Shown piece after piece: positions 1 through 64,000 of a stretch of 64,000 bases of DNA; the stretch's first letter is position 1; each line of letters starts with the position of its first letter. The stretch is from NCBI GenBank assembly GCA_019694875.1, contig JAIBBC010000001.1:1991501-2055500 (forward strand). Reading direction: 5' to 3'. The notes beneath the pieces were generated by a model. That model worked only from the letters and a program-made list of their open reading frames with translations, was not told where the DNA came from and searched no databases. The position numbers and the translations under genes were made by a program. Source of the DNA: Cyclobacteriaceae bacterium. GTDB taxonomy: Bacteria > Bacteroidota > Bacteroidia > Cytophagales > Cyclobacteriaceae.

Positions 1-360
1 TACTACTATAAAAGCAAAGGCACGTCATCTTATTCAAACGAGAAATTCACGATTGAGTCCAGCGAGAATAATTACACATACGGAACGGACTTCTACAAAT
101 CAAAAGTGCTAAAGCCACTGGTGGCAGATTACTCTTGCTACAATCAGAATTCCGCCAACTTCTGTTTCTTCTGGATGTTTGTAAAGGGACGTGAGCGCAT
201 TCAGTTTAAGAATGGTGATGAAGAAGGTTCTTTTGAAATCGACTATGGCGATGGTGATTGTGACAACATCGTGATCATCTACGAAAACGGTCATGCCAAA
301 CGGATCGATCTAAGCAAAGACTTAAACCCTGACGGACCGGTTGCCATGCAGGGAAGATAG
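1..360 (+). CDS. C-terminal part of an unknown protein (cut by window edge)
   Basis: The frame is open from the first base to the TAG at 358-360, giving about 119 residues with no stop, so this is the 3' end of a gene that begins upstream. The GTG at 106 is internal and is not a convincing start. The visible part is polar and acidic, with a run of D, G and E residues (DYGDGDCDN) followed by a hydrophobic strand, as in secreted beta-sandwich proteins of this phylum. I do not recognise the family. A strong terminator follows at 385-424, which supports the gene being real and transcribed to the right. Confidence 0.7.
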   Translation, partial: YYYKSKGTSSYSNEKFTIESSENNYTYGTDFYKSKVLKPLVADYSCYNQNSANFCFFWMFVKGRERIQFKNGDEEGSFEIDYGDGDCDNIVIIYENGHAKRIDLSKDLNPDGPVAMQGR

Positions 361-384
361 AAGTGAGGTTAAGTTTAAGGGTTG

Positions 385-424
385 AGACGCATGCTGAATT
401 TAAAAGCATGCGTCTTTTTTTTTT
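385..424 (+). terminator. Rho-independent terminator
   Basis: A perfect 11-bp stem (AGACGCATGCT at 385-395 with AGCATGCGTCT at 405-415) encloses a 9-nt loop and runs into ten consecutive T residues. It ends the truncated plus-strand gene; the convergent aspS stop lies just beyond it. Confidence 0.93.
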
Positions 425-429
425 GAGGT

Positions 430-2175
430 TTAGGAAACCTTGATCCCCAGTTCCTTTAATTGTTCCGCAGAAATGGTAGACGGACTGTCGATCATCACAT
501 CGCGGCCGGAGTTATTTTTTGGGAAGGCGATGAAATCACGAATGGAATCCGCGCCACCAAAAATTGAACACAATCGGTCGAATCCAAATGCGATACCTCC
601 GTGCGGAGGCGCACCGAATTCAAAAGCGTCCAGCAAAAAGCCGAACTGCTTTTTCGCTTCTTCCGGGGTAAACCCGAGATGGTTAAACATCATCGATTGT
701 GTTTCACGGTCGTGAATACGAATTGAGCCACCACCAACTTCGGTCCCGTTGATTACCATGTCGTATGCGTTCGCGCGAACATCTCCCGGCCTGGTATCCA
801 GTAATTTGATGTCATCCGGTTTAGGCGATGTAAACGGATGGTGCATAGCGTGGTAACGCTTCGTTTCATCGTCCCACTCCAGCAACGGAAAGTCGATTAC
901 CCACAAAGCCGAAAATTTATTTTTGTCGCGCAAGCCAAGCTTTTCGCCCATCAGCAAACGTAATTCATTCAGTTGTTTGCGAACCGTATTGGTTTCTCCG
1001 GAAAGAATGAGCAATAAATCGCCCGGCTGGGCATTGAATTTTGCCGCCCATGTTTTCAGGTCATCAGCTGAATAAAATTTGTCCACCGATGACTTGAACG
1101 AGCCGTCTGCTTTACATTGAACATACACGAGGCCCTTCGCACCAACCTGCGGACGCTTTACGTATTCAGTTAGTTCATCAAGCTGCTTGCGGGTGTATTC
1201 GGCACAGCCTTTTGCGCAGATGCCCACAACCATTTCCGCACTGTCGAATACCGGGAAGTTTTTGCCACCCGTCAGTTCTTTAATTTCGACAAACTTCATT
1301 TCGAAGCGGGTATCGGGTTTGTCGGATCCGTAGAGCTTCATAGCTTCATCATATGTCATCCGGGGCACCGAAGGCATATCAATGTTCTTCACGGTCTTAA
1401 ACAAATGACGAATCAGTCCTTCAAACGTTGAAAGAATATCTTCCTGCGTGATGAAGGACATTTCACAGTCGATCTGTGTGAATTCCGGCTGACGGTCAGC
1501 TCGCAAATCTTCATCCCGGAAGCATTTTACAATCTGATAATATCGGTCGAAACCCGACACCATCAGCAATTGCTTGAATGTTTGTGGCGATTGCGGCAAC
1601 GCGTAAAACTCACCGTTGTTGATGCGTGAAGGCACAACAAAATCACGCGCTCCTTCCGGTGTTGATTTGATCAAAACGGGAGTTTCAACTTCAATAAAAT
1701 TTTGTGAATCCAGGTAAGTACGTGTCTGCTGTGCCATTTTATGACGAAGCTGCAGGCTTTCGCGCACCGGGTTTCTTCTTAAATCCAGGTACCGATACTT
1801 CATGCGCAGTTCATCCCCGCCATCGGTATTGTCTTCGATGGTAAACGGAGGGGTTTTTGCCGTATTCAAGACAACAAGCTCCGTTACTTTTATCTCAATA
1901 TCACCCGTAGGAAGTTTGTCATTCTTCGAGAGACGTTCTGCCACCACGCCTTTTGCTTGAATCACGTACTCGCGACCTACTGCCTTGGCAGCCTGCATCA
2001 GTGCGGCCGGTGTGCTTCCTTCTTCAAAAAACAGCTGGGTGATTCCGTAGCGGTCGCGCAGGTCGATCCATAAAATGCTTCCCTTATCGCGCTGGCGTTG
2101 TACCCATCCGGTTAACGTAACCGTCTGGCCGACATGCGTAATTCGTAATTCACCACAGGTATGAGTTCGTAACAT
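430..2175 (-). CDS. aspS: Aspartyl-tRNA synthetase
   Basis: Class II aminoacyl-tRNA synthetase that charges tRNA-Asp with aspartate in the cytoplasm. At 581 residues it has the usual length of the bacterial type. An N-terminal OB-fold anticodon-binding domain (about 1-105, with the [18 protein letters not shown] segment) is followed by the catalytic core, with motif 2 ([19 protein letters not shown], about residue 220) and motif 3 (GIAFGFDRL, about 527-535). The middle insertion of about 100 residues (290-400) corresponds to the GAD domain of bacterial enzymes. The start fits the conserved [10 protein letters not shown] opening. Whether it discriminates against tRNA-Asn cannot be told from motifs alone. 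It stands alone, divergent from the gene at 2280. Confidence 0.98.
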
Positions 2176-2279
2176 GACTTTTAGCTAATTTGGGCCTGTT
2201 TTAAAGCTCTGCAGGCCTGACAAGGCGCGAATTTAACAATACTTTATGGCCTGCCGCGTACGTTAAAAAGTAAAAATCT

Positions 2280-2828
2280 ATGCAGCAGTTGCTTTTTCTG
2301 GTGGTGCTTTCGATTGCATTGCCAACGGATGACCCAAAACTGGTGAGGGTCAAAGTTTCAGATCAGATCAGCGTTATGCTTCCGGAGGATTTTGTTCCGA
2401 TGGGTGATCTCGATTTCCAGGAACGTTATCCGTCTGTACGCAAACCGATTGGTGCATATACCAACCCGGATCACGAGATTGACTTCAGCGTAAACATTTC
2501 TGCGACCAGCTGGCCGGATGGCAACCTAGACATGGCACAAAAGTTTTTCAAAGCAGGCGTAATGAACATGTTCGACCGGGTGGAGTTCATCAGTGAAGGC
2601 GTACACGAAGTGAACGGAAAGAAACTGATCTATCTTGAATTTGAATCACGTGTAAAAGGCGATCGCTCCTCGCTCGGTAATCAGGACGCAGTTGTTAAAT
2701 ATTCATATCTGCAGTATTGGGTGGAATCTTCGCGTACGGTGGTTTTCTCGTTCAACTGTCCGGTGCGATTGAAATCCGAATGGAAGGATACGGCCTCTAA
2801 AATAATGAAGAGCATTAAGCTGAAGTGA
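2280..2828 (+). CDS. Secreted protein of unknown function, upstream of tadA
   Basis: The 182-residue product starts with a short hydrophobic segment (MQQLLFLVVLSIALP) that looks like a signal peptide. The rest resembles a periplasmic alpha/beta fold, with MLPEDFVPMGDLDFQERYPS near residue 35 and a C-terminal tail (ASKIMKSIKLK) like that of PsbP/DUF1795-type proteins that gauge peptide damage or transport. I cannot assign a function. Its TGA shares one base with the ATG of tadA (TGATG at 2826-2830), so the two genes are translationally coupled, but no functional link is evident. Confidence 0.8.
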   Translation: MQQLLFLVVLSIALPTDDPKLVRVKVSDQISVMLPEDFVPMGDLDFQERYPSVRKPIGAYTNPDHEIDFSVNISATSWPDGNLDMAQKFFKAGVMNMFDRVEFISEGVHEVNGKKLIYLEFESRVKGDRSSLGNQDAVVKYSYLQYWVESSRTVVFSFNCPVRLKSEWKDTASKIMKSIKLK

Positions 2829-3271
2829 TGGAGCTGTTCACCGATGACTACTTCATGCGTGAAGCACTAAAGGAAGCTAACAAAGCACTGGAGATAGGAG
2901 AGGTGCCGGTGGGTGCGGTGGTGGTTTGTAAAAACCGGATTATTGCGCGTGCACACAACCAAACCGAAAAGCTCACGGATGCCACGGCACATGCCGAGAT
3001 GCTCGCCACTACGGCTGCAGCAAACTACCTCGGCTCGAAATATCTGAATGAGTGTACTTTGTTTGTTACACTTGAGCCTTGCGTGATGTGTGCCGGAGCG
3101 TTGCACTGGGTTCAATTGCAAAAGCTCGTGTTTGGCGCATCGGATTTGCAGCGAGGGTATACGTTGGTTCAAACACCCTTATTGCATCCGCGTACAGAAG
3201 TTGTCAAGGGTGTGAAGGGTGAGGAGGCAAAAGCGCTGATCGACCGGTTTTTCAAAACGCTTCGTGAGTAG
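2828..3271 (+). CDS. tadA: tRNA-specific adenosine deaminase (TadA family)
   Basis: Zinc-dependent deaminase converting A34 of tRNA-Arg(ACG) to inosine. The cytidine-deaminase fold shows the catalytic HAE motif (H55, E57) and the PCxxC motif (EPCVMCAGA, C85 and C88) that together hold the zinc. The length of 147 residues is typical. I chose the ATG at 2828, which overlaps the preceding stop, over the GTG three bases upstream because it gives the simpler TGATG coupling. A related nucleoside deaminase such as guanine deaminase cannot be excluded, but MCAGAL and the overall pattern fit TadA best. Confidence 0.92.
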   Translation: MELFTDDYFMREALKEANKALEIGEVPVGAVVVCKNRIIARAHNQTEKLTDATAHAEMLATTAAANYLGSKYLNECTLFVTLEPCVMCAGALHWVQLQKLVFGASDLQRGYTLVQTPLLHPRTEVVKGVKGEEAKALIDRFFKTLRE

Positions 3272-3281
3272 CGTCATCCAA

Positions 3282-3404
3282 CGTCATTTCGAGCGAGCAA
3301 AATAAAACTATAGCCTGCTGAGCTTTTCCGCGAGAAATCGCAACTTTAGACCTCTCGCAGATAAATTTGATTCTTGCTGATCGCACTGCCCGTTCGAGGT
3401 GACG
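3282..3404. repeat. Degenerate dispersed palindromic repeat (GTCATTTCGA family)
   Basis: The intergenic segment begins with GTCATTTCGAGCGAGC (3283-3298) and ends with GTTCGAGGTGACG (3392-3404), an imperfect inverted pair of ends. Inside lie CGCGAGAAATCGC and CCTCTCGCAG, which also read as opposed halves. This matches the layout of the interspersed repeat in many Bacteroidota genomes that reads GTCATTTCGAGCGAAGCGAGAAATC and its complement. This copy has diverged. No ORF lies within it. Only one copy is visible in the window, so family membership rests on recalled sequence. Confidence 0.6.
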
Positions 3405-3455
3405 TAAACAGCATTATTTACCCGTTTAATTTGCAGAAACTTCATTTAAAACGAA

Positions 3456-3486
3456 TTTTCCTGATGCCTTTAGGGTTGTATATTTG
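3456..3486 (+). promoter_or_regulatory. Bacteroidota-type promoter of sodA
   Basis: TATATTTG at 3479-3486 matches the -7 consensus TAnnTTTG exactly. A TTTTC at 3456-3460 sits at the distance of the -33 box but is not a perfect TTTG. Transcription would begin near 3492, which rules out a start at 3484 and supports the sodA ATG at 3541 with a leader of about 50 nt. Confidence 0.55.
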
Positions 3487-3540
3487 ACAGCCGCTCTGAA
3501 ACCCTTGGCGGCACACATTGTTCAACCAAAATATAATTTT

Positions 3541-4146
3541 ATGGCATTTACACTTCCTGCCCTTCCGTATGCAACAAACGCTCTGGAACCTCATATTGAT
3601 GCAAAGACTATGGAGATTCACCATGGCAAGCATCACAATGCTTATGTAACCAACCTCAATGCAGCGGTAGCGGGTAAACCCGAAGAAAACTTGAGCATTG
3701 AAGAGATTTGCAAAAACATTTCGAAGTACCCGGTAGCCGTTCGCAATAACGGAGGCGGACATTATAATCACAGTTTATTCTGGACGATCATGGGCCCGAA
3801 TGCCGGTGGTGCACCTACAGGTGCATTGGCGGAAGCCATTAACGCTGCATTTGGAAGTTTCGATGAGTTCAAGACCAAGTTTGCAACTGCGGGAACAGGT
3901 CGTTTTGGTTCGGGCTGGGCATGGCTGATTAAAGATTCGGCAGGCAAGCTTCAGATCACTTCCACACCCAACCAGGACAATCCGTTGATGGACGTTGCTG
4001 AAGTAAAAGGTACTCCGATTCTCGGACTGGATGTTTGGGAACATGCCTACTACCTCCATTACCAAAACCGCAGACCGGATTACATCGCTGCGTTCTGGAA
4101 TGTTATTAATTGGAATGAAGTGGCGAAGCGCTTAGCTGCGAAGTAG
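3541..4146 (+). CDS. sodA: Superoxide dismutase, Mn-type by active-site residues
   Basis: Dismutates superoxide to oxygen and hydrogen peroxide. The 201-residue protein shows the four metal ligands H27 (MEIHHGKHH), H77 ([10 protein letters not shown]), D164 and H168 (LDVWEHAYY). Two residues that separate Mn from Fe enzymes are visible: Gly at position 73 (GGH) and Gln145 in NQDNP, equivalent to Gly77 and Gln146 of the E. coli Mn enzyme, so manganese is the more likely metal, although cambialistic use is possible. No signal peptide is present; it is cytoplasmic. The upstream in-frame codons from 3484 overlap the promoter and are not used. A hairpin terminator follows. Confidence 0.96.
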
Positions 4147-4169
4147 TTCATAACAGATCATTATTTAGG

Positions 4170-4203
4170 ATCCTGGTTTGTCTTACAGATCAGGATTTTT
4201 TTA
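4170..4203 (+). terminator. Probable terminator of sodA
   Basis: ATCCTG (4170-4175) pairs with CAGGAT (4191-4196) across a 15-nt loop and is followed by seven T residues. The stem is short, so it may be a weak terminator. Confidence 0.6.
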
Positions 4204-4362
4204 TGTCCCCGACTGAAGACAGATTTTCAGTACACCGGCCTACCACCTAAATGTCGTGAGGCGAAAAACGATATTTCGGGAGTGACCACTCCCAAGCTCT
4301 TGAGTTTTTTCATTTGCATGCGTTTTCCGACTGATTTTGGGCTTTTACATTCTTTAGCCCGG

Positions 4363-4377
4363 TGGCATAAGCTTTGT
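4363..4377 (+). promoter_or_regulatory. Possible sigma-54-like -24/-12 element
   Basis: TGGCATAAGCTTTGT has GG and G at the spacing of a sigma-54 promoter, but the -12 dinucleotide reads GT instead of GC. It lies 24 nt before the ATG of the small lipoprotein gene. This is one mismatch from a consensus and is weak evidence on its own. Confidence 0.2.
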
Positions 4378-4401
4378 CTTTTAGATTAAAAACTAAAACT
4401 T

Positions 4402-4572
4402 ATGAGAACATTGGTAGAAAACAGTCAAAAATTGATCAGCAGAATGGCAGTCGTTTGTGCAGTATTTGTAGCCCTTTCGGCATGCAGCACGTACACGTGT
4501 CCGACTTACGCTTCTGCGAAAGATGGCAAAGGCAAAAAGATTGAAGCATCCCCTGTAAAGAGACATCTGTAG
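4402..4572 (+). CDS. Small lipoprotein, 56 residues
   Basis: The ATG at 4402 opens a 56-residue frame ending at TAG 4570-4572. After a charged start (MRTLVENSQKLISRM) comes a hydrophobic segment ending in the lipobox VALSAC, so the mature form would be a lipid-anchored peptide of about 30 residues (CSTYTCPTYASAKDG and a basic tail). A terminator hairpin follows directly at 4595-4630, so it is probably a free-standing transcription unit. I do not recognise a function. The second cysteine (TCPTY) is noteworthy in so short a peptide. Confidence 0.7.
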   Translation: MRTLVENSQKLISRMAVVCAVFVALSACSTYTCPTYASAKDGKGKKIEASPVKRHL

Positions 4573-4594
4573 TTTCTGTTTAGCTTGCCATAGC

Positions 4595-4630
4595 GAAAAA
4601 AGCCGTCTCCGAGATGGCTTTTTGCTTTTA
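4595..4630 (+). terminator. Rho-independent terminator after the small lipoprotein
   Basis: AAAAAAGCCGTCT (4596-4608) pairs with AGATGGCTTTTT (4612-4623) with one G-T pair and a three-base loop, followed by GCTTTT. The A-rich and T-rich arms could make it bidirectional. Confidence 0.8.
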
Positions 4631-4689
4631 GTCGATTTTCATTATTCTGGAGATCAGGTCTAAAAATTTCTTTTAGAGGTTGTTGATAG

Positions 4690-4800
4690 TTGGCAAAACT
4701 TGTGGGAGATTGTCTGGTCTATGAGAACTGGTCGGACACTCAAAGCATTGAGAAGAGTTTAATTATTTCGATGTGTCAATCAATAAACGGCGGCAGAACT
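4690..4800 (+). pseudogene. Decayed gene fragment (DUF1579-like secreted protein)
   Basis: From 4690 one frame reads LVGDCLVYENW and, after a shift, another frame from 4755 reads EFNYFDVSINKRRQN before a stop. Together these resemble the pattern GxCLxYENWSG...GKSFNYFDxxxNKWRQNW of DUF1579-type or related proteins common in this phylum. The start, the linking segment and the C-terminal half are not recoverable. The assignment rests on remembered family patterns over about 25 residues and is tentative. The flanks, 4631-4689 and 4801-4978, show no gene. Confidence 0.35.
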
Positions 4801-4978
4801 GAAGCCATTGGTTTCGAAAGAACCGCTGATTGCGAATAAGCAGTTTTATTTCTCAACAGACTTACCTGTTTCATCGACTACAAAGAGTAGCTTATTGAGA
4901 ATTGTTATTATGCACTTTCAGTTGGCCAAACCGCTCAATGATTTCTTAACCCAAGCCATTACTAAACCCTAAAACCTC

Positions 4979-5468
4979 GTGAAAAAAATTGTCGCGATTA
5001 TTGCAATCACTTGCCTTTGCATGGCTGTTAGCCAAGCTCAAACTGAAAATTTTCTAGATAAGCTAAAAGGCACATGGCAAGCAAAAGGTACAGCATTTGG
5101 AATGCCTGCCGATGTAACAATGATTTGGACAACGGTGCTTGGTGGTCGTTATACGCAAATTCAGTATACGATTGTAATGCACGTCAAAGACGGCAAGGAT
5201 CAACAGTTTGAAGGCACGGCTTATTACAAATCAATAGGCGAGAACAAATTCGTTGCAACTTGGTTTGATTCGGGCGGTGACATGCACCCATTACCGCAAC
5301 CCATGATGAAGCAACACTAACCTCTTGGTGGGGAACACCGGACACAAAATGGGTAAAACAACGTACACATTGAAAGGTGATAATTCAGTAGAAGTAACAG
5401 ACTTTATTCAAAAAAAGGATGGCGCCTGGCAACAATTTGGCAACAATACGTTAGCGAGAAAACTGTAA
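4979..5468 (+). pseudogene. Frameshifted secreted lipocalin-like (DUF1579-type) protein
   Basis: The first frame starts at GTG 4979 with a signal peptide (MKKIVAIIAITCLCMAVSQA), continues with LDKLKGTWQAKGTAFGMPAD and runs off at a stop at 5320. The homologous sequence carries on in other frames: ITATHDEATLTSWWGTPDT from about 5290, then KMGKTTYTLKGDNSVEV from about 5347 to TAA at 5466-5468. Two single-base losses, one in the CACCCATTACC stretch near 5285 and one in the A-run near 5346, would explain this. The reconstructed product of about 163 residues looks like a complete small beta-barrel protein. Either it is a young pseudogene or the sequence has two errors. Confidence 0.75.
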
Positions 5469-5647
5469 CTCAAAAATGCTATGAAAACTATGGTAATTCT
5501 CATTTTTTTATAACCTCAAGTAATTACCGTATGGCACGGGAAAAATCCAGTCCTGACTATAAAATTGAAGGACTAACGATTGCGATAAATGATATGACAA
5601 AGACCAAAAATAAAGATTTTAAGAAGAGGGTAATCAGCCAGATTTAG
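5469..5647 (+). other. Gene-poor stretch with an open frame lacking a start
   Basis: A frame already open around 5438 (WQQYVSEKTVTQKCYENYG) continues to TAG 5645-5647 and ends in a lysine-rich tail (NDMTKTKNKDFKKRVISQI). It has no usable start and its end overlaps the convergent gene at 5634. It may be the tail of another decayed gene in the same graveyard, or chance. Confidence 0.25.
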
Positions 5648-6305
5648 TTTTTGTCACCTTAAGATTACGGAAGTAGCCATCTGTCCCAATGCCAATCCAC
5701 AATGCAATTGATCCAGTGGTTACTTCACCTTTTAGTTGTGTAACGATTAAACACGGTTGATCGGAATCATTAACATAGAGGCGGGCATCTTTATCATTAA
5801 CGATGATTTTTAATTTTGTCCATTCTCCGGCAATCAGGTCCGTGTACGATTCGTATACTCCCGGGCTTTCTCGCCTCAGCTTTTGCCATGTGTGCTGAGG
5901 ATGGGAGATATATTGCGTACTATGATTTCTCCGAAGTTGATCTTCAGCCCGCCCATTTGTGGGGCGAATGTAAAAACATTCATACCGGAGAGAATCCGTA
6001 TGACGGAGCCTGAAAGCAATCCCAATAAAGCCACGAAAAGAAGGGTCTGTATCCGGCAGCGGTTTTCCAGCAACCTCGAGTTCGATGATGCCGTTTTTAA
6101 ATTCAAAGTTTTTAACTAAGGCCACCTTTTCACCGGCACTTGTACCTGTGATGCGAATTGCTTTCCTGTTATGGTATGCCGCCTGCTCTAAAGTAACATT
6201 ACTGACCATCAGGGTATTGGTTGTCAACGGGATTTTTTGACCAAAAAGCTCTACAGAGAATAATGTAAAAAGCAGGGTATACTGTGTAAGTTTTGAAGAT
6301 ATCAT
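5634..6305 (-). CDS. Secreted concanavalin-like (DUF1080/LamG-type) protein
   Basis: The 223-residue product has a signal peptide (cleavage likely after VELFG) and then one beta-sandwich domain. Typical marks are KNFEFKNGIIELEVAGKP, GFIGIAFRL, AGEWTKLKIIVNDKDARLYVND and the terminal GSIALWIGIGTDGYFRNLKV, as in concanavalin A-like lectin/glucanase folds and DUF1080 proteins. It may bind or cleave sugar, but no catalytic residues can be named. It is the last of four minus-strand genes (8796, 7628, 6353, 5634) with short gaps, so it is probably co-transcribed with the beta-lactamase-like gene 47 nt upstream. Confidence 0.8.
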   Translation of the reverse strand: MISSKLTQYTLLFTLFSVELFGQKIPLTTNTLMVSNVTLEQAAYHNRKAIRITGTSAGEKVALVKNFEFKNGIIELEVAGKPLPDTDPSFRGFIGIAFRLRHTDSLRYECFYIRPTNGRAEDQLRRNHSTQYISHPQHTWQKLRRESPGVYESYTDLIAGEWTKLKIIVNDKDARLYVNDSDQPCLIVTQLKGEVTTGSIALWIGIGTDGYFRNLKVTKTKSG

Positions 6306-6352
6306 CTGTAGTTAGTTTAGTTAAGCGTAGGAACCAAAGGGACGGACAGCAA

Positions 6353-7603
6353 TTAGTCATCAATGGATTGAACAGCCAGGATCTTATAACGGTTCATAAT
6401 ATTGAGGTGAGCAAAAGGCCCTGTATTTGTATACAAAATGCCAATCATCCGCTCCTGAAAATCAATCCAGAAAAAAGAATTGTAAGGCCCTCCTGCCCAG
6501 TAGACTTCATTTTGAGACGAAATCTCACCATAGTTTCGGGAGTCAATCCGCACGCCTATGCCAAGACCATAGCCTTCTGTACCTTTCATATTTTCAGTTT
6601 TCTCAACCTGATTGCTAATCATTAATTCAATTGATTTTCTGCTCACAAGCCTCGTCTTATTATGCCGTCCGTAGTTAAGGATCAGATCCGTTATCGTATA
6701 AAAATCATGAATGGTTGTACAAACTCCACCATATGATGTATACCAGCCCCCACCACCAGAAATTGCCTTTGGTAGCACAGCATAGCTGGTTTGAATGTTC
6801 GCTGGTTCGGGTTTCAGGCCATTGGTGTACTGGTATAATTGCGGGAAACGGTGAAGCTTATTGGAGGGTACATTAAAATCCGTATTGGTCATTCCTAAAG
6901 GAGTAAATATTCTCTCCTGGCAAAACTCGTTTAATGGTTTGTGTGAAATAACTTCCACTAAATACCCCAAAATATCATGCGAGTAGCTGTATTCCCAATT
7001 TTGCCCGGGCTGATATAGAAGTGGCATTTTAGCAATCGTAGAAACAAATTCTTTCAGCGATTTATTCCAGGTTTGAAAGCCAGCTTTTCTATATAATTCA
7101 TCAACAGCCGATGATCCTGCACTGTAGGTAAGTCCGGAAGTGTGATTGAGTAAATTCCGGATTGTTATTTTTCGAATGGCCGGTATTGTTTCTAAACTGT
7201 CTAAAATGGACTGCTCCGGATTTTTAAGTACTCTCATATCCTTAAATTCAGGGATGTACTTTTCAATTGGATCGTTTAACTTAAACCAGCCTTCCTCGTA
7301 GAGTATTAGTACGGCCAATGTGGTTACTATTTTGGTCATGGAAGCTATCGGAATAATAGCGCCTGTGTCCATTTTAGTTTTTGTGGTTACATCACTAAAC
7401 CCGTATGCTTTAGTTTGTGCTATTTTACCGTTACGTGCAATAAGCGTAACGAAGCCACCAAATTCCTGTTTATCAACATGTCTCTGGAGGACCCTGTCAA
7501 GGTTTTTTAGTTTTTGCGCGGAAATGCCGGTGTATACTTCATTTTCCTGTCCATACAGCAGGATCGGAATGAGTAGTGTAACGATGAGTATATACTTTTT
7601 CAT
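6353..7603 (-). CDS. Serine beta-lactamase-like hydrolase (S12/class C fold)
   Basis: Exported enzyme of the penicillin-binding/class C beta-lactamase/esterase family. After a signal peptide (to about residue 18) the SxxK nucleophile motif is visible as SMTK at 88-91. The second motif is YSYSH near 205, with the Tyr retained but the Asn of YxN replaced. A VYWAGGPYNSFFW segment near the C-terminus stands where the KTG/HxG box falls. Family members include esterases, D-aminopeptidases and beta-lactamases; nothing here fixes the substrate. It lies 24 nt downstream of a metallo-beta-lactamase-fold gene in the same direction, an unusual pairing of two unrelated hydrolase folds. Confidence 0.88.
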   Translation of the reverse strand: MKKYILIVTLLIPILLYGQENEVYTGISAQKLKNLDRVLQRHVDKQEFGGFVTLIARNGKIAQTKAYGFSDVTTKTKMDTGAIIPIASMTKIVTTLAVLILYEEGWFKLNDPIEKYIPEFKDMRVLKNPEQSILDSLETIPAIRKITIRNLLNHTSGLTYSAGSSAVDELYRKAGFQTWNKSLKEFVSTIAKMPLLYQPGQNWEYSYSHDILGYLVEVISHKPLNEFCQERIFTPLGMTNTDFNVPSNKLHRFPQLYQYTNGLKPEPANIQTSYAVLPKAISGGGGWYTSYGGVCTTIHDFYTITDLILNYGRHNKTRLVSRKSIELMISNQVEKTENMKGTEGYGLGIGVRIDSRNYGEISSQNEVYWAGGPYNSFFWIDFQERMIGILYTNTGPFAHLNIMNRYKILAVQSIDD

Positions 7604-7627
7604 ACTTTAGCGATGTAACAGTGCTAA

Positions 7628-8746
7628 CTATTGCTTTAAAGCGGATGATTTCAATTTATCGTACAGGGTTGTAACTAAAGGTTTTGAAAAGTATAACCGG
7701 AAATAGAATTGCAGAACAGGATCCTGTTGAGTGAATTCAGTTTCAATATTTCTGAGATCGATTTTATCGATAATTTCTTCAGATTTCACACCGTTATCAA
7801 TTGCTTCTTTAACCTTTACCTGGATAGCTTCCAGAGATTCAATCAACTTTATTAAGTACTGCTTATTGTACTGAACTTTTCCATGCCCGGGCACAATAAC
7901 ATCAGCGTCCAGGTCACTGGCTTTCTTTAACGTCTGGATCCACTCCAGGGGTTCGGAAGAAAAACCATATGGAACTGGATTTACCACAGCATCACCTGTA
8001 ATAAGAATTTTCTCTTTTGGTAAGTGCACAAAAACATCTCCCTGGGTATCGCCAAAGCCAAGCGATAACAGCGAAATTTCCCGTCCGCCTCTGTAGATTG
8101 TCATTCGATCTTCAAAAACACAGGTAGGCATGGTTATTATTGTTTTCTTATACTGCCCTCTGATCGCATAAAAATCATGATTCCTTTTCTGGTTGAGGTT
8201 TTCAAGAACTTTTTCGTAACCAGATTCTTTGTTGATTTCAACCTCTTTAATAAGATTATCCAGCCGATCAAGTGCCTCTTTGAAACCTTTATCCTGTGAG
8301 AAGGTAACGGGGTATTGCAATCCGGGGGAAACGAAATAGTCTCGCGTAAACCTGGAAGAGATTATTTCAATTCCAGGATATTCTTTAACGAACTCCTGGT
8401 TTCCAAAAGCATGATCACCGTGCCAATGTGTAATGATTAAATATCGAACAGGATTGGAAGTGATCTTTTTAATTTTTTTGATAATTATTTTTGCTGCATC
8501 AGGGCTTCCGCCACCATCTACAACAATTACATCTTTTTTATTGATAATTACTGTAACATTTCCCTGTACAACCCGGAATGGCATCGGCCTTGTAAAGACA
8601 TATACCGAGTCTGTAATTTTCAACATTTCATATTCAAAATATTCGGGTATTCTATTTTGAGCGAAGCTATATATACCTATCAGGTTGATTAGAATCGTAA
8701 GACTTAATGATATTTTAAGACCTTTTTTTTTGCGTGAATTAACCAT
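7628..8746 (-). CDS. Secreted metallo-beta-lactamase-fold hydrolase
   Basis: The 372-residue protein has an N-terminal signal or anchor segment (ISLSLTILINLIGIYSFAQ) and an MBL fold. The metal-binding motif is THWHGDH, with H107, H109, D111 and H112. Further ligand positions are expected at GDAVVNPVPY (about 245) and VPGHGKVQY (about 285). This arrangement fits the group that includes SoxH-like and quinoprotein-relay hydrolases as well as subclass B enzymes, so the substrate is open. Between the first and second ligand sets lies a longer lysine/glutamate-rich insert (about 155-200). It is the second gene of the four-gene minus-strand group. Confidence 0.87.
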   Translation of the reverse strand: MVNSRKKKGLKISLSLTILINLIGIYSFAQNRIPEYFEYEMLKITDSVYVFTRPMPFRVVQGNVTVIINKKDVIVVDGGGSPDAAKIIIKKIKKITSNPVRYLIITHWHGDHAFGNQEFVKEYPGIEIISSRFTRDYFVSPGLQYPVTFSQDKGFKEALDRLDNLIKEVEINKESGYEKVLENLNQKRNHDFYAIRGQYKKTIITMPTCVFEDRMTIYRGGREISLLSLGFGDTQGDVFVHLPKEKILITGDAVVNPVPYGFSSEPLEWIQTLKKASDLDADVIVPGHGKVQYNKQYLIKLIESLEAIQVKVKEAIDNGVKSEEIIDKIDLRNIETEFTQQDPVLQFYFRLYFSKPLVTTLYDKLKSSALKQ

Positions 8747-8795
8747 ACAGCTTAAGCGTTAGCAGTGACTAGTAGTAGAAATGCAATGACCTGAA

Positions 8796-9320
8796 TTATT
8801 TTACAGTGAAGCTTACCTGAAGGTTCTCCCATGCCAGGGTTACCGTACCATCATCCTGTATTGTATAAATTAATTTTTCGTTATATACCGAAGACTGGGA
8901 GGGCTTTGCTGATATGCGCAGAGCATCCTGCTTTTCGTCATATGAAAAGGCACCCCATTGATCAGGATTTTTATTAAATATTAAGGTCCATTCTTTTTCA
9001 TTCGGAATTACAAAAAATCCATACTTACCTGCTATAAGAGCGTTTCCGTTTATTTTTGAGTCTTTATCAATTTTAAATGTAGTAGCTTCATTTGCTCCCG
9101 CCCGCCAGACTTCTCCAAAAGGCACCAGGTCGCCCCAAATTTTTCGGCTCTTAACGGATGGTTGACTGTAATTTATCGTTACAGTTGTAAGACCTGTTTG
9201 TTTAGCTACTTCAGCGGGAGGACTAGGTCTTTGAGATTTGTCCTGCTGACAAAATGTCTCATCTTGAATGAGTACTACAAAAAGGGTGATCAGAAGGATC
9301 AGTAATTTTTCTTTTTTCAT
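8796..9320 (-). CDS. Secreted DUF2911 protein
   Basis: The mature part carries the hallmarks of DUF2911: SPPAEVAKQTGLTTVTINYS, the SRKIWGDLVPFGEVWRAGAN block, the NGNALIAGKYGFFVIPNE strand pair and a WTLIFNKNPDQWGAFSYD segment. The function of the family is unknown; the W-G-x-L-V-P-x-G-x-x-W-R motif is nearly invariant. I take the ATG at 9320, which gives 174 residues and a clean signal peptide (KKEKLLILLITLFVVLIQ), instead of the earlier in-frame start at 9365. It is the first gene of the minus-strand group and is divergent from the putative regulator at 9435. Confidence 0.9.
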   Translation of the reverse strand: MKKEKLLILLITLFVVLIQDETFCQQDKSQRPSPPAEVAKQTGLTTVTINYSQPSVKSRKIWGDLVPFGEVWRAGANEATTFKIDKDSKINGNALIAGKYGFFVIPNEKEWTLIFNKNPDQWGAFSYDEKQDALRISAKPSQSSVYNEKLIYTIQDDGTVTLAWENLQVSFTVK

Positions 9321-9422
9321 GTTGAACGGGCGATTAAGTTGTGAATTGAATCCACAAACCTGCAAATTGATGGACGGATGCCTTGTTCAAAATGATTTCA
9401 AGCTTATTCAAGAAAGGAATTT

Positions 9423-9430
9423 TAACTTTG
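9423..9430 (+). promoter_or_regulatory. Exact TAnnTTTG -7 box 4 nt before a start codon
   Basis: TAACTTTG matches the Bacteroidota -7 consensus, and the ATG of the next gene is at 9435, so transcription would start at or inside the start codon. Either the mRNA is leaderless, a later start is used, or the match is chance. No clear -33 TTTG is at the right distance. Confidence 0.35.
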
Positions 9431-9434
9431 TCTA

Positions 9435-10697
9435 ATGTCTTTCGAGGAAAAGGAGTATATAACGCTGTACAAAAAGCAAAAAGAGATTGAGTTAGGCTGG
9501 GGTGACAGCCAGACATGGACCAGCCAGGATTTTGAGAAACTCAGTGAACTCATCTTGCAGCGTACCGGTATTCGGTTAAGTGAATCGACATTAAAGCGTG
9601 TTTGGGGAAAGGTAAAATATAACTCTGCACCAACCGCCACTACGCTTAATACATTGGCGCAATTTTCCGGCTTTGCGGATTGGCGGGAATTCAAATCAGC
9701 CAATGAATTTAAACGTAGCAGGTTGTCTGACATTCCTGAGGTAAATCTTAGTCCCGAAAAGCATACAGTTCCTAAAAAACCCAAGAGACCAGTATTAATC
9801 ATGCTGGGTATTTTGAGTATCGCACTGCTTGCAGCTTTATTTGCGCTTAATGTTACTTCCTCCAAATCACCCAACCCGATTGACCTTTCACAGGTTAATT
9901 TTAATCTTAAGCTCGTGTCCAATGATCTTCCAAATTCTGTCGTTTTTGATTATAGTATTGGTGCTAATAGGGTTGATACGCTAAAAATTCAACAGTCGTG
10001 GGATCCTCAGAGACAGGAAATAATCTCGCCTTCCGGTAGCCAACATACTTCGATTTATTATTACCCTGGTTTTTTTATCGCGAAACTTATTGCTGACGAT
10101 GTTATTTTAAAGGAACGGGATGTTTTTATCAAAACAGACGGCTGGAAAGGTATTATCAGCCAGGCTCCGGTCCCCGTCTATCTCAGTCAGTCAGAAATCA
10201 ATCGGCAACATAACAGCATGTCACTCGAACGTGGTGTGCTGACAGCCAAAACCGGGAAAACTGTTTTTAATGACATATGGACTGATTTTTACAATGTTGG
10301 TGGATATCATGTATCCTCTGAACATTTTACGTTAGACGTTACACTACAGAATACGTCCACAAAAGAAGAAGCTGTTTGTCAGCAGGCACGTGTAACAATT
10401 ATTACAACAAAAGGTGCCATAGTTCTCCCGTTGATTGCCAAAGGCTGCATTTCTGCTATCTCTGTTTTTGATGGCGAAAAGTTAGTAAACGGGAAAGATT
10501 CAGATCTCTCCTTGTTTGGTTGCGATTTCTCCACGCCTCAAAAATTATCATGTCTAATGAGCAATCGTAAAATGATTATATTCTTGAACGGGAAGAAAAT
10601 TTTTACCTCTCAGCGAAAAACTGATCTTGGTACCATTGTGGGTATAGCAATAGGATTTGAAGGTACAGGAAAGGTATTTGAGGTTAAACTGAAGTAA
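9435..10697 (+). CDS. Membrane-anchored protein with N-terminal helical regulator-like domain
   Basis: The N-terminal 90 residues contain LSESTLKRVWGKVKYNSAPT and LNTLAQFSGFADWREF, a helical segment seen repeatedly in this phylum and resembling a helix-turn-helix. A lysine-rich linker and one membrane helix (about 120-142, LIMLGILSIALLAALFALNV) follow, then some 270 residues of extracytoplasmic beta-rich domain with a WDP...SIYYYPGFFIAKL motif. I infer a sensor that passes an outside signal to a cytoplasmic DNA- or protein-binding domain, but no family name is certain. Being divergent from the DUF2911 to concanavalin group, it may control those genes. Confidence 0.75.
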   Translation: MSFEEKEYITLYKKQKEIELGWGDSQTWTSQDFEKLSELILQRTGIRLSESTLKRVWGKVKYNSAPTATTLNTLAQFSGFADWREFKSANEFKRSRLSDIPEVNLSPEKHTVPKKPKRPVLIMLGILSIALLAALFALNVTSSKSPNPIDLSQVNFNLKLVSNDLPNSVVFDYSIGANRVDTLKIQQSWDPQRQEIISPSGSQHTSIYYYPGFFIAKLIADDVILKERDVFIKTDGWKGIISQAPVPVYLSQSEINRQHNSMSLERGVLTAKTGKTVFNDIWTDFYNVGGYHVSSEHFTLDVTLQNTSTKEEAVCQQARVTIITTKGAIVLPLIAKGCISAISVFDGEKLVNGKDSDLSLFGCDFSTPQKLSCLMSNRKMIIFLNGKKIFTSQRKTDLGTIVGIAIGFEGTGKVFEVKLK

Positions 10698-10731
10698 TTT
10701 CTTTTTCTGCTTTAACTAATCAAAGCGACAA

Positions 10732-12762
10732 TTAAGAACCACTTTTATGCTCAATCAATTTTAAGATCGCCATGTACTCATCGCGCAGCTTGGCTGCTTC
10801 CATGAACTCAAGGTCTTTCGCGGCCTTTTCCATTGCCTTCTTCGTTCGATCAGCCATTTTCTGAAGCTCATCTTTACCCAGATAAGCCACTACCGGGTCC
10901 GCAGCCAGCGAAACTTCTTCGCTTTCAACGTAGTAGTTCTTGGTCGATTTTTTAGAATCGGCAACTTTGGTCTGACCGAGAATTGATTCTTTTGAGCGAA
11001 TAATGGTTTTAGGTGTAATGTTGTTTGCCTGATTGTATTCCTTCTGAACCTGACGCCTGCGATTCGTTTCGTCAATAGCCGCTTGCATCGACTCGGTGAT
11101 CGTATCGGCATACATGATTACGCGGCCATTCTCATTCCGGGCGGCACGACCAATCGTTTGCACAAGCGACCGTTGATTTCGCAGGAATCCTTCCTTGTCG
11201 GCATCCAGAATAGCCACCAGTGAAACCTCCGGAAGATCCAGCCCTTCGCGCAACAGGTTAACGCCCACCAGTACATCAAAAACTCCAAGGCGTAACTCGC
11301 GTAGAATTTCGACACGGTCAAGCGTAGTAACTTCGGAGTGGATGTATCGGCATTTTACACCTGCACGTTCCATAAATTTAGTAAGCTCCTCAGCCATGCG
11401 CTTGGTAAGCGTTGTTACCAGAACACGCTCTTTTTTCTTAACGCGTTCATCTATCTCTTCCAACAGGTCATCGATTTGGTTTTTGCTCGGACGAACATCA
11501 ATTTCGGGATCGAGCAAGCCGGTAGGTCGAATGAGCTGTTCAACCACAACGCCTTCTGATTTCCGAAGTTCGTATTCCGCAGGCGTTGCACTTACGTACA
11601 CCACCTGGTTCATCATAGATTCAAACTCATTAAAAGTCAACGGACGGTTGTCAAGCGCTGCCGGCAACCGGAAACCATAATCAACAAGATTTACCTTTCG
11701 CGAACGGTCACCTCCCCACATAGCGCGAATCTGCGGCACGGTAACGTGACTCTCATCAATGATCACCAGGAAGTCGTCCGGGAAGTAATCGATTAAGCAG
11801 AAGGGTCTTGCACCGGGTTGTCTGCGATCGAAGTAACGCGAATAGTTTTCAATACCCGAACAGTAACCGAGTTCACGCATCATTTCCATATCGAACTCGG
11901 TACGTTCTTTCAAACGCTTGGCTTCGAGAAATTTTCTATCAGACTCAAACATCCCAACCTGGCGTACCAAATCGTCCTGGATTTCATGAATCGCCTGATG
12001 CAACGATTCTTTTCCGGTCACGAACAGGTTTGCCGGGAAGATGGTCACAACTTTTTCATCCGAGATCTTTTTTCCGCTTACCGGATCAATCCGCTGGATT
12101 GATTCAATTTCATCACCCCAGAAATAAACCCGGATGGCGTAATCGGCATAAGCGAGAAATATGTCAACTGTATCTCCTTTAACGCGGAATGTACCGCGCT
12201 TGAACTCTGCTTCCGTACGATTGTACAGAATATCAACCAGTCCAAAGAGTAAGCGGTTGCGCGCGATTGTTTCGCCAGCGGTGAGCTTAATAACATTCTT
12301 TCCAAACTCTTCGGGGTTCCCGATACCATAAATGCACGAGACAGAAGCTACTACCAGAACATCCCTGCGGCCCGTGAGCAACGCTGACGTTGCACTAAGC
12401 CGAAGCTTTTCAATCTCTTCGTTGATTGATAAGTCTTTTTCGATGTATAGATTAGAAGACGGAATGAATGCCTCCGGCTGATAATAATCGTAGTATGAGA
12501 TAAAATACTCAACCGCATTTTCGGGGAAGAAATTTTTGAATTCTCCGTACAGCTGGGCTGCGAGTGTTTTGTTATGACTGAGAATGAGCGTAGGCCGGTT
12601 GGTGCGGGCAATCACGTTAGCCATCGTAAAGGTCTTCCCTGACCCGGTTACGCCCAACAGGGTCTGATGCGGTTCTCCCGTCTCAATGCCATCAACAAGT
12701 TGCTGGATGGCTTTGGGCTGATCGCCTGTAGGAACGTATTCGCTGGTGATTTTAAAATCCAT
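10732..12762 (-). CDS. uvrB: Excinuclease ABC subunit B
   Basis: DNA-damage recognition helicase of nucleotide excision repair; it takes DNA from UvrA and recruits UvrC. The 676-residue protein has Walker A (GVTGSGKTFTMAN, about 38), the beta-hairpin region (YYQPEAFIPSSNLYIEKD), the DESH Walker B box (about 338), helicase motif VI (QTIGRAARNENGRV) and the C-terminal UVR coiled coil (LEFMEAAKLRDEY, about 645-660). The start matches the conserved DFKITSEYVPTGDQPKAI opening. It is a single gene between a convergent neighbour and the aroE terminator. Confidence 0.99.
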   Translation of the reverse strand: MDFKITSEYVPTGDQPKAIQQLVDGIETGEPHQTLLGVTGSGKTFTMANVIARTNRPTLILSHNKTLAAQLYGEFKNFFPENAVEYFISYYDYYQPEAFIPSSNLYIEKDLSINEEIEKLRLSATSALLTGRRDVLVVASVSCIYGIGNPEEFGKNVIKLTAGETIARNRLLFGLVDILYNRTEAEFKRGTFRVKGDTVDIFLAYADYAIRVYFWGDEIESIQRIDPVSGKKISDEKVVTIFPANLFVTGKESLHQAIHEIQDDLVRQVGMFESDRKFLEAKRLKERTEFDMEMMRELGYCSGIENYSRYFDRRQPGARPFCLIDYFPDDFLVIIDESHVTVPQIRAMWGGDRSRKVNLVDYGFRLPAALDNRPLTFNEFESMMNQVVYVSATPAEYELRKSEGVVVEQLIRPTGLLDPEIDVRPSKNQIDDLLEEIDERVKKKERVLVTTLTKRMAEELTKFMERAGVKCRYIHSEVTTLDRVEILRELRLGVFDVLVGVNLLREGLDLPEVSLVAILDADKEGFLRNQRSLVQTIGRAARNENGRVIMYADTITESMQAAIDETNRRRQVQKEYNQANNITPKTIIRSKESILGQTKVADSKKSTKNYYVESEEVSLAADPVVAYLGKDELQKMADRTKKAMEKAAKDLEFMEAAKLRDEYMAILKLIEHKSGS

Positions 12763-12806
12763 GGAGAAAGTTAATAGTTATTAGTTAATGGTAATGTTTT
12801 ACAAAT

Positions 12807-12851
12807 GAAAAAGGTTCAGGCACTGACACAAACGGTCATAACCTGAACCTT
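12807..12851 (-). terminator. Terminator downstream of aroE
   Basis: AAGGTTCAGG (12811-12820) and CCTGAACCTT (12842-12851) form a perfect 10-bp stem. On the minus strand the stem is followed by a run of T residues (complement of the A-run at 12808-12812), so it ends the aroE transcript before uvrB. Confidence 0.85.
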
Positions 12852-12875
12852 ACCTAATAACGATTAGCGGATAAC

Positions 12876-13619
12876 TTACTTATTCCAGATCGTCCAGGAT
12901 TTTTCGGCCTGAACGTGAAGCATTTCAAGACCATTCTTAATGGTCGCTCCGCGGATTTCTGCCTTTTGCAAAAACTGTGTGCGGGCCGGGTTATAAATCA
13001 GGTCGTACACGTAATGATCACGGGTGATGTGCTCGGTGCTGAGCGGAGGCATGGCACTTTCGTTTGGATGCATACCGAGCGGAGTGGTATTCACAATCAG
13101 ATTCGATGCTTCGATTTCGTTCGCGTTGGCATTGATCTCTTCGTAGGCATAGTCACCGGAAGCTTTATCGCGGGAAACAACTTTGAAAGAAATTCCAAGT
13201 TTGCTAAGAGCTTGTTGTACTGCTTTTGACGACCCACCGGAACCGAGAATAAGCGCTTTGAAATTTTTGTCTTTTGGGAGCCACTTTTCGATAGTTTCGA
13301 AAAAAGCGTCTGAATCTGTATTGTATCCTTTCAGTTTTCCTTTCTCAATCTTAATCACATTTACCGCTCCGATTTCTTTTGCTTTCGGATCGATTTCGTT
13401 CAGGTATTTAATAACCTGCTCTTTATAGGGAAGTGTAACGTTTAGTCCGCTCAGTGATTTGTTCTCCTTCAACAGCTTCTCGATGTCCTGAATTTTGGTG
13501 AGTGGAAACAGTTCGTAGTGATAGTCGCGCAAACCTTCCCGGAAGAACTTTTCGTCAAAATATGATTTTGAGAACGAGTGACTTACTGTAGCGCCAATTA
13601 GACCAAATATTTTTTCCAT
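12876..13619 (-). CDS. aroE: Shikimate dehydrogenase
   Basis: NADP-dependent reduction of 3-dehydroshikimate to shikimate in aromatic amino-acid synthesis. The substrate-binding start GLIGATVSHSFSKSYF, the catalytic lysine in GLNVTLPYKEQVI (about residue 65), the nucleotide-binding GSGGSSKAV and NTTPLGMHP are all present. At 247 residues it is slightly shorter than the E. coli enzyme, as is usual in this phylum. Its ATG is separated from the upstream DUF368 stop by a single base, so the two are translationally coupled; the pairing probably has no metabolic meaning beyond shared expression. Confidence 0.97.
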   Translation of the reverse strand: MEKIFGLIGATVSHSFSKSYFDEKFFREGLRDYHYELFPLTKIQDIEKLLKENKSLSGLNVTLPYKEQVIKYLNEIDPKAKEIGAVNVIKIEKGKLKGYNTDSDAFFETIEKWLPKDKNFKALILGSGGSSKAVQQALSKLGISFKVVSRDKASGDYAYEEINANANEIEASNLIVNTTPLGMHPNESAMPPLSTEHITRDHYVYDLIYNPARTQFLQKAEIRGATIKNGLEMLHVQAEKSWTIWNK

Positions 13620-13620
13620 G

Positions 13621-14559
13621 TCAGTGTTTCAATTTTAATCGTGTTGCAATTCGTTCCGTAAGTATAACAACGCATACACCCAATGCTGTCATCAGAATGG
13701 CCTGAAAGAGTTGGGGATCCTTTCCGGTTTCTGATAAAAAGTGCCAAGGTAGTACACTTTTGTCAAATACTGCAACTTGCTGTCCCTCACGGGTTGTGGC
13801 GAACTCCAGCCCTTTTCGCCAGGGCCAAACCTTATTTAATGAACCGAGCATAAAACCTGCCAGCGCAGCAACGGTAAGGTGATGATAGTGATCAAGTACC
13901 CATGTGATTAAACGTGCAAACGTGAGCAAGCCTATGATTCCACCCGCTGCAAAAACCAATATGATCAACGGATCAAATTCAACCAGCGAACTTATCATAA
14001 GCTGATATTTGCCAAGCAGCAATAAAATGAACGCACCCGAGATGCCCGGAAAGATCATTGACGAAACAGCCAGCGCTCCGCAAATGAAAACAAACCAGTA
14101 CGTGTCAGGTGTTTCTACAGGTGAAAGCCACGTGATTGCATAACCGGCTACTGCGGTTATCATAAACATGACGATCGGCCTGATGCCCCAGGTTTTGATC
14201 TCCTTCAACACCAACGCAACTGACGCAAAGATCACCCCAAAGAAAAATGAGCTTACCAGAATCGGGTAATGAAGAATGAGATTGAAAATAAGGCCAGCCA
14301 AAACCAGCAGGCTCGTAACTACACCTGCTGAAAGTGTCAGCAAAAAATTTCCGTTGATCTTTTTCCACAACGTTGCTATCCTGAATTTCAGCAACAAGCT
14401 TAACGCCTGCCGGTCAAATTCATTGAGGGAGTGAAGCAACTCTTCATAAATGCCGGTAATGAACGCAACTGTTCCTCCGGACACTCCGGGTACCGCATCG
14501 GCTATGCCCATGCATAGCCCCTTTATGTAGAGCAGAATATAATCTGTAAGTTTTCTCAA
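13621..14559 (-). CDS. DUF368 polyprenyl-phosphate translocase
   Basis: Integral membrane protein of 312 residues with about nine hydrophobic segments. The signature GLCMGIADAVPGVSGGTVAF lies at residues 15-34 and a second half-repeat is seen as MIFPGISGAFILLLLGKYQ near 170. DUF368 proteins (PopT) have been shown to return undecaprenyl phosphate across the cytoplasmic membrane for reuse in cell-wall and surface-glycan synthesis, which fits a location beside a polysaccharide block. It sits between comA-like and aroE with gaps of one base or less. Confidence 0.9.
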   Translation of the reverse strand: MRKLTDYILLYIKGLCMGIADAVPGVSGGTVAFITGIYEELLHSLNEFDRQALSLLLKFRIATLWKKINGNFLLTLSAGVVTSLLVLAGLIFNLILHYPILVSSFFFGVIFASVALVLKEIKTWGIRPIVMFMITAVAGYAITWLSPVETPDTYWFVFICGALAVSSMIFPGISGAFILLLLGKYQLMISSLVEFDPLIILVFAAGGIIGLLTFARLITWVLDHYHHLTVAALAGFMLGSLNKVWPWRKGLEFATTREGQQVAVFDKSVLPWHFLSETGKDPQLFQAILMTALGVCVVILTERIATRLKLKH

Positions 14560-15366
14560 TTAATCCGCGTAGAATGGAGGCACAGATTTGCTGTCTTTGC
14601 TTCTTTCAATACCGAGGAAATGTAAAAAGGTATCACCGCGCAATCCGAGGCGTACGGTTTCTAATGGAATAACTTCATTCGGAGCAATGTTACCAAGGTT
14701 AACATTGGCGCCCAGCAATTTCACGAACCAAACTTGCTGTGCTTTCTGCGGGGCTTCCCAGATAATTTTTTCGAACGGAACCTTGGTAAGAATCTCCTGA
14801 ACAAGACCGGAGCGAACTTCTCCCGTGCCGCGGAACAAACCCACGTTCCCGCCTTCGCGCGCTTCACCAATCACTTTCCATGAACCTGCCTGCAATTCTT
14901 TTTGCATCAGTTCAATCCACTGGTACGGAGGGATAATTTTGTCAGCATCTTTCGAACCTACTTCTGACAATACCGTTACCTGCTTCGAAAGTTTTTCGAT
15001 GTACTCGCACTTTTTGTCGTGCGGCATATCCATCGAGCCATCTGATACTTCGGCATATGTCATTCCGAACTGATCGAGCACTCTGCGGTAGTCGTCAAAC
15101 TGGTCGCGGATTACAAACGCTTCGAACAACGTTCCGCCAAAGTATGCCGGTATCCCCGCATCTTTAAAAACCTTTAGCTTGTCTTTCAGGTTTGGTGTAA
15201 CAAACGATGTTGCCCACCCGAGTTTAACAATGTCGACATGATTTCCGGCAACGCTTACAAAATCTTCTGCTTCGCGGATGCTGAGGCCCTTATCCATGGC
15301 CATGGTAAAGCCTACTTCCCTGGGCTTGGAGGAGCGCTCAGGTAAATTCTTTAAGTCGTAATTCAT
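14560..15366 (-). CDS. comA: Phosphosulfolactate synthase-like protein (ComA family)
   Basis: A TIM-barrel enzyme of 268 residues. ComA adds sulfite to phosphoenolpyruvate to give (2R)-phosphosulfolactate, the first step of archaeal coenzyme M synthesis. Recognisable segments are REVGFTMAMDKGLS, VDIVKLGWATSF, FGGTLFEAF, EVSDGSMDMP, VIGEAREGGNVGLFRGTGEV and IWEAPQKAQQVWFVKLLGAN. Bacteroidota do not make coenzyme M, so the product probably enters another sulfonate route such as sulfolactate or sulfonolipid precursors; that is inference. The gene abuts the TPR gene upstream and the DUF368 gene downstream with no spacing. Confidence 0.87.
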   Translation of the reverse strand: MNYDLKNLPERSSKPREVGFTMAMDKGLSIREAEDFVSVAGNHVDIVKLGWATSFVTPNLKDKLKVFKDAGIPAYFGGTLFEAFVIRDQFDDYRRVLDQFGMTYAEVSDGSMDMPHDKKCEYIEKLSKQVTVLSEVGSKDADKIIPPYQWIELMQKELQAGSWKVIGEAREGGNVGLFRGTGEVRSGLVQEILTKVPFEKIIWEAPQKAQQVWFVKLLGANVNLGNIAPNEVIPLETVRLGLRGDTFLHFLGIERSKDSKSVPPFYAD

Positions 15367-16782
15367 CTAGCTGTTATCTTTTCTAAACTGCTCGATGATC
15401 TTGTACAGCGCCTTCTGAGTTTCCAGCTTGGGGAAAAATTCGAAAAGCGTTGAATGACCATCGAAGTCCAAAATTAAGGCATTTTCCAGATAATTAAATG
15501 CCTCCTTGTAATTGCCTGCCTCAATGAGGTAGATTGTCATGCGGTAGAGTATTTCCGCATCATCGGGGTTGTCGTGCAGTGCGTGCGATAAAACGTCAAG
15601 GGCTTTTTGGTGATCGCCCTGTTCGTAGTAAATAAATGACCAGTTCAACCAGATTTCTTTGTCTTTCGGATCAAGCTTGCTTGCTTCTTCGTAAGCATCA
15701 ATGCTCGATACAATATTTCCGACTTTAAACTCAGCATGTGCAATTGCTTTCCAATACTCCGGGTTTTCTACATGCAGTTTAAGTGCCTTATTGTAAAAGT
15801 GGAGGGCCTGGTACCACTTTTCCTGTTTCTCCAGACATGCACCGGCACCAAACCATGCTTCGTCATACAGGTTGTCGAGCTTGGCAGCTTTTTGGAAATA
15901 TTTTAATCCGAGGTCGTATTGTTCGAGGTTCTCATACGCAGCACCGATCGAGCAATACACCTCTGCACTCGGGCCTTCCAGTTCAATGGTCTTCTTAAAT
16001 GAATCGAGCGCTTTTGTGAATTCGCTCAGGTTCATGTACGTATTACCGATGTTGAAGTAGGCCGAAGCAAACGTGTCGTCAATGGTTGTGGCAAAGTCGT
16101 AAGCCTTCAATGCTTCGTCATATTGCCCGAGCTTGTTGTAAACAATGCCCAAATTATACCACGCTGACGCGGAATACGGATCTTCGTCTATGAATTTTTT
16201 GTAGTATGAAACGCTGCTCTCCAGCTGACCTGTAACGTCAAGGCAATAGGCAAGTTCGTACAACGCGCCTTCATGGTTAATGTTGAACTCTACTGCATTT
16301 TTGTATGCTTCAATGGCGAGTTCATAACTTTCGGAGTGCTGATATGCTAACCCGATGTTATAGTAAACCTCATCCTTGTCTTCGGCAAACTCCAGAGCCT
16401 GCTCGTAGCTTTCGATCGCTTCTTTATGTTTTCCCTGAAGGGTTAGGATAGAACCACGTGTAAGCATGATCTCGGCATCGTTCGGCTGGAGGTTGCCCGC
16501 CTGATCAAGCAATTCAAGGGCTTCTTCATATTCGCCCAGTTGCGACAACACCTGAGCTTTGGTGGTTATAAATTGTGTTGAGAATGGATATTGATTGATG
16601 GCCAGATTAACGGCCTGCAGTGCTTTATTAAATTTCGAACGAAGCATGTAGAAATCGATGATTTCTTCAAAAGCTTCTATCTCAAAAAATTCGGTTTTCT
16701 TTTTCCGCAGGTGTTCTTCAAATCGCTTTACCAGATCGTTCCCCTCATCCTCTTTTTTCCGGAATTCTTTCGCCATGGGCAA
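15367..16782 (-). CDS. Tetratricopeptide-repeat protein
   Basis: The 471-residue protein is built almost entirely of about twelve 34-residue TPR units, each with the W-x3-G-x3-Y pattern (for example AWYNLGIVYNKLGQYDEALK and AYFNIGNTYMNLSEFTKALD). It has no signal peptide or membrane helix and is rich in acidic residues, so it is probably a cytoplasmic scaffold. Its stop is directly followed by the ATG of the comA-like gene. The partner is unknown. Confidence 0.93.
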   Translation of the reverse strand: MPMAKEFRKKEDEGNDLVKRFEEHLRKKKTEFFEIEAFEEIIDFYMLRSKFNKALQAVNLAINQYPFSTQFITTKAQVLSQLGEYEEALELLDQAGNLQPNDAEIMLTRGSILTLQGKHKEAIESYEQALEFAEDKDEVYYNIGLAYQHSESYELAIEAYKNAVEFNINHEGALYELAYCLDVTGQLESSVSYYKKFIDEDPYSASAWYNLGIVYNKLGQYDEALKAYDFATTIDDTFASAYFNIGNTYMNLSEFTKALDSFKKTIELEGPSAEVYCSIGAAYENLEQYDLGLKYFQKAAKLDNLYDEAWFGAGACLEKQEKWYQALHFYNKALKLHVENPEYWKAIAHAEFKVGNIVSSIDAYEEASKLDPKDKEIWLNWSFIYYEQGDHQKALDVLSHALHDNPDDAEILYRMTIYLIEAGNYKEAFNYLENALILDFDGHSTLFEFFPKLETQKALYKIIEQFRKDNS

Positions 16783-16815
16783 TTAGGTTTTTCTAAGGTA
16801 ACTAAAAATAGGGCG

Positions 16816-16823
16816 CAAATGTA
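16816..16823 (-). promoter_or_regulatory. Candidate promoter for the TPR-comA-DUF368-aroE unit
   Basis: On the minus strand the sequence reads TACATTTG, an exact match to the -7 consensus, 34 nt before the TPR start codon. No good -33 box was found. If used, it separates this unit from the polysaccharide operon upstream. Confidence 0.4.
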
Positions 16824-16829
16824 TACCGA

Positions 16830-17819
16830 TTAATGATTTTTTCCGCCATAAAGTTCGGCATACCGGCTGCAGCACCATTTTACTGTTGCATCAAACGTTT
16901 GAAAGTTATAATCCAGTGTTTTTTTAATTTTTTTGGCACTGTAGTGGAAATGTGTCCCGGCCAACCGGGCAGTTTCAAGGGTAATGATCGGCTCGGTGCC
17001 GGTTAGTTTCGTGCGGAAACTCTCCAGCGCAGCAAGCGGTTTGAGAAACGGTTTTCGGACCCGTATGGTTGGGCCTTTTTTATTGAAATTCCCCGCAAGC
17101 GTGTCGAAAAATTCCTTGAAGCCCACAGAGCCGGCATTTAATATAAACCGCTCGCGTTCAATTTTCGACTCAAAAAGCTGAAGGGCAATCGAAGCAATGT
17201 CGCGAACATCCACGTAGTTAAATGAGCCATCCATATAAAACGGCTTTTCCTGCCATGCATATTTAAAAAGTTGCGAAGAGCTTTTATCCCAGTTGCTGTA
17301 GCCCAGAATTACGGAGGGATTAATGATTACCGTACTTAAACCTTCTTCCTGGCCGCGATAAATTTCAAGTTCCGCGCGATATTTGGACAGTGCATAGTTA
17401 CTGTTGAAAGGATTGTCAACCCACTTGTTGGTTTCGTCAACTTCACGTTGATCTTTTTGTCGACCCAAAGCCGCTACGGAACTCACATGTAACAGCCGTT
17501 TTACGTTTACGGCCAGCGCAGCGTTTACGACATTCCGGGTTCCGTCTATATTTATGGCAAATACTTTTTGCGCGTTACGCGGATTAAAAGAAACAAAAGC
17601 AGCAGTGTGGATAATGCCCGTTACGTCAGCGAGAGCTTCGCGGAGGGCAACTTCATCGGTAATGTCGGCATCGCGCCAGAGAATATGCTTCTGAAGATCG
17701 CTCAGATGTCGGATGTCACTGCTTTTTCGCTTGATCGCAACAAATGGCTGCTTGCGCTCGTGCAGCAACCGCACGATGTAACTTCCGAGCAAGCCGTTAG
17801 CGCCAGTTACTGCAATCAT
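16830..17819 (-). CDS. NAD-dependent epimerase/dehydratase family protein
   Basis: Extended short-chain dehydrogenase of 329 residues. The N-terminal Rossmann motif is TGANGLLGSYIV, residues 4-15. The active-site pair is YxxxK in NYALSKYRAE near residue 145, after LLHVSSVAALG with its Ser. Related proteins act on nucleotide sugars or on dihydroflavonol-like substrates; a choice cannot be made. It follows the PHP phosphatase gene by nine bases and closes the polysaccharide block, so a role in activated-sugar modification is plausible. Confidence 0.87.
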   Translation of the reverse strand: MIAVTGANGLLGSYIVRLLHERKQPFVAIKRKSSDIRHLSDLQKHILWRDADITDEVALREALADVTGIIHTAAFVSFNPRNAQKVFAINIDGTRNVVNAALAVNVKRLLHVSSVAALGRQKDQREVDETNKWVDNPFNSNYALSKYRAELEIYRGQEEGLSTVIINPSVILGYSNWDKSSSQLFKYAWQEKPFYMDGSFNYVDVRDIASIALQLFESKIERERFILNAGSVGFKEFFDTLAGNFNKKGPTIRVRKPFLKPLAALESFRTKLTGTEPIITLETARLAGTHFHYSAKKIKKTLDYNFQTFDATVKWCCSRYAELYGGKNH

Positions 17820-17828
17820 GAGAATAAA

Positions 17829-18563
17829 TTAAAGTGTATTGTTCAGCAGCGGTAAAGATATCGCTTTTTGAAAGTACTTGTTCCTGCGTACGGCATCCAG
17901 CAGTTGAACATGCTGGAGATTATGGCAATCGCTTCCCAGGAAATGAACGTATCCTTTGTCGATGAGTTTTTGAGCTGTTAACTGGGCGCCTTTTGAATAG
18001 TATCCCGACAAGGATGACATATTCAGTTGAAACAAAACACCGCGCCCGAACAAATCTTCCGCCTTCGCAAAATTGTTTTGCAAATAGATGTAACGCTCCG
18101 GATGAGCAAGCACCGGTTTGTATCCTTTTGTGGTCGCCAGAAAAATGAACTCTTTCAGATTAAGCGGCTCCGTCATGAAATTCGTTTCGAACAACAGATA
18201 ATTTTTACCGAAGGTCAGCAGCGGCTGGTTGTTTTCAACACGCGAGATCAAAGCTTCATCCAGATAAAACTCAGCGGCAGCTTCCAGCGTTATCGCAATA
18301 CCTTTTTGTTTTAAATAAGCATTTGTCTCCGCGAGTTTCTGCAGAATCGTGTCATTTGAATTCCGGTAGAAGTCGCTCATCACGTGAGGGGTTGTTATGA
18401 GCTTGGTATAACCCAGGCGCTGGAACTCAAGAATTATGGCTTCACTCTCTTCCGGAGTTTGCACGCCATCGTCAAGTCCGGGCAGTAAATGGGAGTGGAT
18501 GTCGACAAGCGGAAAACTGTTCGAAGGATCAACGGGCCGTTGCTTCCGGAACCAGTTAAGCAC
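17829..18563 (-). CDS. PHP-type protein-tyrosine phosphatase (CpsB/YwqE family)
   Basis: Metal-dependent phosphatase that removes phosphate from the tyrosine tail of the cognate BY-kinase. The PHP motifs are clear: VDIHSHLLPGLDDG (about 21-34), TPHVMSDFY (about 60), LAHPERYIYL and GSDCHNLQHV near the C-terminus. The length of 244 residues is usual. Its start overlaps the last codons of the kinase gene by eight bases, a genomic pairing typical of kinase and phosphatase in surface-polysaccharide clusters. Confidence 0.94.
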   Translation of the reverse strand: MLNWFRKQRPVDPSNSFPLVDIHSHLLPGLDDGVQTPEESEAIILEFQRLGYTKLITTPHVMSDFYRNSNDTILQKLAETNAYLKQKGIAITLEAAAEFYLDEALISRVENNQPLLTFGKNYLLFETNFMTEPLNLKEFIFLATTKGYKPVLAHPERYIYLQNNFAKAEDLFGRGVLFQLNMSSLSGYYSKGAQLTAQKLIDKGYVHFLGSDCHNLQHVQLLDAVRRNKYFQKAISLPLLNNTL

Positions 18564-20871
18564 GTTTGAAGAAATTTTTAATTACGGATGTTCCGGTTTC
18601 TTTTTCGTAGTAGCCTGCTCCATAATACCCTTCATGTACCGGAGGCAGTGCGTTGAGCACAGTGGTTACGTTTGAAAACTTGTTAAGCTTCAAAACGCGC
18701 TGAAGATTCTTTAAGAACTCCTTCTTCGAATAGTTTGCTCTGAAAACATAGATTGAAACATCTGCGCGCTTCATGGCCATGATACCATCGGTAACAAGAC
18801 CTACCGGAGGGGTATCCAGCAAGATGAAATCATATTTTTCTTTGAGTCCTTCCAGCATGGTTGTAAATTCTCCATTCAGCAGCAACTCAGAAGGATTGGG
18901 GGGTTGGGGGCCTGACGGGATAAAGTCGAGGTTATCGATAGCGGTTTTTACCACGCATTCCTGCCATGTGTGTTTGCGGATTAGAACTGTGCTTACTCCT
19001 TTTGATTCATCAACCTCTTCCGACACCGGATTGCTTTTCGTTTTCCGCATGTCCAGGTCGAGCAACACCACCTTCTTCCGTGAAAGCGCCATAATGGCAC
19101 CCAGATTTAGTGCGATAAAGGATTTGCCCTCTCCGGATACGGTTGATGATATGGCGATAACTTTTTTAGTTGCGTTAACGCTAAAGAAATCGAGGTTGGT
19201 GCGAAGCGTTCGCATTGCTTCACTAACCATTGATTTAGGGTGATCAATAATGTGAATGCCCGGGCTGGGCTGTCTGCGAAGTTTTGTTACAACACCCAGC
19301 AAGGGAACGCCCGTGAGCCGTTCTACTTCATCGGCATTGGTAATCTTGTCGTTTACGAGATAGAGTATTCCGATTAAGAAAATGTTGAGTAGGATTCCGG
19401 CAACAAACCCGATTCCGTAAATGACCAGTTTTTTAGGTGCAATCGGAACAACCGGCAACGTTGCAGTTGACAGGAGTTTAAAATCAGGCGTGCTTCCGGC
19501 TTGTGCAATTTCAAACTCCGACTTATGCTGCATGAGGGTAAGGTAAATCTCCTCATTCAGCTTATAGAACCTTTGTTTTTTATTGAACTGTGTATTCTTA
19601 TCGGGCATGTTAGCGAAGGCATTTTCCAACCGTGACTTTGCATTGTTTAAATCCTGAAGGCGTTGCAGCCACTCATTTTTAAGGCTGGTAAGCTCCTTGA
19701 AGAGTGCATCGCGAATCGTTTTGATTTCGTTTTCCTTCTGACGGTATGCCAACGTGGTTTCGCTGTACGAAAGTTTTATGCGATCCATCTCCAGGATCAA
19801 AGGCTGTAACTTTTCGAGATTTTTGTTAACCGTTTCCGGGATTGCTTTACGCTGAACGTTATTCAGGTAGAAATCGCCCAAGGCAACGTTATTCAGCAAC
19901 TGATTGATTTCTGCAATACGTTTTGAAAGTTCGAAACGCTGCGAATCAATACGGTTAATCTGACTGATGGTTTTCTTGAGGTCTTCTTTCAGGTCGCTTG
20001 TTTTGTTCTTCAGGGTAAAGTTTTCAAAGTAATCTTCATACCCCGCCATTTCCGTTTCAATTTGTCCAAGCTCATTATTGAGCCAATCGATCTTTTGCTT
20101 ATTGGCCAGATTTTTTTGTTCGTTACTGTATTGCAGATATAATGAATCGATGCCGTTTACAAGGTCGCGTGCTTTCATCGGATTTTTATCCACGAACGAT
20201 ACGCGGATTGTTTTCGCATTGAAATTCAGCGGTTCAACACTGAGGTTTGTTTGCAGGTAGTCCAGCAACACTTCCCGGCTGTTGTAAACAAATGAATAGT
20301 TGTTATAACCCTGGAATATGCCTCCGGGAGTTTTATTCACAATCAATTCCGCATCACCAATTTTTATTGGTCTGCCGAACGGTCCGATTGCGGTCGGGCC
20401 ATCTTCTCCAATACGTAACTCCACCGTTGACGAATTCTTTTCTTCAATGGAGAATGAAACGTTGTGAAGTGTTGGACTTAATCGGATAAACGTTACCGTA
20501 AACGGTGAACTTTTGTAGAGCTCTTCGTTCAGAAAATTTCCCACACTGAAGTAACTGATATCGAGATCAAGCGAGTCAATTACCGTGTTCAGGAAAAGTT
20601 TGGATTGAATGGTTTCAATCTCACCCGAAATCAGGTCAAGATTTTTATCGGGAACCATTTCGCGAATGCCGAGCTCGGATGCATCTTGTTTAAAGTCGAG
20701 TTTGATTTCGGATTCCGACTGATAAACGTCTTTCGTATACCGGACGTAAAGTATGGAGACGGCATTGGCTGCGATGAAAATCAGGAGGAGCCACCATACA
20801 TTACTCCAGACAATGGTTCTAAGCTTCCCAAAGTCGATACTTTCAGACGTATTGTTCTTAAAATCTTCCAC
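18556..20871 (-). CDS. Polysaccharide co-polymerase with tyrosine autokinase (Wzc-like BY-kinase)
   Basis: A 771-residue inner-membrane protein that controls chain length and export. The N-terminal Wzz domain with its first membrane helix (about 28-48, NVWWLLLIFIAANAVSILY) is followed by a long coiled coil (about 255-460), a second helix (about 485-510) and the kinase domain, with Walker A SSTVSGEGKSFIALN near 575, Walker A' VVLLDLDMRK and Walker B FILLDTPP. The C-terminal tail has the autophosphorylated tyrosine cluster (GYYGAGYYEKE). It sits between the Wza-like and phosphatase genes as in capsule and exopolysaccharide operons. Confidence 0.96.
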   Translation of the reverse strand: MEDFKNNTSESIDFGKLRTIVWSNVWWLLLIFIAANAVSILYVRYTKDVYQSESEIKLDFKQDASELGIREMVPDKNLDLISGEIETIQSKLFLNTVIDSLDLDISYFSVGNFLNEELYKSSPFTVTFIRLSPTLHNVSFSIEEKNSSTVELRIGEDGPTAIGPFGRPIKIGDAELIVNKTPGGIFQGYNNYSFVYNSREVLLDYLQTNLSVEPLNFNAKTIRVSFVDKNPMKARDLVNGIDSLYLQYSNEQKNLANKQKIDWLNNELGQIETEMAGYEDYFENFTLKNKTSDLKEDLKKTISQINRIDSQRFELSKRIAEINQLLNNVALGDFYLNNVQRKAIPETVNKNLEKLQPLILEMDRIKLSYSETTLAYRQKENEIKTIRDALFKELTSLKNEWLQRLQDLNNAKSRLENAFANMPDKNTQFNKKQRFYKLNEEIYLTLMQHKSEFEIAQAGSTPDFKLLSTATLPVVPIAPKKLVIYGIGFVAGILLNIFLIGILYLVNDKITNADEVERLTGVPLLGVVTKLRRQPSPGIHIIDHPKSMVSEAMRTLRTNLDFFSVNATKKVIAISSTVSGEGKSFIALNLGAIMALSRKKVVLLDLDMRKTKSNPVSEEVDESKGVSTVLIRKHTWQECVVKTAIDNLDFIPSGPQPPNPSELLLNGEFTTMLEGLKEKYDFILLDTPPVGLVTDGIMAMKRADVSIYVFRANYSKKEFLKNLQRVLKLNKFSNVTTVLNALPPVHEGYYGAGYYEKETGTSVIKNFFKRA

Positions 20872-20880
20872 CGATACTTT

Positions 20881-21642
20881 TTATAATCCAACCAGCACGA
20901 TAATCAATGTGCTCAGGCTTACGGCCAGGCTCAATAACGGGCCGTAGTCACGGGCAGCTTCGCTAACAGGTCTTCTGACAGGCTCAACGTAAACGATATC
21001 TCCATGCTGCATAATCATGTTGCCTTTCCGGTAGCCTTCAATCGTACTGAAATCAACCAGGAAATACGTTTCTCCGCGCAGCACGCGAATGTTATGAGCC
21101 TTTCCAAAATTGTCGATTCCTTTTCCCATAGCCAGAACTTCAGCCAATGTTACATTTTCATTTACTAAAGGAACTACTGCACCTCCGGGAGAGCCGAGTA
21201 TAACAACACGTTTATTTGTGTACTGAAGAGTTACAAATGGATTCTTGTAAGACGAATCGGCATATTTTTCCTGAATTATCTTTTCTGCCTGGCGAATGGT
21301 GAGTCCAACAAGTTTTATTTCACCAATCATTGGGAACTTAACTACTCCGTTAACGTCAACCAGGTAGGAGGGATCAGGTCTCAAATTACCTGCCTGAACC
21401 GGGACCTGCTTTAAAAGTTCAAGATCGGGGTCGATAATTCGTTCACCTTTGTTTGTATAAACCGCAAGTTTCAGATAGTCATTAACCTGTATAACGTAAT
21501 TGCGTTGCGCCTCTTCCGCCTGTTGCTGCATGGCAGCCTGATCAGGCACTTTAAACATGATGTTTTGCTTGTACGATCCGCAGGAAGCGGCCATCAGCGC
21601 AACAAAGAAAAGAATCAATAATCTCGTAGGGCAGCCTCTCAA
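20881..21642 (-). CDS. Polysaccharide export outer-membrane lipoprotein (Wza-like)
   Basis: Poly_export/SLBB family protein that forms the outer-membrane channel for the polysaccharide. A lipobox LMAASC ends the signal peptide, and the mature part holds VIQVNDYLKLAVYT, the SYLVDVNGVVKFPMIGEIKL segment of the export domain and an SLBB domain (VVILGSPGGAVVPL). The C-terminus ends in a membrane helix, as in Bacteroidota versions. The frame extends to an ATG at 21750 inside rfbC, but that would put 36 polar residues before the signal peptide. I prefer a TTG at 21642, just past the rfbC stop. Confidence 0.85.
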   Translation of the reverse strand: MRGCPTRLLILFFVALMAASCGSYKQNIMFKVPDQAAMQQQAEEAQRNYVIQVNDYLKLAVYTNKGERIIDPDLELLKQVPVQAGNLRPDPSYLVDVNGVVKFPMIGEIKLVGLTIRQAEKIIQEKYADSSYKNPFVTLQYTNKRVVILGSPGGAVVPLVNENVTLAEVLAMGKGIDNFGKAHNIRVLRGETYFLVDFSTIEGYRKGNMIMQHGDIVYVEPVRRPVSEAARDYGPLLSLAVSLSTLIIVLVGL

Positions 21643-21665
21643 AACAATGGAATTATTCTGGCTCG

Positions 21666-22211
21666 CTAAATTAGCGATTTTCTTAACAACTCTTGGAGTG
21701 TCGGGAGCTTCGCATCCTTTTCTGAAAGAACTGGATTTTCGAAAGGCCATTCAATCTTAAGATCAGGATCGTTCCATACAATTCCGCCTTCCGCCTCGCG
21801 ATTGTACATGCCCGAGCTCTTATACAAGAAGATTGAATCTTCAAGTGCTGCAAAACCATGTGCAAATCCATCCGGAACCATTAACTGGTTATGACGATCG
21901 GAATCAAGCACGCAACTGAACCACCTGCCAAACGTGACGGATTCTTTCCGGAGGTCAACAACTACATCCAGTACTTTGCCCTGTAATACAGATACAAGCT
22001 TCGCCTGCTGCCAGGGTTCACGTTGAAAATGTAAGCCCCGAATAACACCCTTGCGGGAAAATGAAAGATTTTCCTGCGGGAATTGATACATGATACCGTG
22101 TTGCTGAAAAGGAGCTTCTTTATAAAACTCAAGAAACCATCCCCTGCTGTCTTGATAAACTTCGGGAACAATCTCTACTAAACCTGCTAATCCGGTTTGA
22201 ATAATTTTCAT
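21666..22211 (-). CDS. rfbC: dTDP-4-dehydrorhamnose 3,5-epimerase
   Basis: Cupin-fold enzyme converting dTDP-4-keto-6-deoxyglucose to dTDP-4-keto-rhamnose. The 181-residue protein shows FLEFYKEAPF, FPQENLSFSRKGVIRGLHFQ with the catalytic histidine of RGLHFQ, GKVLDVVVDLRKES and PDGFAHGFAALED. The other dTDP-rhamnose genes (rfbA, B, D) are not in the window. It lies ten bases after the glycosyltransferase gene and before the Wza-like gene, indicating that the exported glycan contains rhamnose or a related 6-deoxysugar. Confidence 0.95.
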   Translation of the reverse strand: MKIIQTGLAGLVEIVPEVYQDSRGWFLEFYKEAPFQQHGIMYQFPQENLSFSRKGVIRGLHFQREPWQQAKLVSVLQGKVLDVVVDLRKESVTFGRWFSCVLDSDRHNQLMVPDGFAHGFAALEDSIFLYKSSGMYNREAEGGIVWNDPDLKIEWPFENPVLSEKDAKLPTLQELLRKSLI

Positions 22212-22220
22212 GAAGCGGCC

Positions 22221-23330
22221 TTACGAATCTTTTAATACCGACAGTGTGTGAAGATACTTATCTATCACGATTGATTCATCATATTCGGCCTCCATTTTTT
22301 TGCGACCGTTAACACCCATCGCTTTCAGCGTATCGTCATCGAAGTTTGCCATGGCGCGCATTTTGGCCGCCAGGTCATCAGAATCCTTAAGATTACACAA
22401 CAATCCATTGATTTTGTCTTCGACTACCTGCGTACAACCTGGAACGTTGGTGGCCACGATGGGTTTGGAAGAGCTTGCTGCTTCGAGTAACGTTCGGGGA
22501 GTTCCTTCGCGGTACGATGGAAGCACAACGCAATCGGCTAATTCAATAAAGTGACGAACGTCTTTTGTTGTACCGAGATACTCAATAATACCTGCGTTAA
22601 TCCATTCCTGGATTATCTCGCGCTTAATTCCGCGTTTATGTTCAGGATCAATAGCTCCAAGTACCTGAAAGCGTGCATCCAGGCCTTCAGCTCTGAGTTT
22701 TTTAACAGCCTCAATGTATTCGAGGATGCCTTTATCGGTAATTAAACGTGAGATCAGTAGGAAGGTAAACTTTTCATTTCGCTTGAATGAAACAGGATGA
22801 AACTTCGTCAGATCAATCCCGGACCCTGGAAGAAGATCCACGGTGGCCGACGGAACCAGCTTTTTGTTGATAAAGAGGTTCAAGTCATCCGGGTTTTGAA
22901 AGAACACTTTTCTGGGAAATTTGAAGCTAACGCGATAAAGAAACATGGCAATCGCGGAAAGCAAATCGTTCTTGAGGAATACAGTACCCAGTCCGCATAC
23001 ATTATTGACGACAGGTATTTTCAGGAACGATGCAGCCAGTGAACCGTACACGTTCGGTTTAATGGTGTAATGAAGAATCACGTCAGGCCTGATCTTCTTA
23101 TAAATGGAATGGAGTTCAAAAATTAGAGCAAGGTCTTTTACCGGGTTTGCGCCCCGGCTATCCATCCGTACAGGGTGGTGAATACAGCCTGCTTCGGTTA
23201 AATGGTGTGTATATTCATCGTTCGGGGCAACTGTATGAACCTCGTGGCCCCCGGCTTGAAGTGAGCGAACAAGATTCATCCTGAAATTGTAGATATTCCA
23301 GGAGGTATTGAGCACTATGGCGACTTTCAT
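22221..23330 (-). CDS. Glycosyltransferase, GT4-like
   Basis: GT-B fold sugar transferase of 369 residues. It opens with KVAIVLNTSWNIYNFRMNLV, has the linker GSGIDLTKFHPV before the C-terminal Rossmann half, and carries the donor-binding EX7E region as PSYREGTPRTLLEAASSSKP (about 275-294) typical of GT4 enzymes. Similar proteins transfer N-acetylgalactosamine or other hexoses to lipid-linked sugars. It is the first gene after the promoter at 23402-23431 and thus leads the polysaccharide operon. Confidence 0.93.
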   Translation of the reverse strand: MKVAIVLNTSWNIYNFRMNLVRSLQAGGHEVHTVAPNDEYTHHLTEAGCIHHPVRMDSRGANPVKDLALIFELHSIYKKIRPDVILHYTIKPNVYGSLAASFLKIPVVNNVCGLGTVFLKNDLLSAIAMFLYRVSFKFPRKVFFQNPDDLNLFINKKLVPSATVDLLPGSGIDLTKFHPVSFKRNEKFTFLLISRLITDKGILEYIEAVKKLRAEGLDARFQVLGAIDPEHKRGIKREIIQEWINAGIIEYLGTTKDVRHFIELADCVVLPSYREGTPRTLLEAASSSKPIVATNVPGCTQVVEDKINGLLCNLKDSDDLAAKMRAMANFDDDTLKAMGVNGRKKMEAEYDESIVIDKYLHTLSVLKDS

Positions 23331-23401
23331 GATTTGGTTGATAAAACCTGCCTAACTGCTCAAAAGTGGGGTTTTTGACAGTTGATGTAAGATTCAATCA
23401 A

Positions 23402-23431
23402 CAAAAGTAGGAAAAAGTAACCACCACCAAA
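23402..23431 (-). promoter_or_regulatory. Bacteroidota-type promoter of the polysaccharide operon
   Basis: On the minus strand TTTG (complement of 23428-23431) and TACTTTTG (complement of 23402-23409) are separated by 18 nt, close to the -33/-7 spacing known for this phylum. The predicted start lies near 23396, about 65 nt before the glycosyltransferase ATG. Confidence 0.55.
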
Positions 23432-23502
23432 ACCAGCGAATTTTAATAGCGAAAAGTGAAGACCGGTGAATTTTAAGCATTAAAATTGCCGCCCAATAAA
23501 TA

Positions 23503-24714
23503 ATGAAACAGCAGACAGCAATTTTAGTAGCCGTTGGCACCAGTCGGGAAGACGAATTAATCAATGAACACCTGGATGAATTGGCGTTTTTAGCAGAAAC
23601 TGCAGGTATTCAAACGATCAAACGGATGGTGCAGCACTTGCCAAGTCCTGACCCAAGAACATTCATCGGGAAGGGAAAACTCACAGAATTAAAGGAATAT
23701 GTGCGGGCACGGCAGGTAACACGCGTCATTTTTGATGACGACCTGAGCCCTTCGCAGCTCCGTAACCTGGAACGCGAACTCAATCCCAAGGGTGAAGAGG
23801 CGTCCGTTAAGGTATACGACCGAAGTCTGCTGATCCTCGACATCTTCTTATATAGAGCGCAAACGGCCCAGGCACGAACACAGGTAGAACTCGCCATGAA
23901 TCAGTACCTGTTGCCACGCCTTACCCGCATGTGGACACACCTTGAACGTCAACGGGGTGGAACCGGGACGCGGGGTGGTGCCGGTGAACGGGAAATAGAA
24001 ACCGACAGACGGAACATTCGAAATTCCATCAAGGTGCTGGAAGACCGCTTGGAAAAAATTGAGAAACAAAAGGCAACGCAGCGTAAATCGAGGGGTAATG
24101 TTGTGCGCGTAGCGCTGGTGGGTTACACGAACGTGGGCAAATCTACTTTGATGAACCTGTTGTCGGGCTCAGGTGTGCTGGCAGAAAATAAACTGTTTGC
24201 CACGGTCGATTCCACGGTTCGTAAGGTTGTACTCGGTGGAATACCCTTTTTATTGTCGGATACCGTTGGGTTTATCCGAAAGCTCCCTCACCATTTGATT
24301 GAGTCGTTCAAGTCTACGCTTGATGAGGTTCGCGAAGCAGATATTTTAATCCATGTGGTGGACGCGGCTCACCGGTTTCACGATAACCAGATACAAGTGG
24401 TGAGTAACACGCTGACAGAACTTGGCGCGGGTTCTATTCCTACAATCCTTGTTTTGAATAAGATTGATCAGCTTAAAGCCAGCCAAACCGAAGAGGAGCC
24501 GGTGAACCTGGAAGCAATGAGTGCATACTACCGGCAACAAGGTTATGAGCATGTGGTTATGGTATCGGCAGTTACGGGCGAGAACATTGATCAGCTAAAG
24601 GCGGTCATGCTAGAGCAGATTAAGAAACGCCACCTGCAGATCTATCCTAACTATCTCAAGAGCGGCTACGACTATATGCAGGATTACTCCGTCTCAACAG
24701 GGGAGGAAGAATAG
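23503..24714 (+). CDS. hflX: GTPase HflX
   Basis: Ribosome-associated GTPase that splits stalled 70S ribosomes. The N-terminal HflX domain (to about residue 190, with FIGKGKLTELKEYV and the glycine-rich RGGTGTRGGAGEREIETDRR loop) precedes the G domain: G1 GYTNVGKSTLMN (about 207), G3 DTVGFIRKLPHHLIESFKST, G4 NKID. The length of 403 residues is typical. It is divergent from the polysaccharide operon and followed by tRNA-Arg. Confidence 0.97.
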   Translation: MKQQTAILVAVGTSREDELINEHLDELAFLAETAGIQTIKRMVQHLPSPDPRTFIGKGKLTELKEYVRARQVTRVIFDDDLSPSQLRNLERELNPKGEEASVKVYDRSLLILDIFLYRAQTAQARTQVELAMNQYLLPRLTRMWTHLERQRGGTGTRGGAGEREIETDRRNIRNSIKVLEDRLEKIEKQKATQRKSRGNVVRVALVGYTNVGKSTLMNLLSGSGVLAENKLFATVDSTVRKVVLGGIPFLLSDTVGFIRKLPHHLIESFKSTLDEVREADILIHVVDAAHRFHDNQIQVVSNTLTELGAGSIPTILVLNKIDQLKASQTEEEPVNLEAMSAYYRQQGYEHVVMVSAVTGENIDQLKAVMLEQIKKRHLQIYPNYLKSGYDYMQDYSVSTGEEE

Positions 24715-24720
24715 TTTTTA

Positions 24721-24728
24721 TATTTTTG
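24721..24728 (+). promoter_or_regulatory. Candidate -7 box for tRNA-Arg
   Basis: TATTTTTG fits TAnnTTTG and lies 65 nt before the mature tRNA, right after the hflX stop. No -33 box is evident. Confidence 0.35.
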
Positions 24729-24792
24729 CATGGCTGGTTGCTGAAAAAATCTTGGAAATCAGCTTGAATCGGTCGGTTTTAAACACCTTCTT

Positions 24793-24864
24793 GGTCTCGT
24801 AGTTCAACGGATAGAATAGAAGTTTCCTAAACTTTTGATCCCAGTTCGATTCTGGGCGAGACTA
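24793..24864 (+). tRNA. tRNA-Arg, anticodon CCU
   Basis: A full cloverleaf can be drawn: acceptor GGTCTCG (24793-24799) with CGAGACT (24857-24863), one G-T pair at the end; D arm 24802-24817; anticodon stem GAAGT/ACTTT (24819-24823 with 24831-24835) around the loop TTCCTAA, anticodon CCT at 24826-24828; T arm CCCAG/CTGGG with loop TTCGATT. The discriminator is A at 24864 and CCA is not encoded. It reads AGG codons. Confidence 0.95.
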
Positions 24865-25169
24865 CTTAATCATACACTTGAATTCGGCCTGGATGCATAC
24901 CGATGGATGGAGCATGGGTTTTATGAATGGTGAATCTTGACTTCATTCAAGCTGGGTCCGTGAGCCATTTCTTCTTGTAAATGCTTTCATTTGTCCACTT
25001 CCTTAATAAGATCTTCTGTCTAACCCTGTTTTAGCCGGTAATCCATACGTCATTACAGGTTATCGTTAATGTTCGATTTCGGGATTTTCAATGAGCATAT
25101 AACAAGTATGACCAAAGTCATTTTTTCACTCGGGTTACCCTTAGAAATTGGCTTATCAAATCTTTTACC
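24865..25169. other. Intergenic stretch, nothing recognised
   Basis: About 300 bases between tRNA-Arg and the permease gene. Short frames only, no strong hairpin and no exact TAnnTTTG element. It presumably holds the promoter of the permease gene. Confidence 0.5.
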
Positions 25170-27563
25170 ATGCTGATCAATTACATCGTTGTTGCGGTAC
25201 GGAATCTTGTCAAGGACAAGCTTTATACAAGTATTAACGCTCTCGGTTTGGCAGTTGCTTTTACAACATGCTTTTTTATATATAGCTGGGTACGTTTCGA
25301 AAGCAGCTATGATGTATTCGAAGGGAATGAGAGTGTTTACCGACTAGCCACAGGATGGGACGATGAGCCCGCGGAAGGGTACGCAACAACCTATCCGATG
25401 GTTCGAACCCGGGTATTGCCCCAGTTTCCTGAAATTGAAGAGAGTGTACGTGTATTCAATACGGGGTTTCTCGGCTCCAAGACACGAATTACCTACCTGA
25501 CTCATATCAACACAAGTTCAGTTTTGTATTATGCAGACTCAACATTCTTTCGCGTTTTCCCGGTAACTTTTTTACAAGGGATGGCGGAGACCGCGCTCAG
25601 CAAACCCAATGCAATCGTATTAAGCCAGTCGCTCGCTGCCAGCCTGTTTGAGAGTGAGAACCCTATCGGCAAGCTCGTAGTCATAGGAAAAGACAAAGCC
25701 TTTGAAGTAACGGGCGTTGTAACAGATTTGCCCTACAATTCTCATCTTCATTTTGATATGATTGCATCAATGCAATCTCACCCATGGATCAGGGAAGCTG
25801 AGCAAAACGTATGGAGCGGGATATCTTTTCATACGTATGTTAAGCTGAAAGAGGGTTCTTCCCCGAATGACTTACAGCAAAAAATTAACGCTTACTTGGA
25901 TCATTTCCCGAACGATCCGGATGGTCAGGGCAAAAGCATCAACGCTATACTGCAGCCGGTGGCCTCCATTCACTTAACCTCACACCTGAAACATGAGCTC
26001 ACACCGCCCGGAGATGAGAAAATGGTGTACATATTCATTACAGTTGCGGTTCTGGTGCTCGTAATGGCGGTTGTGAACTATATCAATCTGGCCACCGCAC
26101 GGCATACGCAACGATTCAGGGAAGTTGGTGTCAGAAAAGTGATGGGTGCAAACCGATCTCAGCTTGTGCTGCAGTTCACGGCAGAATCAATCATGGTTTC
26201 TTTCATGGCGATAACCTTGGCAATTCTTATGACAGAATTGTACCGGCCCGCCCTCGCATATATTGCCGATGAGAAATTCTTTTCGATACACTTTTATCAG
26301 AAGGAAGTTTTACTGCCTTTTTTTGCATGCGCAATTTTGATTGGCATTATTTCGGGGCTTTTCCCTGCATTCGTACTTTCCGGTATCAAACCCATGAAAT
26401 TATTCAAACCGTCACTTGATTCAGCGCTAAAAGGATCCAGCCTTCGGAAAGGTTTAGTGATCTTTCAATTTACGGTGTCGATTATTCTGACGATATGTAC
26501 GGCTATTACATTTCAGCAAATCCGGTTTATCCGCAGTCAGCCTGCAGGATATGACCGCGAGCAAGTGGTAGCACTCAACATCGGCTATTCAGGGGTAAAG
26601 GATAAGTATAAAACCCTTAAAGCTAAAATAGAGGGTTCGTCATCTGTGCTATACGTTGCCTGTACATCACAGTTACCGACCGATGTTCAGACATTTGAGA
26701 ACATCGATTTGCCTGGTGAAAGAACCGCAGGAGCTTATTACATGTCTGTCGATCCTGAGTTTTTCACGGCTCTCAACATCACCCTTCTATCGGGCAACAA
26801 CGAATTACAGGCGGTTATACCAAATGATTCGATTCATTCATTCGCTATGAACGAAAGCGCTCTGCAGTCGATTGGATGGACACCCGAGCAGGCCGTTGGC
26901 AGTAAAATGAGCATCCGACACGGTAATCAGCAGCCTGGACCCGTTGTAGCCATCATCAAGGACTTTCATTTCCAATCGCTGCATGCCACTATTCAGCCGC
27001 TGATAGTTGAGTTTACGCCAGGTTCGTATGAGTTTATGTTGATAAAAGTGCAGACGGATCACGTCCGTGATGCACTTCAGGCGATTGAAGCGGCTTGGAA
27101 AGAGGTAGCAGGAGGTATTCCCTTTGATTTTTCTTTTCTGGACGAAGATTATAATGCGCTCTACAAACAAGAACAGCTTACAGGAAGCCTGTTCGTAACG
27201 TTCTCCTTCATCGCACTGATCATTGCCTTACTTGGACTTTTTGGACTGGCATCTTTTGCAGTGACCAAGCGCGCTAAAGAGATAGGCATCCGTAGAATAC
27301 TTGGGGCTGAAATTAACGGCATCCTGAAGCTTTTATCGAAAGACTTTGGTTATTTGTTGATCATTGCCTCGGTCGTTTCGATACCTGCAGGGCTCTACTT
27401 CCGGCATGAATGGCTTGAAAGGTTTGCATATCAAACGCAGATCAGCCCATGGCTCTTTATTTTAGCCAGCCTGCTAAATATCTTGCTCGCATTGCTTACG
27501 ATAGCGTATCACGGCATCAGGGCTACCAGGATCAATCCCGTTGAAACTCTGCGAAGCGAATAG
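25170..27563 (+). CDS. FtsX/MacB-type ABC transporter permease
   Basis: The 797-residue protein has the double-permease layout common in Bacteroidota: an N-terminal helix (LGLAVAFTTCFFIYSWV, about 26-42), a MacB_PCD periplasmic domain (about 50-250), an FtsX domain with three helices (VYIFITVAVLVLVMAVVNYI and on), then a second helix, periplasmic domain and FtsX block near the C-terminus (LIIALLGLFGLASF; KEIGIRRILGAE). Such proteins work as mechanotransducers with a separate ATPase, which is not adjacent here. The ARHTQRFREVGVRKVMGANR segment is the coupling region. The substrate is unknown. Confidence 0.93.
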   Translation: MLINYIVVAVRNLVKDKLYTSINALGLAVAFTTCFFIYSWVRFESSYDVFEGNESVYRLATGWDDEPAEGYATTYPMVRTRVLPQFPEIEESVRVFNTGFLGSKTRITYLTHINTSSVLYYADSTFFRVFPVTFLQGMAETALSKPNAIVLSQSLAASLFESENPIGKLVVIGKDKAFEVTGVVTDLPYNSHLHFDMIASMQSHPWIREAEQNVWSGISFHTYVKLKEGSSPNDLQQKINAYLDHFPNDPDGQGKSINAILQPVASIHLTSHLKHELTPPGDEKMVYIFITVAVLVLVMAVVNYINLATARHTQRFREVGVRKVMGANRSQLVLQFTAESIMVSFMAITLAILMTELYRPALAYIADEKFFSIHFYQKEVLLPFFACAILIGIISGLFPAFVLSGIKPMKLFKPSLDSALKGSSLRKGLVIFQFTVSIILTICTAITFQQIRFIRSQPAGYDREQVVALNIGYSGVKDKYKTLKAKIEGSSSVLYVACTSQLPTDVQTFENIDLPGERTAGAYYMSVDPEFFTALNITLLSGNNELQAVIPNDSIHSFAMNESALQSIGWTPEQAVGSKMSIRHGNQQPGPVVAIIKDFHFQSLHATIQPLIVEFTPGSYEFMLIKVQTDHVRDALQAIEAAWKEVAGGIPFDFSFLDEDYNALYKQEQLTGSLFVTFSFIALIIALLGLFGLASFAVTKRAKEIGIRRILGAEINGILKLLSKDFGYLLIIASVVSIPAGLYFRHEWLERFAYQTQISPWLFILASLLNILLALLTIAYHGIRATRINPVETLRSE

Positions 27564-27999
27564 CAATAAGAAGTCCCGTAATCAATAGAATTTCCGGATT
27601 TCGGCCCGATGGAGAGGCCGGGTTGTTGTGGAGTAGCGTACTCCGGATGACCGATATATGTACCGGTCCGTCATCACCTATTCACGATGAACGATGCTCT
27701 GTTCAATTTCATGGTTATCAGTATAATAATAATAGAGTCGCATTAACCTTTATGCTTTAGGCAAAGTCCATCTTGATGATTAGAATATTCCGTAGCGAGA
27801 CACTGAGAACGAATGCATATCAAGTATCACTTGAACAATAAGCATTGATGGTTTATCATGTTTATATGTGATTAATTAATGTAAGTTATTGATCATTTGA
27901 TAATTCACGCTTCATAATTTGGATAAACACAATCTATACACGTACATTTATAGTATAGACCACTACATTCAACTGAGAGTTTATCTTAAAGAGGATAGT
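27564..27999. other. Intergenic region with a cluster of inverted repeats
   Basis: About 440 bases between the permease and the upstream ORF of the SET operon. The first part holds three adjacent inverted repeats: CGGCC/GGCCG (27602-27606 with 27616-27620), GGAGTA/TACTCC (27630-27635 with 27639-27644, a perfect hairpin with loop GCG) and GACCG/CGGTC (27649-27653 with 27664-27668). No T-run follows. The second part is AT-rich and presumably carries the promoter of the SET operon, although no exact TAnnTTTG was found. Confidence 0.5.
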
Positions 28000-28059
28000 A
28001 TGGCTATGAAAGTTTACTTACTAGTTGATCAAAGTTCACTCAACCACTACAACCCATGA
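28000..28059 (+). CDS. 19-codon upstream ORF coupled to the SET gene
   Basis: ATG at 28000 opens a 19-codon frame whose TGA (28057-28059) overlaps the ATG of the SET gene at 28056 as ATGA. A purine-rich AGAGGA lies five bases before the ATG, unusual in a genome with few Shine-Dalgarno sequences. From its third codon the peptide reads MKVYLLVDQSSLNHYNP, which resembles the N-terminus of the ATP-grasp/SET fusion encoded downstream (MKVCVLQPDYSTTN, then NYDP). It could be a coupling leader, a remnant of a lost ATP-grasp gene or a small peptide product. Short length makes chance resemblance possible. Confidence 0.45.
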   Translation: MAMKVYLLVDQSSLNHYNP

Positions 28060-28592
28060 GCTTTCAAACAGGTAAGGGCAATGCTCCTGCCCAGAAAAAA
28101 GCAGAATCCAACCACTCTAATGTGATTACTGCTGTAGTTCCCACCGAAATTGCTGAAGTACGAACGGACATCCTGGCTAATAACCGTTCACTGTTCTCAC
28201 GCAAGAACTTCGCAGCCGGTGAAATCATCTCAGAGTTTGGCTGGCGCGCCATGTATTCAGAGCCCAGCTACCTCACGGTTCAGTTAAGCGACACTGAACA
28301 TGTTGAACTCTTCCCTGAATACCTCGAATGCATTAACCATGGCTGCGATCCAAATTGCTTTTTCGACACAGCTACCCTTCAATTGATAGCGCTTAAGCCG
28401 ATCAGCGAAGGTGAGGAGATGCGTTTCTTCTATCCATCAGCCGAATGGGATATGGATCAGCCTTTCGAATGCAATTGCGGTGCGAAAAACTGCATTGGCA
28501 CAGTAAAAGGCGCGAAATACCTAACCGACACACAACTTAGAAAATACCGGTTTACCGACTTTATACAACAAAAACTGGCTGCAAAAAGCTGA
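28056..28592 (+). CDS. SET-domain protein (putative lysine methyltransferase)
   Basis: A 178-residue protein with a compact SET fold. After a polar N-terminus of about 25 residues come SLFSRKNFAAGEIISEFGWR, the knot motif NHGCDPN (94-100), the GEEMRFFY segment (119-126) with the Tyr of the usual GEELxxDY, and a cysteine-rich post-SET motif FECNCGAKNC (C139, C141, C146), which with C97 would bind zinc. SET proteins transfer methyl from S-adenosylmethionine to lysine. The target is unknown; bacterial examples modify ribosomal or other proteins. It is two bases from the ATP-grasp gene and is homologous to the C-terminal half of the fusion at 29761. Confidence 0.9.
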   Translation: MSFQTGKGNAPAQKKAESNHSNVITAVVPTEIAEVRTDILANNRSLFSRKNFAAGEIISEFGWRAMYSEPSYLTVQLSDTEHVELFPEYLECINHGCDPNCFFDTATLQLIALKPISEGEEMRFFYPSAEWDMDQPFECNCGAKNCIGTVKGAKYLTDTQLRKYRFTDFIQQKLAAKS

Positions 28593-28594
28593 TT

Positions 28595-29764
28595 ATGAAT
28601 AAAGTTAAGGCTGATCTGAACGTGGCCGTTGCTCCGGTTCAGCGCTCAGGCCGCAGAAAAAAAACGGGCTTTCTCGAAAACAAGGATCAATACCTCGTAT
28701 GGATTCTTGCTCCCTATTTGGAAACAGAAGATCCAAACCTCAAATACTACTACGACTATACGCAGAGCATAGCCGAATACACGAAAGTGTTCGGAGAAGT
28801 GGGGTGCGAGTGGAAATGGCAGAATGTTACCATAAAAGATATCGAGAAGTCGGTGTTGCGGATAAAAAACTACCCAACCACCAAGAAAACCATCGTAATC
28901 AACTTATGTGATGGCGATGAATCCAATGCGGTACCGGGTTTATCGGTAATTGCCGAGCTTGAGAAGCATAACCTGATCTATACAGGCTCTGATGACTTCT
29001 TCTACGAAATCACCACCTCAAAGATTCCAATGAAGCAAGCCTTTGACTCCCGCAAGGTGCCAACGGCTAAGTGGAAGGTTATTGAATCCGGTGAGGAGGA
29101 CTATAAAGCCATCTTCAACGAAATAGGCAAAACCTTAATAGTTAAACCTGCTGTTTCTGCGGGAAGCATGGGACTAACCGTAAAAAACGTTGTCAGCACC
29201 CAGGATGAGTTCGAAGCAATCGTTAACGATATGCGCAGCGGATATCGTGGCTGGAAGCTTGACACAGGCGGAATTTTTGTGGAAGAATTTGTGAACGGCC
29301 GTGAATTTACCACGCTCGTGGTCGGATCATCAACCAAGCCGAAGTCCCTACACTGCTATACTCCAATTGAGCGGGTATTTCATAAATCGCTTCCCGAAAA
29401 AGAACAATTCCTTTCCTTCGACCGCCTTTGGGAGACCTATGATACTGAAAAGCCCATTGAGGCTGAAGGTTTTCTGTACAACTACAAAAAGGCAGATGAG
29501 GAGCTGATCGAAATATTGAAAGAGATCAGCATTAAGGCGTTCCGTTCGGTAGGAGGTATGGGCTATGGCCGTCTTGACATCCGTATGGACAAGAATACCG
29601 GAAAGTTTTACGTGCTGGAAGTAAATGCCCAGTGCGGCCTTAGTGAAGACGAAGACTACACTTCTATTGGCGCTATTCTGCGCTTCGATGGAAAATCTTT
29701 TACGCACCTAATCGTAGAAATCCTGGAAGATGCTGTTGCGCGGCATCAATCCAAACATCAATGA
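28595..29764 (+). CDS. ATP-grasp ligase, D-Ala-D-Ala-ligase-like
   Basis: The 389-residue protein has an ATP-grasp fold related to D-Ala-D-Ala ligases: NLCDG (103-107) in place of the HGxxGEDG element, IYTGSD (128-133), the ATP lysine in LIVKPAVSAGSMG (K184), GREFT (235-239), RLDIRMD (326-332) and the metal-binding LEVNAQC (341-347). The family joins a carboxylate to an amine through an acyl phosphate. The altered N-terminal motif and the 30-residue basic leader make a housekeeping Ddl unlikely. Its stop overlaps the start of the fusion gene (ATGA). Confidence 0.9.
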   Translation: MNKVKADLNVAVAPVQRSGRRKKTGFLENKDQYLVWILAPYLETEDPNLKYYYDYTQSIAEYTKVFGEVGCEWKWQNVTIKDIEKSVLRIKNYPTTKKTIVINLCDGDESNAVPGLSVIAELEKHNLIYTGSDDFFYEITTSKIPMKQAFDSRKVPTAKWKVIESGEEDYKAIFNEIGKTLIVKPAVSAGSMGLTVKNVVSTQDEFEAIVNDMRSGYRGWKLDTGGIFVEEFVNGREFTTLVVGSSTKPKSLHCYTPIERVFHKSLPEKEQFLSFDRLWETYDTEKPIEAEGFLYNYKKADEELIEILKEISIKAFRSVGGMGYGRLDIRMDKNTGKFYVLEVNAQCGLSEDEDYTSIGAILRFDGKSFTHLIVEILEDAVARHQSKHQ

Positions 29765-31248
29765 TCAATCTGCAAAAACGTATGAAAGTTTGCGTACTTC
29801 AGCCTGACTATTCCACCACCAACGTTGATTATAAGAACTACGATCCCAAACGTAATCTTTCAAGCCTGTTACCGCAACATCAGGTTGATCACGTTTTTCT
29901 GAATAAGCTGACTACCTACAAGCAATTGAAAGAGCTAAGCACGAAGGGATACGATATTTACGTGAACCTGTGTGAGGGCTACCTGGAGTGGGAAGTGCCA
30001 TCAATTGACGTAATCAACACACTCGATCTGCTTAACCTTCCTTATACCGGGCCAAATGCTGTGTTGTACGATCCGCCAAAGCCATTGATGAAATATGTGG
30101 CGTATTGTGCAGGAGTTAAAACGCCAGCTGCGGTAGAGATTACGTCTGTAAAGGATGTAAAAGAGGTACTAACCAAGCTCAGTTTTCCGATGTTTGTTAA
30201 GCCTGCAAAGGCTGGCGACAGCCTGGGTGTAGACGAGAAATCGCTGGTCAATTCTGAAGATGAGTTGAAGGCAAAAATCAACGCAACGTTGGCTGAATAC
30301 CCTGAACTGTTGGTTGAGCAATACATTGCCGGTCGCGAGTTTACGGTGTTGGTAAGTGCAAGTGCCGATGGTAAGTCGTGTGTGAGCTACAAGCCGGTTG
30401 AATATCTTTTCCCTAAGGGAAGGTCGTTCAAAACATATTCGTTAAAAACTTCTGAGCTTCACCCTGACTGTAACGTGCCCTGCAAGGATGCAAAAACCGA
30501 AAAGGCGTTACGTAAGGCAGCGGAAGCAGTGTTTACAGCATTCGGCGGAGTAGGTTACGCACGAATGGATTTCCGCATGGACGATAACAATGACATCTAT
30601 TTCCTGGAGATCAATTTTACGTGCTCTGCTTTTTATGAAGATGACTACCAGGGATCAGCCGATTTCATTTTGAACTTTGATCCAGCCGGAAAAAGTGGAT
30701 TTCTTAAAAATATTATCAACGAAGGTATTGCGCGGCACAGGTCAAAACAGAAGAAGTATGTTTTGAAGGGCAGCTCAGTTTCCGGGTATGGAATTTTCGC
30801 AGCCCGGACGTTGAAGAAGGGTGAAGTAATTTTTACCGGTGAAGGGAAATCGCAGCGCATCATTTCCAAAAAATTTGTTGACGCGAACTGGAACGATCGG
30901 CAGAAGAAGGATTTTCGTCATTACGCTTATCCGATCAGTAAGGAAGTTTATATTCTTTGGGATGAGAACCCGGTTAACTGGTCGCCACAAAACCACAGTT
31001 GTGATGCGAATACCGCATACAACGGACTGGACGTGGTTGCTGTACGAAACATTTCTGAAGGTGAAGAGTTAACACTTGATTACGCGCTTTTCCTGGATCA
31101 CAACATTGAGCCATTCAACTGTCAATGCGGTTCTGCTAATTGTCGGGGAGTTGTATTCGGTAAAAAAGAAAACTCCATTACAAAGGCAAACGGAAGAAGG
31201 ATAAAAATTCCGATTTATTCGGGTCCGGTAAAATCGAAAGCCAAGTAA
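29761..31248 (+). CDS. ATP-grasp and SET domain fusion protein
   Basis: A two-domain protein of 495 residues. The first 325 residues are an ATP-grasp ligase like the product of the previous gene: NLCEG (69-73), PYTGPN, MFVKPAKAGDSLG (K147), GREFT (191-195), MDFRMD (269-274) and LEINFTC (282-288). The SET domain follows at about 333-465, with SGYGIFAARTLKKGE, the knot NHSCDAN (411-417), GEELTLDY (434-441) and post-SET cysteines C454, C456 and C461. Both enzymatic centres look intact. The fusion joins in one chain the two activities that the preceding genes encode separately, strong evidence that ligation and methylation act on the same substrate. A basic tail ends the protein. Confidence 0.92.
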   Translation: MINLQKRMKVCVLQPDYSTTNVDYKNYDPKRNLSSLLPQHQVDHVFLNKLTTYKQLKELSTKGYDIYVNLCEGYLEWEVPSIDVINTLDLLNLPYTGPNAVLYDPPKPLMKYVAYCAGVKTPAAVEITSVKDVKEVLTKLSFPMFVKPAKAGDSLGVDEKSLVNSEDELKAKINATLAEYPELLVEQYIAGREFTVLVSASADGKSCVSYKPVEYLFPKGRSFKTYSLKTSELHPDCNVPCKDAKTEKALRKAAEAVFTAFGGVGYARMDFRMDDNNDIYFLEINFTCSAFYEDDYQGSADFILNFDPAGKSGFLKNIINEGIARHRSKQKKYVLKGSSVSGYGIFAARTLKKGEVIFTGEGKSQRIISKKFVDANWNDRQKKDFRHYAYPISKEVYILWDENPVNWSPQNHSCDANTAYNGLDVVAVRNISEGEELTLDYALFLDHNIEPFNCQCGSANCRGVVFGKKENSITKANGRRIKIPIYSGPVKSKAK

Positions 31249-31270
31249 TTTTTACTCTTTGAAAATCGAG

Positions 31271-31300
31271 AGGTCTGCGCCAGCAGACCTTTTTTGTTTT
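31271..31300 (+). terminator. Terminator of the SET/ATP-grasp operon
   Basis: A perfect 8-bp stem, AGGTCTGC (31271-31278) with GCAGACCT (31283-31290), closes a GCCA tetraloop and is followed by a run of T residues, a G and more T residues. It isolates the operon from the receptor gene downstream. Confidence 0.92.
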
Positions 31301-31412
31301 TAGACGGGCAATTGTATTATTTTGGATGATCGTGATGTCGGTAATTATTGTGATAATCAAAAAGTTACAAGCCTTGTGCGGAGTGTGGGATTTTCGTCTC
31401 ATCAGGCGCGCA

Positions 31413-33287
31413 ATGCTTGTTTGGTTGCTGTTGCTCTATACTTTTTTGGGGATTGCACAGAAACAAGTATTCATCTCAGACAGCATCGAACAACATATCT
31501 TTTCCTTTCAGGAAATTGAATACCTGGAAGATTCAACCCGGCAGTTGGGTATTGATAAGATTGTTTCACATGAGTACAGTTTAAAATTTCGACCCAGTAT
31601 ATTATTTAATCCCACCAACCCAAACCGCGAGTCGGCCTATTGGTACCGGGTTAAGATTAAGCACAAGCCTCAGACAAAAAAGAATTGGGTTATCGAGTTT
31701 TTTGATCAAACCATCGATCACCTGGAATTTTATGAGCCCATCGATTCGGTGCATTATTCGCGCGTTGTGTTGGGAGATGAATCGGTCTTTAATTCGCGTG
31801 AGACTAAGCATAAAAACTTCATTGTAAACTTAACGCCTCAGAACGATCGTGAGGTAATTTATTACGTGAAAGTTCAATCCCGGCAAAAGGCCGACATTCT
31901 GGTTGTACTTCGTTCGAGAGACTGGCTGTTTCAATATGCACTTGATGAATACTTCTTTTTTGGAATTTTTTATGGAATGATTCTGGTGTTCGGCTTCTAT
32001 AACCTGCTCATGTTCATTGCGGTTCGCGAAACTCACTACCTGTATTATTTCCTGTATATTGTTTGCGTGGGTTTGTACGAAATGAGTGCCGATGGCATTG
32101 CGTTTCAATATCTTTGGCCTGGATCACCCCGTTTAAACTATTATGCGCCCGGAATTTTCCTTTATCTGGCGACAACAACAGCGCTCATTTTTTCAGGCTC
32201 GCTTTTGAATTTGAGAAAAAAGGATAAGGTGATTTATCGGCTGTTTGTATATGCGTTCGTATTGCGAACAATTTTTTTGGTCATGAGTATCGCAATAAAT
32301 CCGGAATGGTTCAGATTCCGGTTCATTGAAGTGTTGCCATTTGCGGTCATTTACTACGCCAGCTTGCGAAGCTATTTCGCGCAACGTTATTCCCCCGCAC
32401 GTTTTCTGGTGGCTGCGTATACGTTTGTTGCGTTTGGAATTTTATACAAAGTGCTTCAGTATTTCGGTATTGAATGGAAACCGTTTGGAGAGTTGTCGCA
32501 TTACAGCCTTGGTTTCAGTTTTGTTGCCGAAATGCTTTTGCTGTCATTTGCGATTAGTGACAAAATAAGCGTGTTAAGTCTTGAAAAAACGCGGGCAAGT
32601 GAAAACATGATTGAACAACTTCATGAGAATCAGCAGCTCAAGGATAACCTGAACAAAACACTGGAGGAGCAGGTGTTGATCAAAACAGCGGAATTAATAC
32701 AGAAGTCTGCACACATTGAAGAGCAGAACAAGCAACTGGAAACGGCTAATAGACAATTGGAAGCACAGGCTCGCAAGATTGCTGAAATCAATATTCTTCT
32801 TGAACGCGATAATGTAAAGCTGCAGCATGATGTGGCGGAGGTAAAGGAGGCACGCGTGCTTTCGAAAGAGGTCGATTACGAGGAATTCAGTGCCACCCAC
32901 CCCACCGAAGAGAGTTGGATGAAGTTTTTGGCCGATGTGAAGTGGGTTGATGGATATTCTTGCCGGAAATGCCGCAATGAGGCATACGGTGCCGGCCGGA
33001 GTTTACATAGCCGCAGATGTACCAAATGCGGATATGACGAATCGGTAACAGCGTACACATTGCTTCAGAATACCCGGTTGCCTCTGGGAAAGGCGCTTTA
33101 TATGATTTTCCTGGTTTATAATTCCCGGGGAAGCATATCTTCCTATAAACTTTCAGAAATCCTGCATATCCGTCAAAGTACATGCTGGCACTACAGCTCA
33201 CGGATTAAGGCTCTATTGAATGAAAAGCGTAAAAGAAACCCAAATTTCTTTCAAACCGGGTGGAAATCGATCATCCTGGAGGGCTAA
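31413..33287 (+). CDS. 7TMR-DISM receptor fused to an IS1595-type transposase DNA-binding region
   Basis: Membrane receptor of 624 residues from the ATG at 31413, which gives a clean signal peptide (MLVWLLLLYTFLGIAQ); the frame opens earlier, at 31326. A 7TMR-DISMED2 extracellular beta-domain (about 20-165) precedes seven helices (about 175-385) and a coiled coil (about 390-480). In place of a kinase or cyclase, the C-terminus holds THPTEESWMKFLADVKWVDG, a zinc ribbon with C517, C520, C536 and C539, then TRLPLGKALYMIFLVYNSRG and a helical segment (KLSEILHIRQSTCWHYSSRI). That order is the N-terminus of IS1595-family transposases, without the DDE catalytic core. I infer a membrane-bound one-component transcription factor. 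Confidence 0.85.
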   Translation: MLVWLLLLYTFLGIAQKQVFISDSIEQHIFSFQEIEYLEDSTRQLGIDKIVSHEYSLKFRPSILFNPTNPNRESAYWYRVKIKHKPQTKKNWVIEFFDQTIDHLEFYEPIDSVHYSRVVLGDESVFNSRETKHKNFIVNLTPQNDREVIYYVKVQSRQKADILVVLRSRDWLFQYALDEYFFFGIFYGMILVFGFYNLLMFIAVRETHYLYYFLYIVCVGLYEMSADGIAFQYLWPGSPRLNYYAPGIFLYLATTTALIFSGSLLNLRKKDKVIYRLFVYAFVLRTIFLVMSIAINPEWFRFRFIEVLPFAVIYYASLRSYFAQRYSPARFLVAAYTFVAFGILYKVLQYFGIEWKPFGELSHYSLGFSFVAEMLLLSFAISDKISVLSLEKTRASENMIEQLHENQQLKDNLNKTLEEQVLIKTAELIQKSAHIEEQNKQLETANRQLEAQARKIAEINILLERDNVKLQHDVAEVKEARVLSKEVDYEEFSATHPTEESWMKFLADVKWVDGYSCRKCRNEAYGAGRSLHSRRCTKCGYDESVTAYTLLQNTRLPLGKALYMIFLVYNSRGSISSYKLSEILHIRQSTCWHYSSRIKALLNEKRKRNPNFFQTGWKSIILEG

Positions 33288-33614
33288 ATCAGCCATTTTA
33301 TTTGCTTGACTATTAGTGAGTTGATGTTTTTAATAAAAAAATTTTTCCGGCTGGCTGATTAACAGCTATTTGTTAACAAGCTGACTATCAACATTTTGAT
33401 TTTTTACACCGAAACCGTTTTCGTTTCTTCTGGCGTATCAATCGATTGCGCTAATTAAGCCATAACATTGGAAATTCAACGGAATATGCAGATTTTTTGA
33501 TTGCGACTGAAGCGTATTATCTACTGCATAACATTCATTATCAGTAAGTTACTTTGGGATTATTGAAAAGTTGGTTAGACTTGTAAGTGTAGAACAACTA
33601 ACAGTAACCTAACT
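33288..33614. promoter_or_regulatory. Control region of the polysaccharide utilisation locus
   Basis: About 330 AT-rich bases upstream of the PKD lipoprotein gene. It contains the LacI-operator-like palindrome at 33410-33423, a long-range inverted repeat (AATCAGCC near 33288 with GGCTGATT near 33354) and TTACTTTGG near 33549, one base short of TAnnTTTG. No gene was found in it. Confidence 0.5.
33410..33423 (+). promoter_or_regulatory. LacI-family-like operator
   Basis: CGAAACCGTTTTCG is an imperfect palindrome with a central CG and A/T flanks, the general layout of LacI/GalR family sites. It lies about 190 nt upstream of the first gene of the sugar locus. No LacI-type regulator is encoded in the window. 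Confidence 0.4.
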
Positions 33615-35426
33615 ATGAAAAAACTACTTAATCAACTCCTGGGGTTTGCGGCCATCGCGATTTTGGCCACGCAGGTCATCTCCTGTAAGGATGACGAGGA
33701 TTCAGGCAAGGTAATCGCAAGTTTTAACTATGAAGCGGATGAGGCGGATTACAAAACGATTCATTTTACCAACTTCTCTAAGAACTTCTCGTCCGTAACG
33801 TGGAATTTCGGTGATGCAACTGCAACTTCTTCTGAAGAAGATCCATCACACACGTATGCGGAAGACGGAACGTATACAGTTGTATTAACGGCTTCCGGTT
33901 CAGGTGGTACAGCTACCTTCGAACAGGAAATTGTGATTGAAAATCCAAATGCCATCCTGGATGCGTTGGCAGGTTCAACCTCCAAGACATGGAAGCTTTT
34001 GCGTGATGCCAGCACAGGAAGATATCCACTGTTGGTTGGCCCGCTGAAGACTGACGGAGCGACTATTGATGGACAGTGGTGGGGAATGGGTCGCGATAAT
34101 GATGAGATCGCCATCCGTTCATGTATGTTGAACCACGAATACACGTTCACCCGTGCAGGATTGACGTTCGAAAGAAACCTGCATGGTGCAATGTGGGCCG
34201 AAGGACATGGCACAAAGGGACAGTTCCCGGTTGAAAACGTATGTTTCGATACGACTGATCCTAACAATATGAAAGACAAGGATGATGGTTCCAGCCTTGC
34301 CGTATGGGGCGATTTCGAGGGAACGTTCTCTATTACTCCTGGAACACCGAATAAATTGAAAATTGATGGTCTTGGTGCCTATATGGGTATTGAAAAAGTT
34401 GGAACGGATTTGGAAGTGGAAGCTCCCCAGTCTTCTGTGACTTATAATATCGAAAAATTGTATGACGGTACGGTTGATACGCTGATGGTGCGTGTTAACT
34501 ATAAGTTTAATTCCGGTGATGCACTCCCCGGAGGATATTGGATGTTCACGTTTGTTCATTATGACAACCCTGGCGATGAACCACCAATCCCTGGAAATAA
34601 ACCAACAGTTGCGTTCTCAGGTGTTATGGCAGGAAATCAACTGACAACAACAAACGAAACAGAGGGAGCCGTTAGCTACTCATGGGATTTTGGTGACAAT
34701 ACGACATCCACAGCAGCTGCACCAGTGCATACATATACCAGCGATGGTATTTACAACGTAACCCTGACAGCAACTAATGCAAGTGGTTCAAATACTGTGA
34801 GAAAGTTATTTGTTGCGAACGCTACTACGCCAGCTCTGACTGATGCGTTGTTGCAGGGAGCTGCCTGGAAGGTTCGCGCTGATGAATTATCACTGTTCGT
34901 TGGACCGGCTATGGGAAGCTACGAATGGTATGTAGTGCCAAAGGCTGATATGCTTGGATCATGGGCATGTTTAGCTAACGATGAATTCAAGTTTAGCGCA
35001 GGAGGCGTGTACAGCTATGATACAAAAGGAGACGTTAGAGATGACGGCTACTTTGCAGGCATTGACCCGAACGGCTGCTTCACAGATGCACAACTGGCAA
35101 CTTCTACTAACGATGGTAAGAAATACAGAACATTTGCAAACCACACATATACATTTACGGCTGCATCCGGAGCAAATCGTGCTAAAATTGTGGTTACGGA
35201 TGGTGCGGCTGATGCAAAAGCGTTCGTTGGTTTCTATAAAGCTTTCTGGGGTGGTGAAAATAAAGCCCCTGGAGATCCAACTACCGCAGGAAATGGCACA
35301 ACCTCAATTCAATATGAAGTTATGGCCTATGCAAAAAGCGCCACAAAGGAGTATCTCTATATGACTGTTGATATCTCTGGAGGAAAGGATGGCAGTGCTT
35401 CATGGTCATTCATTCTTATAAGATAG
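33615..35426 (+). CDS. PKD-domain surface lipoprotein of the glycan locus
   Basis: A 603-residue lipoprotein (lipobox VISC, Cys24) with an acidic CKDDEDS start typical of surface-exposed lipoproteins. It is an internal duplication: PKD domain 1 (about 33-112, with WNFGDATATSSEEDPSHTYA), a beta-rich domain beginning TWKLLRD...LLVGP, then PKD domain 2 (about 333-402, WDFGDNTTSTAAAPVHTY) and a second copy beginning AWKVRADELSLFVGP. Its place before susC suggests a surface glycan-binding protein, equivalent to SusE/F, that presents the substrate to the outer-membrane transporter. No catalytic motif was seen. Confidence 0.9.
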   Translation: MKKLLNQLLGFAAIAILATQVISCKDDEDSGKVIASFNYEADEADYKTIHFTNFSKNFSSVTWNFGDATATSSEEDPSHTYAEDGTYTVVLTASGSGGTATFEQEIVIENPNAILDALAGSTSKTWKLLRDASTGRYPLLVGPLKTDGATIDGQWWGMGRDNDEIAIRSCMLNHEYTFTRAGLTFERNLHGAMWAEGHGTKGQFPVENVCFDTTDPNNMKDKDDGSSLAVWGDFEGTFSITPGTPNKLKIDGLGAYMGIEKVGTDLEVEAPQSSVTYNIEKLYDGTVDTLMVRVNYKFNSGDALPGGYWMFTFVHYDNPGDEPPIPGNKPTVAFSGVMAGNQLTTTNETEGAVSYSWDFGDNTTSTAAAPVHTYTSDGIYNVTLTATNASGSNTVRKLFVANATTPALTDALLQGAAWKVRADELSLFVGPAMGSYEWYVVPKADMLGSWACLANDEFKFSAGGVYSYDTKGDVRDDGYFAGIDPNGCFTDAQLATSTNDGKKYRTFANHTYTFTAASGANRAKIVVTDGAADAKAFVGFYKAFWGGENKAPGDPTTAGNGTTSIQYEVMAYAKSATKEYLYMTVDISGGKDGSASWSFILIR

Positions 35427-35447
35427 TTCGATTAGGTTTAATTTGTT

Positions 35448-35478
35448 CCAAGGGCGGATTTATCCGCTCTTGGCTTTT
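35448..35478 (+). terminator. Hairpin between PKD gene and susC
   Basis: CCAAGGGCGGAT (35448-35459) pairs with ATCCGCTCTTGG (35462-35473) over 12 bp with one G-T pair and a two-base loop, followed by CTTTT. It can act as a partial terminator, allowing the binding protein to be made in excess over the transporter. Confidence 0.65.
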
Positions 35479-35607
35479 AAACCGAGTCGTAATTGATTTC
35501 ATCACAAAATAGACGCTTGATTTCAAGCTAACGGGGATCTCCCTGCTCGTCAGGCTGCACCCTGTACCAATCAATATTTAAGAATTTAATATTTAATCGT
35601 ATACGTG

Positions 35608-38541
35608 ATGGCAAAATATTTACTGATTTTATTTTTGGCATTACCCATCCTTTCGTTTGCTCAGGATCGTGACGTGTCCGGGGTAGTGAAAGACGCAACG
35701 GGGTCTCCAATGCCAGGTGTAAGCGTGGTGGTTAAGGGCACCACATCGGGAACAACTACCGATGGAGACGGAGTTTACAAGATAAAAATGGGCTCCGGCA
35801 CACTTGTCTTCAGCTTTATCGGGTATACAACCCAAGAGGTTGTTATTGAAAACCAGAGTACGGTTGATGTAGTGCTTGAAGAATCTGCTGTTGGCCTTGA
35901 CGAAATTGTCGTGGTAGGTTATGGCTCGCAAAAGAAGAAAGATGTCTCTTCAGCCATCGTTGTAGTTGACGAAAAGGAATTAAAAGACAGACCACTTGTT
36001 TCTGTGGCGGAAGGCCTTCAAGGTAAAGCTGCAGGTGTTCAGGTAACACAACCTTCCGGTAAACCGGGCGGTGGAATAACGGTACGCGTTCGTGGCGCTA
36101 CCTCAATTTCTGCAAGTAACGAGCCGTTGTATGTTGTTGACGGTATACCGATGACGGATATTCGGGGTATAAACCCTCAGGACATCGCTTCCTATAGCGT
36201 ATTGAAAGATGCTGCATCAGCAGCGATTTACGGTATCCGCGGTTCCAACGGGGTCGTGTTGATTACCACAAAATCTGGTAAACCTAACCAACAGGTTTTG
36301 GAATTCGGTGTGTACGGAGGTTTTTCAAAACTCCGGAAAATGATCAAAACACTGAACACGGCTGAGTATCGTGACTTAATGACAGAAATCCATATTCCGC
36401 TTGATCCAAGCTGGACCGATTACACGGATTGGAACAAGGAGGTGTTTGGTACAGGCTACATTCAAAATTATCAGTTGTCATTTTCCGGTGGAACTGACAA
36501 GTCTCACTTTATGGCCTCGGCCAATTATCTTAAGAATGATGGTATTGTGGCACCAGCAGTGTTTGACCGATATTCCGTACGCTTGAATATGGACACAAGA
36601 CTGAAGCCGTGGTTAAAAGTGGGTAGCAACATTAACCTATTGCGTTCAAAAACTCAGGATACACCCGATAATGCGAGTTCCGGCCGGGGCGGAGTAATCA
36701 TGAGTACATTAAATACACCCCCTTTCCTTCATGTTTATAAAAGTGATGGAAGCGGTCAATTCGACCCAAACCCTTTTCAGCCATCATGGGAAAACCCAAA
36801 GGCATACATGTTTGGTGCTGATCAGGAGGTGGTTGATAATCGTTTGATTGCAAGTTTTATGACCGAAGCAACTATCATCAAGGGTCTTACCTTTAAGCCG
36901 AGCTTTGCCATGGATGTAAATTCTCATCAATGGGATTATTACCAGGATTGGTTCAGAACGAACAACGGAAGGAACACGCATGGAAATGGCAGTGCCGATA
37001 AAAGTAATTTCAGCACATGGACAAATGAAAACCTGCTGACGTATACAAATAACATTAATAAGCACAATTTTACTGTTATGGCCGGTACCGGTTTAGTGAA
37101 ATATCGCTACAACGGATCATATATGTCAGGATATGATTTTCCGGAAGATTTGCGTGTTAAAACTATGAATGGTGCCAACGTTATTACCAACGCTAGCACT
37201 TCGGTAGATGAATGGGCTCTTGCTTCGTTCTTTGGCAGGTTAATGTATGATTACGATGGTAAGTATCTTTTCACAGCGAGCATTCGGAGAGACGGTTCAT
37301 CAAAACTATACGATAAGTGGTCCACATTCCCATCGTTTTCAGCCGGCTGGAGAATTTCTTCAGAGTCTTTCATGGAGAATATTGACGTGATTGATGAGTT
37401 GAAGCTCAGCTTGGGTTGGGGTAAAACCGGTAACCAGGATGGGCTGCCCGGCAATTACCTTGCCTACGGCTTGAATACGTACAACCGTGATACTCCTTCA
37501 CCGCAATTAAACGGCCCGACAGCATCTCAAACAACAATTGGTAACCCGTATCTAGGTTGGGAAATTACTGCACAAACGAATATTGGATTAGATGTTAGTG
37601 TGCTTAAAAGACGTATAACCTTCAGGGCAGATGCATACCTGAAGCGTACAACGGATTTGATTTTAGATGTTGATCTGCCTTCTTCTGTTGGTGAAGTAAG
37701 CAACATTCTGACAAATGGCGGTGAAATAGAAAATAAGGGCCTTGAATTCTCATTGTCGACAGTAAACTTTGAAAAAGAATTCACATGGAACACCGACTTT
37801 AACATTTCATTTAACCGGAACAAGGTCGTTAACCTCGTGTATACGCCAACAACATATTACGCTCCGATTTATAGCAATAATACAAACGTTGCTATTTTCA
37901 CAGAGGGCCAACCTGTCGGAATGTTCTATGGATATATCGCAGATGGTGTCGATCCCGACACAGGCGACATGATCTACCGCGATGTAAACAAGAACGGTTA
38001 TTGGGATCCGGGCGACCGTACATTTATTGGTAACCCAAATCCAAAGTTCACTTTCGGTATCACGAATACGCTTGCTTACAAAAGATTTGAGTTAAACATC
38101 TTCTTCCAGGGCAGCTATGGAAATGACATTTTTAACTCCACCCGGATCGATCTGGAAGGTATGTTCGACAGCAAGAATCAATCAACTGCTGTACTAAACC
38201 GCTGGACACCCGAAAACAGGAATACAAGTATTCCCCGGGCCATCGGTGGAGGTGATGTGTACAATGTTCAGAACTCAACACGTTTTGTTGAAGACGGTTC
38301 GTACGTGAGATTAAAAGCACTCACACTTCGATATAATGTCAACCCCGATCACTTGTCGAAACTGGGCATAAAGAGTCTCGGAGTTTATGTGACAGGTCAG
38401 AACCTGCTCACGTTCACCAAATACAAAGGATTCGATCCGGAAGTTAACGCATTTGGAAACAGCCCGGTTGCGCTGGGTGTTGACTATGGAACATATCCAC
38501 AGGCGGTAACCGTGACGATGGGATTAAATGTGCAATTCTAA
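35608..38541 (+). CDS. SusC-like TonB-dependent outer-membrane transporter
   Basis: TonB-linked transporter of 977 residues that imports oligosaccharides with its SusD partner. A signal peptide (MAKYLLILFLALPILSFAQ) is followed by a carboxypeptidase-like domain (VSGVVKDATGSPMPGVSVVV), the TonB box region (LDEIVVVGYG), the plug (GKAAGVQV, IRGSNGVVLITTK) and the 22-strand barrel ending in aromatic VTMGLNVQF. I use the ATG at 35608 over the GTG three bases earlier. It lacks an extra N-terminal STN domain, so no direct anti-sigma signalling is expected. SusD follows after six bases. Confidence 0.97.
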   Translation: MAKYLLILFLALPILSFAQDRDVSGVVKDATGSPMPGVSVVVKGTTSGTTTDGDGVYKIKMGSGTLVFSFIGYTTQEVVIENQSTVDVVLEESAVGLDEIVVVGYGSQKKKDVSSAIVVVDEKELKDRPLVSVAEGLQGKAAGVQVTQPSGKPGGGITVRVRGATSISASNEPLYVVDGIPMTDIRGINPQDIASYSVLKDAASAAIYGIRGSNGVVLITTKSGKPNQQVLEFGVYGGFSKLRKMIKTLNTAEYRDLMTEIHIPLDPSWTDYTDWNKEVFGTGYIQNYQLSFSGGTDKSHFMASANYLKNDGIVAPAVFDRYSVRLNMDTRLKPWLKVGSNINLLRSKTQDTPDNASSGRGGVIMSTLNTPPFLHVYKSDGSGQFDPNPFQPSWENPKAYMFGADQEVVDNRLIASFMTEATIIKGLTFKPSFAMDVNSHQWDYYQDWFRTNNGRNTHGNGSADKSNFSTWTNENLLTYTNNINKHNFTVMAGTGLVKYRYNGSYMSGYDFPEDLRVKTMNGANVITNASTSVDEWALASFFGRLMYDYDGKYLFTASIRRDGSSKLYDKWSTFPSFSAGWRISSESFMENIDVIDELKLSLGWGKTGNQDGLPGNYLAYGLNTYNRDTPSPQLNGPTASQTTIGNPYLGWEITAQTNIGLDVSVLKRRITFRADAYLKRTTDLILDVDLPSSVGEVSNILTNGGEIENKGLEFSLSTVNFEKEFTWNTDFNISFNRNKVVNLVYTPTTYYAPIYSNNTNVAIFTEGQPVGMFYGYIADGVDPDTGDMIYRDVNKNGYWDPGDRTFIGNPNPKFTFGITNTLAYKRFELNIFFQGSYGNDIFNSTRIDLEGMFDSKNQSTAVLNRWTPENRNTSIPRAIGGGDVYNVQNSTRFVEDGSYVRLKALTLRYNVNPDHLSKLGIKSLGVYVTGQNLLTFTKYKGFDPEVNAFGNSPVALGVDYGTYPQAVTVTMGLNVQF

Positions 38542-38547
38542 AAAATT

Positions 38548-40017
38548 ATGATTATGAAAAAGATACATCTTTTTTATCTGGCTGGAATGATTGTAGTGAT
38601 TCAATCGTGTGAGGATTTTTTGGATTTGAAACCGAAATCCAATGGTATAGCCATTACCAATACAAGTGCGGACTCAGTTCTTTATAAGAGTGCCGCAGAG
38701 GCCGAAGCAGCGTTGGCGGGAACATATGCCGATTTCAAAAACGAATATTTTGAACTCGATTATTTTGTTAACGGAGATGCGCAAGCCGATGATGCCTATG
38801 CTGGTGCAGACAATCCGGATAACTTCCAAATTGATGATTATGAAATTATTGCAACTAACCGAAACGTTAGCCGCGATTGGGGTTATCTCTACGGTACAAT
38901 AGGAAAAGCAAACCGGGTAATCAACAACGTTCCAAAAGTCACTGACGTTGCGCTTACGGCATCAAGGAAGACTGAAATGGTTGCCGAAGCATCGTTCATT
39001 CGCGCATTCTGTTATTTTCATATCGTTCAGCTATGGGGCGATGCGCCTTTGCAGTTAAAGGACCTGAAAACCCTGAGCCCTGAAACTTTTCCTGAAGTTT
39101 ACGAACAGGTGTATCCTGCTCCCGTGCCTCAGGCAGAGATTTATGCTCAGATTATACTTGACCTTGAAACAGCAGTCGCAGGAGCAAGAACAACCGCTGA
39201 TCATAAAGGATTCGCGACCAAGGGCGCAGCCAACGCACTGCTCGCTAAAGTTTATGCAACGCAGGAACCTCACGATTGGGAGAAGGTTGATGACTACTGC
39301 CAGGCTGTAATGGATGGAGGATATTCACTGCTTCCGGAATACGATCAACTCTGGGATAACGCACACGAAAACTCTTCTGAATCAATTTTCGAGATAAATT
39401 ATTTCGGAGGTGGTGTGGATCACAATTGGGGTACACAAATGTTCCGGGGTCTCGATTGGAAAAAATTCAATATTCCTTCGAATGATTTGATTGCGACTTT
39501 TGACGCAGAAGGCGATGTGATTCGTAAAAATGCATCAGTTATTTTTCTGGATGTAACCGGGAAATGGAGTGACAACCACTGGCCGCAAAATCATTATCCT
39601 TTCCTAAATAAATACCGCCAGTTTGTTAGCCCAAGTGGTCAAAACTACATCTTCATCAGGTTGGCAGATATCATGCTTTTGAAAGCTGAAGCGTTGAACG
39701 AACTCGGTGACTTGTCAGGAGCTAAGAGTTTGGTGGATCAAATCCGCGCGCGCGTTGACCTAAGTCCGACACCCGCTAATTCAAAAGATGCCATGCGCCT
39801 TGCTATTGAAAAAGAACGCAGGCTTGAGCTGGCATTTGAAGGCCATCGTTGGTTTGATTTGAGAAGAACAGGCAGAGCCATTACAGTTATCAATGCTGTA
39901 AAGGACGGAAGCGGTGTTTCGCTGGGATACAACCTGACAGAGACCAGGCTTGTTTGGCCTGTACCGCAAGCTGAGTTAGATAAAAACGTAAACCTTTCGC
40001 AAAATCCTGGCTACTAG
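38548..40017 (+). CDS. SusD-like substrate-binding lipoprotein (RagB/SusD)
   Basis: Lipoprotein of 489 residues that caps the SusC channel and binds glycan. Lipobox VIQSC at about residue 21, CEDFLDLKPKS start, the helical SusD core with EAEAALAGTYADF, SFIRAFCYFHIVQLWGDAPL, the RLADIMLLKAEALNEL helix and the conserved C-terminal RRLELAFEGHRWFDLRR and GYNLTETRLVWPVPQAELD. The start could be 38548 or the ATG two codons later. It forms an obligate pair with the SusC gene just upstream. Confidence 0.97.
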   Translation: MIMKKIHLFYLAGMIVVIQSCEDFLDLKPKSNGIAITNTSADSVLYKSAAEAEAALAGTYADFKNEYFELDYFVNGDAQADDAYAGADNPDNFQIDDYEIIATNRNVSRDWGYLYGTIGKANRVINNVPKVTDVALTASRKTEMVAEASFIRAFCYFHIVQLWGDAPLQLKDLKTLSPETFPEVYEQVYPAPVPQAEIYAQIILDLETAVAGARTTADHKGFATKGAANALLAKVYATQEPHDWEKVDDYCQAVMDGGYSLLPEYDQLWDNAHENSSESIFEINYFGGGVDHNWGTQMFRGLDWKKFNIPSNDLIATFDAEGDVIRKNASVIFLDVTGKWSDNHWPQNHYPFLNKYRQFVSPSGQNYIFIRLADIMLLKAEALNELGDLSGAKSLVDQIRARVDLSPTPANSKDAMRLAIEKERRLELAFEGHRWFDLRRTGRAITVINAVKDGSGVSLGYNLTETRLVWPVPQAELDKNVNLSQNPGY

Positions 40018-40037
40018 ACTTGTTGACTATGAATGCG

Positions 40038-40064
40038 CTGGTCGTCCCTGCCCTGGACGACCAG
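40038..40064 (+). other. Intercistronic hairpin between susD and the first GH30 gene
   Basis: CTGGTCGTCC (40038-40047) pairs perfectly with GGACGACCAG (40055-40064) around a seven-base loop; the following TGTTTCC is a poor T-run. More likely an mRNA-stability or processing element than a full terminator. Confidence 0.65.
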
Positions 40065-40105
40065 TGTTTCCTATTTTCTAACCCAAACACAAACCTTGCA
40101 ATACG

Positions 40106-41584
40106 ATGCAACACCGAATAACGAGCATAGGTGTATTTTGTATACTTCTGCTCTTTCCATTCTCATGTAATAAGCCAGACACGGCAATACCCGGTAATGC
40201 CCCATCATTTTCATTGGATGGTAAAAAAGTTTGGATGTATACGACAGCTGACTCAAGCAATTTCCGACTTACATTGGTAGATACGGCAGAATTCGAAAGT
40301 CATGGTCAACCTGTTGAAACTGAAACTTGTGTTTTCATCAATCCTGAAAAGACTTTTCAAACGCTGCTGGGAATAGGAGGAGCGCTGACAGACGCAGCTG
40401 CAGAAACTTTCGCGAAGTTGCCCGAGGAAAAGCAGAAAGAATTATTGAAAGCTTACTACGATCCGCAGAATGGAATAGGCTACACATTAGGCAGAACACA
40501 CATCAATAGCTGCGATTTCAGTAGTTCAAGCTACACCTACGTCAAAGAAGGCGATAAGTCATTGGAGTCATTTGATATTTCTCCTGATAAAAAATATCGC
40601 ATCCCGCTCATTAAAAAAGCGATGGAAACCGCAGGTGGAAACATGACTCTGTATGTAAGTCCATGGAGCCCGCCCGCCTTTATGAAAGACAATAACAACA
40701 TGCTGAAAGGCGGTAAACTTTTGCAGGAGTACAAGCAAAGCTGGGCCGACTACTATGTAAAATTTATCAATGCCTATGAAGCTGAGCAAATACCTATCTG
40801 GGGATTGACTGTTCAAAACGAACCGATGGCGACACAAAAATGGGAGAGTTGTATTTATACCGCGGAAGACGAACGCGATTTTATCAAACAATTCCTCGGG
40901 CCAACACTTGAAAAGTCGGGACTGCAAGAAAAGAAATTAATCGCGTGGGATCATAACCGCGACCTGATGTATCAGCGTGCGTTCACGCTGCTTAATGATA
41001 AGGATGCATCAAAATATATTTGGGGCATTGGTTTTCATTGGTATGAAGACTGGAGCGGTGGAGATCAGGTGTATGATAACGTGCTTCGTGTGAAAGAAAA
41101 CTGGAATGACATCAACTTACTTTTCACTGAAGGATGTAACGCGCCTTTCGATCTTGCTAAGCTTAACGATTGGAAATTGGGTGAACGCTACGGTAAATCG
41201 ATGATTCAGGATTTTAATGCCGGTGCAGTGGGCTGGACAGATTGGAATATTTTGCTGGATGAAACGGGCGGACCCAACCACGTAAAAAATTTCTGCTTTG
41301 CACCTGTGCATGCGCTTACACAGACCGGAGAACTCGTGTATACCAACTCGTTTTACTATATCGGTCACTTTTCAAAGTTTATCCGCCCGGGAGCAAAAAG
41401 AATTCAGACCGCGCCAAGCCGCAGTACGTTGAGTAGCACAGCCTTTCTTAATACAGATGGAAGTTTAGTTGTCGTTGTGATGAATCAAACACCGAAAGAA
41501 TTATCCTATTTCCTTTGGATAGATAATCAAGCTGTCAAAACACAGGCTCTTCCTCATTCAATTAGTACCTTTATCGTGAAATAA
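40106..41584 (+). CDS. GH30 glycoside hydrolase (lipoprotein)
   Basis: Surface or periplasmic retaining beta-glycosidase of 492 residues with lipobox PFSC (Cys21). The (beta/alpha)8 plus beta-sandwich fold of GH30 is recognised from FQTLLGIGGALTDAAAETF, YVSPWSPPAFMK, the acid/base Glu239 in LTVQNEP and the nucleophile Glu342 in LLFTEGC, with the C-terminal sandwich beginning near RPGAKRI. This looks like the GH30 branch with glucosylceramidase-like and endo-beta-1,6-glucanase members. With SusC/D and a second GH30 it probably degrades beta-1,6-glucan of fungal or algal origin; beta-1,3 or other linkages are not excluded. Confidence 0.94.
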   Translation: MQHRITSIGVFCILLLFPFSCNKPDTAIPGNAPSFSLDGKKVWMYTTADSSNFRLTLVDTAEFESHGQPVETETCVFINPEKTFQTLLGIGGALTDAAAETFAKLPEEKQKELLKAYYDPQNGIGYTLGRTHINSCDFSSSSYTYVKEGDKSLESFDISPDKKYRIPLIKKAMETAGGNMTLYVSPWSPPAFMKDNNNMLKGGKLLQEYKQSWADYYVKFINAYEAEQIPIWGLTVQNEPMATQKWESCIYTAEDERDFIKQFLGPTLEKSGLQEKKLIAWDHNRDLMYQRAFTLLNDKDASKYIWGIGFHWYEDWSGGDQVYDNVLRVKENWNDINLLFTEGCNAPFDLAKLNDWKLGERYGKSMIQDFNAGAVGWTDWNILLDETGGPNHVKNFCFAPVHALTQTGELVYTNSFYYIGHFSKFIRPGAKRIQTAPSRSTLSSTAFLNTDGSLVVVVMNQTPKELSYFLWIDNQAVKTQALPHSISTFIVK

Positions 41585-41593
41585 TCAGCGCAA

Positions 41594-43036
41594 ATGAAAA
41601 AAATCTTTTCTATACTCGTCACTGCTTTAATCTTTGTTCTATCATGTTCATCCGTTCCGGATTTGCCTCCCATCAACAATAACCCCAGTGGAGAAAATGG
41701 ACCGAAGATAAGCGTGTGGGCCACCTATCCCGATCGCTCGTACCTGTTTAGTGCCATCTCACCCATTACGTTTAAGCAAACCACATCCACAGCTCCAAAA
41801 ATCACGGTTGATACAACTACGCATTATCAAACCATGGACGGCTTCGGATACTCACTTACCGGAGGAAGTGCTATGCTGATGAATCAGAAAATGACACCTT
41901 CAAACCGTAATGCATTGTTAAAGGAGTTGTTTTTGACCGAGCAAAATGGAATTGGTATTAGTTACCTGCGCATCAGCATTGGGGCGTCAGATCTTGATGC
42001 AGAGGTATTCTCATATGACGATCTGCCGGCGGGAGAAACAGATGTTAATCTTGATCACTTCAGCCTGGACCCTGATCGTGTTAACCTGATTCCGGTGTTG
42101 AAAGAAATCGTTGCGCTAAATCCCAACATTAAAATTATGGGCAGCCCATGGTCAGCACCGAAGTGGATGAAATCCAATAACGCAGTGAAAGGTGGCAGTC
42201 TAAAAACGGAATACTACGCTGCGTATGCCAAATACTTTGTGAAATACATTCAGGGGATGGCTGCCGAAGGAATTACCATCGATGCGATAACAATTCAGAA
42301 CGAGCCTGAGCATCCGGGAAACACGCCCAGCATGACGATGACCAGCGCTCAGCAAAATGAGTTTATCAAATCGCACCTTGGGCCTGCATTTCAGGCAGCC
42401 GGAATCACAACAAAAATTATTTTGTTCGATCATAACTGCGATAACCCGGGATATCCGATTGCAATCCTGAACGATCCTACAACCAAGGCAATGGTCGATG
42501 GTTCGGCATTCCATATGTACCTGGGTGACATCAGTGCGTTAACAACCGTTCATAATGCACATCCTGACAGGAATTTGTACTTCACTGAACAGTGGACAAG
42601 TGGTAACGGAGATTTTGCAGGCGATCTTCGGTGGCATGTAAAAACGTTGATTGTAGGCGCTCCTCGCAACTGGAGCCGGAACGTGCTTGAATGGAATCTG
42701 GCAGCTGATCAGAATTTTAATCCGCATACCAATGATGGAGGCTGCAACCTTTGCCAGGGAGCGTTGACCATTAATAATGCTTCGGGCGCAGTTAGCCGCA
42801 ATGTTTCGTACTACATCATCGCACATGCATCTAAACTTGTACCTGCCGGATCCGTTCGTGTCGGTAGCAACCTGGTCGGTAATCTGCACAACGTAGCGTA
42901 TGTAACACCTTCAGGTAAGAAGGTCTTGATCGTTGTGAACGATAATAATGATGCTGCTACTTTTGCAATCGCGTATAAGAACTATACCGCAACGACCACA
43001 CTTCCGGGAGGGGCAGTTGCAACGTATTACTGGTAG
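41594..43036 (+). CDS. Second GH30 glycoside hydrolase (lipoprotein)
   Basis: A 480-residue lipoprotein (lipobox VLSC, Cys18) nine bases after the first GH30 gene. The GH30 marks are TMDGFGYSLTGGSAMLM, MGSPWSAPKWMK, acid/base Glu237 in ITIQNEPEHPG and nucleophile Glu332 in LYFTEQW. It differs clearly from its neighbour, including a CNLCQG pair of cysteines near 385 that could form a disulfide. Two divergent GH30 enzymes side by side suggest an endo-acting and an exo- or side-chain-specific partner. A terminator follows. Confidence 0.94.
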   Translation: MKKIFSILVTALIFVLSCSSVPDLPPINNNPSGENGPKISVWATYPDRSYLFSAISPITFKQTTSTAPKITVDTTTHYQTMDGFGYSLTGGSAMLMNQKMTPSNRNALLKELFLTEQNGIGISYLRISIGASDLDAEVFSYDDLPAGETDVNLDHFSLDPDRVNLIPVLKEIVALNPNIKIMGSPWSAPKWMKSNNAVKGGSLKTEYYAAYAKYFVKYIQGMAAEGITIDAITIQNEPEHPGNTPSMTMTSAQQNEFIKSHLGPAFQAAGITTKIILFDHNCDNPGYPIAILNDPTTKAMVDGSAFHMYLGDISALTTVHNAHPDRNLYFTEQWTSGNGDFAGDLRWHVKTLIVGAPRNWSRNVLEWNLAADQNFNPHTNDGGCNLCQGALTINNASGAVSRNVSYYIIAHASKLVPAGSVRVGSNLVGNLHNVAYVTPSGKKVLIVVNDNNDAATFAIAYKNYTATTTLPGGAVATYYW

Positions 43037-43054
43037 AACGGGCAAAAAATTTGG

Positions 43055-43087
43055 AACCTTCACCTTGATAAGTGAAGGTTTTTTTTG
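43055..43087 (+). terminator. Rho-independent terminator after the GH30 pair
   Basis: AACCTTCAC (43055-43063) and GTGAAGGTT (43072-43080) form a perfect 9-bp stem with an 8-base loop and an uninterrupted T-run of eight. Confidence 0.93.
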
Positions 43088-43163
43088 TGCCGTTTTCAAA
43101 AATGGGAGTTCGGGTTACTTTTTTGAGGTAGATGATATCTATTTTGTGTACAACCCCTTATTT

Positions 43164-43763
43164 ATGAAAAACGCTCGCACATTTATCTCTGCCATTTTAT
43201 TATTGATCCTTGTTAACTTGATGAGTTGTCAGGAAGACGATACTCCTGTTGATCCTTTTGCAGATGCAACCAAGTATGGCAATGTTATTGTTACGCTTTC
43301 CGGCACCGATCCAAGTGGAAACCCGTTCAGTGAAACGGTCGACTATAAGTATATGCCCGAAATGTCCTTTTATTACTCCATTGCGAACCCTGCTTTTGAA
43401 GATCCGAACGGAGTTGTGTTTGTTGTGAAAAGAAGGGCAACTGCTATTGACGAAATCGGAGTCGGTGGTTATTGGGCCGAGATTGTCCTCTACGCTAATC
43501 ATGACAATGCCGCCCCTGTATTCCCTGTGAATCAAATCGTTGTTTCAATGAGTGTTCTGGACGAAGATTCCAGGGAATATTTCGAGGCGAGCGAAATCTT
43601 CACCACGTGTACAATAAGCGATTACAGTTACGATGCCAATACAGGTAAATTGAAATTTAAAATGACATCTACATTACCTGATCAAGAGAACAACCTGCCG
43701 GGTGATTTGACATTAGCTGCGGAGGTGGATGTCACGGTGTTTAAGCAAATTACCTCCAACTGA
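43164..43763 (+). CDS. Small lipoprotein of unknown function at the end of the glycan locus
   Basis: The ATG at 43164 gives a 199-residue lipoprotein with a good signal peptide and lipobox NLMSC, then an acidic CQEDDTPVDPFAD start typical of surface export. The frame is open earlier, from 42948, but that overlaps the GH30 gene and the terminator. The mature part is beta-rich without a recognised domain. It lies 77 nt after the terminator, so it is either expressed by read-through or from its own promoter; a role in glycan binding is only a guess. Confidence 0.75.
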   Translation: MKNARTFISAILLLILVNLMSCQEDDTPVDPFADATKYGNVIVTLSGTDPSGNPFSETVDYKYMPEMSFYYSIANPAFEDPNGVVFVVKRRATAIDEIGVGGYWAEIVLYANHDNAAPVFPVNQIVVSMSVLDEDSREYFEASEIFTTCTISDYSYDANTGKLKFKMTSTLPDQENNLPGDLTLAAEVDVTVFKQITSN

Positions 43764-43778
43764 TAGAATCTGCAGATC

Positions 43779-44453
43779 CTAATATTGCGATAATTTACCT
43801 GTATAAAGCTCAATAAACTCATCAAGCCGTTTCCTCCGGTATTGCATAATAAACCGGGGATGAGGAAGAGGAATTATTTCTTTAAATAATTCCTCTTTTT
43901 TGTTCCAGATGTTCAGGTTTTTAAAATTATCGCCTTCACCCAAACAAAAGGCAACGCCAGTGGAAATACCGAATCCGATTTGCTCTCGCAGAGAAGTTAT
44001 GATGAAAGACTCCAGTGCCGACTGCAGTTCCCGGATGTCGTAATAGTTCAGGTTCTTTCCGTCTTTGGTAAAACCTAATGGTGAAGCGGAGCTGATAAAA
44101 TAATCGCTATAGAATTTTTCTGCTCCGCCATACGCCTCAATCATCCGGTAAATGAAGTCCGAAGAGAGTTCAGGTTTTTTGGCAAGACCGCTTGGTATAC
44201 CACAGATATTTTCCAGACGAATCGGATCTGTAAACGGAATGCCGGTTGTGCCACCGCCAAACCTTCCGGGATTAATTCCGATAATGATTTTCCGCTGGTT
44301 GTTGTCGGAGTAGAATTTTCTAAAAAATTTTTCAGTGAGATCTAACGCTGAGGAATCCCGATAAGGATTCAATACCTCAACGCCTTTTGGCAGCCTCGTT
44401 TTGGAAAGATCGAGCGAGCGGTAAAATTTCAGAACATGTTCAGCAAATGTCAT
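43779..44453 (-). CDS. SMUG-like uracil-DNA glycosylase family protein (DUF4918)
   Basis: A 224-residue protein with the first glycosylase motif GINPGRFGGGTTGIPFTDP (from residue 59), close to the GMNPGPFGMAQTGVPF of SMUG1, and a C-terminal PLPHPRFIMQYRR in place of the HPSPR loop. Other residues (YFISSASPLGFTKDGKNLNYY) fit SMUG2-type enzymes of Bacteroidota. The reaction would be removal of uracil or a related base from DNA. I take the ATG at 44453, one base past the stop of the amidohydrolase gene; the longer frame would overlap it. Confidence 0.85.
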   Translation of the reverse strand: MTFAEHVLKFYRSLDLSKTRLPKGVEVLNPYRDSSALDLTEKFFRKFYSDNNQRKIIIGINPGRFGGGTTGIPFTDPIRLENICGIPSGLAKKPELSSDFIYRMIEAYGGAEKFYSDYFISSASPLGFTKDGKNLNYYDIRELQSALESFIITSLREQIGFGISTGVAFCLGEGDNFKNLNIWNKKEELFKEIIPLPHPRFIMQYRRKRLDEFIELYTGKLSQY

Positions 44454-44454
44454 G

Positions 44455-46095
44455 TTACTTTTTCCTCCAGCCCGGCCCGCGTACCACTCGCCCTGGCATG
44501 GCTCCGGTATGTGCGCCATCTGATAGAACCGGTACGCCATTTACTAACACATAGCGCATTCCGGTTGCATATAGTTTTGGCTCATCATACGTAGCCCTGT
44601 CGATAACTTCTTTTGCATCGAAAATTGCCAGATCGGCATAATAGCCGATCCTTAACCGGCCTCGATCTTTTATACCGAGATTTGTTGCAGGAAGGGAAGT
44701 CATCCTGCGGACAAGTTCTTCCAGCGCAACGAGTTTTTCTTCACGACCATACTTGCCGATCGCCCGGGCAAATGTTCCGAATGCACGCGGGTGGGTTCCC
44801 CATTCATCAAAAATTTTAGCGTCTGAGAAAGAAGCGCCATCCGATCCGAAACTCACATAGGGTTGTTTGAATATTCTTCGAACATTCTCTTCTGTCTGTA
44901 AATGATACACGGCTGCTCCTGGCGACCGATCTTTGACAAGCAAATCAAGCAATGTTTCATCTGCGTCTTTACCATGTATGGCTGCAACTTCATCAAGTCG
45001 CTTGCCGCGATAAAGTTTGTTCAGTGAATCGAGTCGGAACCCGAGAATAACAACGCTTTTCGGATCAGAATTTTTGGTAGGAATACCAAGCCGCATTTCT
45101 TCCAGAACCTTTTTCCTTGTCGCAGGATTTTTTAGTCTTTTTCGCATTTCACCCGCGCCACCTTCCTGCACCCAGTTTGGAAGCCTCGCGGTAAGCGCGG
45201 TGTTGCTGGCTGCATAGGGATACATATTGGCGGTTATTTTCAGTCCTGCTTTTTGTGCGCTGTCAATTTTTTCCAATACCTGTTCAATCTTATTCCAGTT
45301 GCGATCATGATTGATTTTTAAATGATAGATTTCTGCACGGATATTCGCTTCACGTGCTACACGAAATGTCTCGTTTAAGGCTTTCAGAATATTGTCACTT
45401 TCGCTCCGCATGTGGGTAATGTACATACCCTTGTATCTGGCAGCTTCCGATGCAAGCGAAATAATTTCTTCGGTTGACGCAAAATCGGCCGGGGCATAGA
45501 TCAACGATGTGCTCACGCCCATCGCGCCCTGTTCCATCGCTTCCTGTACCAACTTGTTCATCTGCTCCTGTTCTGCGGCAGTAGGCTTCCGGTTGGCGTG
45601 CCCCAATACATAATTTCGTATTGTCGTGGCTCCCACGAAAGATGCCACATTGGTACTGGTACCTTTCTTCATCTGCCATTTGAAATAGCCATCAAGGGTT
45701 GTCCAAAGGCTATCAACTGGTTTATTCGACTTTCTTTTTACCGGCCCGGCACTCCAGCCTTCGCCCATCACCTCAAGCGTTACGCCTTGCATGATGTCGC
45801 TCATGGAGCGGCCGTCCATTAATAAAGAACGCTCCGCCATGCTTAACATGTTGATAAAACCCGGAGCTACCGATAATCCCTTAGCATCGATTTCTGTTTT
45901 GGCTGTTGCTGATGATAAATCTCCGATAAACGCAATTGTATCAGACCGGATACCAACATCAGCCACGAACGGCTTGGAACCGGAGCCATCGTAAATTGTT
46001 CCCTGCCGGATAATAATGTCGTAAGAAGGCGCCTTAGCAGCCTGTATAAATAATATAACAACTATACAAACAACAATCGCAGAGAACAGGCGCAT
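44455..46095 (-). CDS. Secreted D-aminoacylase-like amidohydrolase
   Basis: Metal-dependent hydrolase of the N-acyl-D-amino-acid deacylase group, 546 residues, with a short signal peptide (LFSAIVVCIVVILFIQAAK). Visible features are IIRQGTIYDGSGSKPFVADV and SVAPGFINMLS, where the usual zinc-binding HxH/D of PGFIDxHxH is replaced, as in the lineage that keeps its single metal through later ligands; then GVSTSLIYAPADFAS, MYITHMRSESDN, IYHLKINHDRNW and the terminal SLPATNLGIKDRGRLRIGYYADLAIFD. Its substrate may be an N-acylated D-amino acid or a dipeptide. The loss of DxHxH is worth checking. Confidence 0.88.
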   Translation of the reverse strand: MRLFSAIVVCIVVILFIQAAKAPSYDIIIRQGTIYDGSGSKPFVADVGIRSDTIAFIGDLSSATAKTEIDAKGLSVAPGFINMLSMAERSLLMDGRSMSDIMQGVTLEVMGEGWSAGPVKRKSNKPVDSLWTTLDGYFKWQMKKGTSTNVASFVGATTIRNYVLGHANRKPTAAEQEQMNKLVQEAMEQGAMGVSTSLIYAPADFASTEEIISLASEAARYKGMYITHMRSESDNILKALNETFRVAREANIRAEIYHLKINHDRNWNKIEQVLEKIDSAQKAGLKITANMYPYAASNTALTARLPNWVQEGGAGEMRKRLKNPATRKKVLEEMRLGIPTKNSDPKSVVILGFRLDSLNKLYRGKRLDEVAAIHGKDADETLLDLLVKDRSPGAAVYHLQTEENVRRIFKQPYVSFGSDGASFSDAKIFDEWGTHPRAFGTFARAIGKYGREEKLVALEELVRRMTSLPATNLGIKDRGRLRIGYYADLAIFDAKEVIDRATYDEPKLYATGMRYVLVNGVPVLSDGAHTGAMPGRVVRGPGWRKK

Positions 46096-46096
46096 A

Positions 46097-47056
46097 TCAG
46101 ATTGCTACTAAGATGAGAATGGCATTGATCACCACGTAGATTGTAATAACGATTCGGGAACCCCAATAATTTATCTTTTGACACGTATTCACTTTGCCCT
46201 TGTAATGGAAGCGAAGTGAAATAGCCGACACCAGCAGCGTAGAGAAAATCGCCAGAAATGTGGCCGCATGAAGAGAGTCAACAAGTGTAAAGGCCGAGGA
46301 CTCGGGAAGGAGAGAATCGATGATGTATTTATTACCGACCGCAGCAAACAGTCCACCCACGGGCAATCCGAAGCGGGGTTCGAGTTCTGTTGGTTGTGTT
46401 GTGAAGCTGAGCACAGAGATCATAAAGGCAATGTACATGCCAATAAAAATTTTCATGAAAAGGCCCCACGCATTACGCTCAATATCAATTTCGATATTAA
46501 AGGAAGCATACTCGGAATGTAACATATCGCTGCTTGGATCACCGAACACGGTTGTATACTCACTGTTACTGGTGGTTACTTTGAAGTCGGTGATCTTCCA
46601 GCCATCCAGTGTTAACTCGCGATCGTATGTACTGCCCAATTCATCCGGTACAAACACCAAGGTGTTTCGATCGTAGATTGAGTTCTCCACGTGCAATACA
46701 AGGCGTTGCTGATCGAACGGAAAATCTTTAACCTTCCAGTTCTGTTTCATCACGCATTTCATTTTCATGAGTTGCCAGATGCGATTATCGATGGTATCTG
46801 AAATCACCTCAGGCTTAACAATATCTTTTGCATTTGGAATGTCGAGCTGATTGGGGAAGTCAAACTTGGCATTATTATCATAAAGCACCCACAACCAAAA
46901 TCGGGTTGTGTATTCTTTATTGTGAAAATCGATGTCGTGGATACTGATCGTGTACGCACCAATTGTTACGGTGTCAGGCTGAGGTTCGGGCTCGTCCTGT
47001 GCGGAAAGCACGAATGGCGTCAAAATGAGCGCCAGATGGGGCAAAAATCGGTTCAT
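46097..47056 (-). CDS. Pentameric ligand-gated ion channel homologue (pLGIC)
   Basis: A 319-residue protein with a signal peptide (to about residue 20), an extracellular beta-sandwich of 170 residues and four helices at the end (about 197-219, 229-250, 258-283, 295-319). The ligand-binding domain carries KVKDFPFDQQRLVLHVENS, the equivalent of the Cys-loop FPFDxQ motif without its cysteines, as in prokaryotic members such as GLIC and ELIC. An arginine and Trp (IERNAWGLF) precede M1. It would assemble as a pentamer in the inner membrane and open on ligand or proton binding. It leads an operon with the amidohydrolase gene one base downstream. Confidence 0.85.
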   Translation of the reverse strand: MNRFLPHLALILTPFVLSAQDEPEPQPDTVTIGAYTISIHDIDFHNKEYTTRFWLWVLYDNNAKFDFPNQLDIPNAKDIVKPEVISDTIDNRIWQLMKMKCVMKQNWKVKDFPFDQQRLVLHVENSIYDRNTLVFVPDELGSTYDRELTLDGWKITDFKVTTSNSEYTTVFGDPSSDMLHSEYASFNIEIDIERNAWGLFMKIFIGMYIAFMISVLSFTTQPTELEPRFGLPVGGLFAAVGNKYIIDSLLPESSAFTLVDSLHAATFLAIFSTLLVSAISLRFHYKGKVNTCQKINYWGSRIVITIYVVINAILILVAI

Positions 47057-47070
47057 GGTTAGGGAATTGC

Positions 47071-47078
47071 CAAAAATA
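47071..47078 (-). promoter_or_regulatory. Candidate -7 box for the channel operon
   Basis: The minus strand reads TATTTTTG, a match to TAnnTTTG, 15 nt before the channel start codon; TTTCG near 47097-47101 stands at about the -33 position. Confidence 0.45.
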
Positions 47079-47095
47079 TAGCTTTTTAAAGATTA

Positions 47096-47152
47096 TTTCG
47101 AAAGCAGGGGTATGCTTCGTAACTTTCGGGTCCTTTACTATTTTCGAAAGCA
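47096..47152. promoter_or_regulatory. Paired TTTCGAAAGCA sites in the divergent intergenic region
   Basis: TTTCGAAAGCA occurs at 47096-47106 and again at 47142-47152, 46 bp apart, each with the palindromic core TTTCGAAA. They sit between the divergent channel and four-helix protein genes and could be a shared operator. Confidence 0.4.
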
Positions 47153-47164
47153 AATTTTACACCT

Positions 47165-47593
47165 ATGTACCAAGCTCTCCTCTATTCACACTCTTACATT
47201 CGCTTTGCCGTACTCATCCTGTTAGTTGTGGTTATCATTACCTCGCTGGCAGGCTGGCTGGGAAAGAAAAACTATACCCCGACCGACAACAAACTTAATT
47301 TGTTCCTTTTTATTTCTACGCACATTCAATTGTTGCTCGGATTGATTTTGTACGTGGTAAGCCCGCATGTAAAGTTTGGTGAAACAACTATGAAAGACAG
47401 CATTACCCGCTATTGGACAGTGGAACATATTATCATTATGCTGATCGCTGTTGTGCTGATTACGATGGCGCGGATAACGTCTAAGAAACTTCCGGACGCT
47501 GCAGCCAAGCATAAACGCGTATTTATTTTCAATTTGATCGCTTTCCTTTTAATCCTGGCAGGAATTCAGATGAGCGGTCGCGGATTTTATTAA
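47165..47593 (+). CDS. Four-helix membrane protein, possible heme b protein
   Basis: A 142-residue protein with four hydrophobic helices (about 12-32, 46-66, 86-106, 122-140) and histidines near their ends (YSHSYIRF, STHIQLLL, VEHIIIML). This pattern resembles small cytochrome b-like proteins. In public annotations similar proteins carry the name ribosomal protein L27, which I consider an error. A redox or heme role is inferred only from the histidines. It is followed immediately by the PD40-OmpA gene, with which it may be co-transcribed. Confidence 0.78.
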   Translation: MYQALLYSHSYIRFAVLILLVVVIITSLAGWLGKKNYTPTDNKLNLFLFISTHIQLLLGLILYVVSPHVKFGETTMKDSITRYWTVEHIIIMLIAVVLITMARITSKKLPDAAAKHKRVFIFNLIAFLLILAGIQMSGRGFY

Positions 47594-47611
47594 TTGAACC
47601 AACCCCTAACT

Positions 47612-49372
47612 ATGAAACAAAGAGTACTTCTTGCAGTTGCTTTAATCTTTAGTATTTCGTTAGTAGCCCAGGATTTTGCGCCCCGTTACGAGCTGGTTAA
47701 GCTTGGCAAAGGGATCAACACGCACTACCACGAAGCTGCCCCGATTATATCACAAGATGGAAAGAAGCTCTACTTCTTTGTTCATAACCATCCTGAGAAT
47801 ACATTCGGTAAAGAAGGAAGCGATGATATTTGGATGTCGACTCTTGACGAAAAAGGTGAATGGACCACAGCCAAGCATCTTACTGCTCCGTTTAACATCC
47901 ATCACAGCAACCAGGTGTTCAGCGCATTGCCCGACGGATCACTTTTTATTAAGGGTGGAAGGGGTAAAGATTCAAAAGGCTTTTCATTAATCACCGGAAA
48001 TTCAATACGCGAACTTGATGTTCCTAACTTCAAGGAACTCAACAAAGGAAAATTCTATGGTGCAAGTCTTTCTTCAGACGGAAAGCACATGATTATTTTT
48101 CTGGGCACAACTCCGCAAGGGCCCAGAAGCCAGCTTTACGTGAGCAATCTTGAGGGCGATGGAAAGTGGACTGCTCCCAAGCGGTTGAATATTTCTACAC
48201 GTGATGATGACTTCGGTCCGTTTATCTCATTTGATGATAAAACATTATACTTCGCCAGCGACCGTAATGCTCCGGGTAAACGCGGCAAGGCCGATATTTA
48301 TAAGTGCACCCGCCTTGACGATACCTGGCAAAACTGGAGTACGCCCGTAAACATGGGTTCGCCTATCAATACCGCTGCTGACGAATTCTATTTCTGCATC
48401 GACAAAGAGGGGCACGTATTCAACAGTCGGGCTAACAGCACACTGGATGGCGGTAACCTTGACATCTTCAAGCTGATTCCGCGCGATATTAAGATCATGA
48501 TTACAGGAACAACGTATAACGAGAAAAGTCAACAACCCATCACGGTGAACCTGGTGTTGACTCCCGGACAAAATAAACCCACGAATTTCAAATCATCGGG
48601 TGTTGGAAAGTTTGAAACTCGTATTCCGGAAGTCACCACGTACACGATTAACGCTTCGCAGGAGGGTTATTTGCCTAAAGACGTTTCACTTACACTGCCC
48701 GCAGACTTAGGTAACGACACAACCGTTGTTGTTGATATTTATTTAACTCCGATCGCTAAGAAATTGATGCTTACCGGAACTGTATACGACAGCAAGACAA
48801 ATAAGCCTGTTACGGCAAAGGTTGACGCAGTGTTAAAGAACGACAAACGTGTAAACTTTAAAATGCCGGCAGCAGAAGGACGTTACGAGCAGGAAATTAA
48901 ATCCTTGGGTACGTACAGGCTTACCGCTTCCGCGGAAGGCTATTTGAATGCTACCGACAGCTCTGAAGTAGCGGATGAAGAAACTACTCCGGTTATCAAA
49001 GACCTGTATCTGCAGCCTATTGAAGTTGGTTTAACCGTTCGTTTGAAAAACATTTATTTCGATTTCGATAAGACAACGCTAAAGAGCGAGTCGTTCGTGG
49101 AGCTAAATAAAGTAGTCGAGTTTTTGAAGAGCAATCCTACTGTGGAAATTGAGATATCTGGTCACACCGATAGCAAAGGATCGGACGATTATAACCTGAA
49201 CCTCTCGCAGGGTCGCTCTCAATCGGTAGTCGATTACATCGTAAGTCAGGGTATTGACGGCTTCCGCCTGACAGCGCATGGCTATGGCGAAGGCAAACCT
49301 ATCGACACAAATGATTCTGAAGCCGGTCGCGCGAATAACAGGCGCGTGGAGTTTACGGTTGTAAAGAAATAA
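47612..49372 (+). CDS. PD40 propeller and OmpA-domain outer-membrane protein
   Basis: A 586-residue protein with signal peptide (MKQRVLLAVALIFSISLVAQ), WD40-like PD40 repeats (about 30-285, for example APIISQDGKKLYFFVHNH and GPFISFDDKTLYFASDRN), two carboxypeptidase-regulatory-like domains (about 295-390 and 390-470, each with ITGTTYNEKS or LTGTVYDSKT openings) and a C-terminal OmpA peptidoglycan-binding domain (IYFDFDKTTLKSESF, ISGHTDSKGSDDYNLNLSQG, GYGEGKP). Similar proteins accompany type IX secretion and gliding systems, but that cannot be claimed here. I use the ATG at 47612 rather than the TTG at 47594. Confidence 0.93.
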   Translation: MKQRVLLAVALIFSISLVAQDFAPRYELVKLGKGINTHYHEAAPIISQDGKKLYFFVHNHPENTFGKEGSDDIWMSTLDEKGEWTTAKHLTAPFNIHHSNQVFSALPDGSLFIKGGRGKDSKGFSLITGNSIRELDVPNFKELNKGKFYGASLSSDGKHMIIFLGTTPQGPRSQLYVSNLEGDGKWTAPKRLNISTRDDDFGPFISFDDKTLYFASDRNAPGKRGKADIYKCTRLDDTWQNWSTPVNMGSPINTAADEFYFCIDKEGHVFNSRANSTLDGGNLDIFKLIPRDIKIMITGTTYNEKSQQPITVNLVLTPGQNKPTNFKSSGVGKFETRIPEVTTYTINASQEGYLPKDVSLTLPADLGNDTTVVVDIYLTPIAKKLMLTGTVYDSKTNKPVTAKVDAVLKNDKRVNFKMPAAEGRYEQEIKSLGTYRLTASAEGYLNATDSSEVADEETTPVIKDLYLQPIEVGLTVRLKNIYFDFDKTTLKSESFVELNKVVEFLKSNPTVEIEISGHTDSKGSDDYNLNLSQGRSQSVVDYIVSQGIDGFRLTAHGYGEGKPIDTNDSEAGRANNRRVEFTVVKK

Positions 49373-49879
49373 TCAAACAATCTGTTTCAGGGAAATGAAG
49401 TCGTTGATCTGTTCAATGACTTCACCCACTGATTCTACTGCAACCACCCGGTGCGTTCCCAGCTTTTTGAAGAATTCAATGGTAAGCTTGTCCTGCCTCA
49501 GAAAAATGATGCGTTTATTGGCACGTAATGCCAGTGAAACTTCCGATGCTGTGCCTGAGGCCATCCCGCACACAACAATTACGTGACTGGTTAACACATT
49601 GATATTGTTTCTGGCGCTGCCCATTCCCGTCACGATTCTGATTTGTGCATAGGGTGATGATGCCTGTGCGTTATCTCCCGGCAAAATGCCAATGGTAAGA
49701 CCGTGATGTACAGAAGCTCCGCGCATGGAAGCTTCCATAACTCCGAATGCCCGTCCACCGGTTAGCAAAATCCAGCCTTGCTTAGCAATAGCTGCACCCA
49801 ATTCAAACGCATCTTCGTTTTGTTCAGGGGTTGCTGTTTCTCCAGGACCCATCAACCCGACAATAATTTTTGCACCCAT
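49373..49879 (-). CDS. LOG/SLOG-family protein (TIGR00725-type)
   Basis: A Rossmann-like protein of 168 residues. GLMGPGETATPEQNEDAF, WILLTGGRAFGVMEASMRGA and the nucleotide-binding GMGSARNNINVLTSHVIVVC with SGTASEVSLAL resemble the TIGR00725 branch of the LOG superfamily, which includes molybdenum-cofactor carrier-like proteins and proteins that bind or hydrolyse nucleotides. The PGGxGTxxE motif of cytokinin-activating LOGs is changed to a SGTASE form, so phosphoribohydrolase activity is doubtful. The ATG at 49879 fits the family start. It is convergent with the OmpA gene. Confidence 0.82.
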   Translation of the reverse strand: MGAKIIVGLMGPGETATPEQNEDAFELGAAIAKQGWILLTGGRAFGVMEASMRGASVHHGLTIGILPGDNAQASSPYAQIRIVTGMGSARNNINVLTSHVIVVCGMASGTASEVSLALRANKRIIFLRQDKLTIEFFKKLGTHRVVAVESVGEVIEQINDFISLKQIV

Positions 49880-49967
49880 AAAATTTCCGTTACCAGCGAA
49901 AATAAAACCCTGCAACTTGATAACAAGCGTTAGGTTGAATGGAGCGTGGTTAATTATTCATGAATTT

Positions 49968-50366
49968 TCAAAACTCGGTTTTGCAATCGAGGCAATGGTA
50001 GACTTTCTTTTTCTCTAAAGGGGTGTGAAGCATAAATGCAAAAGCTATTGCAGCAAACACATTAAACTTTTTTCGGCTGTCGGCATATATGATTTCTGTG
50101 GACTCACAATTCGGGCAGGTTTTCGGTGAGTCATGATCAAAGAGGTCATCAAGGACTTTTTTGGCCCGTGGTGTATCGTTCTCGAAGATATGCAGCTTGA
50201 TCCTGAACAGAAACGGGTTCTGCGCCATCAGGGTATTGAGATTTTCCTGCGTCAGAAAACACGGGACATCGTAGGCATCCAGTTTGGTTTTGGCCACGTT
50301 AGCATCTATCGAGGTTTCATACTCGCGGAATACGATGATTTTATCTTGTTCTTTGGCCTGGCTCAT
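49968..50366 (-). CDS. DUF2007 domain and zinc-ribbon protein
   Basis: A 132-residue protein with a DUF2007 fold (about 8-78: IVFREYETSIDANVAKTKLD, VPCFLTQENL, LHIFENDTPRAKKVL), followed by a rubredoxin-like ribbon made of CPNC and CLDC flanking a short hydrophobic segment (VFAAIAFAFML). DUF2007 proteins are proposed signal transducers related to PII, without experimental proof that I know of. The ribbon may bind zinc. Confidence 0.85.
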   Translation of the reverse strand: MSQAKEQDKIIVFREYETSIDANVAKTKLDAYDVPCFLTQENLNTLMAQNPFLFRIKLHIFENDTPRAKKVLDDLFDHDSPKTCPNCESTEIIYADSRKKFNVFAAIAFAFMLHTPLEKKKVYHCLDCKTEF

Positions 50367-50417
50367 CCTTCTAATTTATCACTTCCAATCAAAACTTAAA
50401 AAATGTAAGTTTAACAC

Positions 50418-53111
50418 ATGGTTAGATGCCTTGTATTGACGCTGTTACTGGTGCCATTGCTGACAAACGCTCAGATCACGGCAACTCAGCAAAAAGCCCT
50501 GAACAGCTATATCGAATACCTTAATAAGTCAGGCGAAGAAGCGCAGGCTTCTTTTATGCTCATTCGCGACTACTACGATAACTTGCAGCGTTACCGCACA
50601 TCGAAGTACAAGCAACCTATCCGGTTTACCTATACATTTCAACCGGAAGATTATTTCTACAACACCGCACTCGGGCGTAAGGTGGGAACTGATGATATTT
50701 TGCTGAAAGCTAAACTGGATACTGTGAGAAAGGCAGCAGAAGCAATTGATCTCCAGCTTAAGACGCTGGATACGTATCATAAGCTTGAAGATTACAAAAC
50801 AGACGATTACAAAAAAGCAGAGGATATCATTTCAAAGACTATCGGCTTGTTTGCCGATTATCGTTCCAAACGCAACGATTTGTATGCGGCCGTGCGGGCA
50901 TCCTACGCCAGACTACAGACGGTTAAAGCCGGTGCATACGCAAACGCGCTCAGACAAATGCAGGACAGGATCGCTCATGAAACTAGTTTGTTGGATTTAT
51001 GGAGCTATAATCTCAACGCAAAAACCCACTCGGGCTGGCCAGTTGAAACTCTCAAAGGTCACATTTTGGAATCGCAGGAGTTTGTTGAAAAGAAAATTGT
51101 CGTGACAGGTATTCAGTATCCAGCGTCTTCCATGATCCCTTCTTTCGAAGATGGACTGGTTATGTTGCAACAAACGAAGCGCAACGGACTTGACGGCTAC
51201 ACCTACGAAGCACAAAAGTCTGATGAGCATAGCAACGGTGTGTATCTCGAGTTGATCAACTTATATAATGGCGTGCTGATCTCATTTTATAACACCTTTA
51301 TCGGCTATGCAAGTAATAATTATGCGGGCCTTTTGGCGATAACCTATGTCCCGGCCTTTGATATCCGAATCAATGGAAAAGAAATCACGAATGATATTCA
51401 GCCGTTCCAGGACATTCCGCATTCAACATTATCAGTTAAACCTCAAACAGGTGTTATATCTCAGGCAACTTTTAAAGCGCTTTCCAACTATATCGATTAT
51501 ATCAATGAATGCGTTCGGCAAACCGATCATTTACAGCGGCTTTATGCAAATCTTTGGGGAAGTACACCCGGTTACCGGGATTTAACTTCCTTTAAAGGTA
51601 AAGGCGGACTTACGTTCGAGCTTCGGGACTTCGAAATTCCAGTCTCGTATTTGCAAAAAGCTGTTGCTGAAAGTAAATCCATTCCGGAAGCGTACAGAAA
51701 ATCATTAAATGATCAGGCGGAAGTGCTGAATCGCATTCTGATTGAAATGAATCAGCTTAGTGTCGCGTTGGATCGTGAAACGGACGAAAAGAACTACGAA
51801 CGCGATAACCTGAAACATCTGGATGAACTTATTGCGCGGTTCAAAGCCATCTGGGATATTTTTCATATTAAGAAGGAAGTTTTGTATACCGATGTACGGA
51901 GTGTATTCGAAAGTTATAAAGCGTCTAACCCCGCAAACTCCTGGAATGTGTCCGCAAAAGCTCTTTTGAAATTGGCTGATGCTGACAAGGCCGAGCTTTT
52001 GAAAGCGAATTTGTTTTACACGGTAGATCAATCGCAAAAACCCGATCCCGATAAAATTCAAACACTTGTCCGGACCGTGATTTCAGATGAGTACACCAAT
52101 CTGAAAGGCATTGAGAAACTTGGCCGGTTTAACGGCAATTGCCCGTACACACCGTATGAAGATCTCGCGAACGATTCTAAAAAGTTTATCGATCCGGAGT
52201 TCAAGGCGTCAACGTTATCACCTTTAAGCTATAGCCATCCGTATCACACGTATGTGTATATGTTCAACAACGTAGCACGAAATTATAACAAGTTCTGTGA
52301 GCTGTCGCCCGTGCCGCTGCTGCAGACCATTTACGAACCCGAGCTTTTTATTTTGGATCGCGGTAATACTAAGAATTCTGCGTCAGGTTCACCGACTCAG
52401 GCCAGCGACACACAAGATAACTCCCCATTAAAAGCGGCTCAGCGGCAACCGGAAGGACCAGTAACGACTGATGCGAAGAACACAAACATTCGCGATACCG
52501 TTTACATCGAGAAGCATGATACCATTTGGCTTGATCGCAACCCGGACTTGTCGCGAAACATGGAGGGATATGCTACGAATAACCTGGTGTTGTTGCTCGA
52601 TGTTTCCGGGTCCATGAGCAGGGCTGATAAGCTTCCGCTGCTGAAACAATCGGTTTTACAATTGCTCGACATGATGCGCGAAGAAGATGAACTGGCATTG
52701 GTCGTGTTCTCGGGCAAGCCAAAGGTTTTACTTGAGCCGGTTTCTTTTAAGGATCAGGCAAAAATCAGGAAGGCGATCAGCAAGCTTCAGTCAAAAGGAA
52801 CAACCGATGGCAATGCAGCGCTCGCGCTGGCTTATGAAGTAGCGGATGAAAATTACATTCGTGCCGGAAATAACCGGATCGTGCTGGCTACCGATGGTGA
52901 GTTTCCGATTTCGCCTGATACCGAAGCGTTGATTAAGAAATTTGCGAAATCCGATATTTATCTCACCGTGTTCAATTTCGGTGGCGGGGCAGGGTCGGGT
53001 AAAGCATTGGAAAAATTGGCTTCCACGGGCAGTGGCAACTATGCATTCGTTACGAAACAGAATGTTGACCAGCAGCTTATTCGTGAAGTTAAGTCGAAAC
53101 GCAAGCGATAG
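50418..53111 (+). CDS. Secreted von Willebrand factor A-domain protein
   Basis: A large exported protein of 897 residues. A signal peptide (VLTLLLVPLLTNAQ) is followed by about 650 residues of unrecognised, mostly helical sequence with two similar blocks (around 14-150 and 345-480, both beginning ALNSYIEYLN or ALSNYIDYIN), then a proline/serine-rich linker (about 650-700) and a C-terminal vWA domain with an intact MIDAS: DVSGSMS (about 727), the threonine in KGTTDGNAAL and ATDGEF. Such domains bind protein or metal ligands at the cell surface. It is convergent with the broken sulfotransferase gene, with no spacing. Confidence 0.88.
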   Translation: MVRCLVLTLLLVPLLTNAQITATQQKALNSYIEYLNKSGEEAQASFMLIRDYYDNLQRYRTSKYKQPIRFTYTFQPEDYFYNTALGRKVGTDDILLKAKLDTVRKAAEAIDLQLKTLDTYHKLEDYKTDDYKKAEDIISKTIGLFADYRSKRNDLYAAVRASYARLQTVKAGAYANALRQMQDRIAHETSLLDLWSYNLNAKTHSGWPVETLKGHILESQEFVEKKIVVTGIQYPASSMIPSFEDGLVMLQQTKRNGLDGYTYEAQKSDEHSNGVYLELINLYNGVLISFYNTFIGYASNNYAGLLAITYVPAFDIRINGKEITNDIQPFQDIPHSTLSVKPQTGVISQATFKALSNYIDYINECVRQTDHLQRLYANLWGSTPGYRDLTSFKGKGGLTFELRDFEIPVSYLQKAVAESKSIPEAYRKSLNDQAEVLNRILIEMNQLSVALDRETDEKNYERDNLKHLDELIARFKAIWDIFHIKKEVLYTDVRSVFESYKASNPANSWNVSAKALLKLADADKAELLKANLFYTVDQSQKPDPDKIQTLVRTVISDEYTNLKGIEKLGRFNGNCPYTPYEDLANDSKKFIDPEFKASTLSPLSYSHPYHTYVYMFNNVARNYNKFCELSPVPLLQTIYEPELFILDRGNTKNSASGSPTQASDTQDNSPLKAAQRQPEGPVTTDAKNTNIRDTVYIEKHDTIWLDRNPDLSRNMEGYATNNLVLLLDVSGSMSRADKLPLLKQSVLQLLDMMREEDELALVVFSGKPKVLLEPVSFKDQAKIRKAISKLQSKGTTDGNAALALAYEVADENYIRAGNNRIVLATDGEFPISPDTEALIKKFAKSDIYLTVFNFGGGAGSGKALEKLASTGSGNYAFVTKQNVDQQLIREVKSKRKR

Positions 53112-54085
53112 CTACCAGTTAAGTTCCCTGCCTAGAAGTTCTTTCAGTTCGCGGTTCGGCTCGCGGTAGAATTCATCCAAAATTTTTTTGTCATCGCTGG
53201 TAATCTTATTTGGATATTCACGCTGGTTTTTTGGTTCTATATTGAACGTACACGCAGGCCCGTCTACGTTCAAAAATTCCAATACCCGGTTGCAGGTTTC
53301 GTTTGGCTTGGTTACAAGATCGCGGAATGCCAGAATCAGAATTTGATCAGCATCAAAGTACCTGTAATACATTTTTATCTGATCGGCATAAAGCCCTTTG
53401 CGCAATATAAACGGACCTTCATCGCTTCCGCGTGAAATGAAATCGAGTTCCAGATCAACAACCTCCCGAAAAGACGGAAAGTCATCGCGCTTGTTGAACA
53501 TATACTGGTAAACCCGGTTTACGCCCCGCCCGGTGGTGACAGCTTTTTTTCGCGCAATCTGTTTGGATGAATAACTGCGATACATGTTCCATCCTGAATA
53601 GGCTCGCGCAGTATCATAATGAATTTCATGTTTGGATAGGTTTTGGCAATCTGCTGCGCCACCGGTTCGAGCTTCATGTACTTTGGCGTGGATTCAAAAA
53701 ATAGTGCGTCAGGCTTGGTAAGCGATGTGAAGTGTTTACGGTACCAGTCAAGATCCTTTCCTAAATGAATGTGCCGCGAGAAATAATTAAGCTCTTTAGG
53801 ATACGAACCCGCCAGCTTGGGATGCTGATCGAGATAATAATGTAAAGATGTTGTTCCTGCTTTTTGAGCCCCGATGATCATAAAAGAAGGATCATGACCG
53901 GGGAGTAGTTTTGACGATATGGATTTGAAAACCCTCCTGATGTAGCCCACGAATCTGTATTTTGCCTTAACATAAGCCCGTCTGCCGTGCCCGGAGTCGT
54001 GTTTTCGGTGAAGTGCCTCAAAAAACTTCTTTTCAGTTGTAACAATCGGGCAAGCGGGACGTCTGCTTTTTGGAATTGAATACAT
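53112..54085 (-). pseudogene. Sulfotransferase gene broken by a frameshift
   Basis: Two overlapping frames make up one sulfotransferase-domain protein. The upstream frame (to 53519) has the PAPS-binding IIGAQKAGTTSLHYYL, PKELNYFSRH and MKFIMILREPIQ, then loses the family pattern. The family sequence resumes in another frame as RAYSGWNMYRSYS and runs to 53112 (MFNKRDDFPSFREVVD, LGRELNW). The 12-nt stretch at 53595-53606 reads EPI in one frame and RAYS in the other, as if a 13-nt tandem repeat had collapsed to one copy. The start codon at 54085 overlaps the divergent sigma-factor ATG. In unbroken form it would transfer sulfate from PAPS to a sugar or lipid. Confidence 0.85.
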
Positions 54086-54596
54086 GAACCTCGAGGCTTT
54101 TCAAAACCGTGTTTTACCTGCTAAAAACAAGCTTTTTCGGTTTGCTCTGCGGATGCTGGGCAATGACGATGATGCGAAGGATGTGGTGCAGGAAGTTTTG
54201 ATCAGGGTTTGGAATGGCCGGGAGCAGATGCATACCATTGAAAACATGGAGGCATGGTGCATGCGGATCACTAAAAACCTGTCGCTCGATAAGCTCCGGG
54301 CTAATCAGCGAAAGGCGACCGAATCGCTCGAGAAAAGCTTTCATGTGCTGGGCGCAGATAAAACACCTGATGTTAAAACCGAACTGGGTGAAAGTATGCA
54401 ACACGTAAGTCAATTGATCGCTGCACTGCCTGAAAAACAGCGGCAGGTAATTCACCTTCGCGATGTCGAGGGGTACAGTTATAACGAGATATGCGAGATT
54501 ATGGAAATCGACATGAATCAGGTAAAAGTGAACCTGTTTCGTGCACGCAACTCGGTGAAGGAAAAATTATTGAAGATGAACGCGTATGGACTATAA
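54084..54596 (+). CDS. ECF-type RNA polymerase sigma factor
   Basis: Extracytoplasmic-function sigma factor of 170 residues. Region 2 contains LFRFALRMLGNDDDAKDVVQ and VWNGREQ; region 4 shows ALPEKQRQVIHLRDVEGYSY followed by the helix-turn-helix NEICEIMEIDMNQVKVNLFR. There is no signal peptide. Its stop overlaps the start of the putative anti-sigma gene by 11 bases, a typical translation-coupled pair. It probably controls its own operon, including the two DUF4252 genes. Confidence 0.95.
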   Translation: MNLEAFQNRVLPAKNKLFRFALRMLGNDDDAKDVVQEVLIRVWNGREQMHTIENMEAWCMRITKNLSLDKLRANQRKATESLEKSFHVLGADKTPDVKTELGESMQHVSQLIAALPEKQRQVIHLRDVEGYSYNEICEIMEIDMNQVKVNLFRARNSVKEKLLKMNAYGL

Positions 54597-55068
54597 CCAA
54601 CTAGAAGCGCTGATCAAAAAATACTGGCATTGCGAAACATCCCTGGAAGAGGAAGAGCGTTTGCGCGAATGGTTCCGCACGCACGAAGTGCCGGAACGTT
54701 TTAAAGACACCGCCAAGCTGTTCAGTTATTTTGATGAGCAGAAGCAGAAAGCAACAGGAGCACAATTCGAAAAAGAGGTTATCAAAAAGATGACTGCACC
54801 GAAAGGAAAAGTGGTAGGCCTGTGGCAAACAACACTCAAGATCGCAGCGGGGATAGCGGTAGTGGCAGCGGCAATTTTCTTCGTGCGGCAGGAAATTCAG
54901 GACAAGCCTGACATGGCGACCATTGAAGATCCGCAAAAAGCGCTGGAAGAAACCAAAAAGGCCCTGATGATGATCTCGAAAGGATTCAGTACAGCTGAAG
55001 AGCAGGCAAAGAAAATCAATGTCCTGAACGAAGCTGAAGATAAAGTGAAGGAAAAAAAGAATTTATAA
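54586..55068 (+). CDS. Putative anti-sigma factor, single-pass membrane protein
   Basis: A 160-residue protein with a cytoplasmic N-terminal region (MDYNQLEALIKKYWHCETSL, then EERLREWF) like that of Bacteroidota anti-sigma proteins, one membrane helix (about 84-101, LKIAAGIAVVAAAIFFV) and a short, charged periplasmic tail. Position and overlap with the sigma-factor gene support its role; a FecR domain is absent, so it belongs to a small-tail type. Signals would reach it from the envelope. Confidence 0.83.
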   Translation: MDYNQLEALIKKYWHCETSLEEEERLREWFRTHEVPERFKDTAKLFSYFDEQKQKATGAQFEKEVIKKMTAPKGKVVGLWQTTLKIAAGIAVVAAAIFFVRQEIQDKPDMATIEDPQKALEETKKALMMISKGFSTAEEQAKKINVLNEAEDKVKEKKNL

Positions 55069-55091
55069 AACAGATTTGAAATAACAACCGT

Positions 55092-55622
55092 ATGAAAAAG
55101 ATAATTGTAGTATTGGCATTGATCACCGCAGCAACAGGAGCGTTTGCACAGGGCGAAGCGGTTACGAAGTTTTTCGACAAGTATGCGACAGACGAGTCGT
55201 TCACAACGCAGGCGACCATTTCCAGCAAAATGTTCAACCTGTTCACCAACATGGAAGCGACCACACCGGAGGATAAAGAAGTTATTGATGCAATTTCGAA
55301 ACTGAAAGGTCTTCGCATCCTCGGAAAAGACAAAGCCAACGGAGCCCGTACGTATTACACAGAGGCGCTTGGCGTGGTGACAAAGAATAAGTATGACGAA
55401 CTCATGTCGGTTCGCGATAAAGACAAAGACATGAAGTTTTACATCAAGGAAACAGCACCTGGAAAAATCGGTGAGTTTGTGATGCTGATCGGAAGCAATT
55501 CAGAATTCATGATCATCAGCCTCTTTGGTGAAATTGACCTGAAACAAATTTCCAAGATTGGGCGTAAAATGAACGTAGGCGGCCTCGACAAGCTTGAGAA
55601 AATGGGTGAGCAGAAGAACTAA
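55092..55622 (+). CDS. Secreted DUF4252 protein 1
   Basis: A 176-residue exported protein, signal peptide MKKIIVVLALITAATGAFA, then the DUF4252 domain (FFDKYATDESFTTQATISSK, YDELMSVRDKDKDMKFYIKE, the hydrophobic FVMLIGSNSEFMIISLFGEI strands and LKQISKIGRKMNV). The family is restricted to Bacteroidota and mostly follows ECF sigma operons; its function is unknown. It follows the anti-sigma gene by 23 bases. Confidence 0.92.
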   Translation: MKKIIVVLALITAATGAFAQGEAVTKFFDKYATDESFTTQATISSKMFNLFTNMEATTPEDKEVIDAISKLKGLRILGKDKANGARTYYTEALGVVTKNKYDELMSVRDKDKDMKFYIKETAPGKIGEFVMLIGSNSEFMIISLFGEIDLKQISKIGRKMNVGGLDKLEKMGEQKN

Positions 55623-55642
55623 TTCGATCTCACCCGTATATT

Positions 55643-55679
55643 AACCTCATGCTTCGGGAAAACCGGTGCATGAGGTTTT
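55643..55679 (+). terminator. Hairpin between the two DUF4252 genes
   Basis: AACCTCATGC (55643-55652) pairs with GCATGAGGTT (55668-55677), with a possible inner CGG/CCG stem, followed by TTTTACTTTTT. It looks like a terminator or attenuator that would lower expression of the second gene. Confidence 0.75.
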
Positions 55680-55699
55680 ACTTTTTAAATCCCTCCTTT

Positions 55700-56206
55700 A
55701 TGAAAAATATTCCGGCCTTTGCTTTTTTACTGCTGTCTTTCTGTGCATTTGCTCAAACGGAAACGACCAATGAACTTGACCGAAAGTATTCATCGCATAC
55801 GTTTTTTCTGTACAACAATACCCTGCGCATGATTAATCAGCAGGGTGACAAAGCCTTTGATGAACTTATCAAGGACATTGAAAAGCTGAAGATTGTTTGG
55901 GTAAGCAAGAAGGAGAAGAACTTTGGGCAAGATCAGTATAGGAAATTGGTCGCCTCGTACAAAGCCGAAGACTTTGAAGAGATAATGACCACACGCTACC
56001 AGGGAAAAAATCTCAATGCCTACATCAAAGAGAAAAATGGAGATACAAAAGGTGTGGTGATTACTGCGGATGATGGCGAAAATGTTTTGGTGATGGATAT
56101 TGTTGGAAAAGTTGCGCTGAATAAGATAACCAGTCTTTTCTCAGCCGTAGACAGCAGTTCTGACATCGGCCAGAAAATCAAAGGTCTGATGAATAAAGAG
56201 AACTAA
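55700..56206 (+). CDS. Secreted DUF4252 protein 2
   Basis: Paralogue of the preceding gene, 168 residues from the ATG at 55700 with a signal peptide (MKNIPAFAFLLLSFCAFAQ). The same pattern is seen: VSKKEKNFGQDQYRKLV, YKAEDFEEIMTTRYQGKNLN, then VLVMDIVGKVALNKITSL. The frame is open back to 55649, within the hairpin, so the later start is preferred. Identity to its neighbour is limited, indicating old duplication. Confidence 0.9.
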   Translation: MKNIPAFAFLLLSFCAFAQTETTNELDRKYSSHTFFLYNNTLRMINQQGDKAFDELIKDIEKLKIVWVSKKEKNFGQDQYRKLVASYKAEDFEEIMTTRYQGKNLNAYIKEKNGDTKGVVITADDGENVLVMDIVGKVALNKITSLFSAVDSSSDIGQKIKGLMNKEN

Positions 56207-56259
56207 GCTGTAATTTCACGAAGACAAGCCCGACTCATTATTCATAACTCACGTTGCCT

Positions 56260-57159
56260 GTGCAAACTGTACTTTCTGTTAACGGACTCACCAAAGATTT
56301 TGGTAAGATCCGCGCTGTAAACAATCTCGCGCTCGAAGTAAAAGCCGGGCAGGTATTCGGAATGCTTGGTCCTAACGGAAGTGGTAAAACCACAACGCTG
56401 GGTATGCTGATGGGCGTTGTAAATCCTTCGGCTGGCAGCTTCACCTGGTTCGGAGAAACGCCAACGCATCACGTTCGAAAGAAGATCGGTGCCGTACTCG
56501 AACATCCGATTTTTTATCCCTACCTGACCGGACAACAAAACCTGGAGTTAAATGCAATGATCAAGCAATGCCCGGTGGAAAACATTCCGAAGGTGCTTGA
56601 GCTGGTTGAACTCACTGCCCGCAAGGACCATAAATACAAAACGTATTCGCTGGGCATGAAGCAACGCCTGGCAATTGCTTCGGCATTGTTGAATGATCCA
56701 ACCGTTCTGATTCTGGACGAGCCTACCAACGGACTTGACCCCATGGGAATTGCCGAAATTCGTGACATCATCAAGAAAATTGCTGCCAATGGAAAAACAA
56801 TCATCCTGGCCAGTCACCTGCTCGATGAAGTACAAAAAGTATGTACGCACTTTGCGATCCTGCAACGCGGAAACCTGATCCACACGGGTCCGGTTGATGA
56901 AGTAGGTCGCGGCACGGAAACCGTTGAGGTAAATGCCGAGGTTGACAACCTGAACGAAATCCTGATGGAGTTTTCAGGTACGTCTACGATTACAAAAGAA
57001 AGCGGCTTCTATCGCGTAGCCATGCGTGACGGATTCCGCAGTAAAGACCTGAATCGGTTTTTGTTTGACCGAAATGTGGTAGCTACCCATCTTGTGACGA
57101 AGAAGAAAAGTCTCGAGCAACAGTTTCTTGATATCCTTTCCAGTAACCCGCAAAAATAA
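56260..57159 (+). CDS. ABC transporter ATP-binding protein
   Basis: ATPase of the DrrA/BcrA/GldA group, about 300 residues. Walker A GPNGSGKTTT (about 37-46), signature YSLGMKQRLAIA, Walker B VLILDEPTNGLDP and switch ASHLLDE are intact, followed by a C-terminal accessory domain (ETVEVNAEVDNLNEI). The start is a GTG at 56260 or a TTG two codons before; no ATG is available upstream. Its partner is the permease gene six bases downstream. The substrate is unknown. Confidence 0.94.
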   Translation: MQTVLSVNGLTKDFGKIRAVNNLALEVKAGQVFGMLGPNGSGKTTTLGMLMGVVNPSAGSFTWFGETPTHHVRKKIGAVLEHPIFYPYLTGQQNLELNAMIKQCPVENIPKVLELVELTARKDHKYKTYSLGMKQRLAIASALLNDPTVLILDEPTNGLDPMGIAEIRDIIKKIAANGKTIILASHLLDEVQKVCTHFAILQRGNLIHTGPVDEVGRGTETVEVNAEVDNLNEILMEFSGTSTITKESGFYRVAMRDGFRSKDLNRFLFDRNVVATHLVTKKKSLEQQFLDILSSNPQK

Positions 57160-57165
57160 TCCGAC

Positions 57166-57969
57166 ATGCTGCACCTGCTGAAAATAGAACTTAAGAAAAT
57201 GAAAGACTACCGGACGTTCTGGGTAGTATGCGGATTATACTTTATCACCATCGGTTTCTCGACCGCCAGCGGAATGGAGTTCCTGAAATGGCTGGCCTCC
57301 ATATTCGAAGGGTTTGGGGAAAATCTGGATATCAACCGGATTCCATTGTATCATTTTCCAGACGTATGGCTGAACCTTGTGTGGTGGAGCGGCTTGTTTA
57401 AAGTATTGCTCGGTATTATGGTGGTTATTTCGATTACGAATGAGTTTTCATACCGTACCGTGCGACAAAATATTATTGACGGCCTCAGCCGCTGGGAATT
57501 TATCGGTTCTAAAATGCTGCTGAACGTACTGTTGAGCCTCATGAGTGTGGCGCTTATATTTCTCATAGCCCTCATCACCGGATTTATTTACACCCCCGAA
57601 ATCCAGTGGAAGTATGTGTTTACTGACATGGAATTTTATCCCGCATACTTCCTCGAAATTTTTGAATATCTCTCATTCGCGCTTTTGCTCGGCATTCTTA
57701 TCAGGCGGTCGGGGTTGACAATCATCCTGTTGTTGCTCTCAAGCATGCTTGAGTGGATCGTTAAACTGAATGTGGACGACTTCTTCCCTGACGCAATACC
57801 GTTCTTTCCTCTGGAGTCGATCACCAATCTTGTTCCGTTGCCGTTCTACCGGTATGCGTTTATGGAAATCCAGGATTACGTGAAGATCAGCTCCGTACTG
57901 ATCGCTGTTAGCTGGACGGTAATCTTTAATTACCTGGCGTACCTGCGCTTGAAAAAAGCAGACATTTAA
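57166..57969 (+). CDS. ABC-2 type transporter permease
   Basis: A 267-residue membrane protein with six hydrophobic helices (among them FWVVCGLYFITIGFSTASGM, VLLGIMVVISITNEFS, LLSLMSVALIFLIALITGF). The YRTVRQNIIDGLSRWEF stretch after the second helix is characteristic of ABC-2 permeases working with DrrA-like ATPases. Together with the gene before it forms a complete two-component exporter. The stop overlaps the convergent gene at 57966 by four bases. Confidence 0.92.
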   Translation: MLHLLKIELKKMKDYRTFWVVCGLYFITIGFSTASGMEFLKWLASIFEGFGENLDINRIPLYHFPDVWLNLVWWSGLFKVLLGIMVVISITNEFSYRTVRQNIIDGLSRWEFIGSKMLLNVLLSLMSVALIFLIALITGFIYTPEIQWKYVFTDMEFYPAYFLEIFEYLSFALLLGILIRRSGLTIILLLLSSMLEWIVKLNVDDFFPDAIPFFPLESITNLVPLPFYRYAFMEIQDYVKISSVLIAVSWTVIFNYLAYLRLKKADI

Positions 57970-58379
57970 TCGAACGCCAGTAGTTCGGGTTCTAGGTAGC
58001 TCGCTTTCGCTGATACGGACTTAAAAATATCCGTCCGGTAATGTGCGTTCATCAGGTCTTTGAAATTTGTTTTCAGACGGCTGTTCTCCGAAATGAAGTT
58101 CATAAAATCATTTGCAGCTGATCTCATCCTGAAATGATTCACCGCATGGATTGCGGCAATCGTAACCGTTTCATTATACTTATCGGCAGCACCCACAGTT
58201 TTTGTGTAGTTGCGCAGTTGGTGCGTAATGTTTTCAATGGCTGTTTCCAGGCCGTAGCGATTCAGGTGAATCCAGGCAAGGCGCAGATGTGCTTCGTGCG
58301 AGAAAACAGCAGGATTGAGTTCGGCTGAAGCAAACTGGCGCTCAAATTCAGCGTCAGAAAGGGTGTAATGCTGTTCCAT
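57966..58379 (-). CDS. Conserved hypothetical protein, mostly helical
   Basis: A 137-residue cytoplasmic protein with no signal peptide or membrane helix. FSHEAHLRLAWIHLNRYG, then NETVTIAAIHAVNHFRM and the serine-rich FMNFISENSRLKTNFKDLM, look like a conserved all-helical domain seen in several phyla, with histidines that could bind metal. No function is known to me. It overlaps the convergent permease stop. Confidence 0.75.
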   Translation of the reverse strand: MEQHYTLSDAEFERQFASAELNPAVFSHEAHLRLAWIHLNRYGLETAIENITHQLRNYTKTVGAADKYNETVTIAAIHAVNHFRMRSAANDFMNFISENSRLKTNFKDLMNAHYRTDIFKSVSAKASYLEPELLAFD

Positions 58380-58444
58380 AGTTACAGGATGAAGGCAGTT
58401 TTACGAACCGGCAACGCGTTGGGTTTCGAGGTTAGGAAGAAATA

Positions 58445-58633
58445 TTAGTCACCTTCAAGATCCGGTTCGTCATCTTCACGTTTGCGGTCAACCTGTTCCG
58501 TGGAGATACCTTTGTTCTGGTACCGTTCGCGCGTGATCGGCAGAAAATGACCGGTAACTCCTACGGCAAATGCGGCAACAACCAATATAAGTATAAAGCC
58601 TGCTTTCCTGAGCAGGCGGGCTAAAGTTTTCAT
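58445..58633 (-). CDS. Small single-pass membrane protein
   Basis: A 62-residue protein with a basic start (KTLARLLRKAG), one helix (FILILVVAAFAVGVTGHFL) and a highly charged tail (DRKREDDEPDLEGD). Its composition suggests an inner-membrane small protein. Function unknown. Confidence 0.6.
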   Translation of the reverse strand: MKTLARLLRKAGFILILVVAAFAVGVTGHFLPITRERYQNKGISTEQVDRKREDDEPDLEGD

Positions 58634-58714
58634 AAACGAGATTTCACTGCAGGGCAGTGTGATAAAATGGTAATTGAAACGAAATGATACCGCGGAATGC
58701 GGTGCGGGACTATG

Positions 58715-59101
58715 TTAAGCCCTTAAGAATGAATGAGTGGCAATGTCCCGTGCCCGGAACCGAAAACGAATTTGTTCGACAAAAGTGATTGCGCAATCCG
58801 ATGCTCTTGAGGAATGTTGGAAAGCACTAACAAACCGGCTTTTTAACAGAACTTCTGACAACTGTACATGCTGTTGTGCCAGTAAAGCAAAAAAGTTTTC
58901 AGAGATTAACTCTGTATAAAGCCTGTTAAGCGAAGGCTGTGTTTTTGAAATGCTTAACCGGTTAACATTTTCGGTTAAGGTTTGTCTTTGTGCAAGGGAG
59001 GTGCTAACCGATCCTGAGAACCCGATTATACTCAGCAGAATCGTCAGGCTTAAAAGCCATGATGATAAATTCCTTCGACTGACAAGTTTATCGGAGAGCA
59101 T
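58715..59101 (-). CDS. Hypothetical secreted or anchored protein
   Basis: A 128-residue frame with a signal-like helix (LSSWLLSLTILLSIIGFSG) ending near SLAQ, then a serine- and glutamine-rich region with hydrophobic clusters (LYTELISENFFALLAQQHVQ). No domain is recognised and the C-terminal part is basic. The minus strand reads TATCTTTG four bases before the ATG, which would make a leaderless message if used. Reality of the gene is not certain. Confidence 0.45.
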   Translation of the reverse strand: MLSDKLVSRRNLSSWLLSLTILLSIIGFSGSVSTSLAQRQTLTENVNRLSISKTQPSLNRLYTELISENFFALLAQQHVQLSEVLLKSRFVSAFQHSSRASDCAITFVEQIRFRFRARDIATHSFLRA

Positions 59102-59136
59102 GGGTCAAAGATAGCAGTTCATTTGTAGTTTAATAA

Positions 59137-59460
59137 TCAGGAGTTTTGTTCACCGCCTTTCGGGCCGTAGAAAATCACCCAGGTGGCAAAGTCGTCCGTA
59201 AAATTCTCGAAACGATGTTCCGCCCCCGCGGGAACAAACAGAAAATCGCCCGGTTTAAAATTCCACCGCCTTCCTGCATGAAAGAAAACCCCGGTGCCCG
59301 AAACTACAACATAAACCTCATCGCGTTCGTGTGGCTTTTGATGATCAATTTTATCGGGCTTGTAAAACTCAACGGTTAGTGTTCCGTGTTTAAATAGTTC
59401 AGTGAACACAGCGTTGCTGGCTGCCAGTGCGGCAGATGCTTGTTGAACAGAGATTTCCAT
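59137..59460 (-). CDS. Cupin-domain protein
   Basis: A single small cupin of 107 residues: HERDEVYVVVSGTGVFFHAG contains the first metal-binding motif (H and E) and FKPGDFLFVPAGAEHRFEN the second, with its histidine. Small cupins bind a metal and act as isomerases, dioxygenases or sensors; this one cannot be assigned. The ATG at 59460 is preferred to the one six codons upstream. Confidence 0.88.
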   Translation of the reverse strand: MEISVQQASAALAASNAVFTELFKHGTLTVEFYKPDKIDHQKPHERDEVYVVVSGTGVFFHAGRRWNFKPGDFLFVPAGAEHRFENFTDDFATWVIFYGPKGGEQNS

Positions 59461-59541
59461 GTTGAAAATGTAATTCAATTTCTGTTTGCAGAAAAGGTCA
59501 AAAAGCAGATGAAAATGGACTTTTCACCTGCCTGCCGGTTG

Positions 59542-60192
59542 TTACGATTGCTGACGGAGATTAAACGTGTAGCCTACACTAACGTTGATAAAAAATGGCG
59601 TGTTCGAAACACCAATATTGTTGGCTTTGTGGGTTTCGGTTTGCTGCGTACGCTCATTGAAATAGGTGTACTTGTTGTTTTTTAACGAGCTGCCTACATT
59701 AGGCCACCATCTTACATTCGGAACGATGGTTAATCCACGCAACGCATTTTGTTTATTTTCGAATGGAGTCCAGCGATAATAGGCACCGAGGCCGAGCGTA
59801 TAGGTTGTATACTTCTTGATGCGTCCGTCTGCCTGTTTAAATGCGTCATCGTAATACATTTCCCATACGTGCATTTTAGGCTCCACGCGAACGTTGAATT
59901 TCTCGGTGAACCGGTATCCGAGACCGAAACCCACAGAATGTGTGATGTTAAAAGCCAGGTGCTGATCTTGTGCTTCTTTCGTAACAAGGTTATCGGTGAA
60001 CTCAAGGCCAAAGCCGTGTGAGTAATCGAACACGAATTTTTTGGTCCAATAGTCCACTTCAAAATTGAAACCTTTTGTTACCAGCGGTTGATTGAGTCCG
60101 AACACGAGGCTTACTTCAGGCTTTTTCGATTCCTGGGCATTAACCATCAAAGAAGCAGTCAATGCGAACAAGGGGAGGAGAATTTTTTTCAT
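59542..60192 (-). CDS. Outer-membrane beta-barrel protein
   Basis: From the ATG at 60192 the product has 216 residues with a signal peptide (MKKILLPLFALTASLMVNAQ). The mature part alternates hydrophobic and polar residues in about eight strands (SLVFGLNQPLVTKGFNFEVD, VGFGLGYRFTEKFNVRVEPK, TYTLGLGAYYRWTPFEN) and ends with NVSVGYTFNL, a typical barrel C-terminus. It resembles small porin-like proteins of this phylum. The frame extends upstream into the Crp-like gene, but that stretch is low-complexity and unlikely to be translated. Confidence 0.85.
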   Translation of the reverse strand: MKKILLPLFALTASLMVNAQESKKPEVSLVFGLNQPLVTKGFNFEVDYWTKKFVFDYSHGFGLEFTDNLVTKEAQDQHLAFNITHSVGFGLGYRFTEKFNVRVEPKMHVWEMYYDDAFKQADGRIKKYTTYTLGLGAYYRWTPFENKQNALRGLTIVPNVRWWPNVGSSLKNNKYTYFNERTQQTETHKANNIGVSNTPFFINVSVGYTFNLRQQS

Positions 60193-60254
60193 AACGTTTT
60201 GTCTTTTTTGAATGCATGAACGGACAAAACGTGGCCCCTGACGAGGACATTTGT

Positions 60255-60812
60255 CTATTTCCGCTGGGCACGGATGCGGCTCAGGTGGCGCGGATGCACA
60301 CCAAGCATGGATGCAAGATATTTGTCGGGCACTTCCTGAATGAACCGCGGCTGGTGCTCCTGCATCCATTGGTATCGCTCTTCGGCTGATTTTGCAATCA
60401 GGTTAAACACCCGTTCTTCCATGCCGATGTAGTTTGCTTCTATAATACGGGTATAAAACTGCCTGATATACTCGTGTTCCGCGTAAAGCTTCTGCCAGGT
60501 CGCCCGGGGCATGATCGCAATCTCTGTCGCTTCCATGGCCTGGATATTTTCTTTGGCAGGGAGTTGCGATACGAAACTCGAAAGCGAAGTGACAAATTCA
60601 TTTGTAAGCGCAATCCAACGTGTTACTTCGCCATCTTTCGTATTATAGAAGTGACGGCATTTACCTTTTGTAACGATCCCGATTTCGTTGCAGACTTTTC
60701 CTTCCCTGATAAAGAATTTTCCGGAGGCTAATTTCTTGTGGTCAACAAAAGCGCTTGCGAGCATTTGCGCCTGCTGTTCCGTAAGGCCAAGCTTAGTGAA
60801 TTCGGTTAACAT
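60255..60812 (-). CDS. Crp/Fnr-family regulator
   Basis: A 185-residue protein with an N-terminal cyclic-nucleotide-binding barrel (KFFIREGKVCNEIGIVTKGK, with the second half-barrel around VSQLPAKENIQAMEATEIAI) and a C-terminal winged helix (YLASMLGVHPRHLSRIRAQ). The Arg and Glu that contact cAMP in CRP are not seen at the expected places, so another ligand or none is likely. It lies 62 nt upstream of the barrel gene in the same direction and could control it. Confidence 0.9.
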   Translation of the reverse strand: MLTEFTKLGLTEQQAQMLASAFVDHKKLASGKFFIREGKVCNEIGIVTKGKCRHFYNTKDGEVTRWIALTNEFVTSLSSFVSQLPAKENIQAMEATEIAIMPRATWQKLYAEHEYIRQFYTRIIEANYIGMEERVFNLIAKSAEERYQWMQEHQPRFIQEVPDKYLASMLGVHPRHLSRIRAQRK

Positions 60813-60862
60813 TGAATCATCCCTTTTTTCGTGATCAGCTTTAATCCTGACAACAAACGTAT

Positions 60863-62533
60863 TTACTGCCAGTCGAACGTTTCAACTTTTCCATTCAGCT
60901 TCCACTTCGTGGGAACTTGCGTTTCCATCCAATCAAGCGGTTCACCCAGGGGTAATTCCTGTGAAGCCAGTTTAAAGCATTCTTTTATGGATGTCAACTG
61001 AGCCTCTTTCGTGGCTTCAGGTTCTGCCGAGATGAACAACGGGGTACCGCTTTTCGCGACAAGTTCGAGCCACTTAATCGTTTTTTCCCACGGCACTTTT
61101 GTGGTAACACCAACGCAGTCTGCGTCAGCTGCATAAAATGCTCCATGATGAATTCCGCGGAAGGCTAACGTGTTCACGCCCATCTTTCGTGTGCGCTCCC
61201 ATTCGTTGCCGGAGGTGTCGTCACCAATCCGGTTAAGCTCAAACAATCCGGCCGACAAATGACTGAATGTATTACAACCAATGACATACATTTCGCCTGC
61301 CGCTTCACGGATGGCGTTGTACATACCTGAAATGATTTCAGCATTCGTTTTTGATGAGTCATACATGCTCCAGTCGGACTGAGTCATGGCTTTATCGCGG
61401 GTCATTTGCATTCCCCATTTACCGAAGATATCCCAGCTGGTATAGTCGAACTTCACCATTTCGTATCCCCATTGATGATAAACCTTAAAATAATTTTTGA
61501 TCGTTTGCAGGTTTTCCGGAATGCTGGGATCAAGTACGGGCATGTCGCTGCGTCTCGTGCTGCTATTGGGAAGCAGCAGCGATTCTTTCGTGCCGGCTTT
61601 TATACTGAGTGGCCGGGTCCACAGGCCGGGCCGCATGCCCTCTTTGCGGATGTCATCGGCAAGCTGCTTCATGTCGGGGAAGTTGGCGTTGGGCGTGATC
61701 ATATCGTCACCCCAGGTCCATTTTCCCTCCGGTCCGCAAGGTGATGTTTTGAACCATCCATCATCAATCATTGAGAAGGGGCGGTTCTTCAGGCCGGCTG
61801 CCGCAGGTGCGATGAGCCGGGTATGTTCCATGATCAGTTTGGAAGAATTATTTCCGTAACTGAAGTACCAATCGTTGATACCGTACACCGGTTGCTTCGG
61901 CATACGGGGTTTATCGCACATCAGCTTCATGAATTTTCGCGCGGTGTGAAACGGAGCTTCATCGCCTTTGGATGTAATGCTGACAAGCTCGGCAGCTTTC
62001 AGCTTACGGTTGCCAAGCTTTACACCATTGCCGCCTGAGCGGGTATCAAGCGTTAATGACAGCTGGCCGTTATCGAGACCCCACGCACAAAAAGATGACG
62101 CGTTTGTTTTAACGCTCATGCCGCTGGTGCCGGCCGGGCTGTGTTCCATAAAATACCACGGAAAGCGTTCACCGTCTTTAGCCTGATGCCAGGAAGCATC
62201 TCCATACGTACGCTCCCATTGATCGTTTAATACAGTGTTGCGTGATCGTGAAGTTTCCCACAGCAGGGTGACTTCACTCAACGAAACACCCGGAGCCTGG
62301 ATGAAAACGGTTAGCACTCCTTTCGCTTCCTCGAAGTTCACAGCAACGTCCTGGTAAATACATAAGTCACCGGCTGTCGACAGCTCCACAAGCTGGTTAT
62401 CGACTATGGCTGTAACACGGTCGGGGAGAGCGATAGCGGTTATGCGCTCACCGGTGTCGGAGAATACTTTATCGTACAGCAGGGTTGCTGCCAAGGAAAG
62501 TCCGGTTGTTCGAATGAAGTTTCTGCGGTTCAT
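60863..62533 (-). CDS. Clan GH-D glycosidase (alpha-galactosidase-like)
   Basis: A 556-residue exported enzyme with a twin-arginine-like start (MNRRNFIRTTGLSLAATLLY). The catalytic TIM barrel is recognised from FSMIDDGWFK, WTWGDDMITPNANFPDMKQL, the nucleophile motif KFDYTSW (D363) and the acid/base RIGDDTSG (435-442), the order found in GH27/GH36-type alpha-galactosidases and alpha-N-acetylgalactosaminidases. A beta-rich N-terminal domain of about 210 residues precedes it. Activity on alpha-galactosides is likely but not certain. It is co-directional with the DUF3574 gene 16 bases upstream. Confidence 0.88.
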   Translation of the reverse strand: MNRRNFIRTTGLSLAATLLYDKVFSDTGERITAIALPDRVTAIVDNQLVELSTAGDLCIYQDVAVNFEEAKGVLTVFIQAPGVSLSEVTLLWETSRSRNTVLNDQWERTYGDASWHQAKDGERFPWYFMEHSPAGTSGMSVKTNASSFCAWGLDNGQLSLTLDTRSGGNGVKLGNRKLKAAELVSITSKGDEAPFHTARKFMKLMCDKPRMPKQPVYGINDWYFSYGNNSSKLIMEHTRLIAPAAAGLKNRPFSMIDDGWFKTSPCGPEGKWTWGDDMITPNANFPDMKQLADDIRKEGMRPGLWTRPLSIKAGTKESLLLPNSSTRRSDMPVLDPSIPENLQTIKNYFKVYHQWGYEMVKFDYTSWDIFGKWGMQMTRDKAMTQSDWSMYDSSKTNAEIISGMYNAIREAAGEMYVIGCNTFSHLSAGLFELNRIGDDTSGNEWERTRKMGVNTLAFRGIHHGAFYAADADCVGVTTKVPWEKTIKWLELVAKSGTPLFISAEPEATKEAQLTSIKECFKLASQELPLGEPLDWMETQVPTKWKLNGKVETFDWQ

Positions 62534-62549
62534 AATGTTTGGGTTAAAC

Positions 62550-62939
62550 CTAAAACTTTGCCTTTACTTTTTTATCGACACGTAAAACAGATTGCTGCTT
62601 GAACATTACTTTGTATACGGTTATCAAACTGTCGATCTGTGCAGATTTTTTAGGCGACTTTTTATAATGGTACACAACCACGTAGGTTGGTTCGGTGATC
62701 GGCTGATGACTTCCGGGATCATACCAGTTGCCGGTGGCGCTAATGGTAGTGCTGCCTTCCTTAAATACCTTTGAGATCTGATGGGTTTTAAAACTTTGCC
62801 ATTCAGCATCGGTGATCAGTGTTCCGTCAGGCCGTGATTGTCCGAAGTATAAGTCGGTTTGGATCATGCGGTTGCCAGAGCATGAGGAAAGAAGTGTTAT
62901 CAGGAAAATAACAAAGAAGAGAAAAGCTCGCATTTGCAA
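62550..62939 (-). CDS. DUF3574 lipoprotein
   Basis: A 129-residue lipoprotein with lipobox LLSSC. The mature part has the DUF3574 core: TDLYFGQSRPDGTLITDAEW, then VFKEGSTTISATGNWYD and TEPTYVVVYHY. The family is widespread and of unknown function; similar domains are found as small periplasmic proteins. Possibly co-transcribed with the glycosidase gene downstream. Confidence 0.85.
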   Translation of the reverse strand: MQMRAFLFFVIFLITLLSSCSGNRMIQTDLYFGQSRPDGTLITDAEWQSFKTHQISKVFKEGSTTISATGNWYDPGSHQPITEPTYVVVYHYKKSPKKSAQIDSLITVYKVMFKQQSVLRVDKKVKAKF

Positions 62940-62988
62940 AGAAAGTTATAACATCTTCTTCGTTACTGCCAGTAAAACAGATGGAGAA

Positions 62989-63678
62989 TTATTTGTAATC
63001 GATCCGCAGTCGTTCGAAATCCTCGAGATTTTTCATGACGTCAGCATGCAAAACTTGTCCAACGCGATGCTTGAAATTCCTTTTCTTATAACAGAAGTGC
63101 CAATCAAAAACCCCTGATCTGCGCTTAAAAGCAAAATTGCCCTGCGTGACTTTCCACTGCGAAGTAATAACGACCTGATTGGATACCACAACAATGTTGA
63201 GGTAATAATTGTAACGGAGCCTGGAAGTGGCGCGGAAGCCGGTTTTGATGATCCGAAGTTCATTACTGGAATAATCGATCGCGTAACCTTTCAGCACGAG
63301 GTGTTGGCCGATTCGTTTGAATAATGCTGAGGTTGAGTCCTGGCAGGTTAAAATGATGGTTTGATCACCCTCTTGTGGATAGTCGCTTTTCGATAGCGGT
63401 AAAGGCCTGATCAGATCATTGGAAAAAAGAATTTGTACCCCGGCTTGTGTAAGATATTGACGCAGTTTTTTGTCAACGGCATCTTCAGACACAAAATAAA
63501 CTGTTTGCACAGAACCTATTTCAATTGACCCACTTTTAAAGAATAGCTTCTTGACTGTGAAGGCTTGAAGTTCTTCGGTTTTTGTTTCACCGCTTTTTAG
63601 CACCAGCCGGACGTCTTGCGAGAAACCACTAATCGAAATTCCAAAAGCTAAAACTGTTGTTAAGATCAAAACTTTCAT
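62989..63678 (-). CDS. Secreted protein of unknown function
   Basis: A 229-residue exported protein (signal MKVLILTTVLAFGISISGFS). It opens with VRLVLKSGETKTEELQAFTV, then VDKKLRQYLTQAGVQILFSN, which is reminiscent of an STN/secretin-like small domain, and continues with an extended basic C-terminal half ending in DFERLRIDYK. No family is recognised. It lies 44 nt downstream of the truncated gene at the window edge. Confidence 0.7.
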   Translation of the reverse strand: MKVLILTTVLAFGISISGFSQDVRLVLKSGETKTEELQAFTVKKLFFKSGSIEIGSVQTVYFVSEDAVDKKLRQYLTQAGVQILFSNDLIRPLPLSKSDYPQEGDQTIILTCQDSTSALFKRIGQHLVLKGYAIDYSSNELRIIKTGFRATSRLRYNYYLNIVVVSNQVVITSQWKVTQGNFAFKRRSGVFDWHFCYKKRNFKHRVGQVLHADVMKNLEDFERLRIDYK

Positions 63679-63722
63679 GCGTTGGGGAGTTGTATTTGAA
63701 AATTGTGCAAAGGCCTTGCCAG

Positions 63723-64000
63723 TTACAGCGATTCCTTCTTTACCACGAGCAGATAATAATCTCTTTCCATTTCGAGATACCCTTGTTCGTAGCAGTATTT
63801 GTAAACCTTTCCTTCTTTGGTGGTAAACAGGCTGGTCAGGTAGCTAAAATCAAACCCCTTTTCCAATAGTTTCTGACGGCTTACGGATACCGTTTTACCG
63901 GTCGGGTTAAGGTCAGTCAGAATGCGCCTGTTTTTGCGTAAAGCGTTGTTCACGTTGCGCACATAGTTGGTTTCATCGCTGTTCAGCTTGTTGTTGTAGC
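63723..64000 (-). CDS. Truncated gene at the right edge
   Basis: The frame is open across the edge: reading in from the edge it begins YNNKLNSDETNYV and continues with NVNNALRKNRRILTDLNPTG, VSRQKLLEKGFDFSYLTSLF and a C-terminal DYYLLVVKKESL. About 92 residues are visible. The GTG at 63962 is not a likely start. The basic, helical character hints at a DNA- or RNA-associated protein, but no family is recognised. Confidence 0.7.
   Translation of the reverse strand, partial: YNNKLNSDETNYVRNVNNALRKNRRILTDLNPTGKTVSVSRQKLLEKGFDFSYLTSLFTTKEGKVYKYCYEQGYLEMERDYYLLVVKKESL

Follow-up and report, generated by a model that had tools for sequence, protein, structure and literature searches.

Organization of the locus

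The window, i.e. the whole analysed stretch of 64,000 nucleotides from a Cyclobacteriaceae genome, contains three open reading frames that lie head to tail on the forward strand and are followed by a terminator-like stem, as a preliminary description of this DNA had reported.

28056..28592, + strand: SET1, stand-alone SET-fold methyltransferase (178 aa; Pfam SET, 5.9e-8)
28595..29764, + strand: ATP2, Ddl-like ATP-grasp carboxylate-amine ligase (389 aa; Pfam Dala_Dala_lig_C, 1.3e-15)
29761..31248, + strand: FUS, fusion of a Ddl-like ATP-grasp ligase and a SET domain (495 aa; Dala_Dala_lig_C, 4.9e-23; SET, 4.6e-11)
31268..31293, + strand: intrinsic-terminator-like stem-loop closing the cassette (consensus scan; 11 pairs, then a T-rich tail)

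All four Pfam matches (one each in SET1 and ATP2, two in FUS) exceed the curated cut-offs. ATP2 starts 2 bp past SET1 and overlaps FUS by 4 bp; within FUS the ATP-grasp part comprises approximately residues 1–325 and the SET part residues 340–470. As the consensus scan found 8 terminator-like sites in the region with 3.8 expected, the stem at 31268–31293 is to be regarded as a consensus match only. The preliminary description let the feature begin at 28000. The cassette begins at 28056, since of 19 loci only the nearest relative retains the short frame starting at 28000. A MacB/FtsX-like permease gene upstream and a 7TMR gene downstream were considered as further members and rejected because of a gap of 492 bp and the terminator-like stem, respectively.

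The ATP-grasp and SET motifs cited in the preliminary description are all present in both copies, and the catalytic residues are invariant among relatives (in the following counts one genome entered twice, as L034 and L076). SET1 keeps N94, H95, C97, Y126, W131, M133, C139, C141 and C146 in 66 of 66 relatives longer than 150 aa; these include the NHxC motif, Tyr126, which occupies the catalytic position of SET enzymes, and the post-SET cysteines 139, 141 and 146. ATP2 keeps K143, K147, K184, E230, E237, R326, D328, E342 and N344 in all 77 relatives longer than 340 aa. In the 94 relatives of FUS both the ATP-grasp residues (K111, K147, E186, E193, K229, R268, D270, E283, N285) and the SET residues (N411, H412, C414, Y441, C454, C456, C461) are retained without exception. 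Thus, both ligases possess the lysine pair, the two glutamates and the Arg, Asp, Glu and Asn typical of ATP-grasp carboxylate-amine ligases, and both SET domains show the histone-type combination of NHxC, a tyrosine at the catalytic position and post-SET cysteines.

Distribution and gene order

The distribution was searched in Bacteroidota genomes together with one scan of named loci. Among 296 sampled Bacteroidota genomes full-length FUS was found in 15 and stand-alone SET1 also in 15, with 14 genomes common to both, and ATP2 occurs in 6 genomes, every one of them with FUS. In one related Bacteroidota family over a quarter of the sampled genomes (84 of 294) carry FUS. Fisher co-occurrence tests ignore kinship, and if genera are counted instead SET1 and FUS share 7 of 8 and 8. 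The best 80 named FUS loci, hence near relatives (L071 and L072 being two contigs of one MAG), have ATP2 upstream of FUS in 78 cases, 76 of these overlapping or at most 163 bp apart, and SET1 upstream in 56, where 55 overlap ATP2 or lie at most 63 bp away. In 15 of 20 tested genomes without an adjacent SET1 this gene is found elsewhere or on another contig. Both the gene order, which is kept in relatives, and the co-occurrence over 296 genomes exceed chance. The possibility that the two domains rarely meet elsewhere can be set aside for Bacteroidota, and the earlier suggestion that the SET and ligase activities belong together holds: they form one conserved cassette and therefore probably one pathway. 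There is also a second form of the cassette from which ATP2 is absent in 9 of 9 loci; this means that two ligases are not always needed.

SET domains were previously described as rare in bacteria. This does not apply to Bacteroidota, where PF00856 is detected in 140 of the 296 genomes; among 14 control genomes a SET domain occurs in a single one, an archaeon. Two further lines were followed and abandoned. In seven plasmid records the match is confined to the ligase part and none covers 80% of FUS, so that plasmid carriage was rejected, and a search for an empty site in two genus mates ended with a flank gene only 35–38% alike.

Relation of the ligases to D-Ala-D-Ala ligases

The ATP-grasp proteins are not housekeeping Ddl enzymes, and this objection to the preliminary description has been removed. 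They resemble Ddl in fold, in the ATP and Mg residues and in the conserved Arg of the YxRxD segment, and the 50 best Foldseek matches listed for FUS are D-Ala ligases and Van-type relatives. However, they differ in substrate positions, form separate clades and remain far from the cut-offs of the NCBIfam D-Ala-D-Ala ligase models (ATP2 85 bits and FUS 93 bits versus 243 and 246). The same genome has a separate strong Ddl match with 243.5 bits, compared with 84 for FUS and 59 for ATP2. The His of HGxxGEDG and the omega-loop Lys-Tyr, which we take to be the D-Ala pocket positions of Ddl, are kept in 12 of 12 presumed Ddl rows, whereas in both cassette ligases the His is changed to E/D and KY is replaced by KT or KW in FUS and by LW in ATP2. 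The phylogenetic reconstruction (from a quick search, the outgroup being poor, the root unsure and all “Ddl” rows except L132 presumed Ddl) gives SH-aLRT values of 100 for the Ddl clade, 100 for ATP2, 96 for FUS and 88 for FUS together with ATP2. Models of the RimK type give both proteins far lower scores than Ddl models do.

Relation of the SET domains to BurB and lysine methyltransferases

The SET fold is known mainly from enzymes that methylate lysines of proteins, and the preliminary description proposed lysine methylation. Profile comparison with solved structures points in another direction. The closest relative of SET1 is BurB (2e-18) and the best histone enzyme follows with 1.5e-8, whereas two control sets show the reverse. 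Sixteen common Bacteroidota SET proteins match KMT2D with 2.9e-22, and BurB is absent from the 60 matches listed. They were taken from the 30 best PF00856 loci, a choice that favours lysine-methyltransferase-like SETs, and for this reason a second control with five divergent SETs (one from the window's genome) was run; it matches the SETD7-like structure 5h6z with 1.6e-24, again with BurB absent from the 60 listed. The predicted model of SET1 (pLDDT 88.6) agrees in fold: BurB takes Foldseek ranks 1–3 with TM values by query of 0.64–0.65, and the other 47 matches listed reach 0.38–0.56. For the SET half of FUS the two kinds of enzyme are almost tied, BurB scoring 4.4e-13 and KMT2A 9.5e-12, so that BurB is its closest solved relative only marginally and by sequence alone.

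BurB from Burkholderia thailandensis (PDB 9l4t/9l4v) converts free methionine to S-methylmethionine in a pathway that ends in DMSP and malleicyprol (PMC12542666). Like SET1 it is a stand-alone bacterial SET protein of approximately 175 aa, and both have in common the Tyr position, the HSCxPN segment, the post-SET cysteines, the His before the P-x-F segment and the IxGA segment. BurB is, however, not joined to an ATP-grasp ligase, identity is about 25%, and the substrate-near residues are not the same; at the position of Ser88 in BurB, for example, SET1 has an invariant Leu. Because BurB binds methionine by main-chain contacts (PMC12542666), a shared substrate cannot be read from sequence, and the likeness rests on a single solved enzyme.

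In a SET tree of 69 rows the cassette SETs are separate from the 27 common Bacteroidota SETs. SETs on the cassette side of this tree also occur fused to polyamine-synthesis enzymes; a polyamine-fusion SET groups with SET1 (90/66) in a tree lacking 11 of the 25 common rows and does not do so in the 69-row tree. A joint duplication of SET and ligase was put to the same kind of check: fused and stand-alone copies form separate clades in both families and are therefore old on both sides. The tail of the SET protein L175 carries a suggestive ATP-grasp motif; this assignment was dropped as unsupported by profile comparison and with no solved-structure match.

Neighbouring genes

The preliminary description had asked for a shared third gene. 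An ABC membrane protein plays this part in a portion of the family, with its gene no more than 188 bp behind FUS in 36 of the best 80 named loci, and the second form of the cassette is accompanied by a full ABC exporter in 7 of 9 loci; no partner is universal. A search drawing on 16 of the 44 named loci that lack the ABC_membrane_3 gene found no copy elsewhere (1e-10) in 18 of 19 genomes without an adjacent one, the window's genome included, and an unlinked copy in the remaining one, so that the gene was rejected as an obligatory partner. The most frequent neighbour is a PIF1-like helicase, which flanks 38 of the best 80 named cassettes and in 13 cases is encoded on the cassette strand at a distance below 300 bp. 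It fits nowhere obvious in a metabolite pathway and is taken as conserved synteny. At gathering threshold the window and seven loci contain only tRNAs among riboswitches and other RNAs. PADLOC defence models gave 0 families for SET1, ATP2, FUS and one ABC membrane protein, and an anti-phage defence system was rejected.

Proposed function

We infer, with about even chances of being right, that the cassette directs the non-ribosomal, template-free synthesis of a small methylated compound, a short amide or something peptide-like, whose building blocks are free amino acids or closely related amines. In this scheme SET1 would be a BurB-like enzyme that uses SAM to methylate a free amino acid. Both ATP2 and the ATP-grasp domain of FUS would act as amino-acid ligases of the Ddl superfamily that convert a carboxylate to an acyl phosphate and then join an amine; with two such ligases as many as two amide bonds could form. 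The SET domain of FUS may methylate a compound that FUS itself uses or makes, and in some members of the family the product may cross the membrane via the ABC-type membrane protein, or the ABC exporter, encoded next to the cassette. A small molecule as substrate, the order of these steps and export are thus proposed features.

A comparable logic has been proposed in the literature. ATP-grasp peptide ligases were described in predicted operons with amino-acid-modifying enzymes including methylases, and non-ribosomal peptides were proposed as products (Iyer and others 2010, PMC2922099). The likeness lies in this grouping of ligases with amino-acid modifiers; the operons differ in that their methylases are of the Rossmann type and their other partner genes are not those of the cassette, and a term search of that text gives no mention of the SET domain (PMC2922099). 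Our literature search, which did not include two likely surveys (Iyer and others 2009 on amidoligases; Aravind and others 2011 on chromatin methylation), found no description of a bacterial SET/ATP-grasp pairing.

An intracellular compatible solute is an unlikely alternative, in which SET1 makes S-methylmethionine or N-methylated lysine or ornithine and the ligases cap it into a zwitterionic dipeptide. The known BurB reaction (PMC12542666) and the wide occurrence of the cassette without a universal transporter are in its favour. So is a related arrangement in other Bacteroidota of two adjacent Ddl-like ligases that occur with a relative of lysine 2,3-aminomutase in 9 of 9 loci and with a GNAT-type gene in 7 of 9. 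These two enzyme kinds belong to the synthesis of the solute N-acetyl-beta-lysine. The tandem ligases thereby resemble the cassette in pairing with amino-acid-modifying enzymes, and they have the N and E/D positions in common with it, as well as an omega-loop W found in ATP2 and in the FUS of the second form. However, they have neither SET domain nor fusion, fall in separate clades and show no specific sister relation to FUS and ATP2 (the root of the tree being unsure); our literature search found no paper on them together with the aminomutase relative. The membrane transporter gene beside nearly half of the best 80 named cassettes also speaks against a solute retained in the cell.

Likewise improbable is the modification of a protein or peptide tail, with the SET domains methylating protein lysines and the ATP-grasps adding amino acids in a RimK- or tubulin-tyrosine-ligase-like manner. 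It would fit the known eukaryotic SET enzymes, which act on protein lysines, and the SET half of FUS, which is almost as near to KMT2A as to BurB. Human TTLL12 even combines two such parts in one polypeptide as FUS does, namely a SET-like domain and a TTL domain whose motifs are ATP-grasp-like (PMC3520985). But according to that report TTLL12, a eukaryotic protein with reversed domain order and a ligase of TTL instead of Ddl type, is without critical residues and inactive in vitro (PMC3520985), whereas the cassette keeps all catalytic residues. The strong preference of SET1 for BurB that neither control set shares, the Ddl-like character of the ligases and, for a substrate encoded nearby, a neighbourhood in which, besides the ABC gene, the helicase is the only recurrent same-strand adjoining family (13 of the best 80 named loci) also argue against a protein substrate.

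ATP-grasp ligases and methyltransferases occur in RiPP pathways. That the cassette matures a ribosomal peptide, whether its gene lies close by or at another place, is nevertheless very unlikely: the ABC membrane protein does match a bacteriocin exporter model, but weakly and far below the cut-off, and no conserved precursor-like small frame was found in the 400-bp flanks of 56 cassettes. The largest small-frame family there (13 of 56 loci) is by position an antisense mnmG fragment and the next spans 10 loci. The 19-codon frame that begins at 28000 before SET1 was rejected as a precursor peptide, being kept only in L048 among 19 loci.

A D-Ala-D-Ala-like or D-Ala-X dipeptide for a peptidoglycan variant with a methylated wall precursor is suggested by superfamily membership and the Foldseek matches of FUS but is highly improbable in view of the separate strong Ddl match in the genome, the changed substrate positions and ten scanned neighbours with no wall gene among them; nothing found ties the cassette to the cell wall or to the storage molecule formerly proposed.

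Returning to the metabolite, a more specific and more tentative possibility is a new pathway in which SET amino-acid methyltransferases, one of them fused to the ligase that uses its product, lead to a methylated tripeptide-like compound exported in part of the hosts, with the polyamine-enzyme SET fusions hinting at a general class of small-molecule SETs. If true, the SET fold would have a second, small-molecule life, a widespread cassette would tie a BurB-like SET clade to amino-acid ligases, and its presence would indicate a common, so far unrecognised metabolite of Bacteroidota.

S-methylmethionine or methylated lysine may be mentioned as example cargo of a tripeptide-like compound. Named carriers of the cassette are Sediminibacterium magnilacihabitans DSM 22423, which has the ABC gene, and Terrimonas ginsenosidimutans NA20, which is without it.

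Layout and domains of the cassette

The cassette consists of a stand-alone SET protein (SET1), an ATP-grasp ligase resembling D-Ala-D-Ala ligase (Ddl), here called ATP2, and an ATP-grasp–SET fusion (FUS). All domains listed are Pfam assignments above cut-off.

28056-28592, + strand: SET1, 178 aa, SET domain
28595-29764, + strand: ATP2, 389 aa, Dala_Dala_lig_C
29761-31248, + strand: FUS, 495 aa, Dala_Dala_lig_C and SET
31268-31293: terminator-like stem 3' of FUS

SET1 and ATP2 are spaced by 2 bp and ATP2 overlaps FUS by 4 bp; the gap between SET1 and its upstream gene is 492 bp. The predicted structure of SET1 (pLDDT 88.6) has the SET fold. That of FUS (pLDDT 75.7) is of poor quality in the tail and over large stretches of the SET portion; the 50 matches listed for it, with TM of 0.44-0.53 by query length, are without exception D-Ala ligases or Van-type relatives. 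Catalytic residues are invariant among 94 FUS relatives, among the 77 ATP2 relatives longer than 340 aa (82 were found in all) and among 66 SET1 relatives above 150 aa.

Co-occurrence and distribution

In a scan of named genomes we considered the best 80 FUS loci. In 78 of them FUS is preceded by ATP2, which overlaps it or is at most 163 bp away in 76 cases, and SET1 lies upstream in 56, where 55 copies overlap ATP2 or are within 63 bp of it. Among 296 Bacteroidota genomes stand-alone SET1 is found in 15, of which 14 also contain FUS (search at 1e-10; 17 genomes matched, those of G203 and G211 via other fusions). The sole exceptions are G259, whose SET1-like gene (33%) is not accompanied by FUS, and G211, where FUS is present but SET1 is missing. 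Counted by genus, SET1 and FUS each occur in 8, and 7 have both (Fisher tests on genomes ignore kinship). ATP2 occurs in six genomes, each with FUS (at 1e-25 ten matched, four of them via FUS itself).

Where SET1 does not adjoin FUS, 15 of 20 genomes carry a near-full-length SET1 (41-62% identity) at another place; in the other five (G211, G357, G361, G363, G368) the FUS SET is the sole match. These 20 comprise G211, G212, G292 and 17 named loci; in total 24 named loci have no SET1 beside FUS, the remaining seven being those with short upstream contigs. Some contigs among the 20 are short too, so a few distant SET1 genes may be nearer than they appear.

Full-length FUS is present in 15 of the 296 genomes, which were sampled from across the phylum and include the window's own. 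At 1e-10 as many as 127 match, the remaining 112 with best E-values of 3e-21 or weaker that cover, among the matches listed, the ligase part. Within the family of genome G115, 84 of 294 genomes and 37 of 101 genera yield a FUS match at 1e-60, a few rows spanning only part of the protein. Near the window the distribution is patchy, since FUS is absent from both other sampled members of its genus and from all five others sampled from its family. The best 80 named loci belong to Chitinophagales (38), Cytophagales (9), Sphingobacteriales (5) and Saprospirales (2), with 26 lacking an order.

The ligases are old paralogues

In an 84-row tree (SH-aLRT supports, quick search, unsure root) the FUS ligases form one clade (96) and ATP2 another (100), both joining at 88, and Ddl stands apart (100). 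FUS and ATP2 keep the ATP- and Mg-binding positions of Ddl. Altered in both are positions which we take to be its D-Ala-binding sites. Three residues past the metal-binding Asn they have Cys, where Ddl and the paired ligases of other Bacteroidota described below have Pro. The window's genome also contains a different, far stronger Ddl match. Taken together, FUS ligase and ATP2 are, judged from these sequences, old paralogues and not housekeeping Ddl.

The SET domains and their probable substrates

A careful 69-row tree (bootstrap/SH-aLRT) separates the cassette SETs, together with two from locus L175, from 27 other Bacteroidota SETs (99/98), and resolves SET1 (97/93), FUS SET (97/99) and SET1 with small SETs (97/87). 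Compared with solved structures, the SET1 profile is nearest to BurB, the SET-domain methionine S-methyltransferase of Burkholderia thailandensis (2e-18; best histone enzyme 1.5e-8), which Foldseek also ranks first for the SET1 model. The FUS SET profile reaches BurB at 4.4e-13 and KMT2A at 9.5e-12. As controls we took 16 common SETs, which gave KMT2D (2.9e-22), and five divergent ones, one of them encoded in the window's genome, which matched a chain named SETD7 (1.6e-24) and, less strongly, a viral H3K27 enzyme (1.3e-19); BurB is missing from the 60 matches listed for each control set.

According to its published description (PMC12542666), BurB turns free Met into S-methylmethionine, contacts Met through main-chain atoms, is proposed to act by proximity and desolvation, and retains >60% activity as Y124F. 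Nearness to BurB and its free-Met reaction make a small-molecule substrate likelier for SET1, and less clearly so for FUS SET.

Second form and transporter genes

Nine loci of the phylum sample (L039-L047) represent a second form without ATP2, its FUS being 33-36% identical to that of the window. Seven are arranged as SET1, FUS, a full ABC exporter (family scan on L039 only) and a second SET of ~120 aa; in L045 the contig ends inside FUS. L042 (8066-13099, -; G211) has FUS without SET1 or ATP2, flanked at several-hundred-bp gaps by gamma-glutamyltranspeptidase and N-formylglutamate amidohydrolase genes.

A relative of ABC_membrane_3 (PF13748) lies at most 188 bp downstream of FUS in 36 of the best 80 named loci (Pfam on L034 and L037, elsewhere by homology). 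It is an ABC transporter membrane domain without ATPase domain and well conserved near FUS.

L034, 7884-8774, - strand: ABC_membrane_3-type protein
L037, 11419-12300, + strand: ABC_membrane_3-type protein

These ABC genes suggest that the product may be exported in part of the family. Export is not required, since 18 of 19 genomes without a cassette-adjacent copy have none elsewhere.

Parallel systems and proposed mechanism

Nine fetched loci from other Bacteroidota (L168-L174, L176, L177) contain two adjacent Ddl-like ligases. Downstream come a lysine 2,3-aminomutase relative in all nine and a GNAT-type gene in seven (family scans on L171, others by homology); apparently this is a separate amino-acid-ligating operon. 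In G203 (L175, 4989-8318, -) a 617-aa fusion of SET, AdoMet decarboxylase and spermidine synthase adjoins a 483-aa SET protein. In the 483-aa protein the SET domain clusters with those of FUS (88/84); that of the fusion is placed unstably inside the cassette side of the SET trees. Relatives of the ~300-aa tail of the 483-aa protein stand alone elsewhere in the family and at three further places in G203; assignment of this tail to ATP-grasp from motifs seen by eye was confirmed neither by profile comparison nor by solved structures. Both parallels hint that cassette-side SETs may serve small amines or amino acids. Most likely SET1 would methylate a free amino acid, amide bonds would be made via acyl phosphates by ATP2 and FUS, and FUS SET would methylate the bound intermediate or the product.

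The grouping of ATP-grasp ligases with amino-acid-modifying enzymes is already known. Predicted non-ribosomal peptide operons (PMC2922099) contain, like the cassette, ATP-grasp ligases and methylases, but a term search of the text gave no 'SET domain'; other surveys may list the neighbourhood. In a search across 5.39 million papers, both 'SET domain' and 'ATP-grasp' are named by only two, one on TTLL12, a eukaryotic SET-like and TTL domain protein (PMC3520985), and one on drug side effects, and a term search of a review on bacterial SET proteins (PMC3980110) gave no mention of ATP-grasp, ligase or operon.

Other neighbours

Clustering every ORF of the 80 best named loci gave as commonest other neighbour a PIF1-like helicase (38 loci; within 300 bp on the cassette strand in 13), which also has HRDC and HTH domains (e.g., L053, 4031-6562, +). 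It is followed by mnmG (25) and nicotinate-nucleotide adenylyltransferase (23), never close on the cassette strand. We read all three as synteny common to related genomes. Any further family is near the cassette on the same strand in at most four loci, and neither a precursor peptide nor a known regulatory RNA was seen in the surroundings examined.

In the window, polysaccharide-type genes at 17829-23330 (-) precede an HflX-like GTPase (glycosyltransferase by Pfam; Wzc-like, export lipoprotein and RmlC-like by eye). Downstream of FUS, 31326-33287 (+) encodes a 7TMR-DISM membrane receptor whose C-terminal part is similar to IS1595 transposases in their zinc ribbon and start, this end being below the Pfam cut-off here and above it in a 38% identical genus-mate homologue (L238).
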